Source: Acidobacteriaceae bacterium
GTDB lineage: Bacteria; Acidobacteriota; Terriglobia; Terriglobales; Acidobacteriaceae
Length of the DNA stretch: 64,000 bases
NCBI GenBank assembly: GCA_025356095.1
Contig: JANXUR010000074.1
Location: 1-64,000, forward strand
Direction: 5' to 3'
The notes beneath the pieces are model-generated. The model ran no database searches, was not told where the DNA came from, and was given only the letters and a program-made list of their open reading frames with translations. Position 1 is the first letter of the stretch, and every line of letters starts with the position of its first letter. A program made the translations under genes and the position numbers. Below, one piece after another: positions 1 through 64,000 of this stretch.

Positions 1-147
1 CTCCAGACCGGCACCCGCATCAAGCTAGTCGTCCAGGCGCAATCTCAGCCGGACAACATCGCCAGCATCCCACTCCTTACCGCAACCTTCGTGCGACCGG
101 TTCGTCCGGTTGCACGGGGTATCGCAACGGAAGCATTGGCAGCGTAG
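1..147 (+). CDS. C-terminal end of an unidentified protein (cut by window edge)
   Basis: Frame 1 is open from the first base to a TAG at 145-147 and gives the last 48 residues of a protein that begins outside the window. The visible part, starting LQTGTRIKLVVQ and containing IPLLTATFVRPV, looks like a beta-strand-rich C-terminus. I cannot assign a family. A 10-bp hairpin follows 15 bases after the stop, as expected for the end of a transcript. The reading rests on frame continuity and the following hairpin only. Confidence 0.4.
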   Translation, partial: LQTGTRIKLVVQAQSQPDNIASIPLLTATFVRPVRPVARGIATEALAA

Positions 148-161
148 GCTCTTCCAACACT

Positions 162-186
162 GAAGCCAGCCCGCAAGGTTGGCTTC
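162..186 (+). terminator. Hairpin after the partial gene
   Basis: GAAGCCAGCC (162-171) pairs with GGTTGGCTTC (177-186) around the loop CGCAA; one pair is G-U. It lies 15 bases past the stop of the edge gene. There is no clear T-run after it, so it is a hairpin that may terminate rather than a canonical intrinsic terminator. Confidence 0.45.
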
Positions 187-348
187 ACTTCCCACCCAGG
201 AAGGGGCACCGGAAGTTCATCTCCGGGCATACAGCTATGCAGGGAGGAGGCTTTTCAAACCTTCATTGGCAGGGAAGAGGATTGGTCGGCATTGGTGCCT
301 TACTGAAACACAGTTCTTCTACAACCACTACAAAAACCACTACAGTGA

Positions 349-383
349 CAAAAAAGAAGGCCAGCCGTTTCGGGCTGGCCTTC
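349..383 (-). terminator. Intrinsic terminator for the tRNA transcript
   Basis: An 11-bp perfect stem, GAAGGCCAGCC (356-366) with GGCTGGCCTTC (373-383), has a 6-base loop and is flanked by seven A residues (349-355). Read on the minus strand this is a stem followed by a T-run. It lies 25 bases past the 3' end of the tRNA-Leu fragment, so it is probably the native terminator of that tRNA transcript. Confidence 0.75.
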
Positions 384-407
384 TCGTAAGTGCTTGATTC
401 TTTGGAT

Positions 408-465
408 TGGTGCGGAGGAGGGGACTTGAACCCCTATGCCTTGCGGCGCTAGCACCTCAAGCTAG
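408..465 (-). pseudogene. 3' fragment of tRNA-Leu(GAG)
   Basis: On the minus strand the sequence matches a class II tRNA-Leu from the anticodon stem to the end. The anticodon stem CTAGC/GCTAG holds the loop TTGAGGT (anticodon GAG). A variable arm with GCC-GCAA-GGC follows, then the T-arm AGGGG-TTCAAGT-CCCCT, the 3' acceptor strand CCTCCGC, discriminator A and an encoded CCA. The 5' half is missing: no GCGGAGG acceptor strand and no D-arm occur between 466 and the next tRNA at 758. The break lies at the 5' edge of the anticodon stem. Such 3' fragments are typical scars of integrative elements that use tRNA genes. It cannot fold into a functional tRNA as it stands. Confidence 0.75.
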
Positions 466-757
466 TCGCTTTCTAGATGCTTTGACACCCTCTTTGTGTC
501 GTCATTCATCTCACTTCCGTGAGACCTTCACGGCGCACCTAAGACTGAGCTCACCAGACCTCGCCATAAAACCATTCTCGTGGCAAATGAAAAACGCCGA
601 TGAGTGTGTTTCGACACGCACGACGGCGAGAAATCATTCGTGGCATTTCTAGCTTCTCGCTGAATTTTTGACGAATATCTTGACCAATAATGGGCACTCC
701 CCCACAGTCCCCACAGTTTGGAGGCGGCTGGAATACCCTCTAAGTAATTGATTCAAT
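466..757. other. Non-coding stretch between the two tRNA loci
   Basis: No convincing gene, RNA or mobile-element part is visible in these 292 bases. The stretch looks lower in G+C than its surroundings, with runs such as gaatttttgacgaatatc, and carries several stops in each minus-strand frame. If the tRNA-Leu fragment is an integration scar, this is where element remnants would lie, but no integrase motif can be read here. Confidence 0.4.
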
Positions 758-834
758 TGGTGGCGGCGGTTGGACTCGAACCAACGACCTAGGGATTATG
801 AGACCCTCGCTCTAGCCACCTGAGCTACGCCGCC
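758..834 (-). tRNA. tRNA-Met (CAT)
   Basis: The minus-strand cloverleaf is complete. Acceptor GGCGGCG pairs with CGCCGCC, followed by discriminator A and an encoded CCA (758-760). The D-arm holds AGCTCAGGTGG, and the anticodon loop CTCATAA gives anticodon CAT. The T-arm is GTTGG-TTCGAGT-CCAAC. Pair 31-39 is a T-T mismatch. The acceptor and T-arm resemble elongator tRNA-Met. A tRNA-Ile2, whose CAT is modified to lysidine, cannot be excluded from sequence alone; an initiator tRNA is unlikely because the first acceptor pair is G-C. Confidence 0.9.
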
Positions 835-1272
835 GAGGCCACCAAACACTGGCGCAGGAAGATGCGCGGTAGGGGCAACCTTTCCATTGTACCATCGGAT
901 TCTGGCGAGTTTTGGCGAAAGAGTTCGGCGTCAAGTCGGGCGTCGAGTTCGGGCGTCAAGTTCGGGCGTCGAGTTCGGCGTCGAGTTTGGTATCGAGTTT
1001 GGTATCAATGGGATGGTATGGGCCTAGGACGCGGCGGCGTGATGCGGCCTTGGCGGCAACTTGGCGCTTGCTTTCGACGGCGCTTGCTTTCTAGGGCGTT
1101 GCCCGGTGCCCACCCACGAAGTCGCAACATTCTCAAATTCTCAGGGTTTGGACTAGTAGGATTCCTGCAATATCCCGGCCGTGGGCCAATTGATAGGCTA
1201 TCGCCAGCAACAAGATTCTATCAACCAGATCAACCAGATTTAACGGGCGCATCGAATCCTAAGGAGTTCCCC
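835..1272. other. Intergenic region with a 12-13 bp tandem array
   Basis: These 438 bases separate the tRNA-Met (minus) from the SGNH-like gene (plus). A possible -10 for the tRNA, TACAAT on the minus strand (886-891), lies 52 bases before the tRNA 5' end, without a recognisable -35. The middle is filled by the tandem array at 924-1008. An open frame runs through the region from 862 into the next gene, but it looks like random repeat-derived peptide and has no ribosome-binding site, so I do not count it as coding. Confidence 0.5.
924..1008. repeat. Tandem array, 12-13 bp unit, about 7 copies
   Basis: The units follow TTCGGGCGTCRAG: 924-935, 936-947, 948-960, 961-973, 974-985, 986-997 and 998-1008. 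The last two have drifted to TTTGGTATCRA. Degenerate copies seem to extend left to about 901. Unit lengths of 12 and 13 mix, which suits non-coding DNA. Confidence 0.85.
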
Positions 1273-2541
1273 TTGCGTGGTTCATTTTCCCGGCGAGTTT
1301 TGCCGCTGCTTGCTGTTTCGGCTGTGTTGCTTGCGTTTGCCATAAGCGCCACCCCGACCTTTGCGCAATACCCGGGTGGCTTTCCGGGCCAACCGAGCCA
1401 AAGTGGTCGTGGTCAGGGTCAGGGTCAGGGTCAGGGTCGTGGTCAAGATCGCGGCCCGGCGACTGGCCCTGGGCCGCTGAGTATTCCTAACTTCCACGCC
1501 ACGCCGCTGCCCGATATGAAGCCCGGCGACCACTACCTCGGTTTTGCCGGGGGATTATATGAGGCCGGCAATACGGCTCCGGAAGATCATCGCAAAGCTG
1601 GAATGGAAGCCGCAGCGGCGATTCAGCCGCTGGATCGCGACGGTAAGCCCAGCCCGAATGGCGCCATCGTATTTATGTCGCTCGGGCTTTCGAATACCAT
1701 GCTGGACTTCCACATGTTCCAGAATGAGTATGGCAGCGATTCGCGGATCAACCGCAAGAGCATGTTCCTGCTACAGGGAGCCAAAGGCGGAATTCCGGCC
1801 TGTATGTGGACGGCTGCCGAGGGGGCCGGAGATTGCAGCGGGATGATTGGCGCGCCAGAACCGATGCAGCGGCGCATGGCGGCAAACCAGTATGACCGGG
1901 TGCGGGATGAAGTGCTAGCCGATGCCTTTGGCACCGGGCCCCGCCCCAGCGATTGCGGCGGGGCGGGGCGGCCCTGCTTGACGGAGAAGCAGGTACAGGC
2001 GCTATGGATCAAGAGCGCAAACCCGGGGCCGGGTGCGCAGGGCTATCGCCCCTTGTGCGACGCTTCTAAGCCTGATTGCGTGAATGATGACCACACCGAG
2101 GCGATCCGATTTGAGAGGCAACTCGGACAAACGATTCGGGCTGCGAGGCAACGCTACCCAAACCTGAAGCAAATATTCGTCTCTTCGCGCACCTATGCGG
2201 GCTATGCCAAGCGTCCCAGCAATCCGGAGCCTTTTGCCTATGAATACGGATTCGCCGTGAAATGGCTGATTGAAGCGCAGATTCAGCAAGTTCGCACTGG
2301 CAAGGTTGACCCTGTGGCAGGCGACCTGAGCATCCGCGGCGGTGTTGCCCCGTGGGTCGCGTGGGGGCCCTATTTGTGGACGAACGGGTCGCTCGGCCGG
2401 TCAGATGGCTTAGTTTCTAATCTGGAAGACGTTACCGAGGCCGATGGAACGCATCCAAGCAATCTGGGGATGCATAAGGCGGCGGGCGAACTGATGGATT
2501 TCTTTATGCAATCAAGCTTTACCCCGTGGTTCCGCCGGTAA
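1273..2541 (+). CDS. Secreted SGNH-hydrolase-like protein
   Basis: This predicts a 422-residue exported protein. I chose the TTG at 1273 because AAGGAG (1261-1266) lies six bases before it and a signal peptide starts there: basic RRV, a hydrophobic stretch, then TFAQ. A Gly-Gln repeat (GQGQGQG) follows. The body has a block-I-like strand ending in GLSNT and, near the C-terminus, DGTHPS, which matches the Asp-x-x-His of block V in SGNH/GDSL hydrolases. If the fold is right, Ser of GLS with this Asp and His would be the catalytic triad. The substrate is unknown. An in-frame upstream ATG at 862 lies before the tandem repeats and has no ribosome-binding site. It appears monocistronic. Confidence 0.7.
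   Translation: MRGSFSRRVLPLLAVSAVLLAFAISATPTFAQYPGGFPGQPSQSGRGQGQGQGQGRGQDRGPATGPGPLSIPNFHATPLPDMKPGDHYLGFAGGLYEAGNTAPEDHRKAGMEAAAAIQPLDRDGKPSPNGAIVFMSLGLSNTMLDFHMFQNEYGSDSRINRKSMFLLQGAKGGIPACMWTAAEGAGDCSGMIGAPEPMQRRMAANQYDRVRDEVLADAFGTGPRPSDCGGAGRPCLTEKQVQALWIKSANPGPGAQGYRPLCDASKPDCVNDDHTEAIRFERQLGQTIRAARQRYPNLKQIFVSSRTYAGYAKRPSNPEPFAYEYGFAVKWLIEAQIQQVRTGKVDPVAGDLSIRGGVAPWVAWGPYLWTNGSLGRSDGLVSNLEDVTEADGTHPSNLGMHKAAGELMDFFMQSSFTPWFRR
1403..1450. repeat. GGTCAG hexanucleotide repeat inside the SGNH-like gene
   Basis: Four uninterrupted GGTCAG units with degenerate GGTCGT and GGTCAA units on both sides encode the Gly-Gln/Gly-Arg stretch after the signal peptide. The unit length is a multiple of three, so copy-number change keeps the frame. 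Confidence 0.85.
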
Positions 2542-2608
2542 CCTTTGCCGAGCCAGACGGTCTAACCAGTGAAGTGTGGTGAAGCGGCTCGGCCTCGGCG
2601 GGCGGGCA

Positions 2609-2614
2609 TATAAT
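2609..2614 (+). promoter_or_regulatory. Perfect -10 hexamer before the S41 gene
   Basis: TATAAT occurs 47 bases upstream of the ATG at 2661, in a G+C-rich setting. No good -35 lies 16-18 bases upstream, so the promoter assignment rests on the -10 alone. Confidence 0.4.
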
Positions 2615-2660
2615 GGAGTCTTAGTGGCCTGACGGGATTGGCGGGATTCACTCCGTCGGA

Positions 2661-3908
2661 ATGGGAAACGATTTCATGTCGAATTCGATCAAGATGTTGG
2701 TCTTGGGGCTTTCGTTTGCCTTGGTGCTGTTTGTAGCAGCGGGCGAACTCCATGTACGTGCCGCAGGCAATGGCGCGGGGGATGGCGCATACCGCCAATT
2801 GGGGGTGTATGGCGAAGTGCTAGCCCACATCCGCAGCGAGTATGTGGAAGAGCCCAACATGACTCTGGTGACCGATGGTGCCATGCTCGGTCTGGTGGAG
2901 TCTCTTGACCCGCGGGCGAGCTTTCTTTCGCCTGCCGATTACAAGGAATACAAAGTGCGCACCAGCCGCGGCAACGCGAGCATCGGCGCGGTTATGACCA
3001 AGCGTTTTGGCTATGCCAATGTAGTTTCGGTGCTGCCGGGCGGCCCTGCGGCAAAGGCAGGCATTGAGAGTGGCGACATTCTGGAGACGGTGGATGGCAA
3101 GGCAACTCATGAGATGTCCTTGGCAGAGGTGGAAACCAAGCTGCTTGGGCAGGTCGGCTCCAATGTGACGGTTTCGGTAGTCCGCGCCCGCAAGGCGGAG
3201 CCACTGAAGATCGTCATTACGCGTGACGTAGTTTCGTTTCCGCCCGTTGCAGAGAAGATGGTGGAAGAGGGTACCGGCTACCTGAAGGTCTCTTCGATGG
3301 CACCCGGCAAGTCGGCGGAGATCGCCAATGACCTGCGCCTGCTGGCCAAGTCGAACACCAAGCGCTTAATTCTTGACTTGCGGGATTGCGCTGACGGAGA
3401 TGAGTCGGAAGGCATCGCTGCGGCGAACTTGTTCCTGAATCATGGCGTGATTGCTTCGCTCGAAGGCCAGCATTACACCAAACAGATTTTCAACGCGGAT
3501 CCGGCGAAGGCAGTCACCGACCTGCCGCTGGTAGTGATGGTGAACCGCGGCACAGCGGGTGCGGCTGAGTTAGTGGCCTCGGCGGTGCTGGAAAATAATC
3601 GCGGGGACGTGGTGGGAGACAAAACCTTTGGCGTCGCGTCGGTGCAAAAGCTGATCGAGATTCCTGATGGATCGGCGCTCATCCTTTCTATCGCCAAGTA
3701 CTATTCCCCGAGCGGCAAGGCCATCCAAGATAACGCCGTAACTCCCAGCGTGCTGGTAGGTGCGAAGGAGGAGGACGGTGCCGACCCGACCGAAGACCAA
3801 GTAATTTCCGCAGGCAAGCCAAAGGCCGAAGCCAAGGCTGCTGAAAAGGATGATGAACAGTTGGAGAAAGCGATTGAAGTAGTGAAGAAGCGTGCCGCGA
3901 AGGCGTAA
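2661..3908 (+). CDS. PDZ/S41-family protease homologue, probably inactive
   Basis: This is a 415-residue homologue of carboxyl-terminal-processing proteases (CtpA/CtpB). It has an N-terminal hydrophobic export signal (about residues 12-35), an N-terminal helical part, a PDZ domain (about 105-185, with GPAAKAGIESGD) and an S41 core (about 205-370). In active enzymes the core has a catalytic Ser in the TASASE motif and a Lys 25 residues later in TFGKG. Here the aligned motifs read TAGAAE and TFGVAS, so Ser is Gly300 and Lys is Val325, while the accessory Gln329 is kept at the right spacing. A PDZ-based binding or scaffold role in the envelope is likelier than proteolysis. The C-terminal tail is charged and Lys/Ala-rich. 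A second ATG at 2676 is an equally possible start. Confidence 0.85.
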   Translation: MGNDFMSNSIKMLVLGLSFALVLFVAAGELHVRAAGNGAGDGAYRQLGVYGEVLAHIRSEYVEEPNMTLVTDGAMLGLVESLDPRASFLSPADYKEYKVRTSRGNASIGAVMTKRFGYANVVSVLPGGPAAKAGIESGDILETVDGKATHEMSLAEVETKLLGQVGSNVTVSVVRARKAEPLKIVITRDVVSFPPVAEKMVEEGTGYLKVSSMAPGKSAEIANDLRLLAKSNTKRLILDLRDCADGDESEGIAAANLFLNHGVIASLEGQHYTKQIFNADPAKAVTDLPLVVMVNRGTAGAAELVASAVLENNRGDVVGDKTFGVASVQKLIEIPDGSALILSIAKYYSPSGKAIQDNAVTPSVLVGAKEEDGADPTEDQVISAGKPKAEAKAAEKDDEQLEKAIEVVKKRAAKA

Positions 3909-3926
3909 CCAGCACGGTCGTGATGG

Positions 3927-3958
3927 CGGCGCGTCCTTGCGGGCGCGCCGTTTGTGTT
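3927..3958 (+). terminator. Intrinsic terminator after the S41 gene
   Basis: CGGCGCG (3927-3933) pairs with CGCGCCG (3944-3950) and is followed by TTTGTGTT. It begins 19 bases past the stop of the S41 gene, on the same strand. Confidence 0.65.
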
Positions 3959-3986
3959 CCAAGCCAGATGTGTTCCGAGCCAGATG
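3955..3986. repeat. Two tandem 16-bp copies
   Basis: TGTTCCAAGCCAGATG is followed directly by TGTTCCGAGCCAGATG, with one mismatch. It lies in the gap between the S41 gene and the PBP1A gene. The unit length is not a multiple of three. Confidence 0.8.
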
Positions 3987-4088
3987 TGTGTTTTGCGGGA
4001 TGCTATTCTGCGGAAAATCTAGCAGTTCTGTCGTCGGCTGAGCCGGTTGGTTTTAGCAGCTCGGCCTTGCAGCATACAGTGCCTATTG

Positions 4089-6074
4089 ATGCCCAGCGAT
4101 TTTCTCCGCTCTAATCCCGAGATACTCGAACCTTCACCTCGCCCCCGGCGGGGCTTGCGTTTGGCAGGGTGGACGCTCTACAGCGTGTTTGCATTGCTGG
4201 CGATTGGGGCGGGAGCAGCCGCAGGACTGCTGTTGGTGTATTCCACCAATCTGCCACAGGTAGATGACCTTGAGCACTATCGGCCCGCCGCCATTACCGA
4301 ACTCTACGATGATCAGGGCCGCGTGATTGGCAGCTTTGCGCTGCAACGGCGCGTGATTGACAATTACGACGACTTCCCAAAAGTGTTGCGCGATGCGCTC
4401 ATTTCCACCGAAGACAAGGAATTTGAGAATCACTGGGGTGTGAATACGTGGCGTGTTTTTGGTGCCGCCTATCGCGACATCACTTCGCGAGGTCGGGCGC
4501 AGGGTGCCTCCACCCTCACCATGCAACTGGCGCGCAATCTGTTTCTGAGTCCAGACCGCAACTACAAGCGCAAGATTCAAGAGACACTGATTGCCATTCA
4601 AATCGAGCGGCGATTTACCAAGGAGCAGATCTTCACGCTTTACGCCAACCAGATCTTTCTAGGTCATGGAGCCTACGGATTCGAAGCAGGCTCGCGCTAC
4701 TACTTTGGCAAACCGGCAAAGGAGTTGACGTTGCCGGAGGCAGCATTGCTGGCGGGCCTGCCCAAGTCCCCGAATGATTACTCACCGGTGAACAATCCGG
4801 CGCTCGCATTGCGCCGCCGCAATCTGGTAATTAACGCCATGCTGGAAGACGGCAAGGTCACTGCGGAGCAGGCGACGGAGGCGCGGCAGTCGCCAGTGGT
4901 GCTGCATTTGGAAGCAGACCCCAATTCGCTGGCGCCGAATTTTGTGGAAGAAATTCGCCGCTATCTGGAGAAAAAATATGGCAGCGATCAGGTGCATCAA
5001 GGCGGGCTTAAGGTTTACACCACGCTCAATATGGATTGGCAGCGCGCCGCCAATCAAGCCATGCAAGACGGCATGGCGGCGTATGAGAAGCGGCATCCCG
5101 GGGTACCGAAAGGCAAAGCGCAATCCGCACTGCTGGCGGTTGACAATGCCACGGGCGACATCAAAGCCATGATCGGTGGGCGCGATTTTGCAGAGTCGAA
5201 ATTTGACCGTGCCACCCAAGCCAAGCGCCAGGTGGGGTCGTCGTTCAAGCCTTACGTCTATACCGCTGCGATTGATGCCGGGGCGACACCCGACGACACG
5301 ATTCTGGATGCTCCCACTACCTTTGACACCACCTCTGGCCCCTATACGCCGCACAATTTCGATGGCAAGTTTGAGGGTATGATTACTCTGCGGCGGGCAC
5401 TGGCGCAGTCGCGCAACATCCCTGCACTCAAGCTGGCCGAACGGGTTGGCATCAACACGGTGATTGACTACGCTCACCGCTTTGGCATCACCTCGAACAT
5501 TCCGCCTTACTTGCCAATTGCGCTGGGGGCTGCGGATATTACGCTGATGGAGCAGGTGGCGGCCTTCTCGACCTTTCCCAATGATGGAGTACGCGTGAGT
5601 CCCCGGTACATCCGCAAAGTGACCGACTATGACGGCCGGGTGCTGGAAGAAGACTTTCCTGAGGTGAAGGATGTGATTTCTGCCAAGACCGCACGGACGA
5701 TGACTGCAATGCTGCGCGAAGTGGTATTGCACGGCACCGCAGCATCGGCGGCAAAGATGCCGTATCCTTTGGCGGGAAAAACGGGCACCACGAACGACTA
5801 CACCGACGCCTGGTTCATTGGTTTTTCGCCACAAATTACCTGCGGGGTATGGGTTGGCTTTGATGAGAAGAAGACGCTGGGCAACAAAGAGACCGGCGCA
5901 GTCGCCGCCCTACCCATTTGGATCAACTTCATGAAGATTGCGCTGGCGGGCAAGGATGCCGGGCAATTTCCAACCGACGCTGTTGACGCGACTGCCGCGC
6001 CTAAACTTGCGCCGAAGCCAGCTCCGGTAGTGGATACGCCCGACATAAAGCCCGGCGACGGGGAGGCGCACTAA
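4089..6074 (+). CDS. mrcA: Penicillin-binding protein 1A (bifunctional transglycosylase/transpeptidase)
   Basis: This 661-residue class A PBP polymerises and cross-links peptidoglycan at the outer face of the inner membrane. A short basic cytoplasmic tail precedes one membrane segment (about residues 30-55). The GT51 domain has the catalytic Glu108 in STEDKEF and then ASTLTMQLARNLFL. The transpeptidase domain has Ser384-Ser-Phe-Lys387, Ser441-Arg-Asn443 and Lys564-Thr-Gly. The C-terminus is a Pro/Ala-rich linker. I prefer the ATG at 4089; an upstream in-frame ATG at 4047 would add 14 residues that look unlike protein. The stop overlaps the next start (TAATG), so the PASTA gene is probably translationally coupled. 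Confidence 0.95.
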   Translation: MPSDFLRSNPEILEPSPRPRRGLRLAGWTLYSVFALLAIGAGAAAGLLLVYSTNLPQVDDLEHYRPAAITELYDDQGRVIGSFALQRRVIDNYDDFPKVLRDALISTEDKEFENHWGVNTWRVFGAAYRDITSRGRAQGASTLTMQLARNLFLSPDRNYKRKIQETLIAIQIERRFTKEQIFTLYANQIFLGHGAYGFEAGSRYYFGKPAKELTLPEAALLAGLPKSPNDYSPVNNPALALRRRNLVINAMLEDGKVTAEQATEARQSPVVLHLEADPNSLAPNFVEEIRRYLEKKYGSDQVHQGGLKVYTTLNMDWQRAANQAMQDGMAAYEKRHPGVPKGKAQSALLAVDNATGDIKAMIGGRDFAESKFDRATQAKRQVGSSFKPYVYTAAIDAGATPDDTILDAPTTFDTTSGPYTPHNFDGKFEGMITLRRALAQSRNIPALKLAERVGINTVIDYAHRFGITSNIPPYLPIALGAADITLMEQVAAFSTFPNDGVRVSPRYIRKVTDYDGRVLEEDFPEVKDVISAKTARTMTAMLREVVLHGTAASAAKMPYPLAGKTGTTNDYTDAWFIGFSPQITCGVWVGFDEKKTLGNKETGAVAALPIWINFMKIALAGKDAGQFPTDAVDATAAPKLAPKPAPVVDTPDIKPGDGEAH

Positions 6075-6826
6075 TGCGCGGATTCGTACGAATTGTTTTG
6101 CTGGGGCTGACGCTGGTGGTGCTGGCGCTGCTCTCTGCGCTTACTGCGATGCGGTTTGCCATTCACCGGGACGAAGTGGACGTGCCGAAACTGGTCGGCC
6201 TTAGCAGCGCCGATGCGGCGCGCATGGCTGAAAATTCCGGATTGGCGGTAGATGTGGAAAGCAACTTTTATAGTCCGGACGTGGCGGCCGGACGAGTGGT
6301 GTCGCAGATTCCGGCACCGGGCAGTAAAGTGCGGCGCGGATGGCGGGTGCGTACCGCGCTGAGCCTAGGCCCGCAGAAAATTGCGATTCCGGATGTGATG
6401 GGCCAGAGCGAGCGAGCGGCGGAACTTAACGTGCGCCGTCGCGGGCTGGAACTGGGCTCGGTGGCGGAAGTCTCGTTTCCGGGGGTGGAAGCAGGTCAAG
6501 TGGCCGCACAGCAACCCGGCGCGAATGCCAACAATGCGACTGCGCCACGGGTGTCGCTGCTGGTGGCATCGGCGGCCGAGCCGGTGAGTTTTGTGATGCC
6601 TTCTTTTGCGGGAGAAACGCTGGCCTCCGCCGCTGAGGCAATCAAGAATGCAGGCATGAAGCTGGGCAATGTTGCCGCACACGCACCGCTTCAGGCGGGA
6701 GTGCCATTTTCTGCACCCACTGCGCTCGAAGTGCCATCCATGGCGGCCATTGTGGTGGGGCAGGTACCGGCTGCGGGTGAGCGCGTGCAAGAAGGGCAAA
6801 CCATCACTCTGCAGGTGCAGGAGTAG
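6074..6826 (+). CDS. Membrane-anchored protein with three PASTA domains
   Basis: The 250-residue protein has one N-terminal membrane segment (about residues 6-28), then three PASTA repeats outside the membrane. The first begins at VDVPKLVGLS, the second at IAIPDVMGQS and the third at FVMPSFAGET. PASTA domains bind muropeptides or beta-lactams and usually sit at the C-terminus of PBPs or Ser/Thr kinases. Here they form a separate gene that overlaps the PBP1A stop by one base, so the two products probably act together. There is no kinase or enzymatic domain. It ends 30 bases before the convergent rsmB gene. Confidence 0.88.
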   Translation: MRGFVRIVLLGLTLVVLALLSALTAMRFAIHRDEVDVPKLVGLSSADAARMAENSGLAVDVESNFYSPDVAAGRVVSQIPAPGSKVRRGWRVRTALSLGPQKIAIPDVMGQSERAAELNVRRRGLELGSVAEVSFPGVEAGQVAAQQPGANANNATAPRVSLLVASAAEPVSFVMPSFAGETLASAAEAIKNAGMKLGNVAAHAPLQAGVPFSAPTALEVPSMAAIVVGQVPAAGERVQEGQTITLQVQE

Positions 6827-6856
6827 CCGGGCGGTGAGCCCGCAGAGAGCAGATTT

Positions 6857-8287
6857 CTACACGGCTCGTTGCAACAACGCCGCAAAAAAGCCATCGCACG
6901 CGTGAATCCCCGGCAACGTTACAAGATACGGGCCGCGAGTTAGCGTTGCGGCGACGCCGGGCCGCAATCCTCCTTCGGCTTCCAGCATTAGCAACTCGCT
7001 CCTCAGGGGGAGAACTTGCATCTCTCCCGCAGATGCATTTCGTTCCCCCAGCACTTCTTCCAACACGCGTTCGTTTTCTTCCGGCTCCAGCGAGCAGGTG
7101 GAATACAACAGACGTCCGCCGGGTGCCAGAACGCGCAATGCTGCGGCCAATATTCTTACCTGGCGTGTGTGCAAGTTGGCGAGATCCGCAGCCGTCAACG
7201 ACCACTTGATCTCGGGGTGGCGGCTCAGTGTGCCTGTTCCTGAGCACGGGGCGTCCACCAGAATGCGGGCAAACTCACCGCGCAAGGGAAGGTAGGTCGC
7301 GTCTGCGGCAATTACGCGGAGATGGGAGGCGGGCACCAGCCGCCGCAGAGTCGCTGCGCGGTGCGGATGCAACTCACACGCAAAAATGCTCGCATCAGGG
7401 TTGCGCTCAGCGATGACCGCCGTTTTGCCGCCCGGAGCCGCGCAGCAGTCGAGAATACGCTCGCCCTTGCTGAGGCCTGCGCCGAGCAAGAGCGCGACCA
7501 AGTGAGAGCCTTCATCTTGCGTGGCGATGCGGCCTTCGCGGAACGCGTTGGTGCGGGTGAGTTCCCCAGCATGCAAGCGGCGGGCTGAACCCAGCATCAT
7601 GCCGTCCTCCCACACGATTCCCGCTGCGGCGAGTTCGTCATCTAGCCGGGCGGTTGCCGCACCCTGCAAGTTGCGCGTAAAGAAGATAGTCTCCGGCGTT
7701 TGCTGGCCAGCGGCGGCGATGGCTCGCGCGTCTTCCCTTCCATAGTGCTCGACCCATCGCCGCATTAACCACGCCGGATGCGCGGAAGCGTGTGCCAGCG
7801 CTGCCGCGTCGGCCGCCTCGGCGATTTTCTGGATTTGCGCGTCGGTCTGATTTATGCCCGCAGACGATTCCAGCGATTGTGCAACTTGTGTTGCGACCTT
7901 TCGCAGCACGGCATTGACAAATCCGGTGGCCGAGCGTTTGCGTGCCCGCTTTATCAATTCCACGCTCTCGTTGATCGCAGCCCGCGCCGGAATGCGGTCT
8001 AGAAACATCAGTTGATAGGTGGCGACTTCAAGAGCAGTGAGCACTTCGGAGTCGAGCTTGGCAATCGGCTGGCTGAGATGAGGCTCAATCTCTGCGTCGA
8101 GTCGCGACCGCCAGCGCAGCGTGCCCATCACCAGTTCCGTGGCGAGGCCGTGGTCGGCGCGCGAAAGATGCTCTGCGAAATCGGAGTGCAGTAATTCGCC
8201 AGCGAAGGACTGCTGCGTCCGCACTCGCAACAGCACGTCGAACGCGACTGCACGTGCGGGCGAAACGGCGCCGGCTGACTGCTTCAT
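6857..8287 (-). CDS. rsmB: 16S rRNA (cytosine-967-C5)-methyltransferase RsmB
   Basis: This 476-residue enzyme (also called Sun) methylates C967 of 16S rRNA with S-adenosylmethionine. An N-terminal NusB-like helical RNA-binding domain (about residues 10-135) precedes the Rossmann methyltransferase domain. The SAM motif is ILDCCAAPGGKT. The two motif cysteines are Cys348 in DAPCSGTG and the catalytic Cys398 in STCSLEPEE. I set the start at 8287 because this ATG overlaps the fmt stop as ATGA, the usual fmt-rsmB coupling. The longer open frame to 8524 would lie inside fmt. Confidence 0.95.
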   Translation of the reverse strand: MKQSAGAVSPARAVAFDVLLRVRTQQSFAGELLHSDFAEHLSRADHGLATELVMGTLRWRSRLDAEIEPHLSQPIAKLDSEVLTALEVATYQLMFLDRIPARAAINESVELIKRARKRSATGFVNAVLRKVATQVAQSLESSAGINQTDAQIQKIAEAADAAALAHASAHPAWLMRRWVEHYGREDARAIAAAGQQTPETIFFTRNLQGAATARLDDELAAAGIVWEDGMMLGSARRLHAGELTRTNAFREGRIATQDEGSHLVALLLGAGLSKGERILDCCAAPGGKTAVIAERNPDASIFACELHPHRAATLRRLVPASHLRVIAADATYLPLRGEFARILVDAPCSGTGTLSRHPEIKWSLTAADLANLHTRQVRILAAALRVLAPGGRLLYSTCSLEPEENERVLEEVLGERNASAGEMQVLPLRSELLMLEAEGGLRPGVAATLTRGPYLVTLPGIHACDGFFAALLQRAV

Positions 8288-9222
8288 GATCCCAACCGTT
8301 CGCTGGCGTGGGGACGGTAGCCATTTACAAAGTCGCGCACCGTCATGCGCTTCTTGCCTTCCGGCTGCACTTCCAGCAACTCGATAGCGGTGCCAGTGGC
8401 ACAGCCAACCAGCAAACGACTTTCTACTAATGCGATTTGAGCGCACGGCAGTTGAATCGCGACCGGACGCAATGCGGCGATGGCCAAACCCTTTCCGCGG
8501 AAGGTTGTGTAGGCACCCGGCCACGGCGTGAATCCGCGCAGGCGGTGCGCGATCTCCTCCGCGCTCCGGTGAAAGTCAATGCGGCCCTCTTCCTTGGTCA
8601 GGATCGGCGCAAGGGTCGCGTGAGCAGGATCTTGCGGGGTTGCGCTCACTGAACCTTTCTCCAGTCCGCGCAAGGTTTCTACCATCAGTTCCGCACCCAT
8701 TGCGGCTAAGCGCGGTGCCAGGGTTTCGCTGGTGTCCTCGGCAGCAATTGCCATCTCGCGTTGCAACAGCATGTCGCCGGTATCGAGTCCCGCGTCAATC
8801 CGCATGGTGGTATTGCCGGTGACGGTTTCGCCGCGAGCGATCGCCCACTGAATGGGTGCGGCGCCGCGATACTTCGGCAACAGCGATGCGTGAAGATTCA
8901 GATTTCCCAAGGGCGGCAGCTCAATCATCCACTGGGGGATGATGCGACCATAGCCGACTACGATGATGGCCTGTGGCGCGATGGCTTCGAGTTGCGCACG
9001 AAACTCCAGATTGTTCTTGATCTTATCCGGCTGCGCGATGGGCAGCCTGAGATGCAGAGCGCATTGCTTTACCGGAGATGCCGTCATCTCCATGCCACGG
9101 CCCTTAGGCTTATCGGGCTGGGTGACGACCAGCGGAATGGGATAGCCCGCCTCCACCAGTTTTTCCAGAACAGGGACTGCAAAGCGCGGAGTGCCACAGT
9201 ACACGAGGCGTTCGATTTTCAC
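8284..9222 (-). CDS. fmt: Methionyl-tRNA formyltransferase
   Basis: The 312-residue Fmt formylates initiator Met-tRNA using 10-formyl-tetrahydrofolate. The N-terminal domain starts with YCGTPRFAVPVL, has TQPDKPKGRG for the tRNA-contacting loop, and carries the folate/catalytic signature NLHASLLPKYRGAAPI. The C-terminal OB-like domain ends at YRPHASERLGS. Length is typical. It lies 22 bases after def and overlaps rsmB by four bases, giving the common def-fmt-rsmB order. Confidence 0.96.
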   Translation of the reverse strand: MKIERLVYCGTPRFAVPVLEKLVEAGYPIPLVVTQPDKPKGRGMEMTASPVKQCALHLRLPIAQPDKIKNNLEFRAQLEAIAPQAIIVVGYGRIIPQWMIELPPLGNLNLHASLLPKYRGAAPIQWAIARGETVTGNTTMRIDAGLDTGDMLLQREMAIAAEDTSETLAPRLAAMGAELMVETLRGLEKGSVSATPQDPAHATLAPILTKEEGRIDFHRSAEEIAHRLRGFTPWPGAYTTFRGKGLAIAALRPVAIQLPCAQIALVESRLLVGCATGTAIELLEVQPEGKKRMTVRDFVNGYRPHASERLGS

Positions 9223-9244
9223 GCGTGCTCCCCGCCGCTTGCTT

Positions 9245-9754
9245 CTACCACTGTCCGGCTTTGGCCAGCTTCTTGATTTTGCGCTTGATCAAGTCGCGTT
9301 TCAATGCGCTCACATGGCTAATGTACAGCTTGCCATTCAAATGGTCCGTCTCATGTAGAAAGGCTCGGGCCAGCAATTCTTCGCCTGTATGTTCGTGCCA
9401 CACACCATGCTCATCTTGCGCCCGCACGGTGACGCGGTTGGCGCGGGTTACTTGCTCGCGAAATTCCGGAATGCTCAAGCAGCCTTCATTGCTGCGCTGC
9501 TTGCCTTCCTGATGAATAATCTCTGGATTGATCAACACGATCTTGGCTTTGGGATCTTCTTTAAAGGTGACGTCCACCACGGCAATGCGCTTGGAGATGC
9601 CGATTTGCGGCGCCGCCAGGCCGACGCCCTGCGCCGCATACATGGACTCAAACATATCCGCAATCAACTGCTTCAACTCGGCGTTGAATACGGTCACGGT
9701 TTGCGCTGGAGTCTCCAGCACGGGGTCGAGCAGCTTCACAATGGGATAGATCAT
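9245..9754 (-). CDS. def: Peptide deformylase
   Basis: The 169-residue metalloenzyme removes N-formyl groups from new proteins. All three family motifs are present: GVGLAAPQ (residues 43-50), EGCLS with the metal-ligand Cys92, and HETDH (134-138) giving two His ligands and the catalytic Glu. Length is typical. It lies upstream of fmt in the same operon and 31 bases after aroC. Confidence 0.97.
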   Translation of the reverse strand: MIYPIVKLLDPVLETPAQTVTVFNAELKQLIADMFESMYAAQGVGLAAPQIGISKRIAVVDVTFKEDPKAKIVLINPEIIHQEGKQRSNEGCLSIPEFREQVTRANRVTVRAQDEHGVWHEHTGEELLARAFLHETDHLNGKLYISHVSALKRDLIKRKIKKLAKAGQW

Positions 9755-9785
9755 CAGTCGTCGCGTTTCTTCAGCCGTTTGAAAT

Positions 9786-10976
9786 TTAGTACTGCTTCAA
9801 CTGCTCACAATACCCGCGATAGTTGCGCAAGGTTTCCGTCATAGAGTCACCGCCAAACTTCTCCAGCGCCGCGCCGGCCAGCGTCAGCGCAACCATTGCT
9901 TCGGAAGCCACACCCGCCGCCGGCACCACGCACACGTCAGAGCGCTCGTAGGCTGCCTTTACCGGCTCACGAGTGGCAAAATCCACCGAACCCAGCGGGC
10001 GCCGCAAGGTCGAGATCGGCTTTAAGTAGCCACGCACTCGAATCTCTTCACCGTTCGAAATACCTCCCTCGATGCCACCTGCGTGATTGCGCGGGCGGGT
10101 GAATCCGGTGAAGCTGCCTGCCTCTTTGCTGCGCGCAGCGTCATAGCCAATTTCATCGTGCACCTTGGATCCCAGGGCGTAGGCCGCGCTTACGCCCACG
10201 CCAATCTCAACGCCCTTCACGGCTTGCAGCGACATGACCGCGCCAGCAAGCCGGCCATCGAGCCGCTCGTCCCAGTTCGCGCAAGTTCCCAATCCCGGCG
10301 GAACGCCGTGCGCTACCACCTCAAATACTCCGCCCAGCGTGTCGCCGGTGCGATAGATTTCGTCCACCGCCGCTTTCATGCGTTGCTCGGCGTCCGGGTC
10401 GGTGCAATTCAGCAGCACTTCATCGTTCGCGGCCAACTGCTCAATGGCGGCCCACGGCACTTCCCCTTCGCCGATGGAGGCTGAGCCCACGGCAATCACA
10501 TGGCTGAGCACTTCAATACCAAGTTCGCGCAACATCAGCTTGGCCAGCGCACCCAGCGCCACCCGCGAAGTGGATTCCCGCGCGGACGCCCGCTCCAAAA
10601 TGTAGCGCGCTTCGGGAAAGTTATACTTGAGTGCTCCCGCGAGGTCGGCGTGCCCGGGTCTCGGCGACTTTACCGCGCGATGTTTCTCTGGATCGCCTGC
10701 TTCCACCGGCAGCGACTCTTCCCAATTCTTCCAGTCGCGATTGGCAATCAAGATCGAAATTGGCGAGCCAATGGTAATGCCGTGACGTACGCCAGAAACG
10801 ATATGGGCGCGGTCAGTCTCAATCTTCATGCGACCGCCGCGGCCAAAGCCCTGCTGGCGCCGCCAAAGTTCGCGATCCACAAACACCAAATCCACACTCA
10901 ACCCGGCTGGCAGGCCAGAGATGGTGGCGACCAAAGTCTCGCCGTGCGACTCACCCGATGTATTAAAACGCAGCAT
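9786..10976 (-). CDS. aroC: Chorismate synthase
   Basis: The 396-residue AroC converts 5-enolpyruvylshikimate-3-phosphate to chorismate with reduced FMN, the last shared step of aromatic amino acid synthesis. The family signatures are GESHGETLVATI near the N-terminus and, later, RPGHADLAGALKY and RASARESTSRVALGA. The C-terminal signature includes KPISTLRRPLGSVD. Length is slightly above the usual 360-390. It shares the strand and spacing of def and fmt and may be co-transcribed with them. Confidence 0.96.
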   Translation of the reverse strand: MLRFNTSGESHGETLVATISGLPAGLSVDLVFVDRELWRRQQGFGRGGRMKIETDRAHIVSGVRHGITIGSPISILIANRDWKNWEESLPVEAGDPEKHRAVKSPRPGHADLAGALKYNFPEARYILERASARESTSRVALGALAKLMLRELGIEVLSHVIAVGSASIGEGEVPWAAIEQLAANDEVLLNCTDPDAEQRMKAAVDEIYRTGDTLGGVFEVVAHGVPPGLGTCANWDERLDGRLAGAVMSLQAVKGVEIGVGVSAAYALGSKVHDEIGYDAARSKEAGSFTGFTRPRNHAGGIEGGISNGEEIRVRGYLKPISTLRRPLGSVDFATREPVKAAYERSDVCVVPAAGVASEAMVALTLAGAALEKFGGDSMTETLRNYRGYCEQLKQY

Positions 10977-11027
10977 TGGAAGTATCTGATTGTAAATGAA
11001 TCAGCAGTCCGGGCTCGCGCTGGGGCC

Positions 11028-11060
11028 TACTCGCCACCTACTGGCCATCTACTCGCCACC
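11028..11060. repeat. Three tandem 11-bp copies at the HAD gene stop
   Basis: TACTCGCCACC, TACTGGCCATC and TACTCGCCACC follow one another. The stop codon of the HAD gene (minus strand, 11049-11051) falls inside the array, so only the last copy is partly coding. The unit is not a multiple of three. Confidence 0.8.
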
Positions 11061-11801
11061 CCAAATCAGCGCAACCAATGCAGCGAGGCTGGGCACTTCC
11101 ACGTCGGGCTCGGCGTTACCTCCCTCGGCGCTATCTCCCTCGGCGTTTCCGCCGCTGCTTCCATTGACTACGGGTGTGGCTCCGGGTTGTTTGCGGTAGC
11201 GATTCACCCACACTGTCGCTAGTCCCAATTGCTTCGCTGGCAGGATGTCGTGAAAGCGGCTTTGGGCGACGTGCAAGACTTGACTGGGATTGATGCCTAG
11301 CTCGGCCAGTTTGCTCAGCAGCGCGTGAAAGTTGTTCAACGAGGGCTTGTAACTGCCCACCTGCTGTGCCGTTACCGCCAGTTCAAACGGGTTACCGAGT
11401 TTTGCCGCCGAGGCCACAAATAAATCGTCGTCCACATTAGAAAGCACGGCCAGCCTAAAGTGCGAACCCAACTGCTTCAAGGCTGCTACGCTATCCGGAA
11501 AAGCAGGCCACGACGCCAGCGACTCCGGCAGAGACCACGCCTCCGCTTCGGTAGCCTCAAACTCCAGCAACCGCCCTAGCCGCCGCACTACTTCTGCCAA
11601 GACTTGGCGGTAAGGCAGGAAGCTTTCGCGCTCCACTTCGGCTTCGATCTTGCCATAGAGGGATAGCAGCTCGCTATCCCCGAGCGACTTGCCATGGCGC
11701 ATCAGCAGCGGCCGTAGAGCTGCAAGGATGCCAGCCTCCCAGTCAATCAGCGTGCCATAGCAGTCAAAGGTCAAAAAGCGAAATTCTGCAAAGTTCAACA
11801 C
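11049..11801 (-). CDS. HAD-superfamily hydrolase (haloacid dehalogenase type II-like)
   Basis: This 250-residue protein has HAD motif I, FDCYGTLID, with the nucleophile at Asp13. A helical cap follows, then motif II around LAVLSNVDDD, the motif III Lys near QVGSYKPSLNNF, and a motif IV region at LHVAQSRFHDI. The pattern matches the class I HAD subfamily that includes L-2-haloacid dehalogenases and many phosphatases; the substrate cannot be told. A low-complexity insert (GGNAEGDSAEGGNAE) encoded by three 15-bp repeats precedes the C-terminal end and is not part of the fold. Confidence 0.85.
   Translation of the reverse strand: MLNFAEFRFLTFDCYGTLIDWEAGILAALRPLLMRHGKSLGDSELLSLYGKIEAEVERESFLPYRQVLAEVVRRLGRLLEFEATEAEAWSLPESLASWPAFPDSVAALKQLGSHFRLAVLSNVDDDLFVASAAKLGNPFELAVTAQQVGSYKPSLNNFHALLSKLAELGINPSQVLHVAQSRFHDILPAKQLGLATVWVNRYRKQPGATPVVNGSSGGNAEGDSAEGGNAEPDVEVPSLAALVALIWGGE
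11109..11153. repeat. Three tandem 15-bp copies in the HAD gene
   Basis: CTCGGCGTTACCTCC, CTCGGCGCTATCTCC and CTCGGCGTTTCCGCC follow one another and encode the GGNAE/GDSAE insert near the C-terminus. The 15-bp unit keeps the frame. Confidence 0.85.
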
Positions 11802-11818
11802 ATTCAGCCCCTAAAGGG

Positions 11819-11862
11819 AATCAGCCGCCATGTCCGAACCCACGGGACACCGACGGCTGATT
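11819..11862 (-). terminator. Strong two-tier hairpin after the lipoprotein gene
   Basis: AATCAGCCG (11819-11827) pairs with CGGCTGATT (11854-11862), and inside it TGTCC (11831-11835) pairs with GGACA (11845-11849). It lies about 43 bases past the stop of the lipoprotein gene and 18 bases before the HAD start, so it probably ends the first transcript. The T-run after it is poor. Confidence 0.5.
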
Positions 11863-11904
11863 ATAAAGTTGTGAAGCTGCCACTGCTGGTTCAAACAAAT
11901 GCAG

Positions 11905-12678
11905 CTAGCGCTTGATGGTCAGATCCGAGCCGAGCTTGAAGGCGAGCGCCTTCTCGGCAGGAACCACGATGTCTTTATTGCCGGTAAAGGCTGCGCCCGC
12001 CGTGCCCGCGCCGCCACCCGCCAGCGCACCGATGGCAGCACCCTTGCCGCCGCCCGCGATGCCGCCGATGATGGCACCCAAAGCCGCGCCGCCGCCTGCC
12101 ATCACTCCTGTGCGCTTGCCCTTGCCTTTCGCTGCTTCGGCAAAGCTAGAGGTGGTGATGTTGTAGCTGCGCCCGTTGACGTTCACGGAATGCAGTGTCA
12201 GGGCAATGCTCGCACCGCCCGCAAAACGGCCCAGCGGTTTGGCGTCGGTGACGGTGCCGGAGACTGCGGAACCGGCGGGGATAGCCACTTCGCCGCCCTC
12301 AGAAATGTCCTCAGCTACCGTGCCGTTGAAAACGTCACCCGCGCTGGAGATTTTGGAGCCGACCGCGCTGCCCATGCGGATGGTGATAACCGTGCCAGAA
12401 GGAACGACAAGCGGTGCCGGAGCGGCTGGTTTGGCGTCCGCAACTGGCTTACCTTCATTCTTGGACATAGGTTTAGCCGCCGCAGGTTTGGATGCAGAGG
12501 TGCGGGGTTGTTCCGCTGGCTGCGGCTCGGCTTGTGCGGGCGGCTGGTTGGCAGCGGTTTGATTCGAGTCCGTGGGCGCAGCCGCTGGAGGCTGATTGGT
12601 AGAAGACTGTTGCGTACAGGCGAAAGTGAAACTCATGGCCAGCGCGAGCGCCAGCATCATTACCATGCGCGATTTCAT
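11905..12678 (-). CDS. Glycine-zipper lipoprotein-like envelope protein
   Basis: A 257-residue exported protein. The N-terminal signal ends at TFAC, a possible lipobox Cys at about residue 21. A Pro/Gln/Ala-rich linker (about 25-90) precedes a beta-rich domain with [11 protein letters not shown] and [11 protein letters not shown], similar to domains in conserved acidobacterial envelope proteins. A glycine-zipper segment ([17 protein letters not shown]) of the kind that inserts in the outer membrane follows. A strong GGAGGAG lies six bases before the ATG. Role unknown; structural or stress-linked envelope functions are common in the family. Confidence 0.75.
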
Positions 12679-12753
12679 AAAGCTCCTCCAAGGTGCAGGA
12701 TTTTTGTATCAGAAAGCGGCGGGTTGGGCAATCGGGAAGGTGCCCTCCGCATT

Positions 12754-12797
12754 TTTGGGCCTAGTTTGGGCCTCGTTTCGGCCTAGGTTTAGCCTAA
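12754..12797. repeat. Four tandem 11-bp copies
   Basis: TTTGGGCCTAG, TTTGGGCCTCG and TTTCGGCCTAG are followed by a degenerate GTTTAGCCTAA. The array sits just past the stop of the exoribonuclease gene and is intergenic. The unit is not a multiple of three. Confidence 0.8.
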
Positions 12798-13819
12798 TCC
12801 GTGCCATCGTCGTCTTTGCTGGCACTCGGGTCATCGGTGGCTGGGGCGGCGCGCGGCTGCACAAACTTGCGGCTGTTCAGCAGCGGCCTTCCCAACGACG
12901 GGTTGTAGCCCGTCCAGCCTTCCGCACTTTCTGGCCCGCGCTCGAACTGCGCCCTCATGCTCTCCATTTTAGAGTCCAGATCATCCAGATAGTGCAGCAT
13001 CAGCGCTTCGGGAAACATGGGCAACTTGGGCGAGCCAAACTCGTATTGTCCGTGGTGGCTAATGATCATATGCTCGATCAAGATCTTAAGCTCGCTGGGG
13101 AAGTTTGGCAGGTCCGCCAGCTTGGCCTGCAACATCTCCAGCTCGATGATGATGTGGCCCAGCAGTTGGCCGCTCGTGGAATAGGAGAACGACCGGGCGT
13201 AGGTGAGTTCATGCACCTTGCCAATATCGTGCAAAAACGCACCCGTCAGCAGGAGGTCGCGATCAATAGTGGGATAGTTCCGTGCCATCAGGTCACAGGA
13301 ACGGAACAGTGAAACCACGTGGTCAAGCAGTCCGCCAATGTAGGCGTGGTGCAACGTCTTCGCCGCAGGCGCGCGCTGGTAGGCCAGCGCAATCACCGGG
13401 TCGTTCATAAAAGTTTTTACCAGTGCCTTAAGTTGCGGGTTCTGGAAGCTTTCCACGAACTCGCCCAGGGTCGCCCACAGTTCATCAATATTCTTGGTGG
13501 TTTTCGGCAGGTAGTCGCCGAAGTCTACTTCGCTGTCGCCCATCTTGCGCAGCTTGTGGATGGTCAACTGGAACCGCTGGTTGTACTTGTTGATCAGGCC
13601 TTTGATCTTGACGAAGTCGTCTTGTTCGAAGCTGCTCATGGCCTCTTCGACGTTGTCCCACATCTTGGCGTCGAGCTGGCCGGTGCGATCAGCCAGCGTT
13701 AGTGCCAGGTAAGGCTCACCACTCTTCTTCGGCTTGATCTGCTTGGCAGCGACCACGAAGCTGGAGGTGATGATGTCATTCTCATGCTTCGCTGCATCGC
13801 CTACATAAAATTCCTTCAT
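12794..13819 (-). CDS. YhaM-type 3'-5' exoribonuclease (OB fold plus HD domain)
   Basis: The 341-residue protein has an N-terminal OB-type nucleic-acid-binding domain (about residues 15-100, with LTLADRTGQLDAKMWDN) and a C-terminal HD metal-dependent phosphohydrolase domain (about 150-300) with HHAYIGGLLDH and LHDIGK (His197-Asp198). The same order defines YhaM/CBF1 3'-5' exoribonucleases, which trim RNA ends. The C-terminal 45 residues are charged and disordered-looking. It follows the SurA-like gene by 18 bases on the same strand. Confidence 0.88.
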   Translation of the reverse strand: MKEFYVGDAAKHENDIITSSFVVAAKQIKPKKSGEPYLALTLADRTGQLDAKMWDNVEEAMSSFEQDDFVKIKGLINKYNQRFQLTIHKLRKMGDSEVDFGDYLPKTTKNIDELWATLGEFVESFQNPQLKALVKTFMNDPVIALAYQRAPAAKTLHHAYIGGLLDHVVSLFRSCDLMARNYPTIDRDLLLTGAFLHDIGKVHELTYARSFSYSTSGQLLGHIIIELEMLQAKLADLPNFPSELKILIEHMIISHHGQYEFGSPKLPMFPEALMLHYLDDLDSKMESMRAQFERGPESAEGWTGYNPSLGRPLLNSRKFVQPRAAPATDDPSASKDDDGTD

Positions 13820-13837
13820 GCTATTTCCAACCTGACG

Positions 13838-14929
13838 CTAGAGGATGCCCAGCTTCTTTTTCTTCTTGAGCTCTTTGGCCCCCGCCGCCTGCGTGGTAGT
13901 GATCTGGGGCTTGGTCTGGTTGGGGCTGGCACCGCTATCCACGTAGCCCTGCTTAATGTCTATGAAGGCATCCTCGCGCAACTTGGTTAGGTAAACCCGC
14001 AAGGCCGGTTGCAGTTTCTGGCGGTAGATCGCGCCTTGAATCTGCTGGGTCACGTCCTTCATCGCCGGAATGCCGCCCGGCGTGTGTTCCGTGACCTTCA
14101 TGATTACGAACCCCTGCTTGGTGCGGACAGTGTCGGTGACGGCGTTGGCTTTCATCCCGAATACCAGATCATCTAACCCCTTGGCCAACGTGCCCCGCTT
14201 GAAGTAGCCCAGATCGCCGCCTTGCTGTGCCGTCGGCCCTTCTGAGAATTTCTTGGCAGCCTCGTCGAAAGCCAGCCCGCCGTTGATCTTGGCGAGTAAA
14301 TCTTTGGCTTTGGCTTCCGCATCCGCAGCGGCCTTTTCGTCTGCGGCCGGATCGGCCGCATCAGTCCCCGTCGGCTTCTTCACCGCAAGCAGAATCTCGC
14401 TGAGCCGGATCTGCTCCGGGCGGTCGAGTTCCGATTTGTGCTCGTTGTAAAACTTCTCGATCTCTTCGTGGGTAGGCTGCAAATGCTGGCCCACTTCGCG
14501 ACCGATCACTTCTTCGGTCACGATGCTGTTCTTCATATTTTGCTTGAACTCTTCAAACGAGACGCCTTGCGCTTGTGCTGCTTTTTCCAGATCTTCCAGG
14601 GAGGCCAAGCCCATTTGCTTCCGCATCTCGTCAAGGCGCTTGACGATTTCGGCGTCGCCGGTGATTTCCAGGTCTTTGGCCTTTTCCAGCAGCAGTTGCT
14701 GGTCAATCAAGTCACGCAGTGAGTCACGCTCCTTCTGCGCGTACTCTTTCTCAGGGTCGGCGACACCGGTGGCCTGAATTTCCTGCTTCAGTTGGTCTTT
14801 GCTGCGTACAAATTCAGAACGCGTAATGACCGAATTGTTGACGCGCGCAATGATCTCTTCGATCACGCTGTCGGCGCAAAGCGATGCGGGAAGAATGCTA
14901 AAAACGGCTGCCAGAATCAGTTTTTTCAT
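13838..14929 (-). CDS. surA: SurA-like periplasmic peptidyl-prolyl isomerase
   Basis: The 363-residue protein has a signal peptide (MKKLILAAVFSILPASLCADS), a SurA N-terminal chaperone region (about residues 20-170) and one PpiC parvulin domain (about 175-285, with RLSEILLAV, FDEAAKKFS, GGDLGYFKRG and GFVIMKVTEHTPG). SurA helps outer-membrane proteins fold in the periplasm. It has one parvulin domain where E. coli SurA has two. I chose the ATG at 14929 because the signal peptide starts there; the open frame continues to 15037 without signal character. The very C-terminus is Lys-rich. Confidence 0.88.
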   Translation of the reverse strand: MKKLILAAVFSILPASLCADSVIEEIIARVNNSVITRSEFVRSKDQLKQEIQATGVADPEKEYAQKERDSLRDLIDQQLLLEKAKDLEITGDAEIVKRLDEMRKQMGLASLEDLEKAAQAQGVSFEEFKQNMKNSIVTEEVIGREVGQHLQPTHEEIEKFYNEHKSELDRPEQIRLSEILLAVKKPTGTDAADPAADEKAAADAEAKAKDLLAKINGGLAFDEAAKKFSEGPTAQQGGDLGYFKRGTLAKGLDDLVFGMKANAVTDTVRTKQGFVIMKVTEHTPGGIPAMKDVTQQIQGAIYRQKLQPALRVYLTKLREDAFIDIKQGYVDSGASPNQTKPQITTTQAAGAKELKKKKKLGIL

Positions 14930-15057
14930 AAGCCTACAGGGAATACCAGTGCCCCCAGTTGGATGCAGGGCCGGTGGCACGAAGTTTTCCGAAACAGAAT
15001 CTTTATTGTACGCCGCCAAAGCGGGGGCCTTCCACACGGCCTACCCGACTTCCGGCA

Positions 15058-15807
15058 TTACCTGCGGACCAGCGCCAACGCCGAAATATCATTCTTGGGC
15101 GTGTTCCGACCCAAAAACTGCACCATCCTTTGCAGCACGTCTTGGCAGAGTGCGTGCGCGCCGGCGCAAGGCGACTCCAAGACTGCCTGCTCCACCCGTT
15201 CCATGCCAAATTCCTCTTTGCGGTTGGCGGCCTCCACCAGACCGCGGGAAACCAGCATCAGCGCACCCCCCATGGGTAGAACCGAAGTGGGCGCATCATG
15301 GGTCGCGTGAGAGAACAATCCCAGTGGCAGACCCGTTGCCGGAAGCCTCAGAATCGTCGAGCCGAAGCGTAGCAACCCGGGGTTGTGCCCCGCATTCACA
15401 TAGCAAAGGGTGCCCAGACTAGCATTGCAGCATCCGGCAAACGCTGCGCAATGGTGCACGCCGCCAGCCGCTTCGATCACCCGACGATTGATGCGCACCG
15501 TTAGCTCCATCATGGCTTCCGCCTCATTGGTGCAAGTGGCATCGGCAAACAACTTGGGGACGCTTTCCCGAAACACCTGCTGCACCGAAGCGGCAATGGC
15601 TAACGCATCCGTATATTTGCCGGCGACATCGAGCAAACCGAAAAGCAATCGGTCGCCCACCTGCGCAAAGTCATAGAAATCGCCGCCCACGCGGCTACCA
15701 TGATAGGTGGCAGCCGCATCCAGCCCTTTCATTGCGGGGATGTTAGCAGGCTCAAGGCCCGGCGGCGGCGGGGAAGGCACAGCGGGCTGGCGAAAAAGAA
15801 AAGACAT
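15058..15807 (-). CDS. SpoIIE/PP2C-like protein with a missing metal aspartate
   Basis: A 249-residue SpoIIE-type Ser/Thr phosphatase domain almost alone. GGDFYDF and GLLDVAGK carry the first metal-binding aspartates, and AGHNPGLL is the following core motif. The usual TDG-(V/L)-x-E-A motif reads VSRGLVEA, so the expected metal-binding Asp is Arg188. The last motif reads KNDISALAL instead of DDxT. Active members dephosphorylate anti-sigma antagonists; this copy may be inactive or altered. The ATG at 15807 has GAGAGG close before it. A GTG at 15822 is an alternative start. Confidence 0.78.
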   Translation of the reverse strand: MSFLFRQPAVPSPPPPGLEPANIPAMKGLDAAATYHGSRVGGDFYDFAQVGDRLLFGLLDVAGKYTDALAIAASVQQVFRESVPKLFADATCTNEAEAMMELTVRINRRVIEAAGGVHHCAAFAGCCNASLGTLCYVNAGHNPGLLRFGSTILRLPATGLPLGLFSHATHDAPTSVLPMGGALMLVSRGLVEAANRKEEFGMERVEQAVLESPCAGAHALCQDVLQRMVQFLGRNTPKNDISALALVRR

Positions 15808-15908
15808 GGGCCTCTCTGGCACTCTGTGGAATGGCGCTATTGTCAGGCTAGCATGGCGGGCGCTAGCCCTTCATCCGCAAGCCAACTGAAAAACGCACTG
15901 CAAAGCAG

Positions 15909-18701
15909 ATGCACGCTGCGGCGCTTCCGGTTAGCATGAATTCAGCGCGGATGGTGCCTATGCCAGTAGCAAGCCGGTTGGCGACAAAATTACAGATGCA
16001 ACTGCGGTGGGTGGTTTGTCTGGTCATCATTCCCGCCGCGTGGTGTGGCAGTGGACTGGCCCAATCACCCGGCCCCCGGGAGTTGCCATCCGCTGCATTT
16101 CCCGGCCCCCCCAACGCGCTCTCTGCAGGGTCATTCTCTCCTCTAGCCGAGGCGCAATCCTCGTCTGTCCATACCGACCCCGTTCCTGCCAATGCCGCAG
16201 CACTCTACCGGCAACTGAGCCAGGTTGGCCTCGATCCTCATCGAGTCTTCCACATTCGAGAAGCTTCGCTCGACCGGGAATCGCTGCACGTGACGCTCGA
16301 AGATGGCACCATCGCCTTTACTGAGGATGTGCTGGGGCGGCCAACGGGTGCTTTTTTTGTGGGCGATGGTGAAATCCTGCTCGTGCCCTCTGGCCACGCC
16401 GAGCAGCTTTCCATGGGGCTGTTTGCCGGAGCCAAAGTGCTGGAGGAGCGCTTTAGCGCAGCCTATCTGCGCTTTAACGACGACACCTTCGACCAACTGC
16501 GCCCCTACCTTCGCACTCCTGTGGATGGTGAAGAGTTCTACGATAGTTGGAAGGATGCGGTTCGCAACTTGGCCGGTACTGAAGCGCTGCGGTTGTTCGT
16601 GGATTTTAGCCTCGGGCTGCCAGCCTCCGGCACCGCTGACGCCGGGGTACCACCTGCACCACATTTCTTGCCGGTTGCAACCCCCCGCTTGCTGCATATG
16701 CGAATCACCGGGTCGCGCCTCGGCACCTTCGACGTCATCTACGATCAATCGGCGCGGGAGCGCATCAGCGTAGCCCAACTGGCCGCGACTCAAGGCGCGA
16801 GCTTCTATGATCTTTGGACGTCGTTCAGCCCCGCCGTCCGCGGTGCACCCGCAGCGAAGGATCCCGAAGACCCGGTGCGGGTCAGCCAGTTCCACCTGCT
16901 GTTGCAGGTGTTGCCTCCCCGCCAGCTCAATGCCGATGCCACGCTTGATGCCACGGTCTCACAAGGTGGTCAGCGAACTTTACTCTTCGAACTGTCTCGC
17001 TTCCTGCAGGTGGAAAAGGTCGAATGGAACGGCGCTGCTGTGGGCTTTTTGCACAATCCTGCCATGGAAGGCACTCAGCTTGCCCGTCGCGGCAACGATG
17101 TGGTCGCGGTCGTCTTTCCTCGTGAGCTGAAGGCCGGAGAGGTCTTGCGGCTACACTTCGTGTATCAGGGAGAAGTGCTTTCTGAGGCCGCCACCGGCCT
17201 GCTCTACGTCGGCGAGCGTGGCACCTGGTATCCCAATCGGGGGTTGGCGATGGCGAACTTCGACATGGAGTTCCGCTACCCGCCGGAATGGAAGCTGGTC
17301 GCCACCGGCCAGCGCGTCCCGACGACAACGCTGGAAGAGAATCGTCCTGCGCTGGCAACCGAACAAGTATCGCGCTGGGTCACCGAGTTGCCGATTCCAG
17401 TCGCCGGCTTTAATTTGGGGAAGTACGAAAGCAGATCCGCGCAGGCGGGCCCGGTCAAGATTACGGCATACGCCACGCAAAAGGTAGAAGATTCATTCCC
17501 CCTGATGGTGCCGAAAGATGTATTGCCGGACGGGCGAAGCCATGACACCCTTACAGTTTTAAGCGCGCCTTCTGCGCCCTCCCCAGCCCGCAATGCCCAG
17601 ATGGTCGCCGACCAGGCCGCGCAAGCTGTGCAGTACTTCGGGCAGCAGTTCGGCCCCTATCCCTATCGCTCGTTGTTACTGACGCAGATTCCGGGTTCGC
17701 TCAGCCAAGGCTGGCCGGGACTGGTGTTTCTTTCCACCTACGCGTTTCTTACCCCACAAGAGCGCACCAATATTGGCATGGCTGCACCGCAAAGCCTGCT
17801 GGATAGCATTGTGGTGGCGCATGAGACTGCTCACCAGTGGTGGGGCGATCTTGTGCTCTGGGGCAGCTATCGCGACCAGTGGATTGTGGAGGCGCTAGCC
17901 AACTACTCCGCGTTGTTGCTGGCAGAAAATTCAAGGCCTGCCGACGTGCGCGCGATTCTGGATAACTATCGCGCCGAGCTGCTAAAGAAGGGATCCAATG
18001 GCCTGCCAGCGAAGGATGCGGGTGCGGTGACACTTGGGGTGCGGCTGACTTCCTCGAAGTTCCCCGACGGTTATGCAGCCATCAGCTACGGTCGCGGTAC
18101 CTGGCTTTTCCATATGCTGCGCTCGATGTTGAGGGATGGCAGCGAACTGGCCGCACACGGTGCGACCGGAGAAAACCCACAGGCCGTGACGGTCGTGGAG
18201 CCGGGGACAGTGACCGGTGTCGCAACAAATGGCGCAACCAGTGACGCGGCCAGTGACGCAACCAGTGACGCGCTTTTTCTCCGCGACCTGCGCCGGTTGC
18301 GTGAGCAGTATGCAGGCCGCACTGTTACCACCAAGGACCTGCAAGCGGTCTTTGAGCAGGATTTACCTCCCGCACTATGGTTTGAGGGAAAGCCCTCGCT
18401 GGAGTGGTTTTTTGAGGGTTGGGTGAATGGCACCGCGATTCCGCGTCTGCGACTAACCGGCGAAAAGCTGCTGCCGCGCAACGGCTCCGTGCAGGCCAGC
18501 GGCACCATCCAACAGCTAAATGCGCCGCCTGACTTGGTGACACCGGTAAGCGTCTTTGCCGAAATGCCAGATAGGTCGCTGAAGTTGGTGGGTCTGGTGC
18601 TTGCCGATGGCGATCAGACCAGCTTCCGCCTGAACGCCCCCGCAGGTACCCGGCGCCTGCTGCTCGACCCCGAAGACAACATGCTGACAGAGCTTCACTA
18701 G
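15909..18701 (+). CDS. Secreted M1-family (gluzincin) aminopeptidase
   Basis: A 930-residue zinc metallopeptidase homologue. Near the N-terminus is a signal peptide (WVVCLVIIPAAWCG, ending SGLAQ). About 300 residues of unassigned sequence follow, then an M1-like beta domain (about 330-540). The catalytic domain carries HETAH (638-642) followed after 18 residues by Glu661 in VEALANY, which is the zinc-ligand spacing of M1 enzymes. The usual GAMEN anchor is replaced by GLVFLSTYAF. It probably degrades peptides in the periplasm. A Thr-Ser-Asp-Ala insert at about 775-787 comes from 12-bp repeats. The start is uncertain: ATGs at 15936, 15951 and 15996 also precede the signal peptide. Confidence 0.85.
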   Translation: MHAAALPVSMNSARMVPMPVASRLATKLQMQLRWVVCLVIIPAAWCGSGLAQSPGPRELPSAAFPGPPNALSAGSFSPLAEAQSSSVHTDPVPANAAALYRQLSQVGLDPHRVFHIREASLDRESLHVTLEDGTIAFTEDVLGRPTGAFFVGDGEILLVPSGHAEQLSMGLFAGAKVLEERFSAAYLRFNDDTFDQLRPYLRTPVDGEEFYDSWKDAVRNLAGTEALRLFVDFSLGLPASGTADAGVPPAPHFLPVATPRLLHMRITGSRLGTFDVIYDQSARERISVAQLAATQGASFYDLWTSFSPAVRGAPAAKDPEDPVRVSQFHLLLQVLPPRQLNADATLDATVSQGGQRTLLFELSRFLQVEKVEWNGAAVGFLHNPAMEGTQLARRGNDVVAVVFPRELKAGEVLRLHFVYQGEVLSEAATGLLYVGERGTWYPNRGLAMANFDMEFRYPPEWKLVATGQRVPTTTLEENRPALATEQVSRWVTELPIPVAGFNLGKYESRSAQAGPVKITAYATQKVEDSFPLMVPKDVLPDGRSHDTLTVLSAPSAPSPARNAQMVADQAAQAVQYFGQQFGPYPYRSLLLTQIPGSLSQGWPGLVFLSTYAFLTPQERTNIGMAAPQSLLDSIVVAHETAHQWWGDLVLWGSYRDQWIVEALANYSALLLAENSRPADVRAILDNYRAELLKKGSNGLPAKDAGAVTLGVRLTSSKFPDGYAAISYGRGTWLFHMLRSMLRDGSELAAHGATGENPQAVTVVEPGTVTGVATNGATSDAASDATSDALFLRDLRRLREQYAGRTVTTKDLQAVFEQDLPPALWFEGKPSLEWFFEGWVNGTAIPRLRLTGEKLLPRNGSVQASGTIQQLNAPPDLVTPVSVFAEMPDRSLKLVGLVLADGDQTSFRLNAPAGTRRLLLDPEDNMLTELH
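18234..18272. repeat. Three tandem 12-bp copies in the M1 peptidase gene
   Basis: GCAACCAGTGAC, GCGGCCAGTGAC and GCAACCAGTGAC follow one another, then GCG. They encode the Ala-Thr/Ala-Ser-Asp stretch. The 12-bp unit keeps the frame. Confidence 0.85.
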
Positions 18702-18725
18702 GCTACGAGAGGCTACGAGTGGTCA

Positions 18726-18740
18726 CACTAAATTTTAGTG
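18726..18740. terminator. Small palindrome between convergent genes
   Basis: CACTAAA (18726-18732) is complementary to TTTAGTG (18734-18740) with one base between. It sits 25 bases after the M1 peptidase stop and overlaps the stop of the small minus-strand gene, a position that suits a shared transcription end. As RNA its loop would be formed from the A/T pairs. Confidence 0.4.
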
Positions 18741-19016
18741 CGACAGCGTTGACTTAACCGTCGGATTCATCTCTTGGCCGGACAGCTCTGAGGCCGTTTG
18801 CAGCGAGAGTGTGCCGCCACCCTTCACACACTCAAACCACACCCGTTGCCCGCCATTGTAGGAGACCAGCCAGAGGTCGGCTCCGAGATTGGAAAATGTT
18901 TGTGGAACGCGGGGAGCGGGTGGAAAAGGATTGCGCCAAACAATGTCGGGACGGAGAGCCATGGCCGCTACACTTTCTTTCGCTGACAAACTTCCTGCTA
19001 TGGAAGTCATCGGCAT
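18735..19016 (-). CDS. Small hypothetical protein downstream of cheB
   Basis: An open frame of 93 residues, 77 bases after cheB on the same strand. The C-terminal half (ADLWLVSYNGGQRVWFECVK) looks like real protein with a beta character. The N-terminal part is less convincing, and a start at the internal ATG (MALRPDIVW) is possible. No family is recognised, and no transmembrane or signal segment is seen. It could be the last gene of the chemotaxis operon. Confidence 0.45.
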   Translation of the reverse strand: MPMTSIAGSLSAKESVAAMALRPDIVWRNPFPPAPRVPQTFSNLGADLWLVSYNGGQRVWFECVKGGGTLSLQTASELSGQEMNPTVKSTLSH

Positions 19017-19093
19017 TCGCCCTGCAGGACTGCATCACCGTGAGTGCTGGAAGCAGTTTCCTTAGGCATCGCGTGGGGTTACACTTTTCGGGC

Positions 19094-20278
19094 TTATCGT
19101 TTCGCCGCCAGTCGTGCGGTGGAGCTATTTGCGGTTGCTGCCGCCAGACAACTCGGTCCGCGGCTGGCCAAGGCGGTCACGATTTCTTTGGCGATCTGGC
19201 CCAGTGGCACCACCCGGTTCAGCGTGCCCATCTCCGCACAGGCACGCGGCATGCCGTAAACCACAGAAGTGGCTTCGTCTTGACCAATGTTGAATCCACC
19301 CGCAGCATGAATTGCTTTCATGCCTTGCGCTCCATCCGCGCCCATACCTGTCATGATGACTCCCATTGCAGTTGGGCCACAAACGGCGGCGGCGGAGAGC
19401 ATCATGTTATCCACTGAGGGGATGTGCAACGAGTGAGCTGGCTCATGGCTGAGTTGGACGGTCAGTCGTCCCCCGGCCAGGCGAAGAAACGTCAGGTGCT
19501 GTCCGGCGGGTGCAATCAGCACCAGCCCCGGCTCCACTCGGTCGCCATGTTTGGCTTCGCGCACACTGATGGTGCTAATGGAGTTGAGCCGCACGGCCAG
19601 CGACGCGGTGAAGCCCACAGGCATATGCTGCACCACGACCACGCCTACAGAAAGATCCTGCGGCAGATTGCCAATCACGTCCTGAAGCGCCTTCGGCCCT
19701 CCGGTGGAAGTACCGATGCAAACCAGTGCGGGCGCGGTGGTGGGGTGGGAGGCGAGCGCAGGCATGGCCCGCAACGGGGAGGCTGGCTTGACGGCCGGGG
19801 CAGTTGTCGCTGGACTTCCCGAACTTCCGGAACCTCCCGAACTTCCCAGACTGGGCATCCGCCGCCGCCGCGAAATTCCCGCAGCCTTCAGCTTAGACAG
19901 CAACTCTTCGCGAATCCGCACCACGTCCATCGAAGCATACGAAGCGGGCTTGGCGACGCAATCAAAGGCACCATGGTCGAGCGCGTCCAAGCTGGTTTCC
20001 GCACCTTCGCGAGTGAGCGAACTTACCATAATCACCGGTCGCGGAGCGCGCGCCATGATCTGCCGCAACGTGTCAATGCCATTGAGTTCTGGCATCTCCA
20101 CATCCAGTGTCACCACATCAGGATCAAGAGCGGCGAGTTTCTGCAAGGCATCGCGGCCGTTGGTCGCGGTGCCGCATACCTCAATCTCAGGGTCGGACTC
20201 AATCATGCGTGTGAGCGCCACTCGCATGAAGGCGCTATCGTCCGTAATCAGCACTCGAATGGGGCTGTTGACTAGCAT
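19094..20278 (-). CDS. cheB: Chemotaxis protein-glutamate methylesterase/deamidase CheB
   Basis: The 394-residue CheB removes methyl groups from chemoreceptors when phosphorylated by CheA. The receiver domain (1-125) has the phospho-acceptor Asp59 in TLDVEMPEL. A long Gly/Ser/Pro/Ala linker (about 140-190) includes a 9-bp-repeat stretch (LGSSGGSGSSG). The methylesterase domain has the catalytic Ser in GTSTGGPKAL, His in VVQHMPVGFT and Asp in MTGMGADGAQGM. Length is above the usual 350 because of the linker. It is the last recognised che gene, 10 bases after the HDOD gene. Confidence 0.96.
   Translation of the reverse strand: MLVNSPIRVLITDDSAFMRVALTRMIESDPEIEVCGTATNGRDALQKLAALDPDVVTLDVEMPELNGIDTLRQIMARAPRPVIMVSSLTREGAETSLDALDHGAFDCVAKPASYASMDVVRIREELLSKLKAAGISRRRRMPSLGSSGGSGSSGSPATTAPAVKPASPLRAMPALASHPTTAPALVCIGTSTGGPKALQDVIGNLPQDLSVGVVVVQHMPVGFTASLAVRLNSISTISVREAKHGDRVEPGLVLIAPAGQHLTFLRLAGGRLTVQLSHEPAHSLHIPSVDNMMLSAAAVCGPTAMGVIMTGMGADGAQGMKAIHAAGGFNIGQDEATSVVYGMPRACAEMGTLNRVVPLGQIAKEIVTALASRGPSCLAAATANSSTARLAAKR
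19814..19848. repeat. 9-bp repeats in the cheB linker
   Basis: CTTCCCGAA, CTTCCGGAA, CCTCCCGAA and a partial CTTCCC encode the Gly/Ser linker between the two CheB domains. The 9-bp unit keeps the frame. Confidence 0.75.
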
Positions 20279-20288
20279 CGGGTTTATC

Positions 20289-21185
20289 TCAGCGGCTGCG
20301 GAATAATAGTGTGACCAGCCTGCGGACTTCTGGCAGGTAGGCTTCCATCTCCAAAGTGAACCGCGCCCAGTCGAAACGCTCTAAGTGCGGACACGCTTTC
20401 AGTAGGGTTTCAAACCCCGGCAGTTCGGTGAGGTGTACTTCGCGCTCCTCGGCGTAGCCGTGGCCGAGTGTGCTCATCCGGCACAGCAAGTCGCTCAGAC
20501 TGACAATCGCGACCAGCGCCTGATGATTCTTTGCCTCGCCCACAGAATGGTGGAATCCAATCACTTCTTGCAGTTCAGGCCCCAGTCCCCAGTGCGCTGC
20601 CAGCAAGGCGCCGCTTTCCTCGTGCGTGAATCCCAGCACTTGCTCTTCGGCTTCGTGCAGCGGAATCCGCTCCTTGGTCGCCTTCTCCAACGCTTCGCGG
20701 AAGTGGTCAGGCACAATCCACAAATTCACCACCAGCCCCAAGTCATGCAGCAGGCCACCGAGGTACGCACGTTCAGGGTCGGGGAAGCGAATCTGTTGGG
20801 CAAATTGCCGGCTCACCAGCGCACAGCCCAGCGCGTGCTCCCAGAAGACGACTGGGTTGAGTACCAGCGGTTTATCGGGCACTAGCCGCAGGATGCAGCA
20901 GGAAAGTGCGATCTCGCGCACCCGCCTCATCCCCAGACTTACGACTGCGGTGCGTACCGTATCAATGGAGTGCGAGTGGCTGAACAATGGAGAGTTCGCC
21001 AAATGTAGACATTGCACCGTCAGCGACTTGTCCTTGCCAATCCAATCCACCACGCGGTTGACGTCCATCTTTTCCACCGGCTGATCCAGATGGCGCAGCA
21101 GCGGAAAGAGAACAGTGGGCAGAGTCGGCATGCGATCCATGCTTTCCAGCCGACTCCCGATTTCATGGCGAGCATTTTCAATCAT
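20289..21185 (-). CDS. HDOD-domain protein in the chemotaxis operon
   Basis: A 298-residue single-domain HDOD protein. The helical bundle has the family pattern: MPTLPTVLFPLL near the N-terminus, DKSLTVQCLHLANSPLF, GMRRVREIALSCC and the HD-like YLGGLLHDLGLV. HDOD proteins resemble HD phosphohydrolases but often lack full metal sites and act in signalling. The ATG overlaps the cheR stop as ATGA, so translation is coupled to the chemotaxis genes. It probably modulates chemotaxis or c-di-GMP-linked signalling; no direct evidence for either. Confidence 0.9.
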   Translation of the reverse strand: MIENARHEIGSRLESMDRMPTLPTVLFPLLRHLDQPVEKMDVNRVVDWIGKDKSLTVQCLHLANSPLFSHSHSIDTVRTAVVSLGMRRVREIALSCCILRLVPDKPLVLNPVVFWEHALGCALVSRQFAQQIRFPDPERAYLGGLLHDLGLVVNLWIVPDHFREALEKATKERIPLHEAEEQVLGFTHEESGALLAAHWGLGPELQEVIGFHHSVGEAKNHQALVAIVSLSDLLCRMSTLGHGYAEEREVHLTELPGFETLLKACPHLERFDWARFTLEMEAYLPEVRRLVTLLFRSR

Positions 21186-22096
21186 GACTTACCTGCCTGT
21201 TTTAGCAGCTCGCTCCGGCTGGCTTTGATGTAGCCGGTGGCGGACGGAAAGTGAACCAGTTGAAAGGCATCACTGATGCCATACAGAGACTCGGCGTGAC
21301 CCAGAAGCAAGTAGCCGTGCTCCAGCAGATTGTTGAAGAAGTGCGAGATTACCCGCTGCTTGGACGCGTTGTCGAAATAGATCAGTACATTGCAGCAAAA
21401 TACAATGTCCATGCTCTTCAAGAACAACATCCGGGCATCTTCCAGCAGGTTCACCCGCTGGAACTTGACCTTGGCCTTCACCTCGGCGGAAAGCTCGTGG
21501 CGACCGTCGTTGGGCTTAAAGTATTTCTTCAAGACATCGGGCGGCGTATTGCGCACTGCGTAGTTGTCGTAAATACCTTGCTGACACGACGCAATCGAGC
21601 GCTCGTTCAAGTCCGTCGCCATCACTTCAAAGTCATAGCCCTTGTTTTGCATCAGGGGCTCAGAAAGCAACATCATGGCCAGGGTATAGGGCTCTTCGCC
21701 AGTGGAACAACCCGCGCTCCAGATGCGCAGTTTTTTTACCGAGAGCTTTTCCCGTGCCTGCAAAATCTTGGGCAAAGCAATCTTGCGCATCGCATCCAGT
21801 TGCGACGGGTTGCGGAAGAAGCAGGTTTCGCCAACGGTAATCTCATTCAACAGCAGCGGCACCTCTACCATGCGTGCCGAGCCGCTTACATACTCGTAGT
21901 ATTGCCGGAAGCTCTGGTGCTTCAGCGCGATCATGCGGCGGCCACAGCGCTCATGCAAAAAGCGGAACTTGTGGTCCGGCTGAAAGATGCCTGCAGTCTG
22001 ATAGATAAAGTCGCGCAGTTTTACCAGCCAGGGATCCGGTGTTTCCATGGCATCCGCACCTGCAGCGGAGAACGTCAGACGGGTTCCACTACTCAT
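21182..22096 (-). CDS. cheR: Chemotaxis protein methyltransferase CheR
   Basis: The 304-residue CheR methylates glutamates of chemoreceptors with SAM. The N-terminal helical domain (about residues 20-90) precedes the SAM-binding domain with NEITVGETCFFR, IWSAGCSTGEEPYTLAM and ATDLNERSI, then IVFCCNVLIYFD. I set the start at 22096 because that ATG overlaps the cheA stop (ATGA). The longer open frame to 22225 lies inside cheA. A later ATG, at METPDPW, is possible. No TPR or PAS extension is present. Confidence 0.95.
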   Translation of the reverse strand: MSSGTRLTFSAAGADAMETPDPWLVKLRDFIYQTAGIFQPDHKFRFLHERCGRRMIALKHQSFRQYYEYVSGSARMVEVPLLLNEITVGETCFFRNPSQLDAMRKIALPKILQAREKLSVKKLRIWSAGCSTGEEPYTLAMMLLSEPLMQNKGYDFEVMATDLNERSIASCQQGIYDNYAVRNTPPDVLKKYFKPNDGRHELSAEVKAKVKFQRVNLLEDARMLFLKSMDIVFCCNVLIYFDNASKQRVISHFFNNLLEHGYLLLGHAESLYGISDAFQLVHFPSATGYIKASRSELLKQAGKS

Positions 22097-23976
22097 CGTG
22101 TACTTCCCACAGCGGCCTTCATTGCCGCCGATGACATGGACGCCGTCTTCAACAGGCCCGTTGGATCCAGTACCAGCCTTACGTGCCCGTCTCCGCTGAT
22201 GGTGGCTCCGGCTAACCCCGGGCACCGCAATAGATACGCACTCAAGGGCTTCACTACCGTAGATTCCTGACCCAACAGACGATCCACCAACAGGGCCAGC
22301 CGTTTTTCGCCAACATGCAAAATCACTGCGCGCTGTCCTCCGCCTTCGCTCTCTTCCGAATCCGGCAAGCCCAGCAATCGCGACAGCCGCAGTAACGGCA
22401 GCGTACCGTCCCGCAACTGCAACACTTCCATGGATTCAATCCGGTGAATCTCTTTCCGTACAACCTGACGGGTCTCCTGCACCGAGCGCAGCGGCAGGGC
22501 ATACGCCTCATTGCGCACTTCCACCAGCAGCACTGGCAGAATGGCGACCGTGAGCGGCAACCGCAGCCGCAAGGTGGTGCCTTCGCCAAGATTGCTGTCA
22601 ATCTCCACCACGCCGTTCAGCCGCGAGATGTTGGTGCGCACTACATCCATTCCAACCCCGCGACCGGAGATATCCGTGACCGTTGCGGCGGTGCTGAAGC
22701 CGGGCAGAAAAATGAAGTCAAGAATCTCGCGCTTGCTGAGCGTCCTGAGATGTTCGGGCGTAACCAGCCCTTTTTCGACTGCCTTCCTGCCAATCCGGTC
22801 AGGGTCAATGCCCGCACCGTTGTCGGCAATGGTGATGATGATCTGGTCGCCTTGCTGATTGGCGTTGAGCGAAATCTTGCCCCGCCGTGATTTGCCCGCT
22901 GCTTCGCGGACATCCGTCCGTTCCACGCCATGATCGAGCGAGTTGCGTACCAGATGCACCAGGGGATCGCCAATCATCTCCACCATGCTCTTGTCGAGCT
23001 CGGTGTCTTGGCCGTTCACTTCCAGATCCACTTCCTTGCCCAAGGCTTGCGATACATCGCGCACCATGCGCGGAAACTTGCGGAAGACGGTTTCAATCGG
23101 CACCATGCGCGTCTTGAGGCCGGCGGTCTGAAGCTCTTCGGTGATGAAGCTCAACCGGGTGGTAGAAAGACTCAAGTCTTCCGCCATCTTCTGCCCGTCA
23201 AACTTGTTGCCGCTAAAGGAGCGGCTCAGTTGCATCAAGCGGTTGCGCTCCAGAACCAGTTCGCCAATCAGGTTGATCAGGTCGTCCAGCTTGCGCGCAT
23301 CCACACGCAAGGTGTGCATGGACGTATCAGCAGCCGGCTTGCCCGGAACTTCTGCTACAGCAGCCACCGACGACGCTCGGGCCGGGCTGGCCGCGGTTGG
23401 CGTCTGACTTGCGACCGGCTCCCGCGCCGGAGCTTCCAACGGAAGCGGCGGCAAGGCGGGCGGGCTAGCAGGAATTTGATTGATAGCCAGTGGCGCTGGC
23501 TGCGGTAACGTGGGCAAATTTGTCGCACCCGCAGCCGCAGCCATCGCCATTGCCTTGGGCGTTTCCACTGTTGTCACCACCGCTGCGCTCTGCACTGTTA
23601 CCAGTTCCGCCAATAGCTCAGAGAGGTCGTAGGTCGTGGTGTTGCTGTCCCGGATATCTCCTAGCATCACACCCAGTTGGTCGCGGGCGCGCAACAGCGC
23701 ATCCATAATGCGCGGGGTGAGCTGCAATTCATTCTTGCGCAGCAGGTTCAGCACGTCTTCCGCACGATGGCTTACTTGTACAACCGGCTCGAAGCCGAGA
23801 AATCCCGAGGTTCCCTTGATGGTGTGGAGTGCGCGAAACACGCGATTCAGCCGGTCGGCGTCCGAAGGCGTTGACTCCAGCGCCACCATGTCCTGATCCA
23901 TTCCTTGCAGCAACTCCTCGGATTCAATGAGGAATTCCTGCATGAGGGCTGGGTCTTGCAAATAGTCATCTGTCAC
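22093..23976 (-). CDS. cheA: Chemotaxis histidine kinase CheA
   Basis: The 627-residue CheA phosphorylates CheY and CheB in response to receptors. The Hpt domain has the phosphorylated His51 in RALHTIKGTSGF. A Pro/Ala-rich linker (about 140-225) follows. The dimerisation helices start near LDDLINLIGELV. The ATPase domain has the N box LVRNSLDHGVE, the G1 box DNGAGID and the G2 region DISGRGVGMDVV. A CheW-like domain forms the C-terminus. The CheY-binding P2 domain seems absent or replaced by the linker. The start is GTG with GGGG just upstream. It is coupled to cheR and 52 bases after cheW. Confidence 0.96.
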   Translation of the reverse strand: MTDDYLQDPALMQEFLIESEELLQGMDQDMVALESTPSDADRLNRVFRALHTIKGTSGFLGFEPVVQVSHRAEDVLNLLRKNELQLTPRIMDALLRARDQLGVMLGDIRDSNTTTYDLSELLAELVTVQSAAVVTTVETPKAMAMAAAAGATNLPTLPQPAPLAINQIPASPPALPPLPLEAPAREPVASQTPTAASPARASSVAAVAEVPGKPAADTSMHTLRVDARKLDDLINLIGELVLERNRLMQLSRSFSGNKFDGQKMAEDLSLSTTRLSFITEELQTAGLKTRMVPIETVFRKFPRMVRDVSQALGKEVDLEVNGQDTELDKSMVEMIGDPLVHLVRNSLDHGVERTDVREAAGKSRRGKISLNANQQGDQIIITIADNGAGIDPDRIGRKAVEKGLVTPEHLRTLSKREILDFIFLPGFSTAATVTDISGRGVGMDVVRTNISRLNGVVEIDSNLGEGTTLRLRLPLTVAILPVLLVEVRNEAYALPLRSVQETRQVVRKEIHRIESMEVLQLRDGTLPLLRLSRLLGLPDSEESEGGGQRAVILHVGEKRLALLVDRLLGQESTVVKPLSAYLLRCPGLAGATISGDGHVRLVLDPTGLLKTASMSSAAMKAAVGSTR

Positions 23977-24027
23977 AATCAGGCCCCCTGGGCTTGTCCG
24001 GCAAACGTCTCATCCGTGCTGACCACT

Positions 24028-24549
24028 TTAGGACGCCGAAGCGGCGGCTGCCTTCATGACTGAGCTCTCCTCCGCCATCGTCATCAGCCGATCCAGATCC
24101 AGCATGATGAGCAGCCTGTTATCCAGTTTGCCGACGCCGGAAACATACTCGCGATCCACTTTGGTGAGGCGCGGCGGCGGTTCCACGGTTTCTACCGGAA
24201 TGCGCAGCACTTCGGAAACCGAATCCACCATGAAGCCGAGTACGTTGGCATTCACCTCCACCACGACGATCCGCGACTGCTTGTCCTGTGCCGCCTGCTG
24301 CAAACCAAAGCGCTTCCGCAGCGAAACCACCGGAATCACCTTGCCCCGCAGATTAATCACTCCGTCCACAAAGTCCGGCGAGTTCGGCACCCGCGTGAGT
24401 TGTTGTACGCGAATGATCTCCTGCACCTGCAAAATGTCGAGGCCAAACTCTTCACCATCCACATGGAAGCTGACCAGTTGCAACAGCTCTCCGCGTTGGG
24501 CCGCTCGGCCGTTAAGTTCCTTCACATTGGATTGCGCGCTACCCTGCAT
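24028..24549 (-). CDS. cheW: Chemotaxis coupling protein CheW
   Basis: The 173-residue CheW links CheA to chemoreceptors. It is one CheW fold: QLVSFHVDGEEFGLDILQ, then IIRVQQLTRVPNSPDFVDGV, then INLRGKVIPVVSLRKRF, the diagnostic stretch. The ATG has GGGAGA about seven bases upstream. It is the first gene of the che operon, and a sigma-28-like promoter lies about 75 bases before it. Confidence 0.95.
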   Translation of the reverse strand: MQGSAQSNVKELNGRAAQRGELLQLVSFHVDGEEFGLDILQVQEIIRVQQLTRVPNSPDFVDGVINLRGKVIPVVSLRKRFGLQQAAQDKQSRIVVVEVNANVLGFMVDSVSEVLRIPVETVEPPPRLTKVDREYVSGVGKLDNRLLIMLDLDRLMTMAEESSVMKAAAASAS

Positions 24550-24624
24550 GTTGGAGTCTCCCAGTGCCGGCCCTGCACGCGCACAATCTGGTGCGGGCCG
24601 TGCGGTGTTCTGCTAACAGTGATT

Positions 24625-24652
24625 TCTTCGGCAGACTAGGGGAATGGCTTTA
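24625..24652 (-). promoter_or_regulatory. Sigma-28-like promoter before cheW
   Basis: On the minus strand TAAA (24649-24652) is followed after 16 bases by GCCGAAGA (24625-24632). The FliA consensus is TAAA-N15-GCCGATAA, so the -10 matches 6 of 8 bases and the spacer is one base long. It faces the cheW-cheA-cheR-HDOD-cheB operon, the usual class of FliA targets. Confidence 0.45.
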
Positions 24653-24767
24653 CCGGGAGTCTCTGCCGCTCTGTTACGCAGGTATCGGTGCCGCCCGCAA
24701 ACGCGCGCCGTTTATACTCGAAGGGTTGCTGCAAACCCGCTGAAAACCACTTCGAGGTCTGAATTCT

Positions 24768-25496
24768 GTGAAGCTTTCCGTCGTGATGCCCGTCTATAAC
24801 GAGCAGGCTACACTGCGTCAGGTGGTTGCCTCCGTCTTTGCCACCGGAATGGATATCGAGCTGTTATGTGTGGATGATGGCTCTCGCGATCAATCGCCCC
24901 ACATTCTGCATGAGCTCGCCGCCCAGTATCCGCAGATGCGAGTTCTCATTCAACCCAGCAATCAGGGCAAGGGTGCGGCTTTGCGCCGGGGCATTCAGGA
25001 GGCCACGGGTGATTTCGTCATCATTCAGGACGCCGACCTGGAATACGACCCCAGTGAATACTCCAAAGTTCTGGGGCCACTGAAAAAGGGAATGGCTGAC
25101 GTGGTCTATGGTTCGCGCTTTCTCGGTGGCGGGCCCCATCGCGTGCTTTATTTCTGGCATTCTGCGGGCAATTGGCTGCTGACCCTGCTCTCTAATATGC
25201 TCACCGACCTCAACCTAAGCGACATGGAAACCTGCTACAAGGCCTTTCGCCGCGAGGTGATTCAGGCGATTCCTGTCGAAGAGAACCGCTTTGGGTTCGA
25301 GCCCGAGATTACGGTCAAGATTGCCAAGCGCCGCTTGCGCGTCTACGAAGTCGGCATCAGCTATTGGGGCCGCACTTACGAAGAGGGTAAGAAGATTGGC
25401 TGGCGTGATGGGGTACGCGCCCTTTGGTGTCTGCTCAAGTATTCTTGGCTGGAAGAAAAGCGGAGTGCGGCATCCGCGCCGCAGAGCGGACAATGA
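24768..25496 (+). CDS. Family 2 glycosyltransferase (DPM1/polyprenyl-phosphate type)
   Basis: A 242-residue GT-A fold enzyme that resembles dolichol-phosphate mannosyltransferase and related polyprenyl-phosphate sugar synthases. [16 protein letters not shown] starts the nucleotide-sugar-binding half, VDDGSRDQS and the metal-binding QDADLEYDP follow, and GSRFLGGG lies near the acceptor site. No C-terminal membrane domain is present. The start is GTG with a GAGGT upstream. It overlaps the next gene by ATGA. The partner is a GT87-like membrane enzyme, so it may make the lipid-linked sugar donor that the partner uses. Confidence 0.9.
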
Positions 25497-26755
25497 CGAG
25501 AAAGTGGTGGCACTGGCTGCTGCTGCTGCTGACGCTGGGGATGGCCGGTGACCTGCTTGTGCGCGGCGTGGGTGCGGCCTTGCAAGCCTGCCGCAACGAC
25601 TTCTCCGACCCCTACTTTGCCGCTACCTTATTTCGCCAAGGTCTCAATCCCTACGACCGCACGCTTGCCACGGCCTTGAGTATTCGGGCTGCGGATTGTC
25701 ACGTTCCCGTGGTTCCTCTCTACCCGCCCACGGCTTATGTTTTGTTTACCCCCCTCACTCTGTTGCCGTGGATTTGGGCCAACGTACTATGGGCACTGCT
25801 CACGGTGGCGGGCGTAGGCATCGTAGCCTGGGTTTTGGTTACGCTGGGCGGTTTTCGCGTCGGGTCTGATCAATTCTGGATCACGATTGCTGCCGTGTTT
25901 GCCTTTGCGCCCATGCACACCGCAATGCATGCTGCCAACGTCGCCGTCATCGTACTGGCCGTTGCGCTGTTGGGGGTCTTGGCGGCTAGCCGCAATTGGG
26001 ACATTCCTGCCGGGATCCTGCTGGCGATCGCCATGTGCCTTAAGCCTCAGTTTGGAGCCTGGTTCCTGATTTACTACCTAGTTCGCTGGCGGTGGCGCAT
26101 CATAGGCTCTGCCGCGCTCACCGGCGGCACACTTTCGGCCATCGCTCTTAGTGTCATCCCGTTGACCTTCGCTAAACTGCTCAGCAACTACTCCGCAAAT
26201 GTGGCCTACTGGTTCGGACCGGGCGGCCAAAACGACTTCACGGCGGCAAATCCTCTGCACTATCAGCTCTTCAACTTGCAGGTACTGTTGCATCCCGCTA
26301 TTGGCGATGCACACACCACAAATTTGGTGACCTTGGGCTTGTTCCTCACCGGACTTGGGGTGTGGGGCTACGCGATGTTCCGCCGCAAGCAGGTAGAGAC
26401 GCTGGCAATTGCGAGCTTGCTGGCACTGAGCGCGCTCCCCTTCTACCACCGTTCTTACGAAGCTGGGGCCTTCTTGCTGCTGTTGGTATGGGCGCTGACT
26501 CGGCTTGCTGAAGTTCGTTGCCGTGAGGCTTTGTTCGCGGGGCTGGCCCTTATCCCTTTTCTGCTGCCGGGCCAGGTGCTATTAAGCAGAATTACCCCTC
26601 ATCTGGCCTCCGGAGTCTTTGCCTCGTGGTGGTGGGTCTTTGTGGTTGCGCCTTATCAAGTGTGGGCACTGGTTGCGCTAAATCTGATTCTGCTGGCTGC
26701 GATGCTAGGGAGCGAACGGCTAGAATCACCATCGCCCGGTCGCGTGGAAGCATAG
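25493..26755 (+). CDS. GT87-like polytopic membrane glycosyltransferase
   Basis: A 420-residue integral membrane protein with about ten hydrophobic segments. The first loop holds [21 protein letters not shown], with the acidic and aromatic pattern of the GT87/DUF2029 family. These enzymes use polyprenyl-phosphate mannose or similar donors outside the membrane. The ATG at 25493 overlaps the stop of the GT2 gene, which fixes the start; the frame is open upstream to 25424 only inside that gene. The acceptor substrate is unknown. Confidence 0.8.
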
Positions 26756-26761
26756 CCAGTT

Positions 26762-27637
26762 TTAGTGATGCGGGGGAGCAGGCGTTGGCGCCGGAGGCAG
26801 CGAAGCACCTAAAGGCTGGCCTGAGGGCTGGCCCGGTGACGGTGACGGTGACGGTGACGGTGTGCGCAGAATAATATCCACCCGGCGATTCAGGGTGCGC
26901 CCCTCTTCCGTGTCATTCTCGGCAATGGGATGGTACTCCGCATAGCCCGCCGCCGAAAGCCGTCCCGGCGGAATTCCATATTTCTCAATCAGCAGCCGCG
27001 TCAACTCGGTGGCGCGAGCGGTCGAAAGCTCCCAGTTAGAAGCGTACTGTGCATTGTGGATGGGGATGCTGTCAGAGTGCCCCTCAATCTGTACCATGCA
27101 GCCGTTGCTCTGCAGTGTTGCCGCAATCTTAGCTACGGTGGGTAGGGCCGCATCTTTTAGGTGAGCGGAGCCGCTATCGAAAAAGCCGACCTCACCCAAG
27201 CTAATGATGAGGCCGTCGGGGCCAGACCGCAGATGTACTTCTTGCTTCCCCAATTCCTTTTGCAACGTCTTTTCTACCTGCTTTTGCAGTTCCGCCTTCG
27301 TGGTCTCGTCCGGAGCCCCCCCGAGCCGGCTTTGTGCGTTGGGGACAAACCGCCCCAGTGAGCCCGTGTGTTCGGCGCTCTGTATGGTCTGAATGCTGTT
27401 GAAGGGTACTGGCGCATCGTCCGACACAGGAACCCGCGTGCCCGATGCGGGGAACATGCCTAGATCCTCAAACGCGACCTGCACCGCTTTGGATATTTTG
27501 CCCACTTTGCGGTTATCCACTTGCGACGAGGAGAACAAGACCACGAAGAATGCAAAAAGCAGGGTGATGAAGTCGGCATAGGAAATCAGCCAACGCTCGT
27601 GGTTTACGTGTTCGGGATGTTTCTTCTTGCGGGCCAT
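26762..27637 (-). CDS. motB: Flagellar stator protein MotB
   Basis: The 291-residue MotB anchors the stator to peptidoglycan. One membrane helix (about residues 17-38) carries the ion-binding Asp22 in ISYADFITLL. A plug/linker follows, then the OmpA-like peptidoglycan-binding domain (about 130-260), with QIEGHSDSIPI and the Arg-rich LNRRVDIIL. The C-terminus is a Pro/Ser-rich tail from a GGTGAC repeat. It follows motA by 39 bases. It converges with the GT87 gene with only 6 bases between. Confidence 0.95.
   Translation of the reverse strand: MARKKKHPEHVNHERWLISYADFITLLFAFFVVLFSSSQVDNRKVGKISKAVQVAFEDLGMFPASGTRVPVSDDAPVPFNSIQTIQSAEHTGSLGRFVPNAQSRLGGAPDETTKAELQKQVEKTLQKELGKQEVHLRSGPDGLIISLGEVGFFDSGSAHLKDAALPTVAKIAATLQSNGCMVQIEGHSDSIPIHNAQYASNWELSTARATELTRLLIEKYGIPPGRLSAAGYAEYHPIAENDTEEGRTLNRRVDIILRTPSPSPSPSPGQPSGQPLGASLPPAPTPAPPHH
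26835..26862. repeat. GGTGAC hexanucleotide repeat at the motB 3' end
   Basis: Four to five uninterrupted copies encode the PSPSPSPS tail of MotB on the minus strand. The unit is a multiple of three. MotB proteins normally end soon after the OmpA-like domain. Confidence 0.85.
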
Positions 27638-27676
27638 AGTCGCTGCGAGCTGCGTGTCACAAGACGCTTTTTATCC

Positions 27677-28438
27677 TTACTTCTTTTCCGGCACGGTCGC
27701 GCCAATGTACCCGTACAGTTTGGTTTCGATCATGCGCGGATTCATGCCTTCCAGAATCGAGAGCACACCATCGAGCGTCATTTCATGAATCAAGTGTTCT
27801 TCGTGAATCCGTATCTTTAACTTACCTGCGCTGGGTAGAGCGACAATGTTGGCTAGTCCCACACCATAGATCGTCGCCACAAATGCCACGGCGATACCGC
27901 GACCAACCTCAGTAATATTGTCGAGGTGCTGCATCACCTGAATGAGTCCCAGCACCGCGCCGATAATCCCAATGGTCGGCGCGTATCCGCCAATGGCTTC
28001 GAATACTGCCGGAATCTTCTCGTCGCGCGATCCCATCTGGTCGAGATCTACTTCCATAATTGCGCGTAGCTCTTCCGGTTCGGTACCATCCACCGCGAGC
28101 ATCAGAGCCTTCTTCAGGAATGGTTCTTTGATTTTGCTAATCTCTGCATCCAGAGAAACGATGCCCTCTTTACGGGCTTGGTTGGCAAACTTTACCAGTT
28201 CCTGAATCGTCTCTTTGGCGTCGTGATGAGGCTGCACTACCACCTGGATGCCGCGTTTGAAAGCAGCGAGCACCACTTCCAGCGGAAACGAAATCATCAC
28301 CGCGCCCAGTGTTCCAAGGCCCACGATGATGGCAGCGGTAGGTTGCAACACAGTCCCCACCTTACCGCCTTCCATCAACATGCCGCCCAGAATGCCGCCC
28401 AAACCGATGACGACTCCACCTATGGTTGCCTTGTCCAC
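27677..28438 (-). CDS. motA: Flagellar stator protein MotA
   Basis: The 253-residue MotA forms the ion channel ring around MotB. Four membrane helices are visible: IGGVVIGLGGILGGML, AAIIVGLGTLGAVM, GGYAPTIGIIGAVLGLI with the conserved Pro, and the last around GIAVAFVATIYGVGLAN. The cytoplasmic loop (about 70-150) holds the charged residues that face FliG. It lies 22 bases after flbD and 39 before motB. Confidence 0.95.
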   Translation of the reverse strand: MDKATIGGVVIGLGGILGGMLMEGGKVGTVLQPTAAIIVGLGTLGAVMISFPLEVVLAAFKRGIQVVVQPHHDAKETIQELVKFANQARKEGIVSLDAEISKIKEPFLKKALMLAVDGTEPEELRAIMEVDLDQMGSRDEKIPAVFEAIGGYAPTIGIIGAVLGLIQVMQHLDNITEVGRGIAVAFVATIYGVGLANIVALPSAGKLKIRIHEEHLIHEMTLDGVLSILEGMNPRMIETKLYGYIGATVPEKK

Positions 28439-28460
28439 ACCGCTCCTGCCTGCTATCTGC

Positions 28461-28721
28461 TTAGTGGTTGTCGTCGTCCTCCGGCTTGCCCTTTGCCGGA
28501 GGTGTAAGTGCGAGCGGGCTTACCCAAACGCCCGAAAGACCCGCTAAAATTTTCTGCCGGAATTCAATGATTCGTTCCATAACCTGCGAAGCACTCTCCA
28601 TCACTACAATCTTTTCCCCGCCAATGAGCGTAATGACCGTGTCATGGGCCTGCTCCACAAATTTAATAAGGTCCGAGTTCACGGCCAGCGGCTGCCGATT
28701 GAGGCGGGTGAGTTGAATCAT
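28461..28721 (-). CDS. flbD: FlbD/SwrD-type flagellar protein
   Basis: An 86-residue protein of the FlbD (SwrD) family, found just before motA in many Gram-positives, Thermotogae and acidobacteria. The conserved core is MIQLTRLNRQPLAVNSD, then TVITLIGGEKIVVMES and EFRQKIL. SwrD is known to raise stator torque in Bacillus. The tail (PPAKGKPEDDDNH) is extra. I set the start at MIQL; the open frame continues to 28832 over the promoter region but without family similarity. Confidence 0.9.
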   Translation of the reverse strand: MIQLTRLNRQPLAVNSDLIKFVEQAHDTVITLIGGEKIVVMESASQVMERIIEFRQKILAGLSGVWVSPLALTPPAKGKPEDDDNH

Positions 28722-28775
28722 GGAATTTGTCTTCGCGCAGGCAAAGTTCAGATATAGATGCTGTGCCCTCTTACT

Positions 28776-28803
28776 GTATCGGGAGAACCGTTCATTTTCT
28801 TTA
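28776..28803 (-). promoter_or_regulatory. Sigma-28-like promoter before flbD-motA-motB
   Basis: On the minus strand TAAA (28800-28803), 16 bases, then CCCGATAC (28776-28783), matching 6 of 8 bases of GCCGATAA. The -10 lies 55 bases before the flbD ATG. The long spacer matches that of the candidate before cheW. Confidence 0.5.
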
Positions 28804-28818
28804 TTCCAAGGACGCACC

Positions 28819-28832
28819 GTGACCATGGTCAC
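28819..28832. promoter_or_regulatory. 14-bp perfect palindrome between the fliC and flbD promoters
   Basis: GTGACCATGGTCAC is a perfect inverted repeat. Its right edge touches the -35-like element of the fliC promoter, and it lies 16 bases from the -35 of the opposite promoter. The position suits an operator bound by a dimeric regulator. No regulator gene can be tied to it. Confidence 0.45.
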
Positions 28833-28859
28833 TTGAGCAAGCCTCCACTGCGCCGATGA
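28833..28859 (+). promoter_or_regulatory. Sigma-28-like promoter of fliC
   Basis: TTGA (28833-28836), 15 bases, then GCCGATGA (28852-28859). The -10 matches 7 of 8 bases of the FliA consensus and the spacing is exact; the -35 differs from TAAA. It lies 104 bases before the fliC ATG. Confidence 0.6.
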
Positions 28860-28963
28860 GGAGAGTGTAAGCAGAGAATTCCGCGAATCAGGACGGAACC
28901 GGGCCTCATAGGCTGCGGTCCCGGAACCTAATCCGAATTCGGGAGTTCGAGAGGAGTACTACC

Positions 28964-30115
28964 ATGGCATTTAGCATTCTCAACAACATCCCGTCGCTGG
29001 TGGCACAGAATCAACTGAACAACACCGCAGCCGGGTTGCAACGCACCTTGTTCCGGTTGTCGTCTGGTTCGCGTATTAACTCCGGCGCGGATGACGCGGC
29101 AGGTCTGGCAATTGCAGATGGTTTGCACGCCAACACCACCGCTCTGACGCAGTCCGCGCGTAACGCAAATGATGGCGTCGGCAAACTGCAAGTCGCTGAC
29201 GGCGCTCTGGCGCAGGTCACCAACCTGCTTAACCGCAGTGTCACACTGGCTACCGAGTCGGCCACCGGCACGGTCAGCGACTCGCAGCGAGTCGCGCTGG
29301 ACGCAGAATTTTCCGCCATCAAGTCGGAAATTGACCGTATCGGCAGCACCACCACCTTTAACGGGACTCAGGTGTTCCAGAACACCACCGCGCCCAACAA
29401 GAATGAGCAGGATACGGGCGTCGGCGGGTTGACGCTCGCCACCGGCTTGACCAATACTGACACCGTCACCGTTACTTCCGGGGCCAAGACGTTCACCTTC
29501 ACGGCCAACGCCACCAGTACGGTTGGCGATTTGGTCAACGGAATTAACGCGGACCAGACGGTTGGAGCCAAGGCCTACTTGGACGGCAGCGGCAACCTGG
29601 TGGTCACTGATCAGGCGGGCCGAAATAACATTACCGCCACTTCGACCGATCCGATTCTGGGTGCGTTCACCAACCCCACCGCTACGGTCGCCAACAGCAC
29701 CAACATTTACCTCAGCGACTCCAGCAGCGTTGGTTCCAGCACGATTTCAGTCACCATCGGCGCTTTGTCGCAGTCCAAGGTGAACTATGGTGCGTCCAGT
29801 GTGGATTTGAGCAGCGACGCGCTGACCACGTCGGGCGGTGCGCAGACCGCACTGACCGATATCAATCAGGCCATTCAGAACGTGTCTGCTATCCGCGGTT
29901 CGCTCGGTGCCACCATCAACCGGCTCCAGTCAGCCTCAACGGTTATCAACGTGCAGACACAGAACCTGACGGCAGCCGAAGACGGCATCCGCTCGGCAGA
30001 TATTGCCTCGGAAGTCGCCAACCTCACTAAGTTCAACATCCTGAACCAGACCGGCATTTCGGCTCTGGCGCAGGCGAATCAAGCCCAGCAGAGCATTTTG
30101 TCCCTGTTGCGGTAA
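28964..30115 (+). CDS. fliC: Flagellin
   Basis: The 383-residue flagellin forms the filament. The D0/D1 N-terminal part starts ILNNIPSLVAQNQLNNT and has LSSGSRINSGADDAAGLAIA, the classic signature. The variable middle (about 145-270) is Thr/Ser/Gly-rich. The C-terminal D1/D0 part ends ALAQANQAQQSILSLLR. A strong GAGAGGAG lies about ten bases before the ATG. A sigma-28-like promoter precedes it and a strong terminator follows, so it can be a separate transcript. It is the only flagellin in the window. Confidence 0.97.
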   Translation: MAFSILNNIPSLVAQNQLNNTAAGLQRTLFRLSSGSRINSGADDAAGLAIADGLHANTTALTQSARNANDGVGKLQVADGALAQVTNLLNRSVTLATESATGTVSDSQRVALDAEFSAIKSEIDRIGSTTTFNGTQVFQNTTAPNKNEQDTGVGGLTLATGLTNTDTVTVTSGAKTFTFTANATSTVGDLVNGINADQTVGAKAYLDGSGNLVVTDQAGRNNITATSTDPILGAFTNPTATVANSTNIYLSDSSSVGSSTISVTIGALSQSKVNYGASSVDLSSDALTTSGGAQTALTDINQAIQNVSAIRGSLGATINRLQSASTVINVQTQNLTAAEDGIRSADIASEVANLTKFNILNQTGISALAQANQAQQSILSLLR

Positions 30116-30133
30116 GCAGGTTCTCATCGGCCA

Positions 30134-30159
30134 CCGCGCGGAGCGAGAGCTCCGCGCGG
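30134..30159 (+). terminator. Strong hairpin after fliC
   Basis: CCGCGCGGAG (30134-30143) pairs with CTCCGCGCGG (30150-30159), a 10-bp perfect stem with a CGAGAG loop, followed by GTTGCTTT. It lies 18 bases past the fliC stop and can end most fliC transcripts before fliD, giving more flagellin than cap. Confidence 0.75.
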
Positions 30160-30193
30160 GTTGCTTTGCACCTGCCGGAATTAGAGGACTCTT

Positions 30194-31534
30194 ATGTCGA
30201 GCGTATCGAGCGGGATTGCTGCAGCCGCCAATACCGGCAGCGGTATAGACGTGCAAGCCACTGTGGACCAGATCATTCAGTCCCAGTCGGGGTCACTCAA
30301 TCAGCTACAAGGGCAGCAGTCCACGTTCAATGTCGAGACTGCTGTGCTCAATAGCATCAGCGGTAGCCTCAGCACACTTCAAACCAAAGTCAACTCGCTG
30401 AATGATGTATTGGGCGCGCTGAACTCCCGGCTGGCAACTTCCTCCAATACTGGCATTTTTTCCGCCGGCGCAGATGCCACGGCCGCCTCCGGCAGCCATC
30501 TGATTCGGGTCACCAACCTTGCCAGCACGGCGGCCTACTACACCGATCCGCAAACCTCAGCGACTACCACCCTCGCGACTGGCACTTTTGACCTTCAGCT
30601 CGGCACCAGTCCCGCCACCACCATCACAGTGGATAGTACCAACAACACCCTGAACGGTTTGGCCAGCAGCATCAACGGGCTGAAAGTTGGCGTCACTGCG
30701 TCCGTCATCAATGATGCCAATGGTTCGCGGCTGGCTCTGGTCAGCACCACCAGCGGCGCCCCGGGCAACATTACCATTGCCAACAACACCACCGCCCTGA
30801 ACTTTACCCAGGCCACGCAAGGCCTCAACGCACAACTGACGGTGGATGGCGTCCCGATTTCTAGCACCACCAACACGGTAGCCGGGGTATTACAGGGTGT
30901 AACACTGACCCTCAATTCCGCTGCGCCGGGCACCGACGTAAGCCTTGTCGTCGCCCCCGACACCGGTAGCGTCAAGCAGGCGATCAACGATTTCGTCTCA
31001 GCGTATAACGTCATCATATCCAGCATCAACCAGCAGTTTCAAGTGGATTCCAGCGGCAATGGCGGTACCCTTACCGGCAATTCTTCGTTGCGTACCTTGC
31101 AATCCAGCCTGCTGAACAATGTCAACTTTGCAGTGAGTGGTAACAATGGCACCGTGAATTTATCCTCCATCGGCGTGAATCTGCAAAATGACGGAACCTT
31201 GTTGGTGGATAATTCCGCGCTGACCACTGCCCTCAATAACAATTTCACCGGGGTTCACAACCTGTTCCAGACCACCGGAACCAACACTGGATTCGCGGAC
31301 AACTTTAGCAAGACTCTGTTGCAGTTGACCGATTCGACTGCCGGCCCCATCGGCATTGAACTCAAAGGGGTGAGCAACAATCAAGCCGATATCGCGCAAC
31401 AGATTCAAGAATTCCAAGATCGTCTGGCCACGCAGCGTACCCTGCTGATTAAAACCTACAGTCAAATTGATGCACAACTGCGGCAGCTACCCTACCTGCA
31501 AGCTCAAATCGCCGCCGAGTTGGCAGCGAAGTAG
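30194..31534 (+). CDS. fliD: Flagellar filament cap protein FliD
   Basis: The 446-residue FliD (HAP2) caps the growing filament. The N-terminal part has TGSGIDVQATVDQIIQSQ, the FliD signature, and the C-terminal part (about 390-446) forms the coiled-coil leg, ending LPYLQAQIAAELAAK. The middle domains are Thr/Ser/Asn-rich as usual. AGAGGA lies about six bases before the ATG. Secreted by the flagellar export system with its chaperone, probably the FliT-like gene downstream. Confidence 0.93.
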   Translation: MSSVSSGIAAAANTGSGIDVQATVDQIIQSQSGSLNQLQGQQSTFNVETAVLNSISGSLSTLQTKVNSLNDVLGALNSRLATSSNTGIFSAGADATAASGSHLIRVTNLASTAAYYTDPQTSATTTLATGTFDLQLGTSPATTITVDSTNNTLNGLASSINGLKVGVTASVINDANGSRLALVSTTSGAPGNITIANNTTALNFTQATQGLNAQLTVDGVPISSTTNTVAGVLQGVTLTLNSAAPGTDVSLVVAPDTGSVKQAINDFVSAYNVIISSINQQFQVDSSGNGGTLTGNSSLRTLQSSLLNNVNFAVSGNNGTVNLSSIGVNLQNDGTLLVDNSALTTALNNNFTGVHNLFQTTGTNTGFADNFSKTLLQLTDSTAGPIGIELKGVSNNQADIAQQIQEFQDRLATQRTLLIKTYSQIDAQLRQLPYLQAQIAAELAAK

Positions 31535-31537
31535 TGC

Positions 31538-31567
31538 GAACTGAAGAACTCCGAACTAAAGAACTCC
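31538..31567. repeat. Two tandem 15-bp copies before fliS
   Basis: GAACTGAAGAACTCC is followed by GAACTAAAGAACTCC in the gap between fliD and fliS. The second copy ends one base before the fliS ATG and takes the place of a normal ribosome-binding site. Confidence 0.8.
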
Positions 31568-31568
31568 T

Positions 31569-32039
31569 ATGACCAATGCTGACCAGGCTTATCGCGAAGG
31601 GGCGACTCGGGGATCCACCCCCGTGGGGCGTGTAGTAATGCTGTATGACCAACTTGTGCGCGACCTTACCCGCGCTTCGGCAGCCATCGCTGCCGGGGAC
31701 GTGCCCCGACGTTCGGATGAACTTGCCCACGCACACGACGTAATTGGAGTCTTGCAGGGCACCTTGGATCTGGAACGCGGCGGCGATGTTGCCCGCAGTC
31801 TCGATCGTATGTATAGCATTCTTCGCCGGCAGTTGTTGGACGCGCAGTGCGCTGCCTCCACCGCCGCACTGCAAGAGCCAATCCAGATTGTGCTCTCGCT
31901 CCGCGAAGCGTGGATGGAAGTCGAACGGCAAATCGTGGCAGCCGATGCGGTCACGCCAACGGTATCATCGCAACCCTCTTCTGTTCCGGCAACTTCTCTC
32001 ACTGGGGCCGAGTCCGTACCAATGGAATGGCAAGCATGA
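31569..32039 (+). CDS. fliS: Flagellin chaperone FliS
   Basis: The 156-residue FliS binds the flagellin C-terminus in the cytoplasm and keeps it from polymerising. The N-terminal helix has QAYREGATRGSTPVGRVVMLYDQLVRD, split here over two helices as in the family, and the third region has LQGTLDLERGGDVARSLDRMY. The last 30 residues are a Ser/Thr-rich tail beyond the usual length. No normal ribosome-binding site is visible. The stop overlaps the next ATG (ATGA). Confidence 0.92.
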   Translation: MTNADQAYREGATRGSTPVGRVVMLYDQLVRDLTRASAAIAAGDVPRRSDELAHAHDVIGVLQGTLDLERGGDVARSLDRMYSILRRQLLDAQCAASTAALQEPIQIVLSLREAWMEVERQIVAADAVTPTVSSQPSSVPATSLTGAESVPMEWQA

Positions 32040-32452
32040 CGAACACTAGCGACACCTCCTTTTCTGCCACTCTGTTGGCACCGTGGGCAGAGCATCGCCA
32101 GTCACTGGAGTCTTACCTCGAAATGCTGGCCGCACCGGACGCTCGCCTGCAAATGTCTGCCCCTCGCTTGCGCGCCCTGAGCAGTACCCTTGCGGCTGCA
32201 GCCAATTGGGCCCGCAATGCTTCCGCCCGCACCTCGCTGAATCTCTCGGCCAACCTATCGCCACACGCAAATTCGTCGGTGACCCAGTCACTGCGGCAAT
32301 ATCGCGCCCTGCTGGCAGAGTTGCAAGCCTCGCTTAGAAAGTTCGGCGAGGATCTTACGCAGCATCGTGAACAATTGCGCAGCGAAGCCGGACACATGCG
32401 CGCAGCAGAAGCGTGGGTGCAACGCTCTAGTCAGGTTGCCGTGCGCGGTTAG
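32036..32452 (+). CDS. FliT-like flagellar chaperone (by position and helical pattern)
   Basis: A 138-residue, mostly helical protein. Its ATG overlaps the fliS stop. A FliT-type chaperone for FliD is the usual third gene after fliD and fliS, and size and composition fit: long amphipathic helices around LESYLEMLAAPDARLQM and TQSLRQYRALLAELQASLRKF. Similarity to FliT or FlgN is too weak to call by eye. It is the last gene of the plus-strand filament operon. Confidence 0.7.
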   Translation: MTNTSDTSFSATLLAPWAEHRQSLESYLEMLAAPDARLQMSAPRLRALSSTLAAAANWARNASARTSLNLSANLSPHANSSVTQSLRQYRALLAELQASLRKFGEDLTQHREQLRSEAGHMRAAEAWVQRSSQVAVRG

Positions 32453-32501
32453 GTCCAAAGGCGTTCGGTGCTGCACGCTGGTGGCTGCGCGCTGGTTCGC
32501 T

Positions 32502-32518
32502 AGGCGGCGCTGCCGCCT
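32502..32518. terminator. G+C-rich hairpin between convergent fliT-like and flgL genes
   Basis: AGGCGGC (32502-32508) pairs with GCCGCCT (32512-32518) around GCT, 50 bases after the fliT-like stop and 54 before the flgL stop. There is no T-run, so it is a weak terminator candidate that could serve both strands. Confidence 0.35.
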
Positions 32519-32571
32519 TGCGGTATGCTACCTCACGGCGCCGCAGGGTGCCGCTTCATCTCATAATTGAC

Positions 32572-33462
32572 CTACCGCAGGAAGTCAAACAGGCTGTTTT
32601 GTGAAATGCGTGCGGCTGCCTGATAGGCAGCTTGCCGTGCTGTCTGACTCTGAGTCAGGTCACTGATCGTCTTAGCCAAGTCCGCACCGGTTAAATCAGT
32701 CTCTTGTTTGGTCAGGTCAATCTTCTCGCTATTCAAGAAACTACTCTGGTCAGTCAGCTGATTGATAGTATTGCCAAAAAACGAGCGCGCCGTCCCGATA
32801 AAATCGTAAGCCTGTCGTAACGAGTTGAGCGCGGTATCTACACTGGTGCCTGCGGTGATGGCGGCGCTGACGTCATGCAACGCCTGAAATACGTCGGTGC
32901 CGGGGGCGGAGAATAGCTGTGAGCCTGGCAGGTTCACCTGCAATTGGTAGCTCTCCCCCACCTGCACCTGATTCACTCCACTATTGCCGTCATAGCGGAC
33001 TCCTGAGGTAGTGGTTCCGTCGAGGGCGTAGGGAGCGGAGGCTGTGTTGGTACCGGCAAAAAGAAACGTTCCCTGAAACGATGTGTTGGCCAGTTGAACG
33101 ACCTGCTGCTGGATGCCATCCAGCTCTTGTGCAATCGCACTGCGATCTCCTGCGGAAAGTGTCCCGGTGCCGCCCTGCACGGCAAGGCTGATGGCTCGTT
33201 GCAGAGAAGTCGTAACCGAACTTAACGTAGAGTCTGCGGACTGCAATCGCGTCTGAATGCTGGTAACACTGTGCAGAAATTGATCGACTTGCTGCGAGCG
33301 GTCGTGGTTCTGCACAATTGCAGCCGCGGCTGCCGGGTCGTCCGATGGGCTGTTGACTCGCCGCCCAGTGGATATTTGCAGCAACGCCGTCTGCTGATCC
33401 TGCTGAATGCGCTCGATGGCAGCCAGCGCGTCGTCGAAATTGTTGGGATTGATGCGTAACAT
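32572..33462 (-). CDS. flgL: Flagellar hook-filament junction protein FlgL
   Basis: The 296-residue FlgL (HAP3) joins hook and filament. It has the flagellin-like N-terminal helix (QQTALLQISTGRRVNSPSDDP) and C-terminal helix (QAAARISQNSLFDFLR) and a short middle. It follows flgK by 48 bases and is the last gene of the long minus-strand flagellar run. Confidence 0.93.
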   Translation of the reverse strand: MLRINPNNFDDALAAIERIQQDQQTALLQISTGRRVNSPSDDPAAAAAIVQNHDRSQQVDQFLHSVTSIQTRLQSADSTLSSVTTSLQRAISLAVQGGTGTLSAGDRSAIAQELDGIQQQVVQLANTSFQGTFLFAGTNTASAPYALDGTTTSGVRYDGNSGVNQVQVGESYQLQVNLPGSQLFSAPGTDVFQALHDVSAAITAGTSVDTALNSLRQAYDFIGTARSFFGNTINQLTDQSSFLNSEKIDLTKQETDLTGADLAKTISDLTQSQTARQAAYQAAARISQNSLFDFLR

Positions 33463-33510
33463 CGTGCCTGCTCTGCCTGCGCTGCCCGATTGCTTGCAAC
33501 GCTCGATCTG

Positions 33511-34887
33511 TTAGAAGTTTGTCTGCGTGCCAAGATTGATGACGTCACCGAGCAATTGATTGATGATGCTTACAACCCGAGCGGCGGCATCATAACCGCG
33601 CTGAAATTCAGTGAGGTGCGCCGCTTCTTCATCCAGATTCACGCCAGAAGTGGAATTGCGCTGATCGTTTAGCTGCTGCAGCACCAGCTTAGAAGAATCG
33701 AGTTCGGCTGAGCTGTTGGCTACCTCGCTGCCGATTTGATAGACCAGCGACGAATAGTAGTCCACCGGTTTCTGTCCCCCGATCGTCGCTTGGTCGCGCA
33801 CCGCCAGCAGATGTTGTAGATTGCCGTTGCTTCCCGGCGTGCCGTCGGAACTGGCCGCAATCAGATTCGGATCGCTGATCGCGACGGTAAACCCACCTGC
33901 CGACCCGCTGACTTGGGTGGGAGCGACGAACAGGTTGGCTCCCGGATTGCCATGTAAATCGAAGCCCGTCTGATTCGCGGCGTTCAACGTGGTGGCCAAG
34001 CCATTAGCCAGTGTGTCGAGACTGCTCAAGATGCTGGGAATTGTCGTATCGCGCGCTTTGAGTAGCCCGCCAATTTTGCCGCCGGTCAGGGTCGCGGTAA
34101 TGTCAACGCCCCCCGCAACGATGTCTTGGAATCCACTGGCTCCTACTTGGGTTGCAAGGGAAAAGCTTTGGTCACCTGCCACCAGCGCCGTGCCGTTGCG
34201 GGTGGTAATGCTCAGTCCGTCGCCGCTGCTAATGACCGACACGTCCACCAGTTGAGAGAGCTGCTGAATCAATTGGTCGCGCTGGTCGGTCAGCCCGCCA
34301 GCATCTTGCGTAAGATTCTGTTGCGCCGCCACCTGTACGTTCAGGCGCGCAATCTGAGTACTCAGGCGATTGATGTCACTGACCGCCTGACCCACGCTGG
34401 TATCGAGCGCGGATTGCTGACTGGTCAGCCGGTTCACTGACACGTGAAATGCGGTGGCCAAACTCTGGGCCGAGCCGAGTACGATCGAACGCTGCGTGGT
34501 GTTGGAAGGGTCACTCGAAAGATTTTGCAGATTGTTAAAGAGTTGCGAAAGCTGCCCACCCACTTCCCCGGCATTGCCGCTGAACTGGCCTTCCACCGAC
34601 TGCAGCGAACTCACATAGGCATCTAAGCTGCTCTGGTTTTGGGTCTCACCGTCAATCCGCAACTGGAGCACCGGATCGCGCAAACTTTCCACTTTATCGA
34701 GCGTAACCCCGTGGCCGGTGACGACACCGCCATAGGTGGTCGGCGGAGCTTCGGTCAAGTCCACCCGCTGACGGCTGTAGCCCGGCGTGTTTACGTTAGA
34801 GATGTTGTTGGCAGTCACGCCAAGCGCGGCTTGATCGGCCAGCAGCGCCCCCAAAGACACGTTGATCGCACCTACAAACGAGCCCAT
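33511..34887 (-). CDS. flgK: Flagellar hook-filament junction protein FlgK
   Basis: The 458-residue FlgK (HAP1) links the hook to FlgL. The N-terminal rod-type motif reads ALGVTANNISNVNTPGYSRQ, and the C-terminus has the matching helix ending VSIINQLLGDVINLGTQTNF. The middle holds long coiled-coil stretches (LTSQQSALDTSVGQAVSDIN). It starts three bases after the flgN stop, so the chaperone and its client are translated together. Confidence 0.95.
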   Translation of the reverse strand: MGSFVGAINVSLGALLADQAALGVTANNISNVNTPGYSRQRVDLTEAPPTTYGGVVTGHGVTLDKVESLRDPVLQLRIDGETQNQSSLDAYVSSLQSVEGQFSGNAGEVGGQLSQLFNNLQNLSSDPSNTTQRSIVLGSAQSLATAFHVSVNRLTSQQSALDTSVGQAVSDINRLSTQIARLNVQVAAQQNLTQDAGGLTDQRDQLIQQLSQLVDVSVISSGDGLSITTRNGTALVAGDQSFSLATQVGASGFQDIVAGGVDITATLTGGKIGGLLKARDTTIPSILSSLDTLANGLATTLNAANQTGFDLHGNPGANLFVAPTQVSGSAGGFTVAISDPNLIAASSDGTPGSNGNLQHLLAVRDQATIGGQKPVDYYSSLVYQIGSEVANSSAELDSSKLVLQQLNDQRNSTSGVNLDEEAAHLTEFQRGYDAAARVVSIINQLLGDVINLGTQTNF

Positions 34888-34890
34888 AAC

Positions 34891-35412
34891 CTATTGGCCC
34901 TCCGCCACGCCGCGAGACGGCTGCGCTGGCCCATTGGAAAAGATCTCCGCGGGCCGGTTGGGTCGCTGATAGGTGTCTGCCCCCAGAGCAAACAGGTTGC
35001 CCAGTGCCCGCAAGGTCGTAACTGAGCGCCGCAGCAAAGCGCTGGTCACTTTGGCCTGATGCTGAGTTGCTCCCGTTGCCGCCCGGAAGTTTAACTCGAC
35101 GTGCTCAGCTTCCGCACTGCCTAATTCGCAAGCTGGTGGCACGTGCAGTTCGCTCAGATCGGGTTCACGGACGCTGCCGGAGTCGTTTTCACCCAAGCGG
35201 GATGCTGGGGACGCTGCCAGTCGCTGATTCTGCTCCAATATCTCATTAGCCAGCACAATTTGCCGCCGAATGGAGGTTTCCAAACTCTCCAGATTGCGCC
35301 CTACTATCGCCTGCTGACTATGGCACAACTCCTGCATCAGCGAATCCAGCAAAGGAGTCAGTTGCTTCTGCCAGTCACTGCGGATTCGGGAACGGCGATT
35401 TTGCGAATTCAT
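34891..35412 (-). CDS. flgN: Flagellar chaperone FlgN
   Basis: A 173-residue helical protein directly before flgK, as expected for the FlgK/FlgL export chaperone. The N-terminal half has the FlgN-like pattern LTPLLDSLMQELCHSQQAIV followed by IRRQIVLANEILEQNQRL. An acidic insert (about 70-100) is less typical. The call rests on position plus pattern. Confidence 0.8.
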   Translation of the reverse strand: MNSQNRRSRIRSDWQKQLTPLLDSLMQELCHSQQAIVGRNLESLETSIRRQIVLANEILEQNQRLAASPASRLGENDSGSVREPDLSELHVPPACELGSAEAEHVELNFRAATGATQHQAKVTSALLRRSVTTLRALGNLFALGADTYQRPNRPAEIFSNGPAQPSRGVAEGQ

Positions 35413-35427
35413 AGTCGGTACGGGGGG

Positions 35428-35667
35428 TCAGGCTAGTGTGTCGAGTTGATGGAGCTTATGATCTGGATTTTCTTCTGTGTCAGAATCTGCGGCTTCGCTC
35501 CGCACGGCTGGGCGGACGGCGGCAGACGTGGAGGCTGGTACAGGTTTTGTCGGGCGTTGGCGTGCAGGACGTTGCCGTGACGAACCTCCATCGCCCGAGT
35601 TCCGTTCGCGAGGAAGCTGCCCTTCAATCCGTGCTAACGCGCCGAGTTGGGAAGGAATCTCGCTCAC
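35428..35667 (-). CDS. Small hypothetical protein between flgM and flgN
   Basis: An open frame of 79 residues fills most of the gap between flgM and flgN. A perfect AAGGAGG on the minus strand lies 10 bases before the GTG at 35667, the best ribosome-binding site in this part of the operon. An ATT six bases upstream of that GTG, four bases after the AAGGAGG, is a rarer alternative. The N-terminus is helical (EIPSQLGALARIEGQLP); the rest is Arg/Pro/Ala-rich and then acidic. No family is recognised. It may be a small regulator or export substrate. Confidence 0.5.
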   Translation of the reverse strand: MSEIPSQLGALARIEGQLPRERNSGDGGSSRQRPARQRPTKPVPASTSAAVRPAVRSEAADSDTEENPDHKLHQLDTLA

Positions 35668-35723
35668 AGGAATTATGCCTCCTTGCATTCAAGCCACGTC
35701 GCCATTCGGGCAAGCCCGCTCCC

Positions 35724-36014
35724 TTAGAACCTGCGCAGTTGCTCCACAATCGAGCCAGCGATCTGCTGGTCACTGACCCGGTAGCTGCCGTTCTGCACAG
35801 CAGCAGCCAACGCCGCCACGCGTTGCTGGCGAACCTCGGGTGCCGCCAGGGCTTGCGCGGCCAATAGGGTTACACGGTCTGCGCTGGTGGAAAGCACCAC
35901 GGAATCGCTTTGTCCACCCCCCGAACTTCCTGCCGCACGGCCCGATGGCCTGGTTGCCGCATTGGCTCCTAGTAAACTCTCCGCCTGTGCGGCGAGATTG
36001 GCATCAATCTTCAT
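35724..36014 (-). CDS. flgM: Anti-sigma-28 factor FlgM
   Basis: The 96-residue FlgM binds and inhibits FliA until it is exported through the finished hook. The N-terminal half is flexible and Gly/Ser-rich. The sigma-binding C-terminal helices have the family pattern VRQQRVAALAAAVQNGSYRV and IAGSIVEQL. It is preceded by a hairpin that may end the upstream transcript, so it may have its own promoter, though none is recognisable. Confidence 0.92.
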   Translation of the reverse strand: MKIDANLAAQAESLLGANAATRPSGRAAGSSGGGQSDSVVLSTSADRVTLLAAQALAAPEVRQQRVAALAAAVQNGSYRVSDQQIAGSIVEQLRRF

Positions 36015-36109
36015 GGCGTTCCCTCACTTTCAGACACCGGTCGCAAACTTGCTTGACTATCCCCCTGCAATTGCAATGCAACTGCGTATGGGAAAACTCT
36101 CATCTGCGG

Positions 36110-36130
36110 TTCCGCGCACTGTGCGCGGAA
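36110..36130 (-). terminator. 21-bp perfect hairpin between flgJ and flgM
   Basis: TTCCGCGCAC (36110-36119) and GTGCGCGGAA (36121-36130) flank a single T. It starts 14 bases past the flgJ stop. On the minus strand GTTTTCCC follows about 12 bases later. It may terminate or attenuate transcription before flgM, separating basal-body and late genes. Confidence 0.55.
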
Positions 36131-36143
36131 TCCTTGGTGCCCC

Positions 36144-36611
36144 TCAACGATTACCATCGGCAGGTAATGACTGAACATTAGGCTTGGGACTGCTATTTTT
36201 TTCATCCTCTAAGTGCAAGGAATGCAACAACATAGTGCCAATCCCCAGACCTCCGTGTGTAGCCAGATTGCCGGCCAGCGCTTGTGTGGTCAGGTAACGG
36301 TAGTTTTCGCTGACCGCGGGGTCGCTATCACCGCCCGGAAGCGCGAAAGCCTTTTGCAGTGATTCCAACCAGTCTCCCAGAATTTGTGCTTCCAGTTGCT
36401 GCATGGCGTGCCGAGCCTTGCTGATAGGTTGACCGTTGGGTTTACCGTTGGGTTGAGTGTTGGGTTGAGTGTTGAGTTGACCGTTGGGTTGAGTGTTGAG
36501 TTGACCGCGCGTGCTACCGCGGCTGCGGGCAGCCGCAGCCGCATTTTGCGCTGCTGCAGCCGACGCCAGCGTCGTTACCGAACTTAGTCCAGTTGCGGCA
36601 GGAATGCTCAT
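36144..36611 (-). CDS. flgJ: Rod-binding protein FlgJ (N-terminal type, no muramidase)
   Basis: A 155-residue protein with the FlgJ rod-cap domain only (about residues 65-130): QLEAQILGDWLESLQKAF, then YRYLTTQALAGNLATHGGLGIG. The C-terminal muramidase of enteric FlgJ is absent, which is common outside gamma-proteobacteria. Before it lies a Gln/Asn/Pro repeat (QLNTQPNG) from 9- and 12-bp DNA units. It starts directly at the flgI stop. Confidence 0.85.
   Translation of the reverse strand: MSIPAATGLSSVTTLASAAAAQNAAAAARSRGSTRGQLNTQPNGQLNTQPNTQPNGKPNGQPISKARHAMQQLEAQILGDWLESLQKAFALPGGDSDPAVSENYRYLTTQALAGNLATHGGLGIGTMLLHSLHLEDEKNSSPKPNVQSLPADGNR
36425..36510. repeat. 9/12-bp repeats in flgJ
   Basis: Copies of GTTGGGTTGAGT and related 9-mers (TTGACCGTT) encode QLNTQPN-type units, about seven in all. 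The frame is kept in every copy. This is the longest in-gene repeat array in the window. Confidence 0.85.
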
Positions 36612-37811
36612 TTACAGCACCTCCAAATCAGCCTGCATGGCTCCTGCGGCTTTGATGGCTTGCAGAATGGCAATCACATCGCGTGCGGTGGCGCCAGAGA
36701 GTTGCAGGCCGTTGACCAAGTCTTCCACACTGGCTCCCTCTTTCAACTCAATGCGCCGCGCCGCGCTCTCCTGCGTCTTCAACGTCGGTTGAGCGATGGG
36801 CACGGTTTGTCCGTTTGAGAGCGGTGCCGGTTGTGACACTTTGAACTCGGTGGCAATCTCAATGCTGAGTGAGCCATGCAGAATTGAAACCGCACCCAGT
36901 TTCACGTCACGGCCCAGGACGATGGTTCCGGTGCGTTCGTTCACCACCACCTTGGCCCGGGGATGCATCTCCACCATCAAGTCTTCTATGCGTGCCATCA
37001 ACGACGGAATGGATGAGGCGCCCGCCTCGCGGGCCTTTACCTCCACCACCCGGCCATCCAGCGCTTGGGCTACTTTGCGGCCAAATTCGTGATTGATCGC
37101 CGCTGCCACACCTTCTGCTGCGGCATAACTAGGCTCACTCAACAGCAGGGACAGTTTGTCGGTCTGTCCCAACACCGGGGCAAGTGCCTGTTCCACCAGT
37201 CCGCCAGAAGGGATGCGCGCTACTGTAGGATGATTCACCGTCTTGCTGTTCCCGGCGCCGCCAGCGCTGTACCCACCCAGTGCAAGCGCTCCTTGGGCCG
37301 AGGCATATTTCTGACCATCCGCGCCATACAAAGCCGTCAGCAGCAGCAAGCCGCCTTCCAAGCTCTTGGCATCGCCAATGGAAGAAACTGTCAGATCCAG
37401 CCGAGTGCCGGGACGCGCGAATGGCGGCAATGACGACGTGATAAACACTGCCGCTACATTGTTCACCCGCACCGTAGTGGCAGGAATCTGTACGCCCATT
37501 TGCCGCAGATAGTTGGCCAGAGTCTGGGTGGTAAACAAAGTCTGCTGACGGTCGCCTGTGCCATGCAGTCCCACCACAATGCCATAGCCAAGCAGCGGAT
37601 TCTCCCGTATACCTTCCACGCTGATCACATCACGCAACCGGGCAATGTGCTCGGCAGATTCGGCTGTGGCTGCGGCACAACCAAAGACCAGTGCCAGCGC
37701 GATTCCGAGCCTGACTCCTGACCTGACTCCTAACCTCAGTCTGCGACGGAGTCGCGGGCTGGCTCGCTGAGGGAATCGTTCGAAAGGGCTGGTTGCGGGA
37801 ACACGCTTCAT
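36612..37811 (-). CDS. flgI: Flagellar P-ring protein FlgI
   Basis: The 399-residue FlgI forms the P-ring in the peptidoglycan layer. A long Arg-rich n-region (RLRRRLRLGVRSGVRLG, partly from 12-bp repeats) precedes the signal peptide, which ends near ATAESAEH. The mature part has ENPLLGYGIVVGLHGTGD and IPSGGLVEQ, both diagnostic. I prefer the ATG at 37811, with GAGGA six bases before it, over the ATG at 37823. It follows flgH. Confidence 0.95.
   Translation of the reverse strand: MKRVPATSPFERFPQRASPRLRRRLRLGVRSGVRLGIALALVFGCAAATAESAEHIARLRDVISVEGIRENPLLGYGIVVGLHGTGDRQQTLFTTQTLANYLRQMGVQIPATTVRVNNVAAVFITSSLPPFARPGTRLDLTVSSIGDAKSLEGGLLLLTALYGADGQKYASAQGALALGGYSAGGAGNSKTVNHPTVARIPSGGLVEQALAPVLGQTDKLSLLLSEPSYAAAEGVAAAINHEFGRKVAQALDGRVVEVKAREAGASSIPSLMARIEDLMVEMHPRAKVVVNERTGTIVLGRDVKLGAVSILHGSLSIEIATEFKVSQPAPLSNGQTVPIAQPTLKTQESAARRIELKEGASVEDLVNGLQLSGATARDVIAILQAIKAAGAMQADLEVL
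37705..37740. repeat. 12-bp repeats in the flgI signal region
   Basis: CCTGACTCCTGA and CCTGACTCCTAA, then a degenerate third copy, encode the Arg-rich stretch before the FlgI signal peptide. The frame is kept. Confidence 0.7.
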
Positions 37812-37828
37812 GGATATCCTCATTCGGG

Positions 37829-38593
37829 CTAGAAGCCCACAATCCGCGTAATCAGCCGGACGACGATATTCGGGGGACGGGTGCCATCACTCAACACTCC
37901 CCGGCCCTTGAGTTCCACTTCCAGATTGCCCAGCGCGGTAGAAGCGACGGAGTTGTCGCTTTGCACGTCCCCCGGCCGAACCAGGCCCCGCAGAATCACA
38001 GTCTCATGCTCATTGTTCATAAGGATGTGGCGCTGGGCTTCGACGACCATCATGCCGCCGGGTAACACGGCAATCACCTGTCCGGTCAAGGTGGTGGTTA
38101 GAGTCGAGTTCTTTGCCGCGCTCGATTTGCCGTTCAGCACTTGACTGGCGTTCGGTGAAAACAACTGCGCGATAGCCGCTGTACTCACCGAATTCGCTAG
38201 CGCACTAATACCCGAACTCGCCGAATAATTCCGATTGGTGCTGACGGTGCCACTGTTGGACGCAACCGTGCTGGCGTTAAGCACAATCTGCAACAGATCA
38301 CCGATCTGCCGCGCCCGATAGTCGCGTGCAAGCTCAGTGAAGCCGCCGGACACGGGCCACAAGCTGCCCGGAGTCGCGCTGGCCACCGATGGCATCGTTG
38401 CCGTCAGGTGAGAGATGTAGTCCTGGCGGGCATCCAGTTGCGCCGTTTTGGGTTTCGCCGATTTGGCCGACGCCAGTGAAACACAGCAAAATAGGCACAC
38501 CAGCAGCACAACCGTTCCCATTCCACGGTTTATGGAAGGGCCGCTTGATAGGCACCTTGATAGGCCGCTTGATAGGCACATTGAAACGCTCAT
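37829..38593 (-). CDS. flgH: Flagellar L-ring protein FlgH
   Basis: The 254-residue FlgH forms the L-ring in the outer membrane, so the cell has one. The N-terminus is extended by 12-bp DNA repeats (CLSSGLSRCLSSG) before the hydrophobic GTVVLLVCLFCCVSLASA signal. The Cys residues in that segment may serve as a lipobox, but no clean one is visible. The ring domain has LARDYRARQIGDLLQIVL and LTGQVIAVLPGGMMVVE, ending GLVRPGDV and VRLITRIVGF. The ATG at 38593 has GAGGAGA before it and overlaps the flgA stop (ATGA). Confidence 0.93.
   Translation of the reverse strand: MSVSMCLSSGLSRCLSSGPSINRGMGTVVLLVCLFCCVSLASAKSAKPKTAQLDARQDYISHLTATMPSVASATPGSLWPVSGGFTELARDYRARQIGDLLQIVLNASTVASNSGTVSTNRNYSASSGISALANSVSTAAIAQLFSPNASQVLNGKSSAAKNSTLTTTLTGQVIAVLPGGMMVVEAQRHILMNNEHETVILRGLVRPGDVQSDNSVASTALGNLEVELKGRGVLSDGTRPPNIVVRLITRIVGF
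38542..38589. repeat. 12-bp repeats at the flgH start
   Basis: CGCTTGATAGGC, ACCTTGATAGGC, CGCTTGATAGGC and ACATTGAAACGC follow one another and encode the extra N-terminal residues of FlgH. The frame is kept. Confidence 0.85.
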
Positions 38594-39204
38594 GGCAACT
38601 CTCCTCGCAGGTTTCCGTTCTCCTGCACCGTAGCCAAAAATATCTGTCCGCGACGCAGGTCGCGTACACGGATGGTGCTTCCAGCTACCCCGTCGTCCAT
38701 GCAGCGGACGCGGAGGTGGACTGTCATCGCAGCACTTGAAAGTTGCACCATTTGGATTTGGCCTGCCCGACAAAGTAAGGGCTGCCCTGCCCCAATCGAG
38801 TGCACCCATAGTCCAGTGGGCGTACCGGAGGCAGGTGTGCCAGAACCGGAGGCGTTCGCCCGAAAGATGCGGACGATCCCATTCAGCTTGATGCTGGCAT
38901 CCAGCAGTGGATCCCGTTGCAGCTTTTGCGCCAAGAAGCCAGCCGTCAACTCGCGCCACTCTCCGGGAAGTGGCGAGTACCCGAGTTGTACCTCGCTTGC
39001 CCGGCGGCGCAAAACTTCTGGTGCACAGGCTGGCAGCAAGTCTGCCAGGCGAAGCTGATTCCAATGCACGGTCACTTGCGTTGGCAGCACAGCCGGCTTG
39101 CAAGTGCCCGTAACGTCGGCGGCACAGGTAAATGGGGCTGCGCCGAGCAGCAACACCAGGGCTGCGATCCGCCCGCCGAGCCTCCGCTTGTTGCAGCGCT
39201 TCAT
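38590..39204 (-). CDS. flgA: Flagellar P-ring assembly chaperone FlgA
   Basis: The 204-residue periplasmic FlgA assists P-ring assembly. A signal peptide (ALVLLLGAAPFTCAA) precedes the N-terminal part; the C-terminal SAF-like domain (about 130-200) has RAGQIQMVQLSSAAMTVHLR and IRVRDLRRGQIFLATVQENG. It lies between flgG and flgH and overlaps flgH by four bases. Confidence 0.85.
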   Translation of the reverse strand: MKRCNKRRLGGRIAALVLLLGAAPFTCAADVTGTCKPAVLPTQVTVHWNQLRLADLLPACAPEVLRRRASEVQLGYSPLPGEWRELTAGFLAQKLQRDPLLDASIKLNGIVRIFRANASGSGTPASGTPTGLWVHSIGAGQPLLCRAGQIQMVQLSSAAMTVHLRVRCMDDGVAGSTIRVRDLRRGQIFLATVQENGNLRGELP

Positions 39205-39254
39205 GACAACCCCTTCTTCATAAATTTGCGACGTGCTTCAAAAACTCGCTGCCA

Positions 39255-40046
39255 CTAGCGCGACAATTGGTTGACCTGCTGATACATCTCATCGGCGGCC
39301 TGCACCACCTTGGAATTTGCTTCATACGATCGCTGTGCCGTAATCATGTTGATGATCTCTTCCACTACATTCACGTTCGAGCCTTCCAGCCCGCCTTGTT
39401 GCAGCGAACCCAGACCCTCACTGCCGCCGGGGGTGCCGACCACGGGGTCGCCAGAGGCGCTGGTGGGCAAAAACAGGTTGTTGCCAACACTGTTCAAGCC
39501 GCCGGGATTAGGAAACAGCGCGAGCTGCAAGCTGCCAATCTGCTGCGCTTGATTCTGCCCTGTGGTGGTGACGCTAACTGTGCCATCGGCCCCAATGGTC
39601 ACCGACGTGGCGCCCGCGGGGATGGTGATCGCTGGCTCCACCGGGTTGCCATCCGCAGTCGTTAAAGCACCCTGCGCGTCCATATGAAAGGCCCCACTGC
39701 GGGTATAGCCAATCTCGCCCGAAGGCAGCTTCACTTGAAAAAAGCCCGCTCCGTTGATGGCTAAATCCAGCGGATTGCCCGTACTCTGAAAGTCGCCTTG
39801 CGAGTGCAACACTTCGGTTGCCACGGCGCGGGTGCCAAGTCCCAACTGCAAGCCAGCTACCTGCGTGGTCTGTTGCGTGGCATTGGAGCCGGGTGCGATC
39901 TCGGTTTGATACATCAAATCTTCAAACTGCACTCGCCGCCGCCGAAAGCCCGCTGTGCTGGCGTTCGAAAGATTGTTGGCGACGTTGTCCAAATTCATTT
40001 GCTGCGCCAACATGCCGCTGGCTGCTGTATGAAATGCGCGAAACAT
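39255..40046 (-). CDS. flgG: Flagellar distal rod protein FlgG
   Basis: The 263-residue FlgG makes the distal rod. The N-terminal motif reads MNLDNVANNLSNASTAGFR and the C-terminal one is VEEIINMITAQRSYEANSK followed by VQAADEMYQQVNQL. Length is typical. It follows flgF by 49 bases. Confidence 0.97.
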   Translation of the reverse strand: MFRAFHTAASGMLAQQMNLDNVANNLSNASTAGFRRRRVQFEDLMYQTEIAPGSNATQQTTQVAGLQLGLGTRAVATEVLHSQGDFQSTGNPLDLAINGAGFFQVKLPSGEIGYTRSGAFHMDAQGALTTADGNPVEPAITIPAGATSVTIGADGTVSVTTTGQNQAQQIGSLQLALFPNPGGLNSVGNNLFLPTSASGDPVVGTPGGSEGLGSLQQGGLEGSNVNVVEEIINMITAQRSYEANSKVVQAADEMYQQVNQLSR

Positions 40047-40095
40047 TTTCTCTCCTGCGACCTCGTATTTTCAGGCCGCTGCTGCAAGCATTTGG

Positions 40096-40842
40096 CTACA
40101 GACGCGGAATGTCCGCTGCCGCCGTGTGATCAAAGTCGTTGTGGAACATGGCCATGGCTTTGGTCAGCATTTCTGCACTGCGCTGGGCTTCAATCAAATC
40201 CACCACCGCTGAAATCGGATTGACGTTGGAACTTTCCAGTACGCCCTGCCGCATGCTGGAGACGGTTCCGGGCAGCGGCTGCGCATTGCCCTCGGGGGTG
40301 TAGTACCCATTACCCGCTGCGCGAAAACTAGTCCCCGGCGGAAACTCCACCAGCTTCAACTTCCCTACGGACACGCCCTTGACCGACACTGTCCCCTCTT
40401 TGCTGATCGAAACAGGCCCTTCCGGCAGGGTGAGAGCGCCTTGTTCGCCCAGCACTGGCTGACTGCTGGAAGTGACGAGCTGGCGCGTGCTGGAAAGATG
40501 AAAATTGCCGTTGCGGGTGAAGACCGAGCCTGACGGAGTTTGTACTTCGAAAAATGCGGAGCCATCTACGGCTACGTCCAAAGGATTTCCCGTGGTCTCA
40601 ATGCTGCCTTCGGTTTGCGAAAGCCAACTGCCACCGATAGCGCCGAAGTCGTTGATCACTTGATTCAGCGAAGTCAGCCGCGCAGCAGGGTTGGCTCCGG
40701 CCGCAGCCAGCGCCGAGCGAAAGGTAGGAGCCGAGGCGCGAAAGCCGGTCGTACTGGCATTCGCCAGATTGTTCGCAATTAAGTCGAGCGCCTCGGTGCG
40801 CCCCACCAGTCCGGTCACCGCTGCATAGAATCCGCTGTCCAC
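40096..40842 (-). CDS. flgF: Flagellar proximal rod protein FlgF
   Basis: The 248-residue FlgF is a rod protein. The N-terminal motif reads ALDLIANNLANASTTGFRA; the C-terminus has ISAVVDLIEAQRSAEMLTKAM. It starts with GTG. Its GGGGTGG ribosome-binding site lies inside a 6-bp hairpin (40847-40865), which may limit translation. It is the first gene of the flgF-flgL group. Confidence 0.94.
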   Translation of the reverse strand: MDSGFYAAVTGLVGRTEALDLIANNLANASTTGFRASAPTFRSALAAAGANPAARLTSLNQVINDFGAIGGSWLSQTEGSIETTGNPLDVAVDGSAFFEVQTPSGSVFTRNGNFHLSSTRQLVTSSSQPVLGEQGALTLPEGPVSISKEGTVSVKGVSVGKLKLVEFPPGTSFRAAGNGYYTPEGNAQPLPGTVSSMRQGVLESSNVNPISAVVDLIEAQRSAEMLTKAMAMFHNDFDHTAAADIPRL

Positions 40843-40846
40843 AATC

Positions 40847-40865
40847 CACCCCGCGTACAGGGGTG
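40847..40865 (-). promoter_or_regulatory. Hairpin over the flgF ribosome-binding site
   Basis: On the plus strand CACCCC (40847-40852) pairs with GGGGTG (40860-40865) around a 7-base loop. In the flgF mRNA the GGGGTG arm is the ribosome-binding sequence, four bases from the GTG. Folding would hide it. Confidence 0.4.
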
Positions 40866-41005
40866 ATGCACGTTAGCTTCCGTAGAGGAGGAGTAGGGGC
40901 ACGGAGGAGATGTGTCCCGGAATCAATAACTTGGGGGTAGGAGCTCGATGAGAGGAGGTTCAGGATGGGAAGATGCTCAGAATGGGTAGCCGGAAGTGGG
41001 AATAT

Positions 41006-41041
41006 CTTGCCGCCACCGCAACGGAGATGCGGGGCGGCAAG
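41006..41041. terminator. 14-bp hairpin with one bulge after cheX
   Basis: CTTGCCGCC (41006-41014) and CCGCA (41016-41020) pair with TGCGG (41028-41032) and GGCGGCAAG (41033-41041); A41015 is bulged. It lies about 150 bases past the cheX stop. No T-run follows on either strand. Confidence 0.5.
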
Positions 41042-41050
41042 ACGTCCTTA

Positions 41051-41106
41051 CTGCACCTGTTTGCACCTTGCTTGCACTTTGTTTGCACTTGCTTGCACCT
41101 TGCCCG
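41051..41106. repeat. 10-11 bp tandem repeats (TGCACC type)
   Basis: About five copies of TGCACYTTGYT in a row, with units of 10 and 11 bases. It is intergenic, between two hairpins. Confidence 0.8.
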
Positions 41107-41140
41107 CTGCCCATGCAAAGGGATTCGGTGCGATTGCCTT

Positions 41141-41172
41141 GAGCGCATGGCACTGGCGAGAGCCATGCGCTC
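41141..41172 (-). terminator. 11-bp perfect hairpin just after cheX
   Basis: GAGCGCATGGC (41141-41151) pairs with GCCATGCGCTC (41162-41172) with a 10-base loop. It starts 22 bases past the cheX stop on the minus strand, so it probably ends the cheX transcript, though without a T-run. Confidence 0.55.
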
Positions 41173-41193
41173 TACTGATACGCGCCTCTCGCC

Positions 41194-41679
41194 CTATTCT
41201 TCGATGTCGAGCGTCAGGAACAAGGGCAATTCTTCAAACGAAAGCTTTAAGCAAACCTTGGTTGAGGCCCCAAGTGGATGCAAAGTATAGCTTTCGCCCA
41301 CGATGACCGTGGGCACTGAGAGCACACATTGCTCATCATGCTTGTTGAGCTTGTTCTTGAAGTTCCCCGCCACCATGTTGGCGACTTCACCGGCTGCATC
41401 CCAACACTGCGGGTCAGATTCGTCCAGTGCCACCCCCAGCATCTTTTCTGCCATCACGGCCGCGCCCTTCAACGACGTGCGCACGGCGATGATGCCGGAG
41501 AGGCTGCCTGCCAAACCCACCATGGAGGTGATGCCCGGAGATTTGTTGGAGTCAATGGCTGGTAGCTCGACCAGTTCACAACCGAGCATCATCTCGAAGA
41601 CCTCGCGTGCCGATTCCTCCAGCAGCGAGCCCCAGGCGTCAGGAGACTGCCACTTACCTGTTGCCGACCCTGCGCTCAT
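41194..41679 (-). CDS. cheX: CheX/CheC-type CheY-P phosphatase
   Basis: A 161-residue protein of the CheC/CheX/FliY class. The phosphatase helix has the Glu-x-x-Asn pattern in AAGEVANMVAGNFKNKL, which removes phosphate from CheY-P. A single such helix suggests the CheX type. It follows cheY with an ATGA overlap, so enzyme and substrate are translated together. It ends the fliL-to-cheX run. Confidence 0.85.
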   Translation of the reverse strand: MSAGSATGKWQSPDAWGSLLEESAREVFEMMLGCELVELPAIDSNKSPGITSMVGLAGSLSGIIAVRTSLKGAAVMAEKMLGVALDESDPQCWDAAGEVANMVAGNFKNKLNKHDEQCVLSVPTVIVGESYTLHPLGASTKVCLKLSFEELPLFLTLDIEE

Positions 41680-42062
41680 GCCTTACCGTCCAGAATAGGA
41701 AGCACATGTTCCCGCACTTGATCAGGCGTGAACGGCTTCCGGATATAGCCGCGCGCTCCATAAGAGAGAGCTTGCACGACGTGAGACTCACTGCCTTCGG
41801 TGGTAATCATCACTACCGGTGTGGATTTACTGTTGTCTAGGGTCTGCAACTGGCGCACAAATTCCAGCCCGTCCATCACGGGCATATTGATGTCGCACAG
41901 AATGAGATCTACACTTCGTTCGCCCAGTACGCACAGAGCTTCCGCGCCGTTGCCCGCTTCCAGCACTTCGGTGAGCGTGACTCCTGCCTGGCGCAGGGAG
42001 CGTTCTACAATCTTCCGCATTACGGAAGAGTCGTCTATGATTAGCGCGCGTACGTCACCCAT
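41676..42062 (-). CDS. cheY: Chemotaxis response regulator CheY
   Basis: A 128-residue single receiver domain. The acid pocket is IIDDSSVMRK, the phosphorylated Asp57 lies in CDINMPVMDGLEF, then Thr in MITTEGSES and Lys in YIRKPFTPDQV. It binds FliM to switch rotation, and sits in the same run as fliM. The start at 42062 has GGAAGG upstream; the open frame extends to 42242 into the neighbouring gene without domain similarity. Confidence 0.93.
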   Translation of the reverse strand: MGDVRALIIDDSSVMRKIVERSLRQAGVTLTEVLEAGNGAEALCVLGERSVDLILCDINMPVMDGLEFVRQLQTLDNSKSTPVVMITTEGSESHVVQALSYGARGYIRKPFTPDQVREHVLPILDGKA

Positions 42063-42159
42063 TGTTAGCCTTCCATCCTGTTGCGTCAGCAGCAGAGACT
42101 CTCTGCAACAGGCTGCTCTTCTGCAACTAGAGGGTCTATCGGCCTTAGGCGTACGGGCT

Positions 42160-43143
42160 TTAGAGCCGGCCAGAAGGCCGGGGGTAACCTTCGTCCGCGG
42201 CGTGGGAGGAAATGCCAGTTGTGGCAAGCGCCGGAGCTGCAAAGGTCACGTCAAAACTACCGCGTGAGGTATCGAGCCGCGCCCACAAGGTGCGGCGGCA
42301 ACCAAACAGACGAACTCCGCTAGCCTCTACCCGGCGGCAATAGTTGCCCAGTATTCGCGCCATCTCTGCTATTTCTACTACCGTGCGAATTCCTACTTCG
42401 CGATGCCGGGAAACTTGCCGGATGGCATTCATCTGCCGCTCAAATCCGCCTTCGCTGACGATGCCCGCTTCGGTGTTACAGTCCAACGCCTGCTGAATCG
42501 TGAACAAAGTGGGATAGTCAATGCCATCCACAAACGCAGTCAACAAAGTCCTCGTCGAGGCATTCCAGTGCACGCCCAGTACCCTGCAAGCTTCCATCAG
42601 TGCCACCGGTAACAGCCGACTCCCCGCCGCAGCCGAGGCGGATTGCATTACCAGCAAAGGTGCCGACCACTGCTGACCTAGCGCGGCGGTGACCTGCTCT
42701 TCGGTTGCCGCGCCTAAGTGTTGCAGCCATTCGCCAATCCGGCCTTCCCCTTCCCTGCGCTGCGCCGCCAACGCCGTCTGCAACTGGGTCGCCGTAATAT
42801 CGCCACGGGAAAGCATCAGTAAGCCCAGCGGCACCCGGTGATGGGGCGCTTTTGCCCTGCCCGAGCGCTCGATCAAGGCCGTAAGTTGCTCGTACGCTGC
42901 CTGTTCCCAGCACTCACCTCCGCAATACCACAGGCTATCCAGCAGCCGACCCGGGCGCAACCTTAGTTGGATGGAAGAGACGCCCCGCACCCGCTCGCAT
43001 TCTGGATTCGAACAGCGGTCAAACGCCAGCACCGAATGGTGGCTTTTTGCCGTCCGTAACCCGCCCGCAGTGCTTGATTCCGCTCCGGAACGAAGCCAGC
43101 CCAACGGCAAGGTTTGCCATGCGCGTGCCAACAGAGGCATCAT
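42160..43143 (-). CDS. Unrecognised Cys4 and MshEN-like protein in the C-ring operon
   Basis: A 327-residue cytoplasmic protein with no signal or membrane segment. It has a Cys44-x4-Cys49 and Cys74-x3-Cys78 pair, which suits a small zinc site. A helical stretch (about 104-170) with LGLLMLSRGDITATQLQTAL and EEQVTAALGQQWSAPLL resembles the MshEN/GspE N-terminal domain, which in other proteins can bind c-di-GMP. The C-terminal half is unassigned. It overlaps the fliN2 stop (ATGA) and precedes cheY by 97 bases. Function unknown; position suggests switch or chemotaxis control. Confidence 0.75.
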   Translation of the reverse strand: MMPLLARAWQTLPLGWLRSGAESSTAGGLRTAKSHHSVLAFDRCSNPECERVRGVSSIQLRLRPGRLLDSLWYCGGECWEQAAYEQLTALIERSGRAKAPHHRVPLGLLMLSRGDITATQLQTALAAQRREGEGRIGEWLQHLGAATEEQVTAALGQQWSAPLLVMQSASAAAGSRLLPVALMEACRVLGVHWNASTRTLLTAFVDGIDYPTLFTIQQALDCNTEAGIVSEGGFERQMNAIRQVSRHREVGIRTVVEIAEMARILGNYCRRVEASGVRLFGCRRTLWARLDTSRGSFDVTFAAPALATTGISSHAADEGYPRPSGRL

Positions 43144-44045
43144 GACGCCACCGCCGTAGCTGCCGTCACTGCCGTAACGCGCAATCCGTAATTGCCTTCC
43201 ACCACCACCACTTCGCCCTTGGCGATCACCTTGCCATCGAGTAACAATTCCACCGGGTCTTCAATCTGCTGGTCGAGTTCAATCACCGTGCCAGCACAAA
43301 AATCGAGAATTTCACGCAGCGGCATCCGCCGCCGCCCAAAGCGCAACACCACGCCCAAATGGACGTCCCAGAGTAAGTCGAGATTGGCGGCAGTTCGATT
43401 GGCGTTTGCTGGATTGGCGTTTGCTGGATTGGCGTTCGCTGGATTGGGGTTCGCGCTCGCGGCTGTAGCCGCACTTGGAATTGCCTCTGCCACCACAGTT
43501 GCGGGGATGAGGGACGCTGCCAGCGAGTCATCGCCGAGCGCAATCAATGTCGCCAGCATAGTGTCGCCGTCGGCCAAGGTCAACGCGGAAACGCCTTCGC
43601 CTGCGGATGGCGGAGACGACTCCAGCGAAACGTCCAGTTTGACTTCGCCAAACTCTGCCTTGATCGCTGTCCCAATCAGACCGCCGGCTTGCCGGAAGAG
43701 CTCGAGGAGAGCTTCGCGGGAGTCATCGGTGAGGGCGCGAGTGGAAGCGTCTCCGGGGTCCTCGCCGGTAAATTGGCAAGCCAGCAGCACGGCATCGGCT
43801 TCACTCAGATGCATGGCGAGACGTCCGGCAAACTTGCCGTCACGCCCGCCACTGTGCTGGAGAATGATTGCCGGCAAGGCACTTTCAGGAATCGTCAATC
43901 CGCTTGGAGCCAGCAAAGCTGCTTGCAGCGTCTTGCCAGACATCTGTCCCAATACGCTAGCCAGTTGTCCGCCCCACAGGGTGAGGTAGCGCGCTATGGG
44001 GGAAGGACTGGTCGAGGGTGTAGTGGAACTGGCTGGTGCGCTCAT
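43140..44045 (-). CDS. FliN/FliY-type switch protein, long form
   Basis: A 301-residue protein with a C-terminal SpoA (FliN) domain: LLWDVHLGVVLRFGRRRMPL, then VIELDQQIEDPVELLLDGKVIAKGEVV (shown in two parts of one domain). The N-terminal 170 residues look like a CheC-type domain (ALLELFRQAGGLIGTAIKAEFG), as in FliY, but the phosphatase Glu/Asn pair is not evident. Between them is an Asn-Pro-Ala repeat from 15-bp DNA units. It overlaps fliM by ATGA. A second, short FliN lies at 51408. Confidence 0.83.
   Translation of the reverse strand: MSAPASSTTPSTSPSPIARYLTLWGGQLASVLGQMSGKTLQAALLAPSGLTIPESALPAIILQHSGGRDGKFAGRLAMHLSEADAVLLACQFTGEDPGDASTRALTDDSREALLELFRQAGGLIGTAIKAEFGEVKLDVSLESSPPSAGEGVSALTLADGDTMLATLIALGDDSLAASLIPATVVAEAIPSAATAASANPNPANANPANANPANANRTAANLDLLWDVHLGVVLRFGRRRMPLREILDFCAGTVIELDQQIEDPVELLLDGKVIAKGEVVVVEGNYGLRVTAVTAATAVAS
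43397..43454. repeat. 15-bp repeats in fliN2
   Basis: Two identical GATTGGCGTTTGCTG units, then GATTGGCGTTCGCTG and a partial fourth copy encode the NPANA linker between the two domains. The frame is kept. Confidence 0.88.
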
Positions 44046-45019
44046 CCCTGCACCCCCTCAACCGACGTTCCAATTCCGAGTGCCTGCTGCAACTGGGCCA
44101 CGCGATGGACGCCGCGACGTGCGACATGCGCAGCAAATGCTGGCGTGCCTGCCGTGGTCACAGTCGCTGGCCGGTCCACTCCATAACGCAGTGGCAGAAT
44201 CATACCCGGCTGCAGTTCCAGCAAGTCTTCTGCCGTCACCGGAACCTCAAACAAGCTCAGATCCACCGGGAAAGTGCATTCCCGCAACAGCCGCCGCATC
44301 CGGGCTTGCGCGCCCGGCTGTTTGCGCGGACGGCGCTCTTCAATTTGCCGGGAAAGGCGCCGCAGTAGCGCGCCTGAAACCACCGGGGGAAAGGCAAAGC
44401 TGAACGCACCGCTCGCCGAATTCAATTTGATTTCAAAACTCAATGCCAAGATCCGCTCTTGAAACGGGATCAGCCGTTGAAAATCGCCCGGCAGAGTGGG
44501 ATTCTCCAAGTGGAAGCTCAGCGGCAGCAGCTTCCACGGACCTTCGAGCTCTTGGCAGAAGAGGCCAATCAGGTCGCGCAAAATTGGGTCTTCGATTTCG
44601 CTGATCGGACGGCCCGGGGGCTCGGCCTGACCGAGTCCGCCCAGCAGCGAATCCATCAGAGCAAAGGTGATTCCCAGATCAATCTGCAAGGCCGCCTGTG
44701 CCGCTAACGGCATTACGGAGACGGACGCGAGATAGCTCTGGTCGGGAACCCGGTCAAGATAGTCGAGAAAGGGTAAGCTTTCGGCGGATACCAATGCTAC
44801 CGTTACTTCGGTCTGCAGAAATGCCGTCATGCGCTGCGTCAGCCCGCGCGCGAACGTCTCGTGCATATAAGTAATGGCACTCATGGCCGCGCCGCCAATC
44901 AGGCTGGTTTGGGCAAAATCACAGGGAACGACTGAGGGGGCGACTGCTTCTGCCTTTCCGCCTCCCCGGGCGGCCCGTACCATCGCATCAATTTCTTGCT
45001 GACTGAGAATTTTTTCCAT
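44042..45019 (-). CDS. fliM: Flagellar motor switch protein FliM
   Basis: The 325-residue FliM forms the middle of the C-ring. The N-terminal CheY-P-binding motif reads LSQQEIDAMV, the CheC-like middle domain has GLTQRMTAFLQTEV and LIGLFCQELEGPW, and the SpoA domain forms the C-terminus (ILPLRYGVDRPATVTTAGTP). The position of the conserved GGxG motif is filled by LLGGLGQAEPP. AGGAAA precedes the ATG. It overlaps fliN2. Confidence 0.94.
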   Translation of the reverse strand: MEKILSQQEIDAMVRAARGGGKAEAVAPSVVPCDFAQTSLIGGAAMSAITYMHETFARGLTQRMTAFLQTEVTVALVSAESLPFLDYLDRVPDQSYLASVSVMPLAAQAALQIDLGITFALMDSLLGGLGQAEPPGRPISEIEDPILRDLIGLFCQELEGPWKLLPLSFHLENPTLPGDFQRLIPFQERILALSFEIKLNSASGAFSFAFPPVVSGALLRRLSRQIEERRPRKQPGAQARMRRLLRECTFPVDLSLFEVPVTAEDLLELQPGMILPLRYGVDRPATVTTAGTPAFAAHVARRGVHRVAQLQQALGIGTSVEGVQG

Positions 45020-45153
45020 GCTTTTCCTGCTACGCCGTTCCTGCTATGTCTTTCGCCGTCCCCTTGCGGGTAACGGCGGCTTACTCTCTAGACTGGTGGT
45101 GCGGCGGCATTCCAGCAATGTCGCCAAGGTAGGAAGCCTTTGGTGTCAACGGG

Positions 45154-45960
45154 CTAGCGTCGCGCCGCTTGCACCTGACTTCGCTGCGCAACCGGCAGTA
45201 CGGGAGCATCACCACGCGTCAGGTCATGCAGCCGCGACCGCAGCCGCACCAGCGCCAGCGTATGAATTTGCGATACCCGCGACTCGCCTACTCCCAGCAC
45301 CAGCCCCACCTCTTTCATGGTGAGTTCCTCGAAGTAGTACAGCGCCAGCACCTTGCGCTCCTTCTCGGGCAGATCGCCGATGGCTTTGGCCAGCAGGGCT
45401 TTCATCTCCGCCGCCAGACACTGCTGAAACGGGTTATCTTCCAATGCGGGCACCTGTTCTGAGAGGTCTTCTTCCCGCCCGTCCTGTGGAGATTCCACAT
45501 TCACGCTCCCTACATCCAGCCCCTGCAATTCGTTGAGCAAATGATGGAATTCGGGCAGCGACATTTCCATGTCTTGTGCTAGTTCGGCTTCGGTGGCGGC
45601 GCGTCCCAGATGGTGACTGAGCCGCGAGTTGGCCTCTTCCAGCCGCCGCGCTTTGCGGCGCAGATCCCGCGGACTCCAGTCCAGCTCACGCAAGCTGTCC
45701 AGAATCGCTCCCCGGATGCGGAACTTGGCATACGAACTGAACTGCACGTCCCGGGTCTGGTCAAATTTGTGGAAGGCGTCCATCAAGCCGAGCACGCCGG
45801 CGTGCACCAAATCCTCCAGTGGTACGTGCCGGGGCAGCCGTTCGTGGATGCGGCGCGCAATATACTTCACCTGTGGCAACTGTTCCAGCAAGATGCGCTC
45901 CCGTTCTTCGGCGGAGCTGTCGCGGTAGGTCTCGGCGGCGGGGTTGGGCGTCGGATTCAT
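45154..45960 (-). CDS. fliA: Flagellar sigma factor sigma-28
   Basis: The 268-residue FliA (WhiG type) reads late flagellar and chemotaxis promoters. Region 2 has VPLEDLVHAGVLGLMDAFHK and VQFSSYAKFRIRGAILDSLR; region 3 has LDWSPRDLRRKARRLEEA; region 4 has LPEKERKVLALYYFEELTMK and LGVGESRVSQIHTLAL. Three candidate target promoters are visible near cheW, flbD and fliC. Its inhibitor flgM lies 9 kb away in the same cluster. AAAGGA precedes the ATG. Confidence 0.95.
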   Translation of the reverse strand: MNPTPNPAAETYRDSSAEERERILLEQLPQVKYIARRIHERLPRHVPLEDLVHAGVLGLMDAFHKFDQTRDVQFSSYAKFRIRGAILDSLRELDWSPRDLRRKARRLEEANSRLSHHLGRAATEAELAQDMEMSLPEFHHLLNELQGLDVGSVNVESPQDGREEDLSEQVPALEDNPFQQCLAAEMKALLAKAIGDLPEKERKVLALYYFEELTMKEVGLVLGVGESRVSQIHTLALVRLRSRLHDLTRGDAPVLPVAQRSQVQAARR

Positions 45961-45989
45961 AGTCGGGTCCTTTCAGTCGTTCTATTCCA

Positions 45990-46025
45990 GTTCCTGTTCG
46001 AGTTCCTGTTCGAGTTCCTGCTTCA
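45990..46025. repeat. 12-bp repeats between flhA and fliA
   Basis: GTTCCTGTTCGA twice, then GTTCCTGCTTCA. They occupy about half of the 74-base gap between flhA and fliA. Confidence 0.8.
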
Positions 46026-46034
46026 GAGGTGGCA

Positions 46035-48128
46035 CTAGCGCACCATGCCCACCGATTGCACTGAGACCACCGGCGGAATTTCGCCGGGAGCCAACACCAC
46101 GATCTTGGGCAAGAATGGTTCCAGAATCCGGCGTAGATGAAAGCGCGCCGGAGTGTTGCACAGTATGACGGGCGAAGCGATGTCAATTTGCTCGCCCGCC
46201 AGCTTGCGTAAACCTTCTAGAATGCGGCGTACAAAGCTGGTTTGCAGTCCGCTGCCGGGTTGGCCTCCGGGCTGCATCTGGAAGGCGCGACCGATCTCTT
46301 CTTCCACCGCTGGGTCGAGCGTGATCACTTTCAGCCCGCCGTCTTGCACGAAAGGCTTCACCAGCGCCCGGCCCATGGCCTGCCGCGCCGTTTCCACCAG
46401 CAATACTGAGTTTTTGCTAATGGCGGCGGCATCAAGCAGCGCTTCCAGAATGCTGGAGAGGTCGCGGATGGAAACCTGCTCACGCAACAGTTGCTGCAAC
46501 ACTTTTTGCACTTCGCCAAGCGAGAGCAGTTTGGGCACAAGTTCTTCGACCAGTTTGGGTTGTGCCTCGCCCAACCGGTCGAGCAACCGTTTCACCTCCT
46601 GCCGGTTGAGCAGTTCCCACGCATGTTGACGGATCACTTCTGCCAGATGTGTGGCCAGAGCCGACGTCTGATCTACCACGGCGTATCCCGAAGCCAGCGC
46701 TTGATTCTGCAGCGCAGGATTGATCCACAACGCGCTTACCCCAAAGGCGGGCTCGCGTGTGGTGACGCCCGCCAGCGGCGGCGCGTCCATGGTGGAAGCA
46801 ATGGCGAGCAGATCATTTTCATGCATCTGCCAGCGCGCGACTTCAATGCCACGCAAACAAATTAGATATTCCCGCGGCGCCAGCTTCAGGTTGTCAGTGA
46901 TATGCACTGGTGGCACGATGAACCCGAGTTGCTGGGCCAGATTCTGCCGCAAGGCGCGGATGCGATTCAGCAACTGTCCGCCTTGCTGGCTATCCACCAT
47001 CGGCACCAGAGCGTAGCCCACTTCGAGACTCAACTCGTCCAGCTTGAGCAACGATTCCATGGCATCGGGCAGCGGAGCGTCGTTCTTGGCTTTGGCGGCA
47101 GCGCCAGTCGCGGCTTCCCCTTCTGCGGGCTGCTGTTTGGCGCGCCATGCCAGTGCACCCATCAACGCCGCTAGCAGCAGAAACGAAAACTTGGGCAAAC
47201 CCGGGATCGCCGCCAGAGCCAGCATGACGCCAGCCGCAATCCACAAGACCCGGCTGCGGCCAAAGAGTTGCTTGCCGAGGTCGGCTGCCAGGCTGGCATC
47301 CGACGAAGCCCGCGTCACCACCATGCCGCCCGCCATCGAAACCAGTAACGAGGGAATCATCGTTACCAGCCCATCGCCCACCGTAAGCACGGTGTAGGTC
47401 TTCAGGGCTTCGCGGAACGGAATATCCTGTTGAAAGACGCCAATCAAAAACCCGGCCACGATGTTGATTCCGGTAATCAACACGGTGGCCATGGCATCGC
47501 GCTGATTGAAGCGGGCCGCGCCGTCCATCGCGCCGTAGAACTCAGCCTCCCGCGAGACCTGCTGGCGCCGGGTGCGCGCGTCGTTTTCGTCAATGAGGCC
47601 GGCATTCAAATCGGCATCAATCGCCATCTGCTTGCCGGGCAGGGCATCGAGCGTGAAGCGGGCGGTGACTTCCGCCGTACGCACTGCGCCATGGCTCACC
47701 ACCAGATACTGGATGGCAATCAATGCCAGGAACAGGACAAAGCCCACCACGTAGTTGCCGCCCACCACAAACTGTCCAAACGCTTCAATTACCCGGCCTG
47801 CCGCCGATGCCCCTTCGGCACCATGCAACAAAATCCGCCGACTCGACGCCAGATTCAGTGACAGCCGGAACAGGGTCAGCAGCAGCAACAAGCTGGGAAA
47901 CACGGAAAACTGTGCTGGCCGCAGGATGTGCACTGCCGAGAGCAGTACCACCACCGACGCGGTGATACTGGTGGCTAGCAGCACATCCAGCAGGAAGCTG
48001 GGCAGAGGCACCAGCATCACAAAGATGAGTGCCACCGCCGCGATGGGCAGGGCCCATTCGGCGGCGTTGGCGATGTTGTTGCTGTTGCGTCCGCTGCCCA
48101 AACCGGGCAGAGCGATAGTTGTGGCCAT
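46035..48128 (-). CDS. flhA: Flagellar export gate protein FlhA
   Basis: The 697-residue FlhA forms the nonameric export ring. The N-terminal half has about eight membrane helices and the conserved loop RFTLDALPGKQMAIDADLNAG (family FHIPEP signature region). The C-terminal cytoplasmic domain (about 340-690) binds chaperone-substrate pairs and includes VPPVHITDN and LRQNLAQQLGFI. It starts 3 bases after flhB. flhF and flhG, which often follow flhA, are absent: fliA comes next. Confidence 0.96.
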   Translation of the reverse strand: MATTIALPGLGSGRNSNNIANAAEWALPIAAVALIFVMLVPLPSFLLDVLLATSITASVVVLLSAVHILRPAQFSVFPSLLLLLTLFRLSLNLASSRRILLHGAEGASAAGRVIEAFGQFVVGGNYVVGFVLFLALIAIQYLVVSHGAVRTAEVTARFTLDALPGKQMAIDADLNAGLIDENDARTRRQQVSREAEFYGAMDGAARFNQRDAMATVLITGINIVAGFLIGVFQQDIPFREALKTYTVLTVGDGLVTMIPSLLVSMAGGMVVTRASSDASLAADLGKQLFGRSRVLWIAAGVMLALAAIPGLPKFSFLLLAALMGALAWRAKQQPAEGEAATGAAAKAKNDAPLPDAMESLLKLDELSLEVGYALVPMVDSQQGGQLLNRIRALRQNLAQQLGFIVPPVHITDNLKLAPREYLICLRGIEVARWQMHENDLLAIASTMDAPPLAGVTTREPAFGVSALWINPALQNQALASGYAVVDQTSALATHLAEVIRQHAWELLNRQEVKRLLDRLGEAQPKLVEELVPKLLSLGEVQKVLQQLLREQVSIRDLSSILEALLDAAAISKNSVLLVETARQAMGRALVKPFVQDGGLKVITLDPAVEEEIGRAFQMQPGGQPGSGLQTSFVRRILEGLRKLAGEQIDIASPVILCNTPARFHLRRILEPFLPKIVVLAPGEIPPVVSVQSVGMVR

Positions 48129-48131
48129 GAC

Positions 48132-49202
48132 TTAGCGGCCTCCTGCGGCGCGCGCCTGAGCGCGGAAGATAGCCGCCAGAACTTCGGCGACAACTGCATA
48201 AAGTTTGGGTGGAATGCTTTGTCCAATTTCCACCGCGCGATAAAGGGTGTGAGCCAGCGGCTTGTTTTCAATCATAGGAATGCCCTGCCACAAAGCGATT
48301 TGTTTGATCTGCTGCGCCAACCGGTTACGGCCCTTGGCGACCACCACGGGAGCCGGCATCTCCGGGGAATACTGAATCGCAATGGCATATTCATGCGGGT
48401 TGGTGATGACCACCGTCGCCTGCTTGACCTCCTGCATCATGCGGCGGCGCCGCATCTGCCGTTGCAGACGCCGAATCCGGCCCTTCACCATCGGATTGCC
48501 TTCCGAATCCTTCGCCTCTTCGCGAACTTCCTGCCGGCTCATCTTGAGCCCGGATTCGAAATGCTGACGTTGCAACAGATAGTCCACGCCCGCCCAGCCC
48601 AGCATCACCAGACCCACCTTCCATCCTGCTTCGTATAAGCGGGAGGCCAGAAACGAAAGAAAAACGCGAAACCCCATCCGCGAACTGGTCAACAGCGGGT
48701 GCCAGTCGCGGAGTACCATTTGCCACACCAGCCAGGTGACCACAGCCGTCGGCAGCAGCGTCTTCAGTAGGGAACTGAGACCGGCAAGCGAGAACAACTG
48801 CTTCAGTTTGGCGGCTGGGCTGATGCGCTGAATCTTTGGTTGCAACAATGCCGGAGCTACCACGATGCCGCCCTGAGCCAGCGTTGCGGCCAGCGCTGCC
48901 ATCCACAACGCACCCAGCAGCAAGCCCACCCCTGCCAGCGGCATTACCACGGACATAGGCAGCAGTTGCGTACTGAGCACCGCCTCGTGAGCTAGGTCGT
49001 GCGTGGCGCCCACATCAAGATCCCGTTGCAACAGTGCGCGCCAGGCTACGCCCCAACGCGGAGCCAGCGTTGCCAGCAGCAGCACGCCGGTCAGCAGTGA
49101 CAAGCTGGAGCCCAGCTCGCGGCTGCGCAGTACCTGCCCCTCTTCGCGGGCCTTTTGCCGTCGCCGCTGCGTTGCCTGTTCGGATTTGTTTTCGTCAGCC
49201 AT
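48132..49202 (-). CDS. flhB: Flagellar export switch protein FlhB with NPHE instead of NPTH
   Basis: The 356-residue FlhB switches export from hook to filament proteins. The start is ENKSEQATQRRRQKAREEGQ, the family signature; four membrane helices follow; the cytoplasmic domain holds the autocleavage site. The usual NPTH reads Asn268-Pro269-His270-Glu271 in VVITNPHEYAIAI. The Asn-Pro bond is kept, but Thr and His are replaced. Cleavage may be slower or handled differently. It follows fliR by 81 bases. Confidence 0.94.
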   Translation of the reverse strand: MADENKSEQATQRRRQKAREEGQVLRSRELGSSLSLLTGVLLLATLAPRWGVAWRALLQRDLDVGATHDLAHEAVLSTQLLPMSVVMPLAGVGLLLGALWMAALAATLAQGGIVVAPALLQPKIQRISPAAKLKQLFSLAGLSSLLKTLLPTAVVTWLVWQMVLRDWHPLLTSSRMGFRVFLSFLASRLYEAGWKVGLVMLGWAGVDYLLQRQHFESGLKMSRQEVREEAKDSEGNPMVKGRIRRLQRQMRRRRMMQEVKQATVVITNPHEYAIAIQYSPEMPAPVVVAKGRNRLAQQIKQIALWQGIPMIENKPLAHTLYRAVEIGQSIPPKLYAVVAEVLAAIFRAQARAAGGR

Positions 49203-49283
49203 CTTTCCTCGGTCGTCGTTGGGGTCGGCCCTGTGTTTGCTCTGTGTTTGCTGAATCTCGCCGCGCCGCGTTCGCCTGCGGCC

Positions 49284-50057
49284 TTAGTGCGCTAACCGCA
49301 GCCACTCTTCACCCAGCCGGAGCGCTCGCCCAAATTGACCTTCCAGAACCCCCGGCCACACTACGAGCGAACTGGCCAGCACCAGCAGGCCCACCACGCT
49401 TTTCAGCGAGACCCCAATCCACAACACGGGCAATTGCGGCGAAACCTTGCCCAGCAAACCCAGCGACACATCGGTCAAAATCGTGACCAGCATCACGGGA
49501 GCAGCAATCTGGATGCCTGCCAAGAAAATCGCACTCACCCCGTGCAGCAGCGAGCCGGTAAGTGCCCCACTGAGCCGCGCCGTGCCTGCCGGGACATAGG
49601 CAAAGCTGCTGGCCATACCTCGTAACATCCATTCCGGAACATCCATTGCCAGCAACAGCAACAGAAAGATCATCTGGTGAAAAAGCGACAACACGGGCGT
49701 ATCAATATTCGATTGCGGATCAAGAATCGAGACCAGCGACAAACCCACCTGAATCCCCAACACCTGCCCGGCAAACTGTGCCGCTTCAAACAACAATTGC
49801 AGCGGCAGCCCCAACAGAAAGCCCACCAGCGATTCGCTCACCAGCAAGTGCACCCACGAGGCCATATCTATGTGGTCGGGCACCGGCCCCACCAGCGGCA
49901 GCATCACTCCGGTCAGCAGCAAGGCCAGCCCCAAGCGAATCCGCAGCGGCATCAGTGCGCTGGAAAAGAAGGGAGCCACCAGCAGCAAGCCGCTGACGCG
50001 CGCGCCTGCCATGCCCGCCGCGATCAGCACCCGCTCGACTGCGATTACGCCTTCCAT
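49284..50057 (-). CDS. fliR: Flagellar export gate protein FliR
   Basis: The 257-residue integral membrane protein belongs to the FliPQR export gate. About six hydrophobic segments are visible (for example ARVSGLLLVAPFF, LRIRLGLALLLTGVML, FLLGLPLQLLFEAAQFAGQ). The GQxLGxQ-like stretch AGQVLGIQVGLSLVSILDP is diagnostic. It starts where fliQ ends. Confidence 0.94.
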   Translation of the reverse strand: MEGVIAVERVLIAAGMAGARVSGLLLVAPFFSSALMPLRIRLGLALLLTGVMLPLVGPVPDHIDMASWVHLLVSESLVGFLLGLPLQLLFEAAQFAGQVLGIQVGLSLVSILDPQSNIDTPVLSLFHQMIFLLLLLAMDVPEWMLRGMASSFAYVPAGTARLSGALTGSLLHGVSAIFLAGIQIAAPVMLVTILTDVSLGLLGKVSPQLPVLWIGVSLKSVVGLLVLASSLVVWPGVLEGQFGRALRLGEEWLRLAH

Positions 50058-50330
50058 CTAGTGCCCCACAAACGGACGCAAATCCGAGAACAACTGCACC
50101 GTATAGGTCGTCATGCGACGCACCATCCACGGCGTAAGCAAAAACGCCGCTGCTACCGCTGCCACCAGCCGCGGCACGGTAGAAAGCGTGGCGTCCTGCA
50201 AGGAGGTCAGCACCTGCACCAGGTTGATCAGCAGACTCACCACGGTGACGATGATCAGCAGCGGCGCACCCAGCAGCACCGCCATCTCCAGCGCCTTTCT
50301 TACCAGATCCACCACTTGTTCGGAGTTCAT
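50058..50330 (-). CDS. fliQ: Flagellar export gate protein FliQ
   Basis: The 90-residue FliQ has two membrane helices: AVLLGAPLLIIVTVVSLLIN and VPRLVAAVAAAFLLTPWMV. The signature around QVVDLVRKALEMAV is present. Length is exact for the family. It lies between fliP and fliR. Confidence 0.95.
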   Translation of the reverse strand: MNSEQVVDLVRKALEMAVLLGAPLLIIVTVVSLLINLVQVLTSLQDATLSTVPRLVAAVAAAFLLTPWMVRRMTTYTVQLFSDLRPFVGH

Positions 50331-50374
50331 CTCAGTCTTTCCCCAACCTTTCCCCCACCAGCCTCATGCCACGG

Positions 50375-51082
50375 TTATCCGAAGCTTTTCATCAGCGATC
50401 CAACCAGCAGATTCCAGCCATCCACCAGCACAAACAACAGAATCTTCAACGGAGTAGAAATGACCACCGGCGGCAGTTGCACCATGCCCATGGATGTAGT
50501 GATCGCCGCCACCACCAGATCCACCACCAGAAATGGAAGAAACAGGACGGCGCCAATCTGGAATCCCGCCTTTAGTTCAGAGAGCAGATACGCAGGCGCT
50601 ACCACACGAATGGAAAGTTCCGAAGCGTTCTGTGGGCGAGGCTGTTTCGAAAGTTCGATAAACAGCGCCAGATCCTTTTCCCGCGCGTACTTCAACATGA
50701 ACTCGCGCAGCGGCACCGATCCGCGGTCTATCGCGTCCATGGCGCTGATCTTGCCAGCGGCAAAGGGCGTTACCGCCACCTTCCCAATCACTTCGCCTAC
50801 CGGCTGCATCAAAAAGAAAGTCAACAGTAAGGCGAGACCAATAAGAGTCTGGTTGCTGGGAGCAGTCTGCGTACCCAAGGCCTGCCGCAGAAAGTGCAGC
50901 ACCACCAACAGTCGTACAAACGGCGTCATTGCCAGCAGCAGCGCAGGCAGCAGCGTGAGCAGCGTCATCAGAATGACGATGTTCCACGGTACCGAGCCGG
51001 AGGCACCGCCAGCTGCTCCCGGAGCGGACCAGTTCAGCCCGCCAGGATTCGCAGCCAACCATAACGCTGTTACCGCTGGCAT
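50375..51082 (-). CDS. fliP: Flagellar export gate protein FliP
   Basis: The 235-residue FliP is the core gate subunit. Signature stretches are LLAMTPFVRLLVVLHFLRQALG, given here in full family order, and ISTPLKILLFVLVDGWNLL. Four membrane helices are visible. The N-terminal segment is short and lacks a strong signal peptide. It overlaps fliO by 13 bases. Confidence 0.95.
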   Translation of the reverse strand: MPAVTALWLAANPGGLNWSAPGAAGGASGSVPWNIVILMTLLTLLPALLLAMTPFVRLLVVLHFLRQALGTQTAPSNQTLIGLALLLTFFLMQPVGEVIGKVAVTPFAAGKISAMDAIDRGSVPLREFMLKYAREKDLALFIELSKQPRPQNASELSIRVVAPAYLLSELKAGFQIGAVLFLPFLVVDLVVAAITTSMGMVQLPPVVISTPLKILLFVLVDGWNLLVGSLMKSFG

Positions 51083-51411
51083 ACGGCACCTCGCTCAAGG
51101 GCTGGCACCGCAGGAGTGTTAGAAGGCGACTCCGCCAGCAGCGCCATCGAATTTGCCGTGCCACCCAGCAACAGTTGGCGCCCGTTCCACTCCACCACCG
51201 CCAGCATTCGGCGCTCGCCGAGAGAAACTGTTTCTTTCACCCGCAACTGGCGCGAAGGGCGATGCTGTTGCCATAGGCCACACAGCCCTTGCCAAAGGTG
51301 CAGCAATACCCCATGTGCCCCATTCCAAAGCGAAGCCGAAATCGGAGCCAAAGCTGCCACCCGCATGTTGCCCGGTTCGGGTGTGCTCGGGATGGTTGCG
51401 GTAGGGTTCAT
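51070..51411 (-). CDS. fliO: FliO-like flagellar assembly protein
   Basis: A 113-residue protein in the fliO position between fliN and fliP. The C-terminal half has the FliO pattern: LRVKETVSLGERRMLAVVEW, then RQLLLGGTANSMALLAE. FliO normally has a membrane helix before this. Here the segment ISASLWNGAHGVLLHLWQGL is only mildly hydrophobic and contains Asn, His and Gln. FliO helps the FliP ring form. Confidence 0.8.
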   Translation of the reverse strand: MNPTATIPSTPEPGNMRVAALAPISASLWNGAHGVLLHLWQGLCGLWQQHRPSRQLRVKETVSLGERRMLAVVEWNGRQLLLGGTANSMALLAESPSNTPAVPALERGAVCQR

Positions 51412-51785
51412 GCTGCGTGCGACTCCTCTTCGATCTCCGGCGCGGTGTTTTCTGTAGGACTGCCCTGCTCGCCGTTGCCACCTTTTTCGCCGGGATCATC
51501 TGCCAGTTCGGTAACCCGCACCGCCAGATTCGCGCCGATCACTTCAAACTCCACCCAAGCCACCGCCTGGCAGTTCACAAACAGCGGCAAGTCCCGACCC
51601 ACTTTCCAGCCTGTGTCCAGCACATTGCCCGGTATGAGTTGCATCACGTCGGCGATGCGATAGTCTGAAATGTTGAGTTCGACATCCACATCGCAAGGCA
51701 GGTGCAGCACCCGCTGCCATGCGGGCGGCAGAGTGTCTGCCGCACTTTCCTCGGTAGGGCGGGCATTGGTCAGCTCGTCTTCCAT
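51408..51785 (-). CDS. fliN: Flagellar motor switch protein FliN, short form
   Basis: A 125-residue protein with one SpoA domain (about 25-95): VLHLPCDVDVELNISDYRIA, then QLIPGNVLDTGWKVGRDLPL and VEFEVIGANLAVRVTEL. The N- and C-terminal tails are acidic. It overlaps fliO by 4 bases. The cluster has a second SpoA protein beside FliM at 43140. Confidence 0.88.
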   Translation of the reverse strand: MEDELTNARPTEESAADTLPPAWQRVLHLPCDVDVELNISDYRIADVMQLIPGNVLDTGWKVGRDLPLFVNCQAVAWVEFEVIGANLAVRVTELADDPGEKGGNGEQGSPTENTAPEIEEESHAA

Positions 51786-51808
51786 CTCTCCCGCTCCGGC
51801 TCTGGTGA

Positions 51809-52327
51809 TTAGTGCTGCATGAGGAATTCAGTGAAGTACACTTCCTGGACGCCGAGTTCCGGCAACTTCTCGCGCAGTTTCTTGGTCAGTTCTTCCTTCA
51901 ACGCCTTCTTGCCTTCGGCGGTCAGCAACTCATCGGGCTTCGATTCCGAGAGCACGGCAATGACGGTGTCTCGCACCTCTGGCACCGGGCCCGGCCCCGC
52001 TGCTTCCGGCTTCTCGCCTTCCTTCTTCTCTTTCTCTTCTTTGTTTAAGCCGATCTCAATGCCAACCCGCAGATAGGCGTGATGCTCCGGGTCAGGCAGG
52101 TTCACCACGAAGGTTTCCAAATGCAGTGTGCTCTTGACCTTGTTCTCGACCACCGCCGCCTTGGGTACTTCGACGGGCGTGGCCTTGGGACGGAGAAAGA
52201 AAAAGACGGCGGCATTCCCCCCCACCGTCAACAGGACTGCTACCAGAACCAGAATCAGCGTACCCATTGACTTCTTGGGTTTTTCTACCGCTGGCTGGCC
52301 TTCCGCAACTGTTTGTTCTTCGGACAC
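51809..52327 (-). CDS. fliL: Flagellar basal body-associated protein FliL
   Basis: The 172-residue FliL associates with the stator. A short Lys/Pro-rich cytoplasmic tail, one membrane helix (about 22-45), then the periplasmic domain with TLHLETFVVNLPDPEHHAYLR, and the C-terminal VQEVYFTEFLMQH, both family-typical. An acidic/Lys insert (KEEKEKKEGEKPEAAG) lies between. It is the first gene of the second group, after a 311-base gap from flgE. Confidence 0.93.
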   Translation of the reverse strand: MSEEQTVAEGQPAVEKPKKSMGTLILVLVAVLLTVGGNAAVFFFLRPKATPVEVPKAAVVENKVKSTLHLETFVVNLPDPEHHAYLRVGIEIGLNKEEKEKKEGEKPEAAGPGPVPEVRDTVIAVLSESKPDELLTAEGKKALKEELTKKLREKLPELGVQEVYFTEFLMQH

Positions 52328-52638
52328 GTCTTGTTGCAGTGCAATTCACTTGCCGCTGGCGAGCAGTAGCTCGCGGGCAATGCGACATCCAGTAAGAGAC
52401 GAAGTGAGCGATCGAAGTAAGCCACTGAAAGCGCACCAGATACAAAATTCCCATTTCATTCCGGGCAACCGGGCCGGGCGACGCCGAGAGGGAAAAATAT
52501 TGACTCTTGGCTCAGAGGTCGGGTCTGGGTTAGCCGCCACTAATGATGGCAGGCTGAAGATCAGAGGATGACCTTCGCCTGCCCTTCCCGCTGGCTGCCT
52601 TTCGCAGCAGATTCAAGACTGCGAAGCGCCTTCTAGGA
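52328..52638. other. Intergenic region between flgE and fliL
   Basis: A gap of 311 bases. Near flgE, TTCGCAG (52602-52608) pairs with CTGCGAA (52620-52626), a possible end of the flgB-flgE transcript. CCGG-GCAA-CCGG forms a small GNRA-type hairpin near 52465. An A/T-rich stretch (aaaaatattgactc) near 52495 may hold a promoter for fliL. I do not recognise a riboswitch or a sigma-54 site. Confidence 0.45.
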
Positions 52639-53874
52639 CTATCGCTTCAAGTCAATCGTGTCCTGCGTAATCTGATCGAAGGTCGTGACGGTTCGAGCGT
52701 TTGCCTCAAACGATCTTTGCGCCACAATCAGCTTAGAAAATTCTTGCGCGATATCCACGTTGGAGAGTTCCAGCGCGCCACCAGCCAGAGTGCCACGTCC
52801 GCTGGTGCCCGGGGTGCCAATAGCCGCTTGGCCCGACGCAAGGGTAGAGGTGAAGTCGTTGCCGCCCACCCGGCTTAGGCCCTGTGGATTGGCAAAGCTC
52901 GCCACTGCAACTTGCCCGAGGAGTGAAGTGCGACCGTTGGAAAATGCGCCGGTGATCAAGCCATCGCTACCGATGGAAAAATTAAGCAACGTGCCGCTGG
53001 AGTTGCCGTCCTGGGTGGTGGCGGAAGTGTTGCTCTGTGCCGCCAGTTGTGTCAGTGTAGAGCCGCCATCAAACAACTTCCAGGTAAAGCTCAAGTTGGC
53101 CGCGCCGTCGGCGAAGCCGGTGATCGGGATGCCGGTCACATTCGCGCTGGGCGTGGTCAATTGGCCGCTGGTATCAAAGGCGAGTGTGCCGCTTGACACT
53201 GAGACCGGCGCACCAGTGGCACCGACATCCGCCGCCGGAATCGTGATCTTGTAAGTCCAGGCGCTGGTGCCAGTATTGGTGTAGGTGAAGGTCAGCACAT
53301 GGCTACCACCTAAAGTGTCATAGACCGTGATCGGAGAGGAAAAGGTGTCGCCCACCTGCGCGTTCGCGTTCAGGTTGGTGTGCGTCTCCACCGTTGTGGT
53401 GGCTGTGGGCGGGCTGATGTTGTTGTTGCCTAGCTGCACTCCAGAAAGCCCGGCTGCCGGATTGATGACACCACTGGCCGCGGTGTATCCCAGCACCGTT
53501 TGGCCGTTCGTGGTCACCAAGTAGCCGTTCTTGTCTAAAGAGAAGTTGCCCGCGCGGGTATAGCTGTCTGCCCCGTTGGCTCCTTGCACCACGAAGAAGC
53601 CGTCGCCTTGAATGGCGACATCCGTCTGCACCCCAGTGGTGGAAACACTGCCCGGAGTAAACTGCGTAGACTGTGCCCCGACGGCAACACCCGCGCCAAA
53701 TTGAATGGGATCGCCACTGCCCGACGTGCCGAGGTTTTGATAGAAGAGATCCTTGAACTCAACCCCGGAGTCTTTGTAACCCACGGTGTTGAGGTTCGCC
53801 AAATTATTGGCGATAGACGACAGTGCCAGCGAACTGGCGCTTAGGCCGGAGAGAGGAATCGCAAAAGACGGCAT
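52639..53874 (-). CDS. flgE: Flagellar hook protein FlgE
   Basis: The 411-residue FlgE forms the hook. The N-terminal motif reads LALSSIANNLANLNTVGYKD; the middle has GDGFFVVQG and the C-terminus has AQEFSKLIVAQRSFEANART. Length and Thr/Ser-rich middle domains are usual. It starts directly after the flgD stop. Confidence 0.97.
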   Translation of the reverse strand: MPSFAIPLSGLSASSLALSSIANNLANLNTVGYKDSGVEFKDLFYQNLGTSGSGDPIQFGAGVAVGAQSTQFTPGSVSTTGVQTDVAIQGDGFFVVQGANGADSYTRAGNFSLDKNGYLVTTNGQTVLGYTAASGVINPAAGLSGVQLGNNNISPPTATTTVETHTNLNANAQVGDTFSSPITVYDTLGGSHVLTFTYTNTGTSAWTYKITIPAADVGATGAPVSVSSGTLAFDTSGQLTTPSANVTGIPITGFADGAANLSFTWKLFDGGSTLTQLAAQSNTSATTQDGNSSGTLLNFSIGSDGLITGAFSNGRTSLLGQVAVASFANPQGLSRVGGNDFTSTLASGQAAIGTPGTSGRGTLAGGALELSNVDIAQEFSKLIVAQRSFEANARTVTTFDQITQDTIDLKR

Positions 53875-54246
53875 TTAGGATGTAGCTCCTTTCAGAAAGT
53901 TAGCCAGCGAAGCGTTGGCCTGCGATTGAGCGCCGCCAGTGGAGCCACTTCCGGACTGCTGAGTGAACTGCGTGCGCAACAGTGAATTGATTTGCGTCAG
54001 CTGATCCAGCGTATTGAGCCCGACCAGTTGGGTAATGTAGGTTGTAGGATCCTGAGCGCTGAGGGGATCCTGGGTTTGCAGTTCGGTGGTCAGCAACTGC
54101 AGAAAGGTGGAACTGATGCCGCCACTACCGGTGCTGGAGCTGCCATTGCCGGTACCACTGCTGGCACCGGTGCTGGCAGCACTAATCCGCTGTGTGGTTG
54201 GTGAGTTGCCAAAAGGGAGTGCCGGGTGAAAGCTCGCGATTTGCAT
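53875..54246 (-). CDS. flgD: Hook cap protein FlgD, short form
   Basis: A 123-residue FlgD with the conserved N-terminal part only: FLQLLTTELQTQDPLSAQDP, then TYITQLVGLNTLDQLTQINSLL. The C-terminal Tudor/Fn3 domains of the 230-residue enteric FlgD are absent. Short FlgDs are known. Ser/Gly/Thr-rich stretches lie on both sides of the core. GGAAGG precedes the ATG at 54246; the open frame to 54282 is less likely. Confidence 0.88.
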   Translation of the reverse strand: MQIASFHPALPFGNSPTTQRISAASTGASSGTGNGSSSTGSGGISSTFLQLLTTELQTQDPLSAQDPTTYITQLVGLNTLDQLTQINSLLRTQFTQQSGSGSTGGAQSQANASLANFLKGATS

Positions 54247-54334
54247 ATTGCCTTCCTTCCTCTGGTACAGAGCTGTTGCCATTTGTGCTCGGCTGGAATT
54301 TTCATCGAGCTGGTTTTTAAATCGTTCGGAACGA

Positions 54335-56218
54335 CTAGGCGTGAATGCTGATGCCGTGCGATGAAGTTGCCTCCACCAACCCGGCTACCGCCGCAGAACT
54401 TGCTTCCCTGTCGTCGCGCACTGTGCGCGGCGCCTGCGCTCGCGCGGTGAAAGAGCGCGGGTGTTGCGGAGCAGACTGCTGGCCGCTGGTGCCGCTCTCA
54501 TTACCACTTGATTGACCCGCGATGTGTAACTCGCCCAACTGCAGGTCGTGACGATGCAGCGTTCGCTCCAGTCCCGGCAAGTCCGCAGCCAAAGCGCCCC
54601 GCAAGTCACCGTGCTCACTGCTAATGGAAACTCCCACCTGACTGTCGCGCACTACGGTACGCACTTCCACCTCGCCAAAGGCGGTGGTGCGTAGGCCCAT
54701 GCGCATTTCTGATTCCCCTGCGCGCTGCAATAGCTGTGCCGTGTGTACTGGAGAGATTGGGTTGTCGGGGCCGGGTTGAGCGACGCGCGATGGTACAACC
54801 CCGGTATCGGGATGGCTGCTGGCAAGGACGGCGCCGTCGTCCGGATTGTGGCCCGAAGTGACTGAGGCCGCGAAAGTTGAGGCGGGTGAAGCGACAAGCG
54901 CGCCGTCCGGCACTGCAAGAAGTGTTGCTACCGATGGGGGCGCGGGGACTGGTGCCGCCGTGGTTTGTGGTGTTGTCAGGGACGGGGGCGCTGACGTAGA
55001 TGCGGACGACACGTTTCGCCCTGCTCCACGCACAGATGACGGATTGCGATTGCTGCTGCCCGCATCTGTGTTGCCGTTGCCAGTGCCGCTGGCGTTTGCC
55101 CCGCCCTGACTCAGGACAGGCGCTGACGCCAGAGCTGTGCTGGTGCTCACTGCAAGCGGTGGTGGCAAGGGGTCGGTTGGGCTCGGAGCAACGGATGCCG
55201 GTGGCGGGTGCCCGACCTCCGCGACCACCGCATCTTTCGACGAATGACTCGGGTCGAGGCCCAAGCTGGTGCTTGGTTGCGACGGCGGGGCGAATTCTGC
55301 AGCACCCGAGAACGCTCGGGTCGCGCCCGTCTGCAGAGTATTCACGGTTGCTGTCGCGAGCGTGGGTGCTAGGGGCGGTGCTGGGGGCGGTGCCTGAGGC
55401 GTCGGTACAGCCGTAGCTGCTTGGGGAAGCGGAGTTGCTGTAACCGCAGGCAATGCTTCTGGTGATATCGGTAGGGCCGGCCCGGTCGGGGCGTCGGAGA
55501 CGAAGTTGGTGACTTGCGTTGTTGCGACTTGCGTGGTTGTGTCCGCAATCTGTGCAGCAGATGGGTCTGAAGCGATAGGTGCCGAGACTGTGTTTGCGGC
55601 TGACTTCCCTGTACTCACCGCCGCGATCGTCAGAGGAGTCAGTAGCTTTTCTGCAGTGGATAGGGTATTGGCGGGGGCTGCCAAAGCGATATTCAGTTGC
55701 GCACTAATCTTTGTGTTTGTTGTCGCGATTCTGCCAGACGATACCTGACCGTCGGGCGTTAGCGTTACCTCACTGCGGGATGGCGTCGCTGCCGAGGTGC
55801 CGCCTGGCGCAAGCAATGCCGACGGAACGACCAGCGTAAGTGATGTGACAATCGGTGCTACCGTAAGAATCGTGGGGACTGCCAGAGGTTGTCCGGGCAG
55901 GGTCGAGGCGATTTGAGTAAGCTCGCTCGCCGTGCGCAGCTTGCCGCGTGGCGAAGCCGCAGGAAAATGCTTGAGGTTTGCATCCGTGGCTGGAGTTGTC
56001 GGTGCACCTGCCAACGCGGCAGGGTTTGCAGCAGGCTCATTGCCCAAGCCCGATGCGTTTTGCCCTGCGACCGCCGCATGCAACGCAGCCAACAAAGCGG
56101 CAAAACCAACCGGCTGCGGTTTGCCTCCGGCAACGCTCGCCGCTACAACCGCTGCAGCCGCTGGAGCCGCTGCAGGAGTGGGTGCCGTACTTCCGAGTTG
56201 GAGGATTGCCTGAAGCAT
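54335..56218 (-). CDS. fliK: Hook-length control protein FliK
   Basis: A 627-residue molecular ruler and export-switch protein. Residues 1 to about 480 are Ala/Pro/Thr/Ser-rich low-complexity sequence, as expected for the ruler part. The Flg_hook domain (about 500-575) has LRTTAFGEVEVRTVVRDSQV, then GVSISSEHGDLRGALAADLP and HDLQLGELHI. The ATG has AAGG upstream and a TAA just upstream in the same frame. It lies between fliJ and flgD. It is longer than the enteric form (about 400). Confidence 0.88.
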   Translation of the reverse strand: MLQAILQLGSTAPTPAAAPAAAAVVAASVAGGKPQPVGFAALLAALHAAVAGQNASGLGNEPAANPAALAGAPTTPATDANLKHFPAASPRGKLRTASELTQIASTLPGQPLAVPTILTVAPIVTSLTLVVPSALLAPGGTSAATPSRSEVTLTPDGQVSSGRIATTNTKISAQLNIALAAPANTLSTAEKLLTPLTIAAVSTGKSAANTVSAPIASDPSAAQIADTTTQVATTQVTNFVSDAPTGPALPISPEALPAVTATPLPQAATAVPTPQAPPPAPPLAPTLATATVNTLQTGATRAFSGAAEFAPPSQPSTSLGLDPSHSSKDAVVAEVGHPPPASVAPSPTDPLPPPLAVSTSTALASAPVLSQGGANASGTGNGNTDAGSSNRNPSSVRGAGRNVSSASTSAPPSLTTPQTTAAPVPAPPSVATLLAVPDGALVASPASTFAASVTSGHNPDDGAVLASSHPDTGVVPSRVAQPGPDNPISPVHTAQLLQRAGESEMRMGLRTTAFGEVEVRTVVRDSQVGVSISSEHGDLRGALAADLPGLERTLHRHDLQLGELHIAGQSSGNESGTSGQQSAPQHPRSFTARAQAPRTVRDDREASSAAVAGLVEATSSHGISIHA

Positions 56219-56442
56219 CTGAATACCTTGCCGATAGGGTTAAGGCAATCCGCGCGCCAAAGCTGCCACTGCCGGTGTCGCTGCTTGTAAGTAGCTGGTA
56301 TGGCATGGGATAGCGGAATTCGACGCAGCTCGTGGGCATTGAGTGTTGATGCATCGCGGCAACAGTTGCCCGGTGATTCGAGCAGGGGCTGAGCGGCGAA
56401 AGGCGCATGATTAGGCAGAAATTGCCGATTCATGCGAGACGC
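56219..56442. other. 224-base gap between fliJ and fliK
   Basis: No supported gene. A minus-strand open frame of 96 codons starts 9 bases after the fliJ stop and runs into fliK out of frame; its sequence (NRQFLPNHAPFAAQP) resembles no family and has no ribosome-binding site. The gap is odd in an operon where most junctions overlap. Confidence 0.35.
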
Positions 56443-56901
56443 TTAGCCGATGCGATTCCGCATTCGCTGCTTCGCTGCCCGTTGTTGAAGCGTGCGCTCA
56501 TCGGTTTGAATCTGGTCACGACGGGCGCGTTCGGTTTGGAACAGTAGTGCCTGTTCGTGGCGGAGTGAGTCCAATACTTCCACCGCTTGATAAGCGGCTT
56601 GCAATCGCAGCTGCTGTTCCTGACGCTGAGTCTCGCAGTCCACGAGTTCGCGGTGCGTCTGCTCTTGCCAGGCTGTGAGTTGCACGCGCTGCTGATGCAG
56701 AAAGTGCAACTCGGCAGCATAGGCTTGGTGCTGGCCGGATTGCGCCCACTGCGCTAGGCTAGAGACTTGCTCGGCAAGACTGGCAAGCAACGCGTGCAGT
56801 CGCGCCATCTCCGCATGAATGCCGGCCAGCCGCAATTCTTCGGCGCGCTTCTGACTGCGGCGCAGGCGCAAGACTGCTTCCAGTGAAAACTGAAAACTCA
56901 T
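56443..56901 (-). CDS. fliJ: Flagellar export protein FliJ
   Basis: The 152-residue FliJ is a coiled-coil stalk of the export ATPase. The start FQFSLEAVLRLRRSQKRAEE is the family signature, and long heptad-like helices with many Gln follow. The ATG overlaps the fliI stop by ATGA. The open frame to 56994 lies inside fliI and is not used. Confidence 0.9.
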   Translation of the reverse strand: MSFQFSLEAVLRLRRSQKRAEELRLAGIHAEMARLHALLASLAEQVSSLAQWAQSGQHQAYAAELHFLHQQRVQLTAWQEQTHRELVDCETQRQEQQLRLQAAYQAVEVLDSLRHEQALLFQTERARRDQIQTDERTLQQRAAKQRMRNRIG

Positions 56902-58226
56902 GAAGTGGGTTGCAGCGGCAGCGCCATCAGTCGCGCGATGGCTTGGTGTAATGGCTCGGATTCGCGCGGCGTTTGCTGCAGGATCTGGTTCCATTGCGGA
57001 CGCAGGGCGATGGCACGATCCAGTTCGGGGTCGCTGCCTTTCTGATACGCACCAATGCGAATCAAGTCTTCCGACGAGGCATACGCTGCCATCAGCCGCC
57101 GGACTTCCCGCACCTGCAACAAGTGCGGCTGGCTGACGACGGCAGGCATCAACCGGCTGACGCTCCGCAGGATGTGAATGGGAGGGTAGTGCCCTTGCGC
57201 GGCCAGTGCGCGGTCGAGCACAATGTGGCCATCCAGCAGCGAGCGTGCAGTGTCCACCAGTGGATCTTGCTCGTCGTCGCCTTCCATCAGTACGGTGTAA
57301 AAGGCGGTGATGCTGCCATTGCCAAATCGTCCGGCACGTTCCAACAGTCGCGCCAGCAAGGTAAGTACCGACGGGGTATAACCTTTCGAGGTCGGCGGCT
57401 CGCCGGCCGCGAGAGAAATCTCCCGCTGCGCCATACCCAGCCGGGTCAGCGAATCCACGACCAGTAATACGTTCTTGCCTTGGCGACAGAAGTATTCGGA
57501 AATGGCGGTTGCCGATAGCGCGGCTCGGATCCGCAGCAGTGGAGACTGGTCTGACGTGGAAACCACCACCACGGCACGCTTCCTGCCTTCTTCGCCGAGG
57601 GATTCTTCCAGAAACTCGCGGACCTCGCGGCCCCGTTCTCCTATCAGCGCCATCACCGTTAAATCCGCGCTGGTGTTGCGCGCCATCATGCCCAAGAGCG
57701 TGCTCTTGCCCACGCCACTGCCGCCAAAAATACCCACGCGCTGGCCCCGGCCGCAGGTCAGCATGGTATCAATCGCGCGCACGCCGCAACGGATGGGTTC
57801 GCCAATCGGAATGCGATCCAGCGGTGCGGGGGGCGGAGCTTCCAGCGGCATCCTCGTGCTGGCTCCGGTAGGTCCGCGCTGATCCATCGGCTCGCCGATG
57901 CCATTGAGGACGCGCCCCAACAGCGAAGGCCCCACAGCAATCGCTGCCCGTGCTCCTGCAGTAAAGATGGGGTCGCCATAACGCAATCCTGCCGCAGGCT
58001 CCAACGGCATGGATAGCACGGTACCTCCGCGGAAGCCAATGATCTCTCCGGGAAAGCTGCGCCCGTCACTGTCGCGAATTTCACAGCACTCGCCCACCGA
58101 GCACAACGGCCCGTCGGATTCCACGAGTTGCCCGACGATTTGCCGCACCTTCCCTTGCCAGCGGAAGGCGGGTACCCGGTTGAGCTGGTCGAGAAAGCGC
58201 GAAAGCAGTTGAGGAGAGGCAGCCAT
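56898..58226 (-). CDS. fliI: Flagellum-specific ATPase FliI
   Basis: The 442-residue FliI powers export. Walker A is GGSGVGKST (168-176), Walker B is LLVVDSLTR, and the F1-like signature PPTSKGYTPSVLTLL is present. The N-terminal beta domain has GEIIGFRGGTVLSMPLE. It follows fliH by 11 bases and overlaps fliJ. Confidence 0.97.
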   Translation of the reverse strand: MAASPQLLSRFLDQLNRVPAFRWQGKVRQIVGQLVESDGPLCSVGECCEIRDSDGRSFPGEIIGFRGGTVLSMPLEPAAGLRYGDPIFTAGARAAIAVGPSLLGRVLNGIGEPMDQRGPTGASTRMPLEAPPPAPLDRIPIGEPIRCGVRAIDTMLTCGRGQRVGIFGGSGVGKSTLLGMMARNTSADLTVMALIGERGREVREFLEESLGEEGRKRAVVVVSTSDQSPLLRIRAALSATAISEYFCRQGKNVLLVVDSLTRLGMAQREISLAAGEPPTSKGYTPSVLTLLARLLERAGRFGNGSITAFYTVLMEGDDEQDPLVDTARSLLDGHIVLDRALAAQGHYPPIHILRSVSRLMPAVVSQPHLLQVREVRRLMAAYASSEDLIRIGAYQKGSDPELDRAIALRPQWNQILQQTPRESEPLHQAIARLMALPLQPTS

Positions 58227-58237
58227 CGGGTATGGGG

Positions 58238-58957
58238 TTAGCTCCTTGCCGGACGCCGCGCCAGCAGGTCGGCAAAGCCTTGTTCAATCTCTTTCAATTG
58301 CTTTTCAATGCCGATTTCGGTGCTGCCGTGCTCGGTCTCCACCCGGCATTGGTCGAGTGCAAGGGAGGCATCCGCCACAATGTCGAGTGTGTCGGTGCTG
58401 CCCGCATCGTGGAAGAAATACTCATGCCAGGCCGAGGCTCGTGAAGGATGCACAAAGAGTGTCACCTTGGTTTCGCGGCCCACTTTATCCAGAGCTACCC
58501 GCACCACCCCAGCCAGCAGCAGTGGGTCAGATTCCACTTCGCGGTGCACCACTTTGCGCGCGATTGCGAGCGCCAAATGCACCACTTCGGCTTCTACATT
58601 TTGGAAGTATTGCTCGCGCTCGTGGGCAAAGCTGGCCAGTGCGGAAGCAATGGCGCTACGCTCGGTGTGCAACTGCTGCGCGAAGCCAGTTTGCGCGGTG
58701 GCTGCACCTTCCTGCCGAGCCAGTTCGCGCGCCTGCTGCTCATTTCTCTCCCGCGCCTCGCGGCCGCTGCGTCCACCCTCTACCGTCGGCATCTCCTGCC
58801 CCGGAGCCCAGCTTTCGGTTAACCCGTCGGCCATCGAGCCCAGTCCACCGCTGCCCTGCGAAAAAAGTCGAGGATAGTCGAAGGGCAGGATGGAATCTGT
58901 GAGCGTTGATGATTCTGCGCCGCGCGTCAGCGGCTTCTTGCTAGACGATGAACTCAT
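58238..58957 (-). CDS. fliH: Flagellar assembly protein FliH
   Basis: The 239-residue FliH regulates FliI and brings it to the C-ring. The N-terminal part is disordered, then a Glu/Arg/Ala-rich coiled coil (about 65-110). The C-terminal domain has VHLALAIARKVVHREVESDP and VRVALDKVGRETKVTLFVHP, both FliH/YscL-like, and DASLALDQCRVETEHGSTE near the end. It overlaps the fliG stop by 17 bases. Confidence 0.9.
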   Translation of the reverse strand: MSSSSSKKPLTRGAESSTLTDSILPFDYPRLFSQGSGGLGSMADGLTESWAPGQEMPTVEGGRSGREARERNEQQARELARQEGAATAQTGFAQQLHTERSAIASALASFAHEREQYFQNVEAEVVHLALAIARKVVHREVESDPLLLAGVVRVALDKVGRETKVTLFVHPSRASAWHEYFFHDAGSTDTLDIVADASLALDQCRVETEHGSTEIGIEKQLKEIEQGFADLLARRPARS

Positions 58958-60008
58958 CGCTGCTCTCCTGCATTAAGGTCATCTTGCCTTGCTCTTCCAG
59001 TCGCCGTGCCGCCGCTACCACTTCCTGCTGTGCTGCCTGTACATCGCGCGACCGCACCGGCCCCAGCACTTCCATGTCTTCTTTCAACATTTCGACGGCT
59101 CGTGACGACATCGCCTTGAAGATGTAGTTGCGCAACTCTTCGGTGGAGCCGCGCAGTGCCATCGCCAGATTCTTCTTGTCTACGGCGGAGAGCAGTTCGC
59201 GAATGCCACCCGCGTTCACCGTCAGCAAATCTTCAAAGGTGAACATCAGATTGCGAATGCTCAGCGCCACCTGCGGATCTTCGCGCTCAATGGTTTCAAG
59301 AATCAGCTTGCCAGCATTGGGTTCGAGGCAGTTCAGCATGTCTGCCACACCGCGAATCCCCTGATAGCCTCTCCGGTTCTGCTCGCCGACGGCCTGTACC
59401 CGCTTGTGCAGCACCCGCGACACTTGTTGTGCAACTTCTGGCGCAAATGGACGCAGTTGCGCCAGCCGCTTCAGCACGCTTGGGCGCAACTCTTCCGGCA
59501 TCTTCATGATGACCTGCGCCGCATGTTTGGCTTCCAAATGGGCTAGCACCAAGGCGATGGTTTGGGGGTGCTCCTCTTGCAGAAACGAACACAGCAGTTG
59601 GGGGTCGGTGCGTTTGAGCGATTCCAGTTGTGCCGCACTGGCTTCGGCTGCGCGATCCATCACGTCCAGCAGACGCCGCGCCTCTTCCGGACCTACGGCC
59701 ATCTCCAGCATCCGGTTCACATAGTCCCGGCCACCGCGGTTGAAGGTGCCATGATGCTCCATCAATCGCAGATATTCCTGCGTTACCTCCAAAGCTTCTT
59801 GAGGCGGAATTGCATCGAGTTCTGCAATCTCTCGCGTAAGCTTTTGCAGTTGCTCGGGCGAAAGCGTTCGGCAGATTTCGGCTGATACCTCTTCCCCCAG
59901 CGAGACCAGCAGCATGGCGGCTTTGCGAATCCCCGGCATGGAGGACGACACGGCTGCGGTTTTGGCGCTGCTCACCGGCGACCTTCTTTCACGGGCTCTT
60001 GCATCCAT
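58941..60008 (-). CDS. fliG: Flagellar motor switch protein FliG
   Basis: The 355-residue FliG couples the stator to the MS-ring. The three-domain pattern is clear: GIRKAAMLLVSLGEEVSAEI at the N-terminus, LLCSFLQEEHPQTIALVLAH in the middle (EHPQ motif), and the C-terminal torque helix with MFTFEDLLTVNAGGIRELL. It overlaps fliF by 37 bases. The first 24 residues are extra; a start at MPGIRKA would remove most of the overlap. Confidence 0.95.
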   Translation of the reverse strand: MDARARERRSPVSSAKTAAVSSSMPGIRKAAMLLVSLGEEVSAEICRTLSPEQLQKLTREIAELDAIPPQEALEVTQEYLRLMEHHGTFNRGGRDYVNRMLEMAVGPEEARRLLDVMDRAAEASAAQLESLKRTDPQLLCSFLQEEHPQTIALVLAHLEAKHAAQVIMKMPEELRPSVLKRLAQLRPFAPEVAQQVSRVLHKRVQAVGEQNRRGYQGIRGVADMLNCLEPNAGKLILETIEREDPQVALSIRNLMFTFEDLLTVNAGGIRELLSAVDKKNLAMALRGSTEELRNYIFKAMSSRAVEMLKEDMEVLGPVRSRDVQAAQQEVVAAARRLEEQGKMTLMQESSDEFIV

Positions 60009-61654
60009 GCCACCAGCATCTTGCCCGCTTCACCCGGCTCCTGCTTGATGCGCTCGGTAACCAGCTTCTTCATTTCATCCAGTTCGCTCTCAGGAGTGGG
60101 GCTGTGCCCGTGGGTCAGATTCTGCACCGTGGTTTTGCCGCTCAGCAGCACTGGAGACGCGTCGTGCGAGGCACCTGCAGGAAGGGCGGCAGTGGCGGCT
60201 TTGCGGAACGCCATCGTCAGTTGGTTCTTGATAGGCCGCAACATCATCAAGTAGACCAGTAAGAACAGCATTCCGATGCCAACCTGACGTAACAAGCCAA
60301 ACCAGGGACGCACCAGCCGCAACATGTCGTCCACCTTGGAAGGAGGTGGAACCTCGGTGCGGGCCGGAACCTGAAAACTCATATTCGCAATAGTCAGCAG
60401 GTCGCCCCGCGCGGTATCAATGCCCAGAACGTTGGTGGCTAGTTGTTCAATCTTCTTCAACTCCTCGGCGGTGCGGGGCCGCCGGACCAGGCCTGGCTTG
60501 GCACTGGCATCCTTGCTGTCTTTGCTGTCTTTGCTGTCACTGACTGCGCCGACTGCGCCGGCATCCACCGCGTCATCTACCAGCACCGATGCGGTGATGC
60601 GCCTCAACCTGCCAGCCGGCTGGCTGGTCTTCCGCGTAACGCGGCTCACCACATATTGCGCCTGCTCGCTCTTGGCGCTTTGCTGATCGGAGCCCCCGCT
60701 GCCCGCAGCACTGGCTGCGCTCGATCCCGGCACATTGCTGGCGGTGCCGGGGATGCCGCCCGGTGGTGCGCCCATGGCGCCTTCTTCCGTCTTTGCCGTC
60801 ACTACTGGAATCACCGACTTGGGATCGTAGCTGTCCTCTGTACTCTCACTGGTGGAAAGGTCGTATTCCAGATGTACACTCGCCCGCACGTGGTCGGTGC
60901 CCACCACCGGCTCCAGCGTCTTGATCACCTCCTGCGCCAGTCCTTCATCTTCTGTGAACGTCGTCTTGCCGCTGCCTCGCGGATGCCCTAGCGGACGCTG
61001 GCTATCGGCATCAATCACGCTGACGTTCTCTGGCTTCAGCCGCTCCACAGCAGAAGCCACGAGTTGCGGAATCGCTTGCTCGGCTTGGTCCGAAAGCCCA
61101 CCGTTGTGCGTCTTGACCACGACTGCGGCTTTCGCCTCGCGTGCCTGATCCAGAAACAGCGAGTCCTCCGGCATCACTAAATGGACCCGAACGCTTTCAA
61201 TCTCACCCATGGTCTGCAATGTCCGCTCCAGCTCGCCTTCCAGGGCGCGCTGGTAATTCACTTTTTCGGTAAAGTCGCTGCCTGCCCAGTTGGGCGTGTC
61301 AAAAAGTTCAAAGCCGAGACGGGCGTTGTGTGGCAGACCCTGCGCCGCAGTCTCCACGCGCGCCGCATCCAGCTTGTCACTATCCACCTTGAGGGTGCCG
61401 CCGTCAGGAGACAGCTCATAGCGAATGTTCTTGGCCGCCAGACGGCTCGCCATCACCTGCGCGTCGGCAGGCTTCAATCCGGTGTAGAGCACCGAATAGC
61501 TGGTGCCGCTCAGCAGCCAGATGAAACCTCCGAGGACGACGGCGACCGCAACCCCAGCGGCCATCAGCATCTGGCGCTGACGCGCAGTCAGACCCTGCAG
61601 AAAGGATGCCAGGTGCTGCCAGCCTTGCGGCGACGGGTTGGAGGATTCAGCCAT
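59972..61654 (-). CDS. fliF: Flagellar MS-ring protein FliF
   Basis: The 560-residue FliF forms the MS-ring. The first membrane helix (about 29-50), the YscJ-like domain (SYSVLYTGLKPADAQVMASRL and VRVHLVMPEDSLFLD) and the second helix (about 455-475) are visible. The C-terminal tail (SELDEMKKLVTERIKQEPGE) binds FliG. A Ser-Lys-Asp repeat (SDSKDSKDSKD) lies in the periplasmic part near residue 375. Confidence 0.96.
   Translation of the reverse strand: MAESSNPSPQGWQHLASFLQGLTARQRQMLMAAGVAVAVVLGGFIWLLSGTSYSVLYTGLKPADAQVMASRLAAKNIRYELSPDGGTLKVDSDKLDAARVETAAQGLPHNARLGFELFDTPNWAGSDFTEKVNYQRALEGELERTLQTMGEIESVRVHLVMPEDSLFLDQAREAKAAVVVKTHNGGLSDQAEQAIPQLVASAVERLKPENVSVIDADSQRPLGHPRGSGKTTFTEDEGLAQEVIKTLEPVVGTDHVRASVHLEYDLSTSESTEDSYDPKSVIPVVTAKTEEGAMGAPPGGIPGTASNVPGSSAASAAGSGGSDQQSAKSEQAQYVVSRVTRKTSQPAGRLRRITASVLVDDAVDAGAVGAVSDSKDSKDSKDASAKPGLVRRPRTAEELKKIEQLATNVLGIDTARGDLLTIANMSFQVPARTEVPPPSKVDDMLRLVRPWFGLLRQVGIGMLFLLVYLMMLRPIKNQLTMAFRKAATAALPAGASHDASPVLLSGKTTVQNLTHGHSPTPESELDEMKKLVTERIKQEPGEAGKMLVAWMQEPVKEGRR
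60508..60562. repeat. 9-bp repeats in fliF
   Basis: Three copies of TTTGCTGTC-type units, then two copies of GACTGCGCC. They encode SDSKDSKDSKD and a short Ala/Val stretch in the periplasmic region of FliF. The frame is kept. Confidence 0.85.
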
Positions 61655-61746
61655 CGGGGGTCAGAACGAACGGTAAAAAAGGCGAATCAGGTGCGGACGC
61701 GCGAACAACGATGGGCGCCGATGGTCTTGGAACCTTGCCCTCATTA

Positions 61747-62064
61747 CTAAATCTGCATACGCGAAACTTCTTGATACGCGGCCACAATCTTGTTGCGCAC
61801 CTGCAACATCAGTTGGAAACTCAAGTCCGCCTTTTCCACTGCGATCATCGCGCCATGCAGATCTTGCGACTGGCCTGCCAGCAGACTCCCCACTTGCTGC
61901 TGCGCCTGATCTTGCAGGTTTTCCAGTTGACCCAGCGCGCCATGCAGGGTTTGAGAAAAGCTGCTCTCGCCGCCCTCATTGCCTTCCAGCAGACTGGCAC
62001 TGCTAGGTGGCGTGGGTACGGTGAGGGGCAGCGAACTGGTAAGAGACGAAGTAATCGGATTCAT
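61747..62064 (-). CDS. fliE: Flagellar hook-basal body protein FliE
   Basis: The 105-residue FliE joins the MS-ring to the rod. The C-terminal part has the family signature LHGAMIAVEKADLSFQLMLQ followed by VRNKIVAAYQEVSRMQI. The N-terminus is Ser/Thr/Pro-rich. AAAGGA precedes the ATG at 62064; the longer open frame to 62112 is less likely. Confidence 0.94.
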   Translation of the reverse strand: MNPITSSLTSSLPLTVPTPPSSASLLEGNEGGESSFSQTLHGALGQLENLQDQAQQQVGSLLAGQSQDLHGAMIAVEKADLSFQLMLQVRNKIVAAYQEVSRMQI

Positions 62065-62126
62065 CGCATATTCCTTTCGGCAAGGTGCACGCCGGTAAAT
62101 TCCACAACGCAAAGCTACGAAAGGGG

Positions 62127-62594
62127 CTATCGCAACAGATCCAGCGCCTGCTGGATCATGCCCTTGGTGGCTTGGACGGCCGAAGCGTTCAGCTCATAGG
62201 CTCGCGCCGCCGCCATTAGGTCTGCCGACTCTTCCACCGGATTGATAGAGGGATACGCTACAAAGCCCTTGGCGTCGGCGTCAGGATGTCCCGGCTCATA
62301 GCGTTGCAAGGGCGGCGCGGGATCGGTGACCACGCTGGCCACATGAACCATGGGTCCGTCGCGGCCCAGCAGGCCCAGTCCGCCCTGCGCTCCTCGCACC
62401 AGCGAGGCAAAATGCAACTCCGGGAAGCGCCACTGCCGGCCGCTACGAAACACCGCCAGTTGCCGCTGGTAGGGGCCACCTTGCGGGGTATGCGTCGTCT
62501 GCACGTTGGCCAGATTGGCCGCGATAATGTCGGCGCGCTGGCGCTCTGCCGTCAACGCCGACCCGCTTACTTCCAGACTGCTAAAGAGTCCCAT
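62127..62594 (-). CDS. flgC: Flagellar proximal rod protein FlgC
   Basis: The 155-residue FlgC has the rod N-terminal motif ALTAERQRADIIAANLANVQ and the C-terminal PVEESADLMAAARAYELNAS. Length is typical. It lies between flgB and fliE. Confidence 0.96.
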   Translation of the reverse strand: MGLFSSLEVSGSALTAERQRADIIAANLANVQTTHTPQGGPYQRQLAVFRSGRQWRFPELHFASLVRGAQGGLGLLGRDGPMVHVASVVTDPAPPLQRYEPGHPDADAKGFVAYPSINPVEESADLMAAARAYELNASAVQATKGMIQQALDLLR

Positions 62595-62628
62595 AAAGTA
62601 TTCCTCCGATTTGTTTGACTAGCCCGAA

Positions 62629-63006
62629 CTACCGGCCTTCGTTAATAGCGCTTTGAATCGCGTGCATCTGTCCCCGCAGCAGTTGAATGCCAATGCGGTA
62701 CTGCAACTGGTTTTCGGCCAGCAGCAGCGACTCGCGATCCAGACTCACGTTGTTGCCGTCAGGCCGCTCTATCAGCCCTGCCACCGCGCGAGATACGGGA
62801 TGATGCGCCAACGTCTCCATGCCTCCCGGCGTCTCGGCGTTCAGGGCATCGGCCAGCGCGGCGCGAAAGTCCACGTCTTGCGTCTTGTATCCCGGCGTAT
62901 CTACGTTTGCCATGTTGGCGGTGATGACGTTGTGCCGGAACGAGGCGACATCAAGCCACTGTTCCAGCCGCCGCGCCAATGGAGTTTCCATTTGCAGCAT
63001 GCCCAT
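62629..63006 (-). CDS. flgB: Flagellar proximal rod protein FlgB
   Basis: The 125-residue FlgB has the rod motif RHNVITANMANVDTPGYKTQ and a C-terminal helix with YRIGIQLLRGQMHAIQSAI. GAGGAGA lies before the ATG at 63006. The first 56 bases overlap the end of the upstream response regulator gene in another frame, so its start region is shared. Confidence 0.95.
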   Translation of the reverse strand: MGMLQMETPLARRLEQWLDVASFRHNVITANMANVDTPGYKTQDVDFRAALADALNAETPGGMETLAHHPVSRAVAGLIERPDGNNVSLDRESLLLAENQLQYRIGIQLLRGQMHAIQSAINEGR

Positions 63007-63553
63007 GTTCGTACTCTCCTCTCGATGGCAGTTGATATTCCCGCACCTTGTTGCGCACGGTGCGTAAACTGACCCCCAACAATTTGGCGGCGCGGGATCG
63101 GTTGCCCCGGGTCGTCCGTAAGGTGGATTCAAACAGCTCCCGCTCCATTTCCCTGAGGGGCAATGGCGGCAGACGACGTGGCATCGGCTGGCCTTCCATT
63201 CGCATCAGCCGTTCCACCGTCCGCTCAATCTGCTCGACCGAAACTGGCTTGGTCAGGTAATCGCACGCACCTTCTTTCATTGCTTCCACCGCCTCCTGAA
63301 CGCCGCCATAAGCGGTCATCATCACGACCGCCGCCTGCGGCGCGATCGCTTTCAATTCCTTCATCAAGCGCATTCCGCCGCCTTCGGGCATGCGGACGTC
63401 GCTGACCACCAGTTCGGGCGCTTGCGCCAAACAGACCCGCAAGGCTTCTTCGGGCGAGCTGGCTGCTTCAGCCTTCCAGCCGCGATCCTCAAACATCGCC
63501 GCCAGTGCACAGCGCATCCCGCAATCGTCATCCACCACCAGCACCCGGTTCAT
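62951..63553 (-). CDS. Response regulator with receiver and Fis-type HTH, no AAA+ domain
   Basis: A 200-residue regulator. The receiver (1-115) has VVDDDCGMR, phospho-acceptor Asp52 in VVSDVRMPEGG, Thr in MMTAYGG and Lys in YLTKPVSVEQ. A Fis-type HTH follows (about 135-178): LFESTLRTTRGNRSRAAKLL and GVSLRTVRNKVREY. The sigma-54-activating AAA+ domain of NtrC is absent, as in RegA/PrrA/ActR. The C-terminal 20 residues are encoded within the flgB overlap. It overlaps the kinase stop (ATGA). It probably controls the flagellar genes. Confidence 0.9.
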   Translation of the reverse strand: MNRVLVVDDDCGMRCALAAMFEDRGWKAEAASSPEEALRVCLAQAPELVVSDVRMPEGGGMRLMKELKAIAPQAAVVMMTAYGGVQEAVEAMKEGACDYLTKPVSVEQIERTVERLMRMEGQPMPRRLPPLPLREMERELFESTLRTTRGNRSRAAKLLGVSLRTVRNKVREYQLPSRGEYEHGHAANGNSIGAAAGTVA

Positions 63554-64000
63554 GCGTGTACCTCGGCAGCCTGCGATTTACCTGCTTCCATCCACGGGCG
63601 ATTCTGCATCATGCCGTCACTCCACTCCTCGATGCTGAGAGTTTCGGGTGACTCGGCCAACGGGAAGACCATGCTCACCACCGTGCCTTGTTGCGGGCGG
63701 CTGGCAATGCGTACCAGCCCTTGGTGTTGCTCGACGATGCGTCGCACCACGGCAAGCCCCAGACCGGTGCCTTGGGCTTTGCTGGTGAAGCCGGGCTCGA
63801 AGACTTTGGCCAAATTGGCTTCAGAAATTCCGCAACCCGTGTCGGTGACGGTCAGCTCAACCTGCTTCGCCGAGCCAGCCAGCGGTGCCGCTGCAATACT
63901 CAGCACATCGCCTGCGGCGCAGTGTTGGCAGGAGTTCAACACCAGATTCAGCAGAAGCTGCTCCATCTGGGTGCGGTCGCCGAGCATGACCAAAGGTGTG
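63550..64000 (-). CDS. Sensor histidine kinase, C-terminal part (cut by window edge)
   Basis: The last 150 or so residues of a kinase whose start lies beyond the right edge. The HATPase domain shows the N box LLLNLVLNSCQHC, G1 DTGCGIS, F box VFEPGFTSK and G2 GTGLGLAVVRRIV. A 35-residue tail follows. The stop overlaps the start of the Fis-type response regulator, so the two form a two-component pair at the head of the flagellar run. The sensor domain and the phosphorylated His are outside the window. Confidence 0.93.
   Translation of the reverse strand, partial: TPLVMLGDRTQMEQLLLNLVLNSCQHCAAGDVLSIAAAPLAGSAKQVELTVTDTGCGISEANLAKVFEPGFTSKAQGTGLGLAVVRRIVEQHQGLVRIASRPQQGTVVSMVFPLAESPETLSIEEWSDGMMQNRPWMEAGKSQAAEVHA

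Follow-up and report, generated by a model that had tools for sequence, protein, structure and literature searches.

One of the flagellar brakes of the PilZ type is MotI. YcgR and FlgZ are likewise PilZ-domain c-di-GMP receptors that act as flagellar brakes on FliG, FliM or MotA (PMC9303241), while the Cle proteins of Caulobacter are CheY-like c-di-GMP effectors with an Arg-rich tail, which bind the switch (PMC5677366). The MshEN (GSPII) domain (PF05157 / NF053729) is known from the ATPases MshE, PilB and PilF and from NfrB, where it is joined to an ATPase or glycosyltransferase partner domain and encoded in pilus, secretion or polysaccharide loci, and it has also been described in association with CheX, CheA or REC (PMC5013675). 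In a literature search covering few subscription journals, no MshEN protein at the flagellar switch was found, nor anything on flagellar c-di-GMP control or the choice between swimming and settling in acidobacteria. The gene analysed here, called X, encodes a protein that has the fold and the two 24-residue half-motifs of MshEN in common with MshE, PilB, PilF and NfrB. The main difference is that in X the place of the ATPase or glycosyltransferase is taken by a small C-terminal domain and an N-terminal Cys4 module, and that X lies in a flagellar operon. The role proposed for it below, which would be to relay c-di-GMP signals to the flagellar motor, is like that of YcgR, FlgZ and MotI, but these have a PilZ beta-barrel with RxxxR and D/NxSxxG, to which MshEN is unrelated, and a PilZ domain sought in X and its homologues gave no match. 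X would also resemble Cle as a switch-binding c-di-GMP effector, but the receiver domain and the Arg-rich tail are those of Cle, and X has no receiver domain. Moreover, the associations with CheX, CheA or REC link MshEN to chemotaxis-type modules, whereas X is a separate protein with a Cys4 module that is tied to fliN2, and cheX is a mere neighbour.

The window, which is the whole stretch of 64,000 nucleotides analysed here, contains X on the minus strand with these genes around it:

44042..45019, minus strand: fliM, at which the C-ring part of the operon begins (Pfam FliM, E 6.9e-26)
43140..44045, minus strand: fliN2, 301 aa, FliN C-terminal domain at residues 224-293 (Pfam FliMN_C, E 4.9e-21), the conserved upstream neighbour of X
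42160..43143, minus strand: gene X, encoding a 327-aa Cys4 / MshEN / beta-alpha-beta-beta-beta protein (from the ORF, homologues in place and the AlphaFold model)
41676..42062, minus strand: cheY, downstream of X (Response_reg, E 8.1e-30)
41194..41679, minus strand: cheX (Pfam CheX, E 8.4e-19)

The coordinates given for X in the initial annotation were right; the ORF starts with ATG, and it is not a chance one, since it is conserved in more than 100 loci. The same annotation had described the gene as embedded in its run by an ATGA overlap, which is true of the fliN2 side, but on the cheY side there is a gap of 97 bp from the stop codon of X to the start of cheY (42062). The minus-strand cluster comprises flgB, flgC, fliE, fliF, fliG, fliH, fliI, fliJ, fliK, flgD and flgE, then fliL, fliN1, fliO-R, flhB, flhA, fliA, fliM, fliN2, X, cheY and cheX, and then flgF, flgG, flgA, flgH, flgI, flgJ, flgM, flgN, flgK and flgL, the smaller genes being named by sequence and order only. 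The N terminus of FliM (MEKILSQQEIDAM) resembles the CheY-binding motif. Two FliN proteins are encoded in the cluster, as a second, short fliN (fliN1, 51408-51785) is located in the fliL-fliO-fliP part. Both in the window (43140-44045) and in the homologues, the FliN domain of fliN2 is preceded by an N-terminal region that is divergent, some 200 residues long and variable in length, and at some loci a short FliN alone is apparently present instead of the long one. A promoter and terminator scan around X gave about as many sites as shuffled sequence, and X had no match in plasmid and phage-family libraries.

In a first round, 61 genomes were searched, giving 21 X-type places in 20 relatives, the window gene excluded. 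All 21 loci have fliN2 directly upstream of X, and in nearly all of them the start of X overlaps the stop of fliN2 or lies within about 15 bp of it; a single wider gap seems due to a wrongly placed end of fliN2. Even in two genomes with fliM on another contig (G010 and G020), X is still found behind fliN2. In one relative (G027) the series flgB-flgC-fliM-fliN2-X occurs a second time, behind a sigma-54 response regulator (L036:7817-10660), and there flgC and fliM are read as one ORF (Flg_bb_rod plus FliM), perhaps by fusion, decay or assembly error. An earlier single-sequence scan had found nothing; when 84,980 species genomes were scanned with peptide patterns built from Terriglobia members, at least 80 loci were obtained, besides 81 further relatives. 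All 80 loci listed carry acidobacterial titles, as found with these Terriglobia-derived patterns, and include Terracidiphilus gabretensis, Paracidobacterium acidisoli, Acidipila rosea, Edaphobacter lichenicola and Granulicella. Of the 80 listed, 77 have fliN2 immediately before X and three begin at a contig edge, while X is followed by cheY in 65, by flgF in 5 and elsewhere by nothing recognised. Furthermore, 19 of 20 full-length homologues from other families of the phylum lie in a flagellar cluster, 17 of them with fliN2 before and flgF after X; one has fliN2 before and cheX/cheY after it (L093), and one begins at a contig edge with flgF seen (L088). At two loci that were examined, an HDOD gene and a DUF2802/DUF6115-like gene lie between fliN2 and X (L084:6359-7732 and L085:8651-10249). 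The remaining homologue with Cys4 and MshEN parts lies outside the flagellar cluster, between secDF and tatD as named by sequence (L102:7246-8070), in a genome (G302) that has fliM elsewhere; it is either an X that has moved or a sign that the Cys4-MshEN architecture had an older use outside flagella. In the tree of 41 rows, the Terriglobia-type rows are split from the rest with full support. Thus, throughout the lineage X is encoded together with C-ring genes, and by far most orthologues have a flagellar location, which is the opposite of the outcome (orthologues mostly away from flagellar genes) that the initial annotation had named as refuting its idea. Of its further view that X sits between the C-ring and CheY, the fliN2 side is conserved and the cheY side is not constant. 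A tie of X to cheY was in part rejected, as flgF or nothing recognised follows at some loci, and fliN2 is the real partner of X because cheY follows in most of the loci listed and not in all.

Co-occurrence was counted in a phylum sample of 396 genomes, with X taken by profile match and FliM over the cut-off. There are 56 X-positive and 103 FliM-positive genomes, and FliM is present in all 56 of the former (expected 14.6), with a hypergeometric P of 8e-40 that is too small given the kinship of the genomes, although the trend itself is clear. We have very little doubt that X has a flagellar function. On the other hand, 47 of the 103 FliM-positive genomes, including one large family (f32), do not have X, so that a flagellum does not require it. 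No X was found after fliM/fliN2 in the five closer relatives examined. In one genus of the same order (G039, G045 and G047; L204:5788-7723, L205, L206), fliM-fliN2 stand without X, and an oppositely oriented response regulator follows fliN2 where it is seen; this genus offers a natural X-less comparison group.

The protein encoded by X can be divided into these parts:

42904..43014, minus strand: N-terminal Cys4 module, residues 44-80, C44-x4-C49 and C74-x3-C78, predicted treble-clef-like zinc finger
42409..42837, minus strand: whole MshEN (GSPII) domain, residues 103-245 (VIA, Foldseek, hhalign)
42670..42831, minus strand: two 24-residue c-di-GMP half-motifs in the MshEN N subdomain, residues 105-128 and 135-158 with a spacer of 6 (NF053729, 40.8 bits; motif definition in PMC5013675 and PMC11731258)
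42220..42414, minus strand: C-terminal beta-alpha-beta-beta-beta domain, residues 244-308, with W287-x-R289 (pLDDT 85.3 when modelled alone)

Residues 105-158 exceed the cut-off of 38 bits of NCBIfam NF053729, entitled 'cyclic di-GMP-binding domain-containing protein, MshE-related'. Every one of the 21 first-round members also matches this model with an E of 0.1 or less, the best being 8.3e-15. The Pfam search of the window protein gave no Pfam match and did not reach MshEN (PF05157), which 16 of the 21 family members match with an E no higher than 1, the best being 4.2e-6. Using phmmer, X matched the MshE chain 5htl_A at E 3.8e-5, and the 21-member profile searched against the PDB matched PilF (1.5e-37), PilB (1.8e-22) and MshE (5htl, 4.5e-15). 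The AlphaFold2 model of X, made from the 21-member alignment, has a mean pLDDT of 82.5, and within residues 101-300 the ten-residue means are 82-98. With this model, Foldseek (E 4.9e-8) gave 5htl (MshE with c-di-GMP) and PilF GSPII domains as its top matches, and VIA aligned it with 5htl_B (MshE bound to c-di-GMP) over 135 residues (Z 17.2, 2.4 A) and with crystal structures of c-di-GMP-bound PilF GSPII-B (Z 16-17), while nothing outside the MshE/PilB/PilF ATPase family rose above Z 4.0 in the VIA fold search. The predicted structure has the MshEN fold, that is, a four-helix N subdomain and an alpha/beta C subdomain. The initial annotation had noted a helical stretch resembling MshEN and referred the domain call to structure prediction; the model bears the resemblance out, and the profile and fold evidence is stronger than was claimed, but it concerns a whole unit of N and C subdomains and not one helical stretch.

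The half-motifs and the spacer read PLGLLMLSRGDITATQLQTALAAQ - RREGEG - RIGEWLQHLGAATEEQVTAALGQQ. As published, the motif is RLGxx(L/V/I)(L/V/I)xxG(L/V/I)(L/V/I)xxxxLxxxLxxQ, occurring twice (PMC5013675), and in its strict form it is known to be too narrow: position 1 was later widened to (R/K/L), all three residues being compatible with nanomolar binding, and K167L even tightened binding to 2 nM (PMC11731258). Moreover, the relaxed search motif of PMC5013675 admits Pro at position 1. The window protein departs from the strict motif at Pro105 for Arg (position 1) and Asp115 (position 11) in motif I, and at Ile136, Gln141 (position 7) and Val151 in motif II. At the key contact positions, 11 of 12 are identical or conservative, Pro105 alone being outside R/K/L, and the count becomes 12 of 12 once Pro is allowed at motif I position 1, as it does in 31 of the 41 homologues. 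This Pro is found in all 21 Terriglobia-type rows, while 18 of the 20 non-Terriglobia rows have all 12 key positions with R/K/L alone allowed there. G107, G137 and Q158 are each present in 41 of 41 homologues and Q128 in 35 of 41. D206, aligned with the Gua2-contacting D108 of MshE, is not conserved and was dropped as evidence. Against a c-di-GMP receptor stand the break of the strict published motif in the window protein and the fact that some MshEN domains do not bind the ligand; X nevertheless probably binds c-di-GMP.

The Cys4 pattern reported in the initial annotation is present and almost invariant in the 41 homologues (C44 and C49 in 40 each, C74 and C78 in all). In the AlphaFold model, a hairpin (residues 66-73) is followed by a long helix from residue 76, with C74 and C78 placed where the hairpin ends and the helix starts, a treble-clef-like arrangement with two Cys pairs of which the second is at the helix start. 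PDB profile matches to the Cys4 stretch were weak and non-significant (E 0.23-0.39), a methionine aminopeptidase 1 fusion and YNG1, both of which are zinc-finger proteins. The simplest reading of the model is that the module is a predicted structural zinc finger; for metal sensing, which had also been suggested, nothing was found in support.

The same genome has three GGDEF matches and one EAL match, i.e. enzymes for c-di-GMP synthesis and degradation are encoded. Three PilZ matches are found in frames of 135-190 aa, but a PilZNR domain sought in the genome was not found, and no YcgR-type receptor was seen. Since the c-di-GMP enzymes are encoded, no YcgR-type protein was seen and the predicted anatomy of X is that of receptor and docking modules without an output enzyme, X is proposed as an MshEN receptor that acts on the FliN2/FliM switch. 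We lean slightly towards the view that it is a soluble cytoplasmic receptor through which c-di-GMP reaches the flagellar switch of acidobacteria, and which docks on FliN/FliM and tunes rotation or switching. The MshEN domain would bind c-di-GMP, the Cys4 module as a structural zinc finger would dock together with the C-terminal domain on FliN2/FliM at the C-ring, although gene position alone is no proof of contact with FliN2, and ligand binding might shift the modules relative to each other and so alter rotation bias or speed in one sense or the other. It seems rather doubtful, though possible, that X inhibits the motor as a brake rather than activates it. The FliM-positive genomes without X and the homologue outside the flagellar cluster (L102) speak against a switch receptor.

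Whether X acts directly at the switch or on assembly or expression appears evenly balanced. For instance, X could be a c-di-GMP-responsive factor for the assembly, placement or number of flagella, such as one for C-ring/rod assembly. Its position between the switch genes and the rod genes (flgF, flgG) of the basal-body operon would suit such a factor, as would its presence where cheY/cheX do not follow; since X occurs at loci without that pair downstream, it needs no adjacent cheY/cheX. But many flagellated acidobacteria are without X, and the gene most constantly found beside it is fliN2, a switch gene and not an export or rod gene, and we regard a factor of this kind as unlikely.

The relation to PilB raises another alternative, in which X is what is left of a PilB/GspE-type ATPase and its MshEN fold survives only as a scaffold, linking C-ring proteins without binding c-di-GMP. 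X is not such an ATPase itself, as it has 327 aa, no T2SSE/AAA match in Pfam and no ATPase domain; its homologues stop within about 100 residues after the MshEN domain, and in the phylum sample X-type proteins score 174-309 bits against at most 128 for the PilB type. hhalign matched X to PilB at 99.8% over residues 100-294, with the part up to residue 294 placed co-linearly, if weakly, on the N2 subdomain of PilB. The C terminus alone aligned with PilB N2 at a probability of 13.7% (pairwise E 0.002; reversed control 0.2%). The fold search with the C-terminal domain gave nothing but alpha/beta folds of common types, at Z values up to 6.1, and the absence of PilB N2 from its lists excludes nothing. 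The beta-alpha-beta-beta-beta elements of this domain span residues 247-302; in the 41 rows, the W of its W-x-R is invariant and the R is kept in more than 90%. It is possible, from these alignments, that the C-terminal domain is a remnant of PilB N2, and X may have descended from a PilB-like protein after loss of the ATPase domain. The co-linear C terminus, the Pro at motif I position 1 in the Terriglobia branch and the known example of a non-binding MshEN domain, PilF GSPII-A (PMC11731258), all fit a scaffold. However, the ligand-contacting Gly and Gln residues are among the most conserved positions of the family, and the extended motif is complete in the members outside Terriglobia, which would be needless for a mere scaffold, so this alternative seems quite improbable. 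Finally, although a Cys4 module could bind nucleic acid and fliA and a flgM-like gene are also in the cluster, X matches no DNA-binding family and follows fliN2, not a regulator gene, and it is very hard to believe that X regulates flagellar gene expression through contact of its Cys4 finger with nucleic acid or a sigma/anti-sigma factor.

Returning to the switch receptor, we assume only tentatively, with rather less than even confidence, that X stands for a phylum-wide class of motor receptors, in which an MshEN domain with a Cys4 finger would be held at the C-ring by FliN2 and c-di-GMP would set the motor output directly. If X acts as proposed, it would be the first known case of an MshEN protein at work on a rotary motor and would take the part of YcgR in acidobacteria; it would also be a third, independently recruited c-di-GMP motor effector beside the PilZ proteins and Cle. 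A domain known from pilus ATPases would then have been reused on the rotary motor in a highly abundant soil phylum, and X offers a testable way into the decision of soil acidobacteria to swim or to settle.
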